IMG/VR virus record: IMGVR_UViG_3300020410_000067
Location: 1 to 22,975 of that record
Direction: 5' to 3' (one strand)
Length of the DNA: 22,975 nt
Origin: a virus
A model generated the notes under the pieces. That model was given only the letters and a program-made list of their open reading frames with translations, was not told where the DNA came from and ran no database searches. A program made the position numbers and the translations under genes. Within the stretch, counting starts at the first letter, position 1. Every line of letters begins with the position of its first letter. Positions 1 through 22,975 of the stretch are shown here, piece after piece.

Positions 1-148
1 TTGCCTTGACCGAGCCGTGCTGTGCTGGTCTGCTCCGTGCCCCCCTGTTGGTGTGGGCCGTCGTGTCTGGACACGGAGTCAGATGCCCCTCTGACGGGCG
101 ATCGAACCGTTGTTAGCGGCGAGTGCGTGTGTAGTGTAACATCTTTTT
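1..148. other. GC-rich, hairpin-rich stretch without a gene at the left edge
   Basis: No open reading frame with a plausible start covers this stretch, and it looks clearly more GC-rich than the genes that follow. It holds several inverted repeats: a 5-bp stem at 62-66/71-75, a perfect 6-bp stem at 78-83/90-95 with a 6-base loop, and a 7-bp longer-range stem at 33-39/72-78 that would compete with the first. Bases 85-88 in the loop of the second hairpin can also pair with 96-99, giving a possible pseudoknot. It could be a leader RNA, an attenuator, or part of a genome end. Nothing upstream is visible, so these cannot be separated. Confidence 0.5.
78..99 (+). other. Hairpin with possible H-type pseudoknot
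   Basis: GTCAGA at 78-83 pairs perfectly with TCTGAC at 90-95 around the loop TGCCCC. GCCC in that loop (85-88) is complementary to GGGC at 96-99, directly after the stem, which is the layout of a compact pseudoknot. There is no T-run behind it, so it does not look like an intrinsic terminator. The pairing is seen in the sequence; folding in the cell and any role are inference. Confidence 0.4.
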
Positions 149-406
149 ATGAGTAATAAGCGGTTAAAGCGGTCAAGTCACAAATATGAGGCTTTTCGTC
201 GCCGTCATGCCGATGTTTCTATAAGTAATCCGCCGGAAGTTAATACTCAGGCTGTTAAAGCGGAAACTGAAGCCCGTAAGATACAGGCAAAGTACGGTAA
301 GTTGCGTTCTGGTAGGGCGGCGAAGCAGAATGCTCCAGAGATGAACCGTGCGTATGAAAGTAAAAAAGATTATTATCGGGAACAAGCAAGACGTAGGTTT
401 GGTTAA
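149..406 (+). CDS. Small basic phage protein, function unknown
   Basis: An 85-residue, strongly basic protein rich in Arg and Lys with no membrane segment. I do not recognise its family. Residues 21-31 (ADVSISNPPEV) recur almost unchanged in the next gene, and the match extends to DNA. No Shine-Dalgarno is visible before the ATG; the upstream bases are a T-run preceded by a TAACAT that could be a -10 box about 7 bases away, so a leaderless message is possible. The stop overlaps the next start as TAATG. The charge suggests nucleic-acid contact or a minor virion role, but this is inference. Confidence 0.75.
   Translation: MSNKRLKRSSHKYEAFRRRHADVSISNPPEVNTQAVKAETEARKIQAKYGKLRSGRAAKQNAPEMNRAYESKKDYYREQARRRFG
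209..235 (+). repeat. In-frame 27-bp direct repeat, copy 1
   Basis: These 27 bases match 679-705 at 24 of 27 positions. Both copies lie in the reading frame of their gene and encode ADVS(I/M)(S/N)NPP, nine codons. The distance between copies is 470 bases. Two of the three differences change the amino acid, conservatively (I/M and S/N); the third is silent. Confidence 0.85.
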
Positions 407-789
407 TGGCTTATCAGCGAGATAAAAACAATTTCAGGTTGACTGGTTCTTGGGGGGAACGTGCTGTTGGCCGTGTGTTTCGTAATGTCGGGGGTATGAA
501 CCCACTTCTTAGCGAAACAACTCGGCGTCGTGGTGAGCCGCCTTTTAAATCTGTGCGACCTGAGCCTCGTAGGTCCGTTAAAAGCACTTCAAATGCTGGA
601 CAAAAAAAACGTTTGGCTGCTGCTGCTCGTACTGGTACAGTGCAACGGCAGCGTGGTGTTAGTGCACGGCGTAACGCTGCGGATGTTTCTATGAATAATC
701 CGCCGACTGTTACGGATTTTGGGGGACATGCAATTAATCCAAAGACAGGGAAACGTATGCATTCCTTTGGGACAGAAAGAGATAAATAA
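406..789 (+). CDS. Basic phage protein sharing a motif with its upstream neighbour
   Basis: A 127-residue basic protein, rich in Arg, with no membrane segment and no recognised domain. The middle (about residues 40-90) is low-complexity and Arg/Lys/Ala-rich, probably disordered. Residues 92-102 (ADVSMNNPPTV) match residues 21-31 of the preceding protein. The C-terminus contains NPKTGKRMHSFG, with a charged tail. The start codon overlaps the upstream stop as TAATG, so translation is probably coupled. An A8 run at 602-609 lies inside the gene; the frame stays open across it. A DNA-associated or minor structural role is possible but unproven. Confidence 0.75.
   Translation: MAYQRDKNNFRLTGSWGERAVGRVFRNVGGMNPLLSETTRRRGEPPFKSVRPEPRRSVKSTSNAGQKKRLAAAARTGTVQRQRGVSARRNAADVSMNNPPTVTDFGGHAINPKTGKRMHSFGTERDK
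679..705 (+). repeat. In-frame 27-bp direct repeat, copy 2
   Basis: Second copy of the repeat at 209-235, 24 of 27 bases identical and in the same codon phase. It encodes ADVSMNNPP near the C-terminus of its protein, whereas the first copy is near the N-terminus of its own. Confidence 0.85.
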
Positions 790-920
790 TGGCCGACAAA
801 ATGATGACTGAGCGTCCTTCTGCACCTATTGAACGTGATGAGATTTACCGTTTGATGCGTGGTGACGGTAATCAGTCACGTATTAATGATGGTCAAAGGG
901 TAATCCCTGACCGTAAATAG
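789..920 (+). CDS. Very small phage protein, function unknown
   Basis: A 43-residue reading frame starting MADKMMTERPSAPIERDEIY and ending in VIPDRK. The ATG overlaps the upstream TAA as TAATG, the junction used repeatedly elsewhere in this window, and the next gene starts two bases after its stop. That tight fit is the main evidence that it is real. It is highly charged, has no cysteine and no membrane segment. I recognise no family. Confidence 0.6.
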   Translation: MADKMMTERPSAPIERDEIYRLMRGDGNQSRINDGQRVIPDRK

Positions 921-922
921 CT

Positions 923-1216
923 ATGACTATCGAAGATGTAGCTGAAAAGGCGGACATCTGGTCTGAAGCAATTAAAAAAATTGTTAAGGCCGTTACAGCA
1001 GCGGTTGTTGCTTTAGTTACAGCTATTGCTGCGGTCGTGACGTTGTGGCCGAGTTCTGATCCTGAGCCGACTGTGCGTATGGATCTTGTTCCTGCTGTTT
1101 CAGAAGGCATGGGGTATGGTCCACAATGTTCGCAGCTTTACAATACAATCGAGCACACTTGGACTGAATCGCAATGGACAGTCTGGGAAGGTCTTAGAAG
1201 AGATTTAGGATGTTAA
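923..1216 (+). CDS. Small one-pass membrane protein (holin-like layout)
   Basis: A 97-residue protein with one hydrophobic helix at about residues 20-42, rich in Val and Ala, after a short charged N-terminus. A soluble C-terminal half follows, with Cys69 and a terminal Cys97. Size and a single membrane segment fit some phage holins, but no endolysin is visible nearby and the position among structural genes also suits a minor membrane or virion protein. The start is two bases after the upstream stop, and its own stop is followed directly by the next ATG. Membrane insertion is well supported; the holin role is a guess. Confidence 0.7.
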   Translation: MTIEDVAEKADIWSEAIKKIVKAVTAAVVALVTAIAAVVTLWPSSDPEPTVRMDLVPAVSEGMGYGPQCSQLYNTIEHTWTESQWTVWEGLRRDLGC

Positions 1217-1501
1217 ATGGCTGCTAAACCAGATCCTCGATTAAAACGTGCAGGAGTTAGTGGTTTTAATAAACCTAAAAGAACTCCGAATCATCCAACT
1301 AAATCGCATGTTGTTGTAGCTAGAGCGGATGGCAAAATTAAAACTATTCGTTTTGGGCAACAAAATGTTAAGGGTGCAGGTAAAAACCCTAAAACAAAAA
1401 AAGAAAAAGCTCGGAAAAAATCTTTTCAAGCTCGTCACGCAAAAAACATAAGCAAGGGGAAAATGTCTGCCGCATATTGGGCAAACAAAACAAAGTGGTA
1501 A
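1217..1501 (+). CDS. Small basic conserved phage protein (resembles DUF6321)
   Basis: A 94-residue Lys-rich protein. It carries N-terminal NKPKRTPNHPTKSHVVVA (about residues 18-35), then KIKTIRFGQQ (40-49), and the C-terminal signature KSFQARHAKNI plus GKMSAAYWANKTKW (68-94). From memory this pattern belongs to a small family common in marine phages and cyanophages, which I believe is DUF6321; its function is not known to me. The conserved Arg-His and Tyr-Trp residues at the end suggest a defined fold rather than a disordered basic tail. The gene begins on the base after the upstream stop. The family match is fairly secure; the family number is less so. Confidence 0.8.
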   Translation: MAAKPDPRLKRAGVSGFNKPKRTPNHPTKSHVVVARADGKIKTIRFGQQNVKGAGKNPKTKKEKARKKSFQARHAKNISKGKMSAAYWANKTKW

Positions 1502-1504
1502 CCC

Positions 1505-1783
1505 GTGGTCATTTACGGTTGCGACTGTGAAGGGGAAGAATGCGTTTGCCATTTTTACCATTACGACTGCGCCTGTGAGTTTTGCCCTGACTGCGCTAAC
1601 GATTGTTTTTGTTTTGATTATGCAGAGCTAATAGAGGAACCTATGGAGCCACGTACCCTTATGGAAGTTTTTGAAGATCACCCAGAGTTAATGGGCGAAC
1701 GAATGGACATTGACCCGTTCGACGACGATGCCATAATTGAATGCGATTTAGAAAATCCTGATATTTGTGAATCTTGCCAATAA
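1505..1783 (+). CDS. Acidic cysteine-rich protein, probable metal binder
   Basis: A 92-residue protein with ten cysteines in its first 36 residues (C6, C8, C13, C15, C22, C24, C27, C30, C34, C36), several as C-x-C pairs, plus two histidines (H16, H19). A strongly acidic middle and three more cysteines (C80, C88, C91) follow. Such spacing suggests zinc or iron-sulfur binding, or structural disulfides. The start is GTG at 1505: an in-frame TAA sits six bases upstream and the next ATG would remove the whole cysteine cluster. No clear Shine-Dalgarno is present, so translation may be coupled to the upstream gene, which ends four bases before. I recognise no family. Confidence 0.65.
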   Translation: MVIYGCDCEGEECVCHFYHYDCACEFCPDCANDCFCFDYAELIEEPMEPRTLMEVFEDHPELMGERMDIDPFDDDAIIECDLENPDICESCQ

Positions 1784-1792
1784 GGGGGCAAC

Positions 1793-3706
1793 ATGCCATC
1801 TGGTAAAGCGACAACTATAGAAACATGGGCGGATTATCAGGCACTCCGCCGTCAAGGGATATCTTTATATGCAGCTTCAAAGCAAACAGGACTCTCTTAC
1901 CACGCTTGCCGAGACGCAGAAAACGGCAAAGCTCCGAGAAATTTCATCGCCGCCCAAGAAGCTCTGGGTAAAACAATCCAACCAGAGGTCCCACAATACG
2001 ATGACCTTTGCCCTGAAGCACAAGCAGCGTACGACAACATAGAAGTTTTCGCTAAAAGATACTTTGGTATCATTTTGCAACCGTGGCAAATAGAAGCAAC
2101 GGAACGAATAATGGGGTTAATGGACACAGAGTACGAAGAATACGCTGTTATTAACGCTCCACCCGGTACCGGAAAGTCAACATTCTTCGCTAAAGTATTG
2201 CCTGCATGGGCAACTATACGCAATCGTGCTATTCGTGGCATGATTGGGTCTTCAACGCAGCGTTTGGCCGAATGGTATTGCCGCAGGTTGCGTGCCGAAT
2301 TTGATCGAGCGCATCCGGTTAGAGCCGAATTAAACGATGTACGTTTAAATTTGGCGGTTGACGCTGAGGCCACGCTGCAAGAAGACTTCGGAATGTTTAA
2401 ACCAGATTCTTCAGAAATATGGCGTGCCGAAGCATTTACTGTGCTACAAAAGGATGACACTCCGTTAAGCCAAAAAGAACCCACATGGTCAGCTTTCGGA
2501 ATGGACTCCGGGTTTCTTGGAGGCCGTTTTGATTTAGTCATATGGGACGACGTATACGACCCACGCAAAATGCGATCCGCAGAAGCACGGGAAGATATGC
2601 GTCGATGGTGGGACGAGGTGGCAGAAACCCGACTAGAACCCGGTGGTTTGCTCGTTCTACAGGGACAACGCATGTCAGCAGACGACATTTACAGGTATGC
2701 GTTAGACAAAGTGGCACCCCCTGACGATTACGAACTAGAGGAATTTGATCCAGAAGATGCCCCCGACGAATGGCGTAAATACACGCACCTTAAATATCAA
2801 GCGCATTATGAAGAACTATGCAACGGCGATCCTGAAAACCACAAGCCCGGTGGGAAACCTTGGCCCGGAGGATGTTTACTATACCCACGACGTTTACCGT
2901 GGCGACGACTACGACACATTAAGGCACAAACTCCTGACCGATTTGAGGTCTTGTACCAGCAATCGGATGTAAACCCAGCAAATGTATTAGTTGACCCGTT
3001 ATGGGTTAGCGGCGGACAGGGCCCTGATGGGGTAGATCACCCCGGATGTTGGGATAATGACCGTGATTTGTGGGAATTACCGCAAGGAATATCAGACGAT
3101 TTGTTTGTTGTAGCAACAGCAGATCCGTCGCCAGCTAACTTTTGGGCTTTGCAATGTTGGGCATATAACCCTGAAACAGAGTTCAGATATTTGTTAGAAT
3201 CCTATCGACGTAAAATGGATGCCCCGTCGTTTCTTGATTGGAGCCATGAAACTCAACGATTCACTGGAGTCGCTGAAGAGTGGTGGCAAATTAGCAACGA
3301 TATGGGTAAACCAATTACCCATTGGATTATCGAAGCAAATGCGGCCCAAAAATTTATTCTCCAATATGATCACTTTCGCCGCTGGGCAGCGCTACGCAAT
3401 GTCCAGTTGGTTCCGCATTACACGCATTCTAAAAACAAAGGCGACCCCAAGTACGGAGTGCAAATGTTGGCTCCGTTATGGCGCGTTGGCCGAGTGCGTT
3501 TGCCCGGAAAACAAAACACGGAAGCAAGACCGCATTCCCTTTTACTAGTAAATGAAGTAACACGATGGAACCCAGAAGGTACAGGTTCACGCACCGATGA
3601 CTGTGTTATGGCAGAATGGTTTTTGGAACATAATTTAGAGAAAATCTATGTTCCGACTATAGTTAATAACCAACAGTGGCGTCCATCGTGGGTCACTAGT
3701 GCATAG
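1793..3706 (+). CDS. terL: Terminase large subunit (packaging ATPase-nuclease)
   Basis: The motor that cuts concatemeric DNA and pumps it into the prohead through the portal. In the 637 residues the Walker A motif is PPGTGKST at 123-130 and the Walker B strand is DLVIWDD at 247-253. A GQR segment at 291-293 fits the coupling motif. The C-terminal RNase-H-like nuclease has candidate metal-binding acids at D444 (ATADPS), E514 (WIIEAN) and D602/D603 (TDDCVMAEWF). Residues about 10-48 form a helix-turn-helix-like extension, unusual because DNA recognition normally belongs to a separate small subunit, and none is recognisable here. A strong AAGGGGG lies four bases before the ATG. The portal follows, as is usual. 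Confidence 0.93.
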   Translation: MPSGKATTIETWADYQALRRQGISLYAASKQTGLSYHACRDAENGKAPRNFIAAQEALGKTIQPEVPQYDDLCPEAQAAYDNIEVFAKRYFGIILQPWQIEATERIMGLMDTEYEEYAVINAPPGTGKSTFFAKVLPAWATIRNRAIRGMIGSSTQRLAEWYCRRLRAEFDRAHPVRAELNDVRLNLAVDAEATLQEDFGMFKPDSSEIWRAEAFTVLQKDDTPLSQKEPTWSAFGMDSGFLGGRFDLVIWDDVYDPRKMRSAEAREDMRRWWDEVAETRLEPGGLLVLQGQRMSADDIYRYALDKVAPPDDYELEEFDPEDAPDEWRKYTHLKYQAHYEELCNGDPENHKPGGKPWPGGCLLYPRRLPWRRLRHIKAQTPDRFEVLYQQSDVNPANVLVDPLWVSGGQGPDGVDHPGCWDNDRDLWELPQGISDDLFVVATADPSPANFWALQCWAYNPETEFRYLLESYRRKMDAPSFLDWSHETQRFTGVAEEWWQISNDMGKPITHWIIEANAAQKFILQYDHFRRWAALRNVQLVPHYTHSKNKGDPKYGVQMLAPLWRVGRVRLPGKQNTEARPHSLLLVNEVTRWNPEGTGSRTDDCVMAEWFLEHNLEKIYVPTIVNNQQWRPSWVTSA

Positions 3707-3726
3707 TTGAATGCCGTGAGGTACCC

Positions 3727-5487
3727 GTGAGATCCACTGACGAGATTATTAGTCTTTATACCACAAGGTCTAATGCCAATGGTAGCGCTAAAGCAAAAAT
3801 GCGTAACCTTCGAGATTATTATAACGGAGATGTTGTTGTCCCGTTGCCTGAACTTGACACTGACGAAAAATCTGCGGTAGCTAATCTTTTAGCGCAAGGG
3901 CTAGATCAAACAGCGATGCGTATTGCGTCAACATCGCCTGACATTTATTGCCCACCTACAGACACAAACACAAAACGTGCTAGAGACAATGCAGCTATTA
4001 GACGCAAAGCTATTTTTGGTTGGTGGGAACATTCACGAATGGATCTCCAGTTAGCTAAACGTGCCCGGCAATTAGTTGGGTATGCCACAACGTGTACACA
4101 ACTTCGTTATAACTACAAAACTGGTTGCCCAGAATGGCATGTGCGTGATCCTTTGACAGCGTATCCGTCAAAACTTTTGGGCGTAGAAGACATGCGACCA
4201 CGAGACGTAATTTTTAGTTACGAACGTTCGTTGGGGTGGCTGATGGCTCATTACCCCGAAGTTGGAATTAAATTTAATAACGACGGCAAAATAAGCGCAG
4301 ACCATCCAATAGAAATGATTGAATACGTTGATGGCGAAGAACAAGTTCTTATTGCTACAAGATCAGCAGTAACTACTGTTTCTTTTGGTGTGTCAACTAC
4401 ATCAAGTCCTTTTATGGCAGAAGAACTAGAACGTGTCCCTAACCCATTAGGCGAAACACCTGTTGTATTTGCTGAACGTATAAGTCTTGACGGAGCCCAA
4501 GGCCAATTCGATGGCATTCTTGGCATGTACCAAATGCAAGCTCGATTAATGGCACTCGAAGTAATTGCTGTGCAAAAAGGCGTATTCCCTGATACTTGGC
4601 TAGTTGGTCGTCAAGGCGAAACACCGCAGATAGTTAATCCTGCTGATGGGTTAACAGGAGAAGTTGGTGTTATCCGTGGCGGCGAATTGCGTGATATGCA
4701 AACTTCGCCCGGATATATGACTAACCCTGCAATTGACAGGTTAGAACGAGCCCAACGATTAACTGCTGGTATTCCACAAGAGTTTGGTGGCGAATCAACA
4801 TCGAACATTCGTACAGGTAGACGAGGCGATGCGGTTTTGTCAGCAACAGTTGATTTTACAATTCAAGAAGCGCAACGCATTATGTCAAGATCGCTGCAAG
4901 AAGAAAACAAAATTGCAGTTACGATGGCAAAAAAATATGCGGGCGGTAAATCACATTCGTTTTACGTCACTACAAAAGGTGCTACAGGGCAAGTTGATTA
5001 CAAACCAAACGCAAACTTTGATTCAACACAAAACGTTGTTTCATATTCCCACCCCGGTGCAGATTTAAACAACCTTGTTATTGGCGGTGGGCAACGTGTT
5101 GGCATGGGCACAATGTCCAAACAATCGTTTATGTCGCTTGATCCTTTGGTAGATGACCCAGAGTTTGAACACGACACTGTGGTTGCAGAGCAACTAGAAC
5201 AAGCTCTTTTAAGTTCAGTGCAACAACAAGCTGCTGAAGGAGTTATTCCTCCAGCGGATCTTGCTCGCATTATGGATTTAGTGCGTAGCAACAAAATGGA
5301 TCTTGCTGATGCAGTAAGCAAAGTGCAAAAAGAAGCACAAGAACGACAAGCTGAACAAGTTCCGCCAGATGCTCCTGAAGCTCAACCGGGGTTAGCTTTA
5401 CCGGGAATGGGGGCAGAAGCAGGTATAGCCCCACCAGTAGAAGCTGAACAAGGACCATCTATCCAAGACCTTATTGGAGCACTGTAA
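3727..5487 (+). CDS. Portal protein
   Basis: A 586-residue protein forming the dodecameric ring at the capsid vertex through which DNA enters and leaves. Placement right after TerL, length and sequence style fit the SPP1 gp6-like portals of phages remembered as infecting Actinobacteria. The N-terminus has LRDYYNGD (about 28-35). The region from about residue 349, with IPQEFGGESTSNIRTGRRGD and then a long helix rich in Gln and Arg, fits the portal stem and crown. The last 55 residues are rich in Pro, Glu, Gln and Ala and probably disordered. The start is GTG, five bases after GAGG at 3718-3721. It contains three cysteines, unlike the six proteins after it. Confidence 0.88.
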   Translation: MRSTDEIISLYTTRSNANGSAKAKMRNLRDYYNGDVVVPLPELDTDEKSAVANLLAQGLDQTAMRIASTSPDIYCPPTDTNTKRARDNAAIRRKAIFGWWEHSRMDLQLAKRARQLVGYATTCTQLRYNYKTGCPEWHVRDPLTAYPSKLLGVEDMRPRDVIFSYERSLGWLMAHYPEVGIKFNNDGKISADHPIEMIEYVDGEEQVLIATRSAVTTVSFGVSTTSSPFMAEELERVPNPLGETPVVFAERISLDGAQGQFDGILGMYQMQARLMALEVIAVQKGVFPDTWLVGRQGETPQIVNPADGLTGEVGVIRGGELRDMQTSPGYMTNPAIDRLERAQRLTAGIPQEFGGESTSNIRTGRRGDAVLSATVDFTIQEAQRIMSRSLQEENKIAVTMAKKYAGGKSHSFYVTTKGATGQVDYKPNANFDSTQNVVSYSHPGADLNNLVIGGGQRVGMGTMSKQSFMSLDPLVDDPEFEHDTVVAEQLEQALLSSVQQQAAEGVIPPADLARIMDLVRSNKMDLADAVSKVQKEAQERQAEQVPPDAPEAQPGLALPGMGAEAGIAPPVEAEQGPSIQDLIGAL

Positions 5488-5882
5488 TGCCACGTAAAGG
5501 CAAGGGATCTAAAACCCAAGCTATTCAAACAGCCAAAGATCAAACGTACGGGTCTGCTAAACAACAAGAAATGGCACAAGAAGTTGCGCCACTTCCACAA
5601 AATGTAGCAGGTATGGGAGAACCAACAGCGTTGCCTCCTAGCAGAGTAATGCCCGGTAGCGCAGGTGATTTGTTTAGAACTACAGATCGTCCAATGGAAC
5701 CTTCGTCAGCTATGCCATCGCAAATAAGAGAACCAAAACTTACTCCTGAACGTTCTCAATTGTTGTTCCAAACTATGCCGTTACTGCAAGCAACAGCAAA
5801 TAATCCTTACGCTAACCCAGACATGCAACAAACTGTTTTGCAAATGGAAACGTTTTTACCAACACGATTTGATGCGTCGTGA
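5487..5882 (+). CDS. Small post-portal virion protein
   Basis: A 131-residue protein with a basic N-terminus (MPRKGKGSK), a Pro/Met/Gln-rich middle and a helical C-terminus. Its segment around residues 64-71 (RTTDRPMEP) resembles a short conserved motif that I remember in small proteins found next to the portal in metagenomic phages. The exact role is unknown; a head-completion or internal protein is plausible. The ATG overlaps the portal stop (TAATG), and its own stop overlaps the GTG start of the giant gene (GTGA). It has no cysteine. Confidence 0.75.
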   Translation: MPRKGKGSKTQAIQTAKDQTYGSAKQQEMAQEVAPLPQNVAGMGEPTALPPSRVMPGSAGDLFRTTDRPMEPSSAMPSQIREPKLTPERSQLLFQTMPLLQATANNPYANPDMQQTVLQMETFLPTRFDAS

Positions 5883-8800
5883 GTTTTACCGGTCGGCTTT
5901 ACAACATTTTTAGAGCGCCTGTTGATTTTGGTGCGCAAGCTGCTGATCTTTTTGTTGACACTATTCGACTAGCTGACGATGAAGAATTCAGTGTTTTCGA
6001 AGCGTTTAACGAATCGTGGAAAGACAACATACTAGGAAAAATGAGCGCATCTAATCAAGGTGTCGCTGGGCGTTCAGTAATAGGTTCTTTCTTTGGCCCG
6101 GATACTGGTATTGGTGCAGCAGTCGGGGCAATCCCTGAAAGTATAAGAGAAGAACCAGCCGCTGTTTGGAACCTAACAATGGACGGTTTCAATTACGCAA
6201 TTAAAAACTTTGTTGACCGGCCTATCGGCACAATGGTCACAATGGCAAGCCTTAACCCGTTTGAGGCTAGAGACCCTGTAACTGGTATGCGTACAGGTCG
6301 TGGGTTTAACACCAAAATTTTTGATTATGGCACATGGCAAAATGCTTGGGAACTAACAAACGACAGAAGCGCTGGTCAAGCAATCATGCTGTTTTCTGGT
6401 CATGTAGATATTTTAAATCCAACTTCTGTAGAAGAATTTAAACAAACACCTAAGTACCAGTTTGTTTCCGGCATTTTTGATGCTGGCATTAACGTTGTTG
6501 GAGACCCAGCTTATGCGGGCATTAAAATTAGCAGAACTGCATTTAATATTAATAGAGCTAAAAAAGCTCGTCTTGATCCAGACAATGTAGGTAAAGATTT
6601 ATTTCCTGAAAAACAACTTGAATATATAGATATTGATGGGTCAGGTAACCCAGTTCCTGTTTACAGAGTTCAACCCGGGTTATTGCCAAATGAAAGCATG
6701 GGGCCTTTTTACGAACAAGTACGTCCACCTGTAAGAAATCAACCAATTATTGTTCGCACACCTACAAGAGAACCAATTCGTATTGGTGGACAAAAACTGC
6801 ATGAAAAAATTCAACAGTTTGAAGGGAAGTATCCTTACCTTGAAACGTTGTTAGGCGGCAGTGTTTTAGACATGCTTACTATTGGCGGTGGCAAAGTCGT
6901 AGGCAGCACACGCTCTGTTGATTCTTTGTTGTTTGAAAAATTTGATTACCAACCTGCGTGGATGGACAATATCCCAGAACCACGAGATATTTTTGATGCA
7001 GCAACAGTGCCTATCACTAAAGAGTTGCAGCAAATTGTTATTAATGAAACAAATAACTTAGCTCTTTATGGCATAAGACCTTCTGCAACCTATTTGCAAA
7101 CAGGTGATCTCGGAGCAGCCCCACAGTTTGGACCTGATTTAAACAATGGAGGCTTAGTCCCTGCAATAGAAATTGCTAGTCGCAGCAATGTTCTTGGCGA
7201 AACAAGTCCAATATTTGACACTGATGCTTCGATAACAGAATTTCTCGAAAGAGAAGGTGCTGCTGATCCTAGTGATCCTTTCCCAGTTTCTTTAGCTGAA
7301 GGCGATGTCACCCCGGTTACAGACGAAGTACGTGTTAACTATCAAGCATACAAAGCTGCGTATGACACTTACGACTTAGACGTTTTAGCTCTATTAAATC
7401 GTGACGAAATTGTTAATGAAGTAACTGCTGGGTTAAGAGGATACGGCGTCAATCTTGATTTTAATTTTAAAGATGATGTTTACCGTCAAGCAAAACGTGA
7501 CTTTGAAGCAGCGATATATAGAAACGAACTTCCTTACGATACAAACGTTGATTTTAATGTTGAAGCTGCTATAGCCCGAATTAATGGTGAATTAGTAGAA
7601 GCAGCAGATGCGTACAAACGACAATTTGACAACGAAATATATAGGCCTGACAACGTAGATACAGACCCTGAAGAGTTCCGAAGAGCCGAAGCAGAATTAG
7701 AATTAGCAGAAGATGGTTTATACGCTATTGCTGAACAACGGTTGCAATTAGAACTTTATGCAGCACATATTGATACTGTTTTTGGGCCATTAGAAAAAGT
7801 TAAAAACAGTCTTCAAACAATGAAGAAAGTTCCAAGCACAGGCTTAGATCAGTTTTACGGCACTGGGCTTTGGAATATAAATAGAAACAACGCTGCCCAA
7901 GAAATTATAGCTTTACGTATTTTTCAAAAAATGCCACAGTGGGGTCCAGCGTTTAAACATATGACGCCTGAAGAACGATGGCAATTGTCAAAAGTTTATG
8001 CAACATTAGCTAACGCTGCACCTGTAGATAGTTCTGCTTGGTTGCCGTTCCACAACTTTATTCGTTATGTAAATGGCAACGTTGCTGTAAAAGAAGCAAT
8101 GCACGCACAGTTAAAAGAAATGTCGCATCTTTGGAGTTTGTTGCGACGTGTGCCGGGCCCAATAAAAGATCAATACAACAGATTCCCTGACGAATTTGAT
8201 TATGACTGGCGTACAAGTTTAGGAGAAATGGATGAAACGCCGGGGCCAATGGCTGAGTTCCCAGCAATACTTGAACGCCCTACATCTTTACACTGGCATT
8301 TTTCAGAACTAGGTCGTGTAAGAAAAGAAATAGCGTCATTTGATGCTCACAGAAAAAACATGGGACAAGCAATGGGGGAGATGGCCGCAGATGATGCGTT
8401 CCAGCAAGGACGTGCAGCGTCTCTTGAACCTACTGCGATTCCTGACGAAATAAATCGTTTAGACAAAATTCACGTTGACCACATTATTGATGTGTTGCTT
8501 CAAAAAGAAAAAGCGCACGCTATTTTTATACAGCATTACTTGTTTAGCCCACAAGCTTTAGAAGATATGAGTATCCAAGCAGCGCAATTAGAATTGCGAG
8601 AAGCATTAGATGCAACTGGCGTTTTAGATGAAGCTATGTACGCAGATGTTGCACCTGAAGATTTAGCTGGAGCTTCAGAAGCGTTACTTGACTACGAACA
8701 ACGGCGTCGTTCTTGGGACGATCCAACAAAAGAAGGCATTGAAAAGTTTAGGACAATGCCTATTAAACCGTTGAACTTGGATGCAGCAGAAATCATTTTA

Positions 8801-11800
8801 GGTCGATCAGGAGATTCAGAACTTGCTGAATTATTTGATCGTTTACACGAAATGCAAAATTTTCCGTGGCAAGCAGTGCTAGCTGATAACGAAGGTACTT
8901 ACAAAAATTTAATGCAAGATGTGTATTCGTTACTTCCAGCGAATCACGATCTTTACAACCCTGAATTAATTGTTAGAGGGACTAGCGACATACCTGCTGC
9001 TGGTGAATTAAATCCGTTAGTCGATCAACAAGAAAACATGAATCGGCTTCGGAACCATGAAATTATTTCTCCACGGGAAATGCATGAAGCAGCGATAGAT
9101 AATCTTTTTCAAACTATTGATTTAGAAATTCCTAGAACAATTGATGGGTTTGATTCAATTCTTAAACCTACGACCAAAGCAGGTCTTGCAGCACGAACCT
9201 TTTTTGAAAAATCTGGTTTATACGCTGGGTTTACAAATTCACGTGCTTACAAACTGTTTAGTGAAAAAGTTTTAGAAGGCATTATTGATGTCAATAATAA
9301 AAACCAAGTAGTTACAGAACTAGAAAAGTTCTTCCGTGATTTAGAAAGAATTAACGTTTCTAAAATAATGCAAAAGCATCATGGCAGAGCAACCATGTTA
9401 GAAAGCGGTGAACCACTTTCGTTGCTTGACGTAGCGTTAATGAGTTATCGTTCTAATCTTCCAACATGGGAAGGCATAAGTTTAGATAATCGACCAACAG
9501 ATAAAGGCACGTCGCAACTTTGGGCGGACCAAACGTTGATTGATTTAGTTGATACACCGCCTGAACGGTTAGGTCCTAAACTTGACAGGTTAATTAACGG
9601 CGTACTTACTGGGTTTGTTGAATCAATAGTTCCTGACAAAAAATTTGATGGGCTCACTTGGACAGGACCAGACGTTCGTTCTAATTTGATAACTATTCTT
9701 CGAGGCGAACTTTCAGCAGTTAAAAAAATGCTTGAAGAAAGCGCCGACGCTACAGGTAAAAAATACGGCAACGTTGATTTCACAGACGTTATTGGGACCA
9801 ACGAGTTAGGCGAAACTGTTTTTGTTCGCAAACCTATTGCTCCTAGTCAAGTTAGACAAACAGTAATTATGCCACGTATAGATAGGTGGAAAGATTTAGA
9901 ACGAGCGTTAATGGGTGATTTCAAATCTATAGAAATTGCCGGGAAACAAATGCAAATAGGTCTTACTCCTGCTCGTGCTACTTTGCGTAACCTTTTAATG
10001 GAAACTCAAAGTACGTGGAAAACAATTAACTTGCTTACACCACGTTGGCAAATGGTTGTAAATATTGATTCGCAACTTCGTTTACAAGCAGCGCTTGAAA
10101 CATCATTAGGGGTAGCAAGAATTGGGCCTGCATTTAATACTTTGCAAGCTAGGTGGCTACGCAATGACGGTGTAGACATTCAAGCTATTGTTCAAAACGA
10201 ATTGTTTGAAGAACTAGGCGGGTTTGAGCGAATCACCGAAACTCAAAATTCAATGGCTGACATTCAAAGCGAACCTGATCTTCTCGAATTTGATCAAGCT
10301 GAATATTTTGACAACGTTAAACGCCCTTCGTACGCACGTTTGTTAGAAGAAGAAGCAATTCTTCAACGGCGTAACTTTATTGAAATGGTTGACCTTTATT
10401 TAGACGATGGTCAAGACATTGTAGAATTTGTAACTGGTGTAATAGAAAAAGAATACGCACGACGGCAAACTAAACGACTTGGCACAGCTACAGCACTAGG
10501 TCTTTATTTTACTGGTCCTGTTGGAGCAGCCGCAGCAGCAGGTGCTTACACTGCTCATAGCCGTACAAGCATAGCTAACGCTGCTCGACGAATGGTTGCT
10601 GAATCATACGGTATTGCCGCACGTAACGCTGCTTGGGTTTCTTTAAGAGAAGCTGAAGCTGCTGACATGTTTAATTGGTTGGCAGAAAACTATCCGGGTC
10701 GTTACCAAACAATTAGCGATGACTTATTCGGAGTAGAATCTTTAGATCAACTTATGGAAGAGCCTCAACGCTTTTTCCCTGCCGATAACTTTTTAGGTAC
10801 AGCTAACACAACTGAATCTAAAATGTATGCTGCGTTGCTAGCAGAAAAAAATGTATTAGAAGGCGACGATGTAGCCAGTTATATCAATGACCGTATTTAT
10901 GAAGAGGTTATTGACCCTTACACAGATGCAGCAAACTTAGGAACTTACACTGCTGTTATACCTGTAAGCCAAATTACAACCGCTGATTTTTATAGGAATG
11001 CATCAGCAGGCACTCGCAAAATTATTGATGCTCGCATAAACGAATTAAAACGTACTTTAAGTGCACGTGAACAAACTGATATTTTGCGTAGATCACAAGA
11101 AGGTATTCCTGATTATGCTTTAGAAGGAATCGAAAATTTAGAAGATTTCCTTGGAGACGCTGATCCTATTCTTGCAGAATTAGCGAACATAGTAAATACG
11201 CCAGAGCTAGTACAAAATTTTGAAGTAATAGGAATTGAAAATTTCTATAGTCGTCCGTTAGATGAATTCCCATTTGGTGGTTTAGATGTTCCACCAGCAA
11301 GTCAAGTTGATTTCTTATCTTCCGAAAAAGCTACTGATTTAATTGGTGAACATTTTACGCTTTTAGATTTAGCAGCAGAAGCCAATCAAGCTTTTAAAGA
11401 CCGCAGACGAGCAGCAGAGTTAATTTCTAACAACGTTGAAGCTGTATCTGATTACGATAAAACAGTTGTACAAGGTTTCCAGACAGAGTTTCCTCACACA
11501 GCACAAACGTTTGAACGTGCTGCACAAATTTTAACTGAAGGTGGATTTAGTACAACGCAAATAGGTTCAACTCGGATTGATAGTGCGTTTGGCAATATAC
11601 CTTCACAGCAAGAAATTAATCGACGCAATATTTCTGCGAACAACACCGCCCGTATTCAAATACAAGGCGCTAACCATATTCAACGTAGAAAAGAAAAATT
11701 CCAAGGATCTCACCAATACGACTTTATGAATCGTGTTGAACGAGACAGCTTTGTAGCTGCTTACAATGATTTTGCTGACCGTATTTTGTCTGCCAAAGGA

Positions 11801-14479
11801 CCAGAAGGTGTAACTGCTGATCGTGATTTTTGGCGGCAATTTATTCGTACACCAAACGCAAATCTTACTGATGCAGAAATTCTGCAATGGTTACGCACCG
11901 ACGGTAGACAAGTAATAGAAAATTGGGTACCTAGAGATCAAACACCAGAAGAGTTAACTAACTTAGTGTTTAAAGCTCGTTACGAATCAATGAGCCAAGT
12001 ACCAGCTATTTTGCCGGGATTTGAAGCTGTTGTTGAAAAATTTCAAGCAGGCACAACAATCACGTGGCAAGCTGACATTGTTCCTGCTTTAGATAAACTA
12101 CAAAAGTTAAGTGATTCTACTTGGGATCAAATTTTAAAAGCGTTTATAGACGACAACGAATTACGTCAAATAGGAGTATCTAGTGGTATCCCAGCTTTTG
12201 ACGAAATAACTGGTGTACCTCTATGGGATTCTGCGTTAACAATGTGGGATTCTTTTCGAGATGGCAAAGTATTACGTTGGATTGATGCCACTGGAAATCT
12301 TGACATTGATTTAACGGTAGACCCTGTTCTTCGACGTTTAATGATTGCTTCTTACGAAAGCGCTGCTGAATCTATAATTACGAATACCGGGCAGTTATCG
12401 TTTGACCAAAGAATGACAGCAATGACTGTCGCTAAACGTCGTGACATTGTTGAACAGATTCGTTTATTAGGTGAACGCAATATCAAGTTTGTAGAAGAAG
12501 TTGAAGACGTTGCGTTTCTCAGGTCAGCTTCGCCAGCGTCTATTAAAAACAGTCGCCCGTTACCGGGCGAAGAAGGCTTACGTGATTTTGGAAGAACTGT
12601 AACTGATTCTCAGTTCTTAGATTCAAAACAAACTGCGACTATTTGGGAACGCATAAAACAAAAAATAACTCAACCACTAGAAAACTTAGGCGAAGTTGAA
12701 AGCAGTATGTCACGAGGCGTAATGTACGATGCGCTTTATACAGCAGATGTTATTCGTCGTTTACAACCTTTTAAAGTAGGTGACGCATACCACATTTCAG
12801 ATAAACGTATGTATCAGTTACAAGAAAAAGCACGCAAATGGGCTCGGGTTGAAACAAATAATCAACTTTACGATTTAGCGTCACGTACACGAATTGAAGA
12901 AATGCTTTGGCTTGTTGCACCTTTCTTTGGCGCATGGCAAGAAGTTCTTGGACGATGGTTTAGTTTGGCGTACGAAAATCCTGTGTTCGTAGCACGAGGG
13001 TTACGACCTTTTGCGCTTCTATCTGGTGAAGACGAAAACGGTCAATCAATTGCAACTTTCCAATTACCAAACATAATCGGTGCAAAAACTGAAACAGATT
13101 GGATTCCGTTTGTCGAATCAGTGGATTGGTTTGGCGATTTAAGCATTCTTTCTGAAATGCCAATGGACTTAAAACTAGGGTCTGGTTCATTTATCGCTGC
13201 GTTACCGGGAGTGAGCCCTGCTATTACTGTTGGCGCTGGAGAAGCAATCCTTGCGGTACCGTCGTTAGATAAAACTTTAGGGTGGTTAATTCCTTACGGA
13301 ATAGCTGAAGGCGACAACACATTTACACGCATATTGTCAAGTTTGTTGCCAGCGTGGACTAAAAATATTGCTCGCAAAGGTTTACTTAACAAGCTTTATT
13401 TAGATGATGACCGTCGCAAAGCTACTGCTGCACGAGTTTTGATTGACATGATGGTTCAATACAACGAGCAAGGCATTGTGCTTCCGACAACTGGGCAAGC
13501 GTTAAAAGATTTTAATGCTGAAGCAAAACGTCGTACTGAAATGATTTATGGCATACGGTCATTGCGTAACTTGGCAGTACCAACGTCAGCGTTGCAACAG
13601 TCGCCTTATTATCCAGTTATTAAAGAGTACTGGAAAGTTCTTGAAGAACATGGGCCAGAAATAGCTGATGCGTACATACTAGAAAATCATTTTGATATGT
13701 GGCCGGCTACTGCCCGTACTCAACTTACGATAGAAGCAATTGCAGGCACACGCCAAGGTCACGAAAATTATGAACTGCATAAACAAGACGCAACAGAGTA
13801 CCAAGAAATAGCTTCGTGGATTATTGGGCAGGTTGGGCCAGAAGAAGTTAAATGGGAATACAACCGGAATATTCGTCGCCTTGAAACTCTTGAAGGACGT
13901 GTAAGACCTTTAACTTTAGGCGAACAATTTGAAGATGCGACTGCTACACAAGGTTGGCGAGAGTGGAAAGATTTCCGTATAAAACTTTATGCTGATTTAG
14001 CGCAACGTAAAAAAGCTGGTTTGTCTGGAGCTATTTCTTCTCATTACGATTTAGTACAAAAACGGCGATCTTTTATTCATAATCTTGGTCAACAATTCCC
14101 AGCGTGGCATGAAGAGTTTTACAGCACTAATGATCCTTTAAAGGTGCAAAGAACTTTAGCTGGGTTCCGTCATGTTGTTAAAGATCCTGCATATGCAAAA
14201 CGACTTGATGTTGTGCAAATAGGACAATTTTTAGATTTGCATGATGGTATTGCTAGAGATTTAGAAATGCGTGCTAAAAGTTTTAATAGTTCTAGATGGG
14301 AACGCCTTAGTTATAAAGGCAATGAAGATTTGCGAGTTAGATGGGAACTAGGTATCGCAAAATTATTGTTGCAACCAGACTTTGGAAATGTCTATGACAG
14401 GTTCTTTAGTAATATAGAAACAGTTTCTGTTGGAAATAGCCCGTTGCGTGAACCAGCAACACTTGGGAGCGCAAGATAA
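5879..14479 (+). CDS. Giant virion protein, probable DNA-ejection/internal protein
   Basis: A single 2866-residue reading frame, 37% of the window. The GTG start is the first possible one, because an in-frame TGA lies at 5870-5872; no Shine-Dalgarno is seen, so coupling through the GTGA overlap is likely. The N-terminus (about 1-215) and the C-terminal third, with VAPFFGAWQEVLGRWF near residue 2345, resemble very large structural proteins that I remember from aquatic phages. It is mostly helical and charged. A Gly/Ala-rich hydrophobic segment lies near residues 1535-1560 and another near 2435-2475; either could touch a membrane. It contains no cysteine. I find no Walker motif, no lysozyme or protease signature, and no Rx3Kx6-7YG polymerase motif. 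Position and size suggest ejection with the DNA. A tape-measure role is the main alternative. Confidence 0.85.
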   Translation: MSFTGRLYNIFRAPVDFGAQAADLFVDTIRLADDEEFSVFEAFNESWKDNILGKMSASNQGVAGRSVIGSFFGPDTGIGAAVGAIPESIREEPAAVWNLTMDGFNYAIKNFVDRPIGTMVTMASLNPFEARDPVTGMRTGRGFNTKIFDYGTWQNAWELTNDRSAGQAIMLFSGHVDILNPTSVEEFKQTPKYQFVSGIFDAGINVVGDPAYAGIKISRTAFNINRAKKARLDPDNVGKDLFPEKQLEYIDIDGSGNPVPVYRVQPGLLPNESMGPFYEQVRPPVRNQPIIVRTPTREPIRIGGQKLHEKIQQFEGKYPYLETLLGGSVLDMLTIGGGKVVGSTRSVDSLLFEKFDYQPAWMDNIPEPRDIFDAATVPITKELQQIVINETNNLALYGIRPSATYLQTGDLGAAPQFGPDLNNGGLVPAIEIASRSNVLGETSPIFDTDASITEFLEREGAADPSDPFPVSLAEGDVTPVTDEVRVNYQAYKAAYDTYDLDVLALLNRDEIVNEVTAGLRGYGVNLDFNFKDDVYRQAKRDFEAAIYRNELPYDTNVDFNVEAAIARINGELVEAADAYKRQFDNEIYRPDNVDTDPEEFRRAEAELELAEDGLYAIAEQRLQLELYAAHIDTVFGPLEKVKNSLQTMKKVPSTGLDQFYGTGLWNINRNNAAQEIIALRIFQKMPQWGPAFKHMTPEERWQLSKVYATLANAAPVDSSAWLPFHNFIRYVNGNVAVKEAMHAQLKEMSHLWSLLRRVPGPIKDQYNRFPDEFDYDWRTSLGEMDETPGPMAEFPAILERPTSLHWHFSELGRVRKEIASFDAHRKNMGQAMGEMAADDAFQQGRAASLEPTAIPDEINRLDKIHVDHIIDVLLQKEKAHAIFIQHYLFSPQALEDMSIQAAQLELREALDATGVLDEAMYADVAPEDLAGASEALLDYEQRRRSWDDPTKEGIEKFRTMPIKPLNLDAAEIILGRSGDSELAELFDRLHEMQNFPWQAVLADNEGTYKNLMQDVYSLLPANHDLYNPELIVRGTSDIPAAGELNPLVDQQENMNRLRNHEIISPREMHEAAIDNLFQTIDLEIPRTIDGFDSILKPTTKAGLAARTFFEKSGLYAGFTNSRAYKLFSEKVLEGIIDVNNKNQVVTELEKFFRDLERINVSKIMQKHHGRATMLESGEPLSLLDVALMSYRSNLPTWEGISLDNRPTDKGTSQLWADQTLIDLVDTPPERLGPKLDRLINGVLTGFVESIVPDKKFDGLTWTGPDVRSNLITILRGELSAVKKMLEESADATGKKYGNVDFTDVIGTNELGETVFVRKPIAPSQVRQTVIMPRIDRWKDLERALMGDFKSIEIAGKQMQIGLTPARATLRNLLMETQSTWKTINLLTPRWQMVVNIDSQLRLQAALETSLGVARIGPAFNTLQARWLRNDGVDIQAIVQNELFEELGGFERITETQNSMADIQSEPDLLEFDQAEYFDNVKRPSYARLLEEEAILQRRNFIEMVDLYLDDGQDIVEFVTGVIEKEYARRQTKRLGTATALGLYFTGPVGAAAAAGAYTAHSRTSIANAARRMVAESYGIAARNAAWVSLREAEAADMFNWLAENYPGRYQTISDDLFGVESLDQLMEEPQRFFPADNFLGTANTTESKMYAALLAEKNVLEGDDVASYINDRIYEEVIDPYTDAANLGTYTAVIPVSQITTADFYRNASAGTRKIIDARINELKRTLSAREQTDILRRSQEGIPDYALEGIENLEDFLGDADPILAELANIVNTPELVQNFEVIGIENFYSRPLDEFPFGGLDVPPASQVDFLSSEKATDLIGEHFTLLDLAAEANQAFKDRRRAAELISNNVEAVSDYDKTVVQGFQTEFPHTAQTFERAAQILTEGGFSTTQIGSTRIDSAFGNIPSQQEINRRNISANNTARIQIQGANHIQRRKEKFQGSHQYDFMNRVERDSFVAAYNDFADRILSAKGPEGVTADRDFWRQFIRTPNANLTDAEILQWLRTDGRQVIENWVPRDQTPEELTNLVFKARYESMSQVPAILPGFEAVVEKFQAGTTITWQADIVPALDKLQKLSDSTWDQILKAFIDDNELRQIGVSSGIPAFDEITGVPLWDSALTMWDSFRDGKVLRWIDATGNLDIDLTVDPVLRRLMIASYESAAESIITNTGQLSFDQRMTAMTVAKRRDIVEQIRLLGERNIKFVEEVEDVAFLRSASPASIKNSRPLPGEEGLRDFGRTVTDSQFLDSKQTATIWERIKQKITQPLENLGEVESSMSRGVMYDALYTADVIRRLQPFKVGDAYHISDKRMYQLQEKARKWARVETNNQLYDLASRTRIEEMLWLVAPFFGAWQEVLGRWFSLAYENPVFVARGLRPFALLSGEDENGQSIATFQLPNIIGAKTETDWIPFVESVDWFGDLSILSEMPMDLKLGSGSFIAALPGVSPAITVGAGEAILAVPSLDKTLGWLIPYGIAEGDNTFTRILSSLLPAWTKNIARKGLLNKLYLDDDRRKATAARVLIDMMVQYNEQGIVLPTTGQALKDFNAEAKRRTEMIYGIRSLRNLAVPTSALQQSPYYPVIKEYWKVLEEHGPEIADAYILENHFDMWPATARTQLTIEAIAGTRQGHENYELHKQDATEYQEIASWIIGQVGPEEVKWEYNRNIRRLETLEGRVRPLTLGEQFEDATATQGWREWKDFRIKLYADLAQRKKAGLSGAISSHYDLVQKRRSFIHNLGQQFPAWHEEFYSTNDPLKVQRTLAGFRHVVKDPAYAKRLDVVQIGQFLDLHDGIARDLEMRAKSFNSSRWERLSYKGNEDLRVRWELGIAKLLLQPDFGNVYDRFFSNIETVSVGNSPLREPATLGSAR

Positions 14480-15825
14480 TGAGTGTTTTAAGCATAGTTT
14501 GGGATGTACTTTCTAACGCAGATGACGTAGCACGAACGATTCTTTTACCTTCGACTAAAGCTTTTATTGATAAAGGAAAAGAGTTAGAAGAAAAAGGTGC
14601 TAACGAAGAAGAAATAAAAACAGCTACAGAAAAATCTGTTAATCAACTTGTTGCAGCTAACGAAGCTGCGCTAATGACACCTGACGAAATTATTTTAACT
14701 CCTGAAGAAATTGCTGCTGGTAAACGGCGTGAAGAAAAACTTGCTGAATTAGTACTTAACGAAGGTTTTGCAGTAGGCGAACAAGACCCTGATCTTTATG
14801 GAACAGCTAGTGTAATAACTGATCCGGGGATGTTAGCCGCAGGTCGATTAGCTTACGAAGACACTGCTGTTGAACAACAAGATTGGGCTGCTGTTACTAC
14901 AGGGAATATGCCACGGCTTCGTGGTGCTGCTCCTCCTAGAGATACTTTAGGGTTTCAAGATGTCCCTTACGTAGATTACATCGAAGGAAGTTTGCCTCAA
15001 CAAAACCCGTTAGTTGTTGGGCGAGGCCTTGGTTGGGAAATAGATGAGTCACGTATTGCTGATGGGCAAAGTTTTATAAGAAGCGTAGAACGCAACGTTC
15101 CGTTTACTGTTCGTGATGCAATGACTTTGTATGATGCCCAAGATCCAAATACTCAAAAGTTAATTGCTCAATCTTTAGCTATTGGCACAGGCGATAAATC
15201 GTTTATGGCAAATGCTTTAGGTGACAATATGTTCCGTGATCCATCAATTATTTACGACCGTGAATCAGTAATGCTCGGATTGTTAGAAATGGCTAACGAA
15301 ATTTCTTATAGAGCAGGTTTATCTGGGGGTGGTATGGATGCGTACGAAATGATAAAAACAGAAATTCCTAAACTTCGTGCTGAAGATTTTGCACCAGAAG
15401 GACCTCGTAATTACGTTCTTTTAAATCCTGTTCAAGCTGGGCTTATGGGTCAAGCAGTTACTCGCACTGGTTTAACGTTAGATTTGTTAAGTGATGAGCT
15501 TTTTGATTTAGCTGCTAACACTGGTGTTGTTAAATTAATATCGCAAACGCATAGTCGTGCATTAGCTAGCGATATATACAGGCGTGTTGTTGGGCGAGAA
15601 CCAGATGAAGTTGCTCTTACTTTGTTTGATGAATGGAGCTTAGAAGCTCAACAAAACAACATGGGTGTTTCTAGACAACCAACTGATACAGAAATGAAAT
15701 CGTATTTTGGTGAACAAATTATAAAAGAAACTGAAGAAGGCGGAGAGTTCCAAGAAGAGAAACTGTTAATAGATAGCGAAAGCGCAATGGACGCCATCTT
15801 TAAAGCGTTTGGGAGTAGACGATAA
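14479..15825 (+). CDS. Putative internal virion protein
   Basis: A 448-residue protein, mostly helical and acidic, with a coiled-coil-like stretch near residues 30-60 and another near 77-90. A motif around residues 366-385 (YRRVVGREPDEVALTLFDEW) resembles an ending that I remember in large structural proteins of aquatic phages. The start overlaps the stop of the giant gene as TAATG, and GGGAG sits nine bases before the ATG. No cysteine is present. Co-translation with the giant gene suggests that the two act together inside the particle. No enzymatic motif is visible, so function is inferred from context. Confidence 0.75.
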   Translation: MSVLSIVWDVLSNADDVARTILLPSTKAFIDKGKELEEKGANEEEIKTATEKSVNQLVAANEAALMTPDEIILTPEEIAAGKRREEKLAELVLNEGFAVGEQDPDLYGTASVITDPGMLAAGRLAYEDTAVEQQDWAAVTTGNMPRLRGAAPPRDTLGFQDVPYVDYIEGSLPQQNPLVVGRGLGWEIDESRIADGQSFIRSVERNVPFTVRDAMTLYDAQDPNTQKLIAQSLAIGTGDKSFMANALGDNMFRDPSIIYDRESVMLGLLEMANEISYRAGLSGGGMDAYEMIKTEIPKLRAEDFAPEGPRNYVLLNPVQAGLMGQAVTRTGLTLDLLSDELFDLAANTGVVKLISQTHSRALASDIYRRVVGREPDEVALTLFDEWSLEAQQNNMGVSRQPTDTEMKSYFGEQIIKETEEGGEFQEEKLLIDSESAMDAIFKAFGSRR

Positions 15826-16796
15826 TGGTTATTGAACCTATTCCAGAAGAAAAAGATCAAGCAACACTTGATTATGAAGCGTTGTTACGTGGTTTTAATT
15901 GGTTGTTAAGCCGTCAAGATATGGAAATTGATGGGCGCCATGTTTTTGAAATCATTCAACAGGATGGAAAAGCGCAAGGGTTTGTTTCCCAAGATCAATA
16001 CGACAGGTGGGTTGAATCCTTAATACAACAAACTCCTTACTACAAAAATTTTGGTAAAGGTAAATTTGGTAAAGACGCTCAATGGAATGATGGGGAAACA
16101 GGAAGTGGTTGGTCAGGTCGTAGACGTGCGCTTGTTAAAACACAAGAACAATTAATTCGTGACGAGTTATTAAATCTTGGGTTGGAATGGTCTGACGGCG
16201 AAATACTTGCAGCGGCAAAATATGCTTGGGAACAAGACATGGGCGAAGCAGAAATTCGCCGGTATCTTGCAACTGATATTAAAACTCCAATATCTTTTGG
16301 AGAGGATGTTGAAGGTGGCACTACACAAGCTGATCTTCGTACAACGATTCTTGGTATTTACGATAATTATCTTATTGATCCTGATGACAACGTAATTAAC
16401 GAATGGGCTCGGCGTGCTTATATTGGCAACGAACAAGAGCAATTAGATTTGTTGCGTTCGTTATTAGGCGAACAAGCAGAAGATTTGTACCCTGCTGTAG
16501 CGGAACGTATACGTGCAGGACGTAGCCCGTTAGACATTTTGGGTTCTTATGGCAGCGTTTTTTACAGCATTATGGGTTACCAACCTCAATGGAAAAATGA
16601 ACACCGTAAATTAGCGCTTGATATTTTAAGCGGTGATCAAAAAGACGATGGCGCTTATACCCCGTTAACTGCTAATAGTTTTGCGTACCGGGTAAGAACG
16701 TCAGAAGAAGCAGATTACAACCCTAATATTTTTAATGAAACAATGTCTTTTGTAAATCAAATAGGTTCTTTAATGGGCCAAACCACAAGGATTTAA
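15825..16796 (+). CDS. Putative internal virion protein
   Basis: A 323-residue protein with two helical stretches that read like domains: about 105-150, with QLIRDELLNLGLEWSDGEI then a WEQDMGEAEIRRYL-type helix, and about 201-250, ending in FYSIMG. The alternation of short helices around Trp and Gly is typical of the ejection-like proteins next to capsid genes in aquatic phages, as I remember them. It starts on a TAATG overlap with GGGAG nine bases upstream, the same arrangement as its predecessor. No cysteine is present. I cannot name a family. Confidence 0.75.
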   Translation: MVIEPIPEEKDQATLDYEALLRGFNWLLSRQDMEIDGRHVFEIIQQDGKAQGFVSQDQYDRWVESLIQQTPYYKNFGKGKFGKDAQWNDGETGSGWSGRRRALVKTQEQLIRDELLNLGLEWSDGEILAAAKYAWEQDMGEAEIRRYLATDIKTPISFGEDVEGGTTQADLRTTILGIYDNYLIDPDDNVINEWARRAYIGNEQEQLDLLRSLLGEQAEDLYPAVAERIRAGRSPLDILGSYGSVFYSIMGYQPQWKNEHRKLALDILSGDQKDDGAYTPLTANSFAYRVRTSEEADYNPNIFNETMSFVNQIGSLMGQTTRI

Positions 16797-16797
16797 A

Positions 16798-18084
16798 ATG
16801 GTTGAAGTAGATCTCAACGCCTTGCACGCAAAAGGTCAGCAGATGTTACGCCAGTACCAAGCTAACCAGTTCACTACAGGTGCTTTAGAGTCAATGGCTT
16901 TTGATAACACTACTGCCCCTACTCCAAATACAGGGATGAATCAATATAATTTAGATGAAGCTATTCGTAGAATGAGCCAAGAAGCTCTTAAAGATTACGA
17001 CATGCGTAGCGGTTTCCCAGTTGCTCCAGTTGTTCCAACTGTTCCTGTTCCTAGTGGTCCTAGCAACCCCGAGAACGATTTTTTTATTGACATACCGGAC
17101 GGAGATCTAGTTCCACCTAACCCACAGTCGCCACGAAACCCTAACGACTCACAACGTGATGAATATTTAGAATACATGAAAGAAAAAGGAATGCGTAGCG
17201 CTGAAGGAGCGATGCGTGGATTCTTTGGTCAATTCTTTGGAGCAGAAGCTGGTAGTGCATTAGCTCAATGGGCAATAAGCCAAATAGCTTTAGGGTACGA
17301 CGCTGACACAATCATTATGCAAATGCGATTTGGTAGTTCTACTGTTGCAACAACAGATGCAATGTACGTGCCAAAAGAAATTAGAGATCTTTACGACAAA
17401 CGTTTTCCTGCAATGGCATTGCGTGATGAAAATGATGCACCGTTAAGTGAAGCTCAATACGTGCAACAAGAAAGCGGCCTTCGAGCAATTATAGATAAAA
17501 CTGGTTTAGGAGCCTACGTCACTGCACAAGAAGCTTTAGGCAAAGACCCGATAACTACGTTAATAGCTAACAATGTATCGGTAGCAGAATTCGCAGGGCG
17601 TGCAGAAGAAGCTGAAGATATGTACTACAACTCAAACCCTGAAACTGTAGCTATGTTAAAACGAGATTATAAGTGGGATAAAGCAGATTTTATGGCAGCA
17701 ATGGTTGACCCTACGTTTATGGCAACCTCGTCTTTAGCTGAAGCTAAACGTGCGTATAACGCATCAAAACTTACTGGCATGTCACAAAGAGTTTTAGGAA
17801 CTACCTCGTTTAATAAAGATTTAAGTAGAAGTCTTTTAAATCAAAACGTTCAAGAACGTGAAGTAGCTGCACAATTAGGGCAATTTGCAGGTTTAGCAGG
17901 TAGCACAATTAGCTCTGACGCTATGACAGGTACTGAACTTGGTGAAGGTATATGGGGATCAGGTGAAGCTAGAGCAGATTTACGTCGTGAAAATGAAAAA
18001 CGACGCAGCCAATTTAGTGGGACTACTGGCAGCATGATTAATGCTGCTGGCAATACTTCACTTGGTTCTGTTTACACTACCTAA
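16798..18084 (+). CDS. Putative internal virion protein of a common aquatic-phage family
   Basis: A 428-residue protein. Residues 72-90 are a Pro/Val linker, followed by an acidic stretch. A helix-rich region begins with FFGQFFG at about 142. A conserved-looking block runs from about 198 (YDKRFPAMAL) through about 257 (NVSVAEFAGRAEEAEDMYY) to about 320, and the C-terminus carries a charged helix (ARADLRRENEKRRSQFSG) and a Gly/Ser-rich tail. I remember this arrangement from proteins encoded near capsid genes in marine phages, without a known function. AAGGA lies six bases upstream of the ATG. No cysteine is present. It is the last gene before the capsid promoter. Confidence 0.75.
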   Translation: MVEVDLNALHAKGQQMLRQYQANQFTTGALESMAFDNTTAPTPNTGMNQYNLDEAIRRMSQEALKDYDMRSGFPVAPVVPTVPVPSGPSNPENDFFIDIPDGDLVPPNPQSPRNPNDSQRDEYLEYMKEKGMRSAEGAMRGFFGQFFGAEAGSALAQWAISQIALGYDADTIIMQMRFGSSTVATTDAMYVPKEIRDLYDKRFPAMALRDENDAPLSEAQYVQQESGLRAIIDKTGLGAYVTAQEALGKDPITTLIANNVSVAEFAGRAEEAEDMYYNSNPETVAMLKRDYKWDKADFMAAMVDPTFMATSSLAEAKRAYNASKLTGMSQRVLGTTSFNKDLSRSLLNQNVQEREVAAQLGQFAGLAGSTISSDAMTGTELGEGIWGSGEARADLRRENEKRRSQFSGTTGSMINAAGNTSLGSVYTT

Positions 18085-18086
18085 AT

Positions 18087-18115
18087 TTGCATTCACCTTT
18101 CGTATACTTTATAAT
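18087..18115 (+). promoter_or_regulatory. Sigma70-type promoter for scaffold and capsid genes
   Basis: TTGCAT at 18087-18092 and a perfect TATAAT at 18110-18115 are separated by 17 bases, the optimum spacing. They lie in the 120-base gap before the scaffold gene, the largest gap between genes in the window. The -35 box matches consensus at only its first three bases. Transcription would start near 18121-18123, about 80 bases before the scaffold ATG. This would let the shell proteins be made in larger amounts than the upstream block. Confidence 0.6.
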
Positions 18116-18119
18116 TTGT

Positions 18120-18148
18120 TTGTTGGCCCCAAACGGGTGAGCTAACAA
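18120..18148 (+). other. Stem-loop at the predicted 5' end of the capsid-operon mRNA
   Basis: TTGTTGGC at 18120-18127 pairs with GCTAACAA at 18141-18148 (eight pairs, one G-T). Inside it CCC at 18128-18130 pairs with GGG at 18135-18137 around the loop AAAC, with TGA bulged, giving 11 pairs in all. It begins at or just before the expected transcription start. No T-run follows, so a terminator for the upstream block is less likely than a 5' hairpin that protects the message. Confidence 0.5.
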
Positions 18149-18204
18149 CCCTTCCATCTGAGGTTCCACCGCTGAAGATGTGCTACAGGATAGGTGAGTG
18201 ACAT

Positions 18205-18681
18205 ATGACAGACATTGACTCCACTCAAAATAGTGACAATGCTGGCAGTACTGAATCTGAGCCAAATTTTCGTCGTAAATACGAAAAAACTATTGAGGCA
18301 GAGAGAGCGAGAGCCGACGCTGCTGAAGCAGAAAACAAAATTTTAATGCGGGATAAAACGTTTAGATCAGCAGGACTTGATCCTGATGATGCTCGTGTAA
18401 AATATTTTGTTAAAGGCTACGAAGGCGACCTTGATGTTGACGCAATCCGTATGGAAGCTGAAGCTGCTGGGTTTTTAAATGTGGCAACACAACCTTCAAG
18501 CCAACCTAATGCAATAATGCCTGATGTTTTACGAACAGAAGAACGCATTCAAGCGGCAGGTGAAGGCGGAGATCCAGTTGTCCCACCCGATTTTTCTCAG
18601 AGATTAGCAGCAACTACTTCGGAAGAAGAAGTGCGGCAGTTAATGGAATCTCAGGGAGTAATGTGGAACGCTAGCGTTTGA
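18205..18681 (+). CDS. Capsid scaffolding protein
   Basis: A 158-residue acidic protein directly before the major capsid gene, the standard scaffold position. Residues about 20-55 form a charged helix rich in Arg, Glu and Ala, typical of scaffold coiled coils. RSAGLDPDDARVKYF (about 54-68) is of a type common in scaffolds, and the last 40 residues form an acidic helix that may bind the shell. The N-terminus is polar and likely disordered. It would guide shell assembly and then leave the head. AGGTGAG at 18192-18198 lies six bases before the ATG. It has no cysteine. No protease domain is seen. Confidence 0.8.
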   Translation: MTDIDSTQNSDNAGSTESEPNFRRKYEKTIEAERARADAAEAENKILMRDKTFRSAGLDPDDARVKYFVKGYEGDLDVDAIRMEAEAAGFLNVATQPSSQPNAIMPDVLRTEERIQAAGEGGDPVVPPDFSQRLAATTSEEEVRQLMESQGVMWNASV

Positions 18682-18690
18682 TTTTATTTT

Positions 18691-18714
18691 GAGGAGTCCT
18701 TACCTATAAGGATT
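18691..18714 (+). promoter_or_regulatory. Structured ribosome-binding region of the capsid gene
   Basis: An 8-bp stem (18695-18702 with 18707-18714, one G-T pair, loop CCTA) lies between GAGG at 18691-18694 and the capsid ATG at 18723. GAGG is 28 bases from the ATG on the linear sequence, too far, but only eight bases once the hairpin is excluded. The 3' arm of the stem also holds AAGGA at 18708-18712, ten bases from the ATG, paired with TCCTT in the 5' arm. Either the hairpin brings the distant site close, as described for phage T4 gene 25, or it hides the near site. Structure and spacing are seen; the effect is inference. Confidence 0.65.
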
Positions 18715-18722
18715 AAGTTGCA

Positions 18723-19679
18723 ATGGCAACCCCCTCAGTAACAACTTCAACTCTGGACGATCAGGTACAGGCTGCGTTCGATCAGGTTGCGTATTTCGCT
18801 TTGCGTTCGCAACCATTGTTCGAAATGGTCGCTGACGTTCGTTCGACAGCACAGAGCCACAACGGTTCTAGTGTTAAATTTACTTTCCTAGCCGATCTTG
18901 GGCAGGCCACTACAGCGCTTACGGAAAACGCTGATGTGACAGCACAGGCATTGACTGACAGCCAAATAAACGTAGCTCTTGCAGAGTACGGTAATGCGGT
19001 TATCACCAGTGCCAAGCTGCGTGGAACATCATTCCTTAACGTAGACGCTGATGCAGCCAACATTGTTGGTTACAACATGGCTGACTCAATGGATAAAATT
19101 GTGTCTGATGTTGCCAATGGCAGCACCGACGCCAATCAAATTATCCATTCGGGCCAAACAAGCCGTGGCGCAATCACAGCTACTGATAACTACACTGCTG
19201 CGTTAGGCAGGCAAGCCGTAGCTAAGTTGCGGACTGCTAACGCTCCCGGTTGGGAAAACGGCAACTATATGGCAATTATTCACCCTGATGTTTCTTACGA
19301 TCTTCGTGGAGATACAGCGGTGACTGACGTTGTTAACTACCAGTTGTACCAAGAAGGAGGCCCAATTCGTGCAGGTTCGATTGGTACTTTCAATGGCATC
19401 GAATACATTGAGAACCCACGTGCCGGTTTAATCGCCGACGGTGGTTCCGGTAACGTCGATGTTTACCAAACCCTTATCTGTGGCCGTCAAGCGCTTGCAA
19501 AAGCGCATTCACGTGCCCCCGGATTTGGCGCTGACCCAAGCATTGTTGTTGGTCCTGTGACTGACACCCTGCGTCGGTTCAATCCAATTGGCTGGTACCA
19601 CCTAGTCGGATACGGCATCTTCCGTGAAGCATGCATGGTCCGTGTGGAAGCAGCATCAACAATCGGAGCTAACTCCTAG
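18723..19679 (+). CDS. Major capsid protein, N4-gp56 family
   Basis: A 318-residue shell protein of the HK97-like fold. It matches the N4-gp56 capsid pattern: an N-terminal helix with LRSQPLFEMVAD (about 27-38), a beta region with VKFTFLADLG and LTENAD (51-71), an EYG at 88-90, HPDVSYDLRGD at 187-197, GSIGTFNGIEYIEN at 218-231, and a C-terminal FNPIGWYHLVGYGIF at 286-300. Length is typical for the family. It follows the scaffold at 41 bases, with a hairpin in its ribosome-binding region. It uses the leucine codon TTA rarely, unlike the upstream block, in line with high expression. A strong hairpin follows the stop. Confidence 0.93.
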   Translation: MATPSVTTSTLDDQVQAAFDQVAYFALRSQPLFEMVADVRSTAQSHNGSSVKFTFLADLGQATTALTENADVTAQALTDSQINVALAEYGNAVITSAKLRGTSFLNVDADAANIVGYNMADSMDKIVSDVANGSTDANQIIHSGQTSRGAITATDNYTAALGRQAVAKLRTANAPGWENGNYMAIIHPDVSYDLRGDTAVTDVVNYQLYQEGGPIRAGSIGTFNGIEYIENPRAGLIADGGSGNVDVYQTLICGRQALAKAHSRAPGFGADPSIVVGPVTDTLRRFNPIGWYHLVGYGIFREACMVRVEAASTIGANS

Positions 19680-19697
19680 TAGTTAGTTTTAGAGATC

Positions 19698-19738
19698 GCA
19701 GAGGGGTCGGGTTTTCCCCCTTTCCCCGGCCTCTCTGC
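19698..19738 (+). terminator. Strong hairpin after the capsid gene, probable terminator
   Basis: The 14-base arm at 19698-19711 pairs with 19725-19738 along its full length, with two G-T pairs, around a pyrimidine-rich loop. It lies 18 bases after the capsid stop. The following bases are a mixed T/C tract rather than a clean T-run, so termination may be partial, or the stem may mainly protect the 3' end of the capsid message. Confidence 0.65.
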
Positions 19739-19761
19739 TCTTCTCTGCTATCATTTCAATC

Positions 19762-19863
19762 ATGCCTACAGTTAACGGAAAAAAGTACGCCTATACCGCT
19801 AAAGGTAAAAAGGCTGCTGCTGCTGCAAGAAAGAAAAAAAAGAATGCAAAAACCAAGCGGTGA
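19762..19863 (+). CDS. 33-residue lysine-rich protein
   Basis: A tiny protein with 13 basic residues of 33. It begins MPTVNGKKYAYTAKGKKAAA and ends in a Lys/Arg-rich tail. Similar small proteins with NGKK(Y/F)xYTxKG near the start are, from memory, frequent near capsid genes in aquatic phages. The matching start pattern is the main reason to call it a gene. It probably binds nucleic acid or an acidic virion surface, but this is unproven. No Shine-Dalgarno is visible before the ATG, and the terminator-like hairpin ends 23 bases upstream. It is too short for most automatic gene finders. Confidence 0.7.
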   Translation: MPTVNGKKYAYTAKGKKAAAAARKKKKNAKTKR

Positions 19864-19907
19864 CGTAACGATTAGGCCAAAGCCAATCCAAGGAACGAGT
19901 AGCACCA

Positions 19908-20372
19908 ATGGCTAGTGGACTTTTTTGCGAAACGTTTGAGGCCGCATTAAAAAATGACCTCAATTTAGATTTCGATAATGACACGTTTAAATGTTTGTTG
20001 ACAACTGCGTCATTTAATCCGACTGCTTCGGATTATGAAACTATGTCAACAATGAACGATATAACTAACGAGTTACCAGCAGGTGGTAATTACTCAACTG
20101 GTGGCGAAACGTTGACCAGTGTTACGTTTACTAGTTCTTCGGATGGCACAGGAACATTAAAGTTTGATGCTGCCGATACTGAATGGGCTGCTTCAACGTT
20201 GTCTGGTGTAGCAAGAGCAGTTGTTTACGATGACACGCTTTACGCCAGCACAGGCACAAACAAATGTCTTATTGCTTGCATAGATTTTGGGGGAGCTTTT
20301 AGTACAACGTCCGGCACATTCAAAATCCAATGGAATACTGCCGGTATTTTCACTCTTGATCTGGTTCCATAG
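19908..20372 (+). CDS. Putative virion structural protein
   Basis: A 154-residue protein, mostly beta-strand in character and rich in Thr, Ser and Gly, with four cysteines. The N-terminus, with LKNDLNLDFDNDTFKCLL at about 15-32, and a middle with ELPAGGNYSTGGETL (about 55-69), follow a pattern I remember from small structural proteins of marine phages. The role is not known to me: head decoration and tail connector are both plausible. AAGGA lies 13 bases before the ATG. The next gene starts nine bases after its stop, with its Shine-Dalgarno overlapping that stop. Confidence 0.72.
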   Translation: MASGLFCETFEAALKNDLNLDFDNDTFKCLLTTASFNPTASDYETMSTMNDITNELPAGGNYSTGGETLTSVTFTSSSDGTGTLKFDAADTEWAASTLSGVARAVVYDDTLYASTGTNKCLIACIDFGGAFSTTSGTFKIQWNTAGIFTLDLVP

Positions 20373-20381
20373 GAGTTATAA

Positions 20382-21044
20382 ATGCCTTCATCAAATTACC
20401 CAACTTCGTTAGATACAACTTCAACGCAAGTAACTCCGGGTTCTACTACTGACTTAGATGCGTCAGGTTTTGAACACGATCAGGTGCACGGTGCTGCTTC
20501 TACGGCTTTAATTGCTTTAGAAACAAAACTTGGTATTAGTGCTTCGCCTGCTGCTTCAGCATCAACGAACGCTTTGCTTACGCATACTGGTACAGGTACG
20601 ACAGCGTGGTCTACTACGTTGACGAGCCCAACTATTGCTGGTGCAACTCTGTCTGGTGCTGTTGTTGGTGCAGATCAGCTTATGTCTGCGGTTATCCATA
20701 AGGATTACTCCGAAACGGTGTACGCCGGTGGGAGCACAAGCACCGCAGTTACTCTTGACGAAACTAACGGCAATACCCAAACGTGGACAATGAGTGGCAA
20801 CTGTACTTTTACAATGCCTTCGGGTGCTGGTTTGCAGCCCGGTACTGCGTTGACACTAATTCTTACGCAAGATGGTACGGGTTCTCGTACTGGTGCGTTT
20901 ACTAGTGTCAAGTGGGCTGGTGGTACTGCTCCAACGTTGACAACTACTGCTACTACTGGTGCAGATATTCTTTGTTTTGTCACATTTAACGGCGGTAGCT
21001 CACCAGTTTGGTATGGGTTTGTAGCTGGTCAAGACTTCCAGTAA
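20382..21044 (+). CDS. Fibre-like or virion-surface protein
   Basis: A 220-residue Thr/Ser/Gly/Ala-rich protein with almost no charged residues after the first third. Residues about 30-51 contain EHDQVHGAAS then ALIALETKLGIS, a pattern common near the start of phage tail-fibre proteins. The C-terminal half (about 130-220) is beta-rich, with CTFTMPSGAG and a VKWAGG segment, and ends FVAGQDFQ, like shared C-terminal domains of fibre and spike proteins. It probably sits on the particle surface and may touch the host. AGGAG at 20371-20375, overlapping the upstream stop, is six bases before the ATG. Confidence 0.7.
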   Translation: MPSSNYPTSLDTTSTQVTPGSTTDLDASGFEHDQVHGAASTALIALETKLGISASPAASASTNALLTHTGTGTTAWSTTLTSPTIAGATLSGAVVGADQLMSAVIHKDYSETVYAGGSTSTAVTLDETNGNTQTWTMSGNCTFTMPSGAGLQPGTALTLILTQDGTGSRTGAFTSVKWAGGTAPTLTTTATTGADILCFVTFNGGSSPVWYGFVAGQDFQ

Positions 21045-21053
21045 GGATTACTA

Positions 21054-21668
21054 ATGCCTCTAGGCGCATTTAAAACAGCTTTGTTGGGTGCTGCCGGAAG
21101 CGGCGGCGGCGGCAAGGGTTGGGAAACTCTTGGCACCGCTGATTATGGTGGTCAAACGAGTGTCAATTTTACGGGTATTGACCCAACTAAGTATTCGATA
21201 TTGCGTGTAGTTTTTTGGGAACCGGGAAATACTTCCGCTGGCGGAGCCAACCCAATAATGCAAGTCCAGCCGATAAACACCAATAATTATCGTAATAACT
21301 GGGGGTATGAGAACGTAAAAAATGGTTCTCGGTATGTGTACGATGATCGTGAAACAACTTACGCAGAAATGTGGCGGGCAATCGGTGCTGGTGATTCTTC
21401 CAACGTAGGATATGGACAAAGTTTTGTTGCGTATTTTACGACTGGGCCAAGAGATTCTCAAACTAGTCGCCAAGTTTGGCGTTCTATGCACAACTGGTGG
21501 GGAAACGGCAACAACCCAGCTATAGACAATGCTTGGGGAGGTAACTCCTCATATAATTATGGTACTCCCAACACTGAAGGTACCACTAACCTTTATTTCA
21601 CTGTAACTAGTAGCTGGAGTCGTCCGACTAACGCAGTTATTAGTCTTTACGGATTGGCTCAACCATAA
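21054..21668 (+). CDS. Virion-surface protein, tandem paralogue 1 of 3
   Basis: A 204-residue protein with a Gly-rich linker after 15 residues (GSGGGGKG), then a beta-rich domain. It opens with SVNFTGIDPTKYSILRVVFW (about 36-55) and closes with AVISLYGLAQP. The same opening and closing patterns occur in the next two genes, so the three are probably divergent copies of one beta-sandwich domain. The pattern, strand-FTxIPxTYxxLxI, is frequent in marine phage proteins as I remember them; function is unknown, with appendage or decoration likely. It has many Trp, Tyr and Asn residues, which suits sugar contact. AAGGA overlaps the upstream stop, six bases before the ATG. Confidence 0.7.
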   Translation: MPLGAFKTALLGAAGSGGGGKGWETLGTADYGGQTSVNFTGIDPTKYSILRVVFWEPGNTSAGGANPIMQVQPINTNNYRNNWGYENVKNGSRYVYDDRETTYAEMWRAIGAGDSSNVGYGQSFVAYFTTGPRDSQTSRQVWRSMHNWWGNGNNPAIDNAWGGNSSYNYGTPNTEGTTNLYFTVTSSWSRPTNAVISLYGLAQP

Positions 21669-22225
21669 TGGAAGCTGTAGCCCAAATCGTTGTTGACGAT
21701 ACTACAACAGGTTCTGTTTCGTTTACCAGTCTGCCTCAAACTTATTCGTCTTTGCATATTGAGGGTATGGCTGCATCGACTAATACTGGCACGGACGTTG
21801 AGTTTTATGCGACGTTTAATAACATAACAACAGCGTCTTATGATTATCAGTTCCGTCGGGTTACAAGAACTAATGGTTCACATACCGACTATTACACATG
21901 GAATAGCAGTTCATCCAGTCCTTTGCTTGCTCGGATACCCGGTACTCAAAGTGGGGCAGCAGGGGCTTCCAATGTTATGGCGTTAATGCAAATGAATTTA
22001 ACTCAATACCGTTCTACTGATAATGGATCACCAATGATCGAAGTACGGGCATGGACTACTGTGGACTCCAGCGGTGGTATTACCAGATGGTTTGAAAACA
22101 GTATGGGCATGACGACCATAGATACCGGTATGAACTCGACAGCTATCACTACGTTGACATTGTCAACAGTAAGTTATTTTAAAGAAGGTTCGGTGTTTAC
22201 ATTGTATGGAAGACCAGATTCCTAA
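21668..22225 (+). CDS. Virion-surface protein, tandem paralogue 2 of 3
   Basis: A 185-residue protein that begins directly with the domain seen in its neighbours: SVSFTSLPQTYSSLHIEG at about 16-33, ending GSVFTLYGRPDS. It lacks the Gly-rich linker of the first copy. The composition is Thr/Ser/Asn-rich and beta-like, without cysteine. The start overlaps the upstream stop (TAATG), so the copies are probably made in fixed proportion. Sequence has diverged strongly between copies except at the two ends of the domain. Confidence 0.7.
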   Translation: MEAVAQIVVDDTTTGSVSFTSLPQTYSSLHIEGMAASTNTGTDVEFYATFNNITTASYDYQFRRVTRTNGSHTDYYTWNSSSSSPLLARIPGTQSGAAGASNVMALMQMNLTQYRSTDNGSPMIEVRAWTTVDSSGGITRWFENSMGMTTIDTGMNSTAITTLTLSTVSYFKEGSVFTLYGRPDS

Positions 22226-22779
22226 TGGCTAACGAACTTCTTGGAATTGCAAAAGCCGACGGTAGCGCTATTACTTTAACTGTTTCTAGTATCCCTCAAA
22301 CGCACAAAGATTTAGAAATCTTTTTTACAGGAACTATAAATTATACCGGTAGCACTTTTTATACCGATGATTTCTATGTGAACACTGTGGATACTAACGC
22401 TAATTATGATATCCAGCGGATTGCTTGGTATAACGCAGGGGGCTCTTACACGAATAATGCTGTTGCCTCAGGTCACGGTTATAGCAACGCAGCAAATTAT
22501 TGTCCATCTATGGGGATTACTGATACCGGGCAAGGTGGAGGAAACGGTAATTGGATGACAGTTTATTTACCTGAATACACTGATACTTCTGGTTATCAAC
22601 AAATACTTTATGAGTGTGGCGGAATAAAAAATTCTAATGCTTGGGCAGCAAGCTGGGGAACTGCTTACAAATATGGTGAAACTGCTGCTACAACAAGTGT
22701 TTCTGTAAAGAACTCTGGTAATCATATTTATCAAGCAGGCAGTTCTTTGCTTGTTTATGGAATAGATAGGACTGTATAA
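22225..22779 (+). CDS. Virion-surface protein, tandem paralogue 3 of 3
   Basis: A 184-residue protein with the same ends as the previous two: LTVSSIPQTHKDLEIFF at about 18-34 and SSLLVYGIDRTV at the C-terminus. The middle is rich in Asn, Tyr, Gly and Trp and unlike the other copies, as expected if the exposed face varies with the target bound. Two cysteines are present. The start overlaps the upstream stop as TAATG. Which target it binds, if any, cannot be read from the sequence. Confidence 0.7.
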   Translation: MANELLGIAKADGSAITLTVSSIPQTHKDLEIFFTGTINYTGSTFYTDDFYVNTVDTNANYDIQRIAWYNAGGSYTNNAVASGHGYSNAANYCPSMGITDTGQGGGNGNWMTVYLPEYTDTSGYQQILYECGGIKNSNAWAASWGTAYKYGETAATTSVSVKNSGNHIYQAGSSLLVYGIDRTV

Positions 22780-22780
22780 A

Positions 22781-22975
22781 ATGAAAGTTATCGAGTTTGA
22801 TTGTTTAACTCAAACCCAAACTGTACGGGATATGACAGCAGTAGAAATTGTTGAATCTGACGCTCTTGCTGTTCAGGCAGCAGAGCGTAAAGCCGAAGAA
22901 GAAGCGGCTGCTGAAAAAGCTGCTGCGGATAAAGCGTCAGGTAATCAGAAACTTAAAGATCTTGGTTTAACTGAC
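22781..22975 (+). CDS. Small coiled-coil phage protein, cut by the window end
   Basis: The first 65 codons of a gene that runs off the right edge with the frame still open. The N-terminus, MKVIEFDCLTQTQTVRDMTA, then an Ala/Glu/Lys-rich helix (about 27-54) and KLKDLGLTD, follow a pattern common in small proteins of marine phages, often ending shortly after this point. Such proteins lie among tail or fibre genes and are sometimes suggested to be assembly helpers; I am not certain. AGGA lies nine bases before the ATG. Confidence 0.65.
   Translation, partial: MKVIEFDCLTQTQTVRDMTAVEIVESDALAVQAAERKAEEEAAAEKAAADKASGNQKLKDLGLTD

Follow-up and report, generated by a model that had tools for sequence, protein, structure and literature searches.

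Conserved cysteine depletion in a gene block that best fits an ejection apparatus, in a phage related to the Beephvirinae

Introduction

The virion RNA polymerase of N4-like phages lacks cysteine, a property that has been proposed to help it pass the tail or the periplasm (PMC3715699, PMC2784036, PMC3915230, PMC4837373); a passage of PMC2784036 credits the point about the cysteine-free polymerase to Kazmierczak 2002. Low cysteine content is also known in autotransporters and RTX proteins, including RTX lipases, which pass a pore unfolded with little or no cysteine (PMC3297439, PMC3034196), although these proteins are secreted outward rather than entering a cell, and have no common descent with the proteins described here. 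We found no rule for whole ejection blocks or for tape measures in the literature searched, in which subscription journals were thinly covered.

Ejection proteins evolve fast, so many of them are annotated as hypothetical. Podoviruses carry wall-cutting enzymes in the ejection apparatus, T7 gp16 being an example, and T7-type ejection sets include a transglycosylase. The DNA analysed here is a 22,975 nt stretch of a virus (IMG/VR record IMGVR_UViG_3300020410_000067, positions 1 to 22,975), hereafter the window. Its nearest annotated relatives are Streptomyces podoviruses of the subfamily Beephvirinae (RetrieverFever, Kumquat and Immanuel3), and a very short tail has been reported for one Beephvirinae relative (PMC11536984).

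Methods

Viral contigs were searched for relatives, the baits being the giant, the capsid and the terminase; iterated profile searches grouped the relatives into families, which were then deduplicated. The raw totals include cysteines that lie 5′ of likely or annotated starts, namely Cys14 of the giant of contig L163 and those in the scaffold extensions of contigs L076, L078, L080 and L083. Contig L138, which at first seemed an exception to the depletion, was excluded, as its apparent cysteine-bearing genes are short ORFs scattered over both strands and no intact giant was found there. For the survey of long ORFs in other phages, 16 phage stretches were chosen by hand and all ORFs of at least 600 aa in them were scanned.

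Results

An earlier note on this DNA claimed that six consecutive proteins contain no cysteine, and translation bore this out: the ORFs starting at 5487, 5879, 14479, 15825, 16798 and 18205 are uninterrupted and sum to 4354 residues without a single cysteine (Table 1). The counts that the note gave for TerL, portal, capsid and the small protein encoded at 1505 (eight, three, two and 13) were all reproduced, the first three proteins holding 13 cysteines in 1541 residues. The portal itself returned no match in a profile search. At the window's own control rates, 22–55 cysteines would be expected in the six ORFs and P(0) is 2e-10 to 1e-24; the homologues are depleted too, and the earlier judgement that the absence is not chance therefore holds. 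TGT and TGC occur 251 times in the two other plus-strand frames of the giant, and the zero is thus not a matter of base composition. Other cysteine-free proteins are encoded outside the block (at 149, 406, 1217, 21054 and 21668), so the zero means little for its short members individually; the weight of the depletion rests on the giant and on the homologue families.

Table 1. Features of the window and their cysteine content
Feature	Position	Strand	Cysteines	Basis or remark
TerL (control)	1793..3706	+	8	Translation and profile match
Portal (control)	3727..5487	+	3	Assigned by position and relation to relatives
131-aa protein between portal and giant	5487..5882	+	0	Homologue of Beephvirinae gp7 (RetrieverFever)
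2866-aa giant	5879..14479	+	0	Homologue of Beephvirinae gp9; phrog_10618
Giant, variable stretch, residues 201-1000	6479..8878	+		Long in some relatives, nearly absent in others
Giant, residues 1601-1800	10679..11278	+		Shared with 1 of 22 relatives only
Giant, conserved C-terminal core, residues 2190-2866	12446..14476	+		Mostly helical; shared with Streptomyces podoviruses
448-aa protein	14479..15825	+	0	Occupies the position of Beephvirinae gp10
323-aa protein	15825..16796	+	0	phrog_6654; C-terminal domain common to gp11/gp12
428-aa protein	16798..18084	+	0	Homologue of Beephvirinae gp13; phrog_8424
158-aa scaffold	18205..18681	+	0	phrog_7813; position of the annotated RetrieverFever scaffolding protein
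Major capsid protein (control)	18723..19679	+	2	PF13252

The order terminase, portal, small genes, giant, several genes, scaffold, capsid is identical in the window and the Beephvirinae. The five non-scaffold genes correspond by homology or position to gp7, gp9, gp10, gp11/gp12 and gp13, and in the Beephvirinae a homologous giant, a 15825-type and a 16798-type protein, the scaffold and the capsid follow one another as in the window; the Beephvirinae block (genes 7 and 9–13) is likewise nearly cysteine-free. All 23 giants scanned (the window's and those of 22 relatives) match phrog_10618, and the window giant aligns well with those of the Beephvirinae in the C-terminal part only, at about 20% identity. 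The two differ in the length of the giant (1635–1648 aa in the Beephvirinae versus 2866 aa), and the window has no endolysin between terminase and portal and lacks the tRNA array 5′ of the scaffold. A MAG contig with the label Gammaproteobacteria holds one relative; the label is of limited value, since viral contigs are binned unreliably and Streptomyces is the host of the nearest cultured relatives.

Of the wall-cutting enzymes of the Streptomyces phages, gp11 (RetrieverFever and its counterparts) belongs to the NlpC/P60 peptidases (E 1.7e-29) and gp12 to the SLT transglycosylases; T7-type sets resemble this composition in having a transglycosylase. RetrieverFever gp9–gp13 contain one cysteine in all, the catalytic residue of the NlpC/P60 peptidase (motif DCSGLV), so cysteine is retained where chemistry demands it. 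A domain search recognised neither the NlpC/P60 nor the SLT domain between the giant and the scaffold of the window, where the 323-aa protein shares the C-terminal domain of gp11/gp12 without their catalytic domains. The match to phrog_7813 and a position directly 5′ of the capsid gene, as for the RetrieverFever scaffolding protein, identify the product of 18205 as the scaffold; it is therefore rejected as a member of the ejection block, a scaffold not being ejected into the host, and the six proteins are not one functional unit. The other five genes best fit an internal ejection apparatus. The 131-aa protein is probably a small internal virion protein; we propose the giant as the main ejection protein and the products of 14479, 15825 and 16798 as further ejection proteins. 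We infer their ejection from position, homology and the wall-cutting domains of the relatives.

Among deduplicated homologues, no cysteine was found in the family of the 131-aa protein (56 homologues, 7,492 residues) or in that of the 448-aa protein (9,563 residues), and there were six in 88,599 residues of the giant family, three in 29,775 of the 15825 family, nine in 22,427 of the 16798 family and four in 4,818 of the scaffold family. The control families held 177 in 15,069 (TerL), 117 in 21,577 (portal) and 28 in 6,063 (capsid). Set against capsid, portal and terminase, as the earlier note had suggested, the six block families, scaffold included, thus contain 22 cysteines in 162,671 residues (0.014%) versus 322 in 42,708 (0.75%), an odds ratio of 0.018 whose p-value is nominal only because the residues of relatives are not independent. 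Cysteine is not common in close homologues, and the depletion is kept. As the four scaffold cysteines and one of those in the giants lie upstream of the likely or annotated start, the depletion is slightly stronger than these totals.

The pattern extends beyond the close families. Block genes of relatives with no homologue in the window are almost cysteine-free too, an additional contig from a genome collection again showed five cysteine-free block genes, and the depletion persists between families down to about 20% identity. Fifteen more distant giants have 23 cysteines in 31,832 residues, and a single one of these giants, that of contig L148, accounts for seven. The rare cysteines of 16798 homologues in contigs L041, L044 and L056 lie at chain ends, and a single cysteine 27–39 residues from the end of the giant recurs in L146, L148, L152, L160 and L161, the distance in L148 being counted to the end of the contig rather than of the giant. 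Across the 20 amino acids, cysteine alone is depleted this far in the block; histidine comes second (ratio 0.55). Histidine makes up 0.88% of residues in the block families versus 1.60%, and is also low in the P22, Sf6, SU10 and tape-measure proteins. Tryptophan, phenylalanine, leucine, isoleucine and tyrosine are at globular levels, and these normal hydrophobic and aromatic contents disfavour a disordered or low-complexity composition of the block.

Domain searches recognised no domain in the variable stretches of the window giant (residues 201–1000 and 1601–1800). For neither the variable part nor the C-terminal core was a structure model certain enough for use; the predicted models of the giant, of high uncertainty, are mostly helical. 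In fold searches, the only hits were the giant's own family and helical matches of no specificity (best Z 4.9). No RNA polymerase family of Pfam or PHROGs was matched by the window giant or its 22 relatives, and we reject the giant as a virion RNA polymerase, with the proviso that a domain invisible to profiles is possible. Two distant giants carry enzyme domains. That of contig L155 (L155:6633-13832) has an ADP-ribosyltransferase exoenzyme domain at residues 974–1133 (E 2.2e-12), and that of L148 (L148:14049-21668) has NADAR and DUF4326 domains at residues 986–1229, which hold six of its seven cysteines; both inserts open at about residue 900–950, between flanks that are homologous on both sides. 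NADAR enzymes undo the ADP-ribosylation of guanine (PMC11125620). From their domain content, these sequences suggest that giants of this kind may deliver effectors into the host, much as happens with T4 Alt.

Proven ejection proteins of other phages showed the same purge. The N4 virion RNA polymerase, given in the earlier note as cysteine-free, has indeed none in 3500 residues, in agreement with its published description, and N4 gp50–gp52, a set ejected with the DNA, have none in 4294; the polymerase is a cysteine-free giant like that of the window, but the two share no detectable homology and no polymerase family was recognised in the window giant. T7 gp6.7, 7.3, 14, 15 and 16 contain two cysteines in 2448 residues, both at residue 2, P22 gp7, 16 and 20 none in 1309, and the Sf6 ejection proteins one in 1326. 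The internal sets T7 gp14, gp15 and gp16 and P22 gp7, gp16 and gp20 are thus nearly or wholly cysteine-free, like the window block, although no sequence homology between them and the block is detectable and the window giant has about twice the length of T7 gp16. SU10 gp20, 21, 22 and 24 have no cysteine, the epsilon15 ejection set seven in 2728 residues, and crAss001 gp45, 47, 49 and 50 seven in 6944; from annotation and general knowledge, we take the proteins of these three phages to be ejection proteins. The tape measures lambda gpH, T5 pb2 and T4 gp29 (no cysteine in 2662 residues) are long, helical virion proteins, as the window giant is predicted to be, although they come from long-tailed phages and lie inside the tail tube and not, as is proposed for the window proteins, in the capsid.

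Pooled, these 30 annotated proteins contain 17 cysteines in 24,116 residues, nine of which lie within ten residues of a terminus. Starts of the form MCW, MCF, MCS, MAKKC, MSKRC and MGCN occur in T7, epsilon15, crAss001 and 16798 homologues, and crAss001 gp47 and gp50 and epsilon15 gp16 have a cysteine close to the C-terminus. In the hand-chosen stretches, 11 of 62 long ORFs lack cysteine, against 0.08 expected at 0.9%, and each of the 11 is either an established or a likely ejection or tape-measure protein, with three (SU10 gp24, the Kumquat giant and a 1672-aa gene of Bacillus phage Pascal) unproven. The Pascal gene (L166:18364-23382) encodes a hypothetical protein, for which the cysteine rule predicts an ejection role.

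Discussion

The cysteine depletion is real, strong and conserved, and our explanation extends the published N4 idea to a general signature. We consider it probable that the products of the genes from 5487 to 18084 form the internal ejection apparatus of a short-tailed Beephvirinae relative, from which cysteine has been purged against oxidation during unfolded passage. In such an apparatus, the ejection proteins would reside inside the capsid, exit before or together with the DNA, pass through the short tail in an at least partly unfolded state, and fold again within the cell envelope to form a conduit, with peptidoglycan-cutting domains belonging to the set in relatives. An unfolded chain in the oxidising exterior or envelope could form wrong disulfides or adducts and jam, hence the purge; we infer both that the passage is unfolded and that selection acts through thiol oxidation. 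The same purge in the proven ejection proteins of N4, T7, P22 and Sf6 and in tape measures counts for ejection, whilst a scaffold that is cysteine-free though not ejected, the few cysteines of the epsilon15 and crAss001 sets, and those of the distant giants count against it. The ejection role that the earlier note gave to the whole block is thus partly supported, by a conserved purge shared with proven ejection proteins, but not for the product of 18205.

The earlier note saw the reason in threading through a narrow tail, as does one version of the explanation given for the N4 virion RNA polymerase. Under threading alone, any protein passing portal and tail unfolded must be cysteine-free, whatever compartment it is bound for, since a disulfide or a misfolded chain would clog the channel. 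This has been published for N4-like phages (PMC3715699, PMC3915230) and would account for cysteine-free podoviral ejection proteins and tape measures. However, the co-injected enzymes P1 DarB (nine cysteines in 2255 residues) and T4 Alt (three in 682) enter through contractile tails with ordinary cysteine contents, which makes threading insufficient as the only reason, and, in our estimate, unlikely. We prefer envelope oxidation with moderate confidence, the distinction resting on these two contractile-phage enzymes. To our knowledge, neither DarB nor Alt acts in the envelope; that the cysteine-free proteins act in or cross this oxidising compartment may be the feature that separates them.

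Two rival readings invoke a more general property of virion proteins. Under the first, low cysteine would simply accompany a flexible or helical build or a place in the capsid interior, in scaffolds as much as in ejection proteins, and have no connection to ejection; the scaffolds of T7, P22 and the window's own family have no cysteine, the models of the giant are mostly helical, and a cysteine-free scaffold does mean that another cause of low cysteine exists somewhere. Yet we find this reading quite improbable, as cysteine is the only residue depleted so far in a block with globular levels of hydrophobic and aromatic residues, and the scaffolds of Sf6 (three cysteines), SU10 and lambda (one each) are not free of it. 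That all virion proteins avoid thiols, because particles spend long periods in an oxidising medium, with the block as the extreme case, would fit the portal and capsid families, at about 0.5% cysteine against 1.14% in ORFs outside the block. It appears very improbable, however, given exposed spikes, sheaths and portals at 0.4–2% in the phages tested and a block some 50 times below portal, capsid and terminase together. To chance, base composition or codon bias we attach practically no weight: P(0) is at most 2e-10, TGY codons are frequent in the other frames of the same DNA, and the depletion survives sequence divergence, so chance and base composition are rejected.

Beyond the one N4 giant, scarcity of cysteine seems to characterise ejected phage proteins in general. 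Only tentatively, and at somewhat less than even probability, do we put forward a wider proposal: that exclusion of cysteine is a general mark, readable from sequence, of phage proteins acting in or across the envelope (podoviral ejection proteins and tape measures), through envelope oxidation and not threading, and that the giants of this lineage serve as platforms for delivery, with a site that accepts enzyme cassettes (the ADP-ribosyltransferase of L155, the NADAR and DUF4326 domains of L148), and tolerate cysteine only where it is required by the cargo. If long cysteine-free stretches do mark ejection proteins, such proteins could be recognised in uncultured phages even where homology is lacking, and single placed cysteines could test the cause, envelope oxidation versus threading. 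The cassettes in two distant giants suggest that effectors are also carried into the host at the very start of infection.

Immediately 5′ of the terminase gene, the window encodes an acidic, lysine-free 92-aa protein with 13 cysteines (1505-1783), which is kept in 19 deduplicated relatives, each with 12–14 cysteines. Profile searches of Pfam and PHROGs matched this protein to no known family. Its family sequence is YGCDCEGEECVCHFYHYDCACxxCPDCADDCFCF ... ENPDICESCQ. It is possibly a metal-binding protein, and the opposite of the cysteine-free block. A longer contig, L003 (IMGVR_UViG_3300020308_000006, 29452 bases), carries a giant 100% identical to that of the window and could extend the window.
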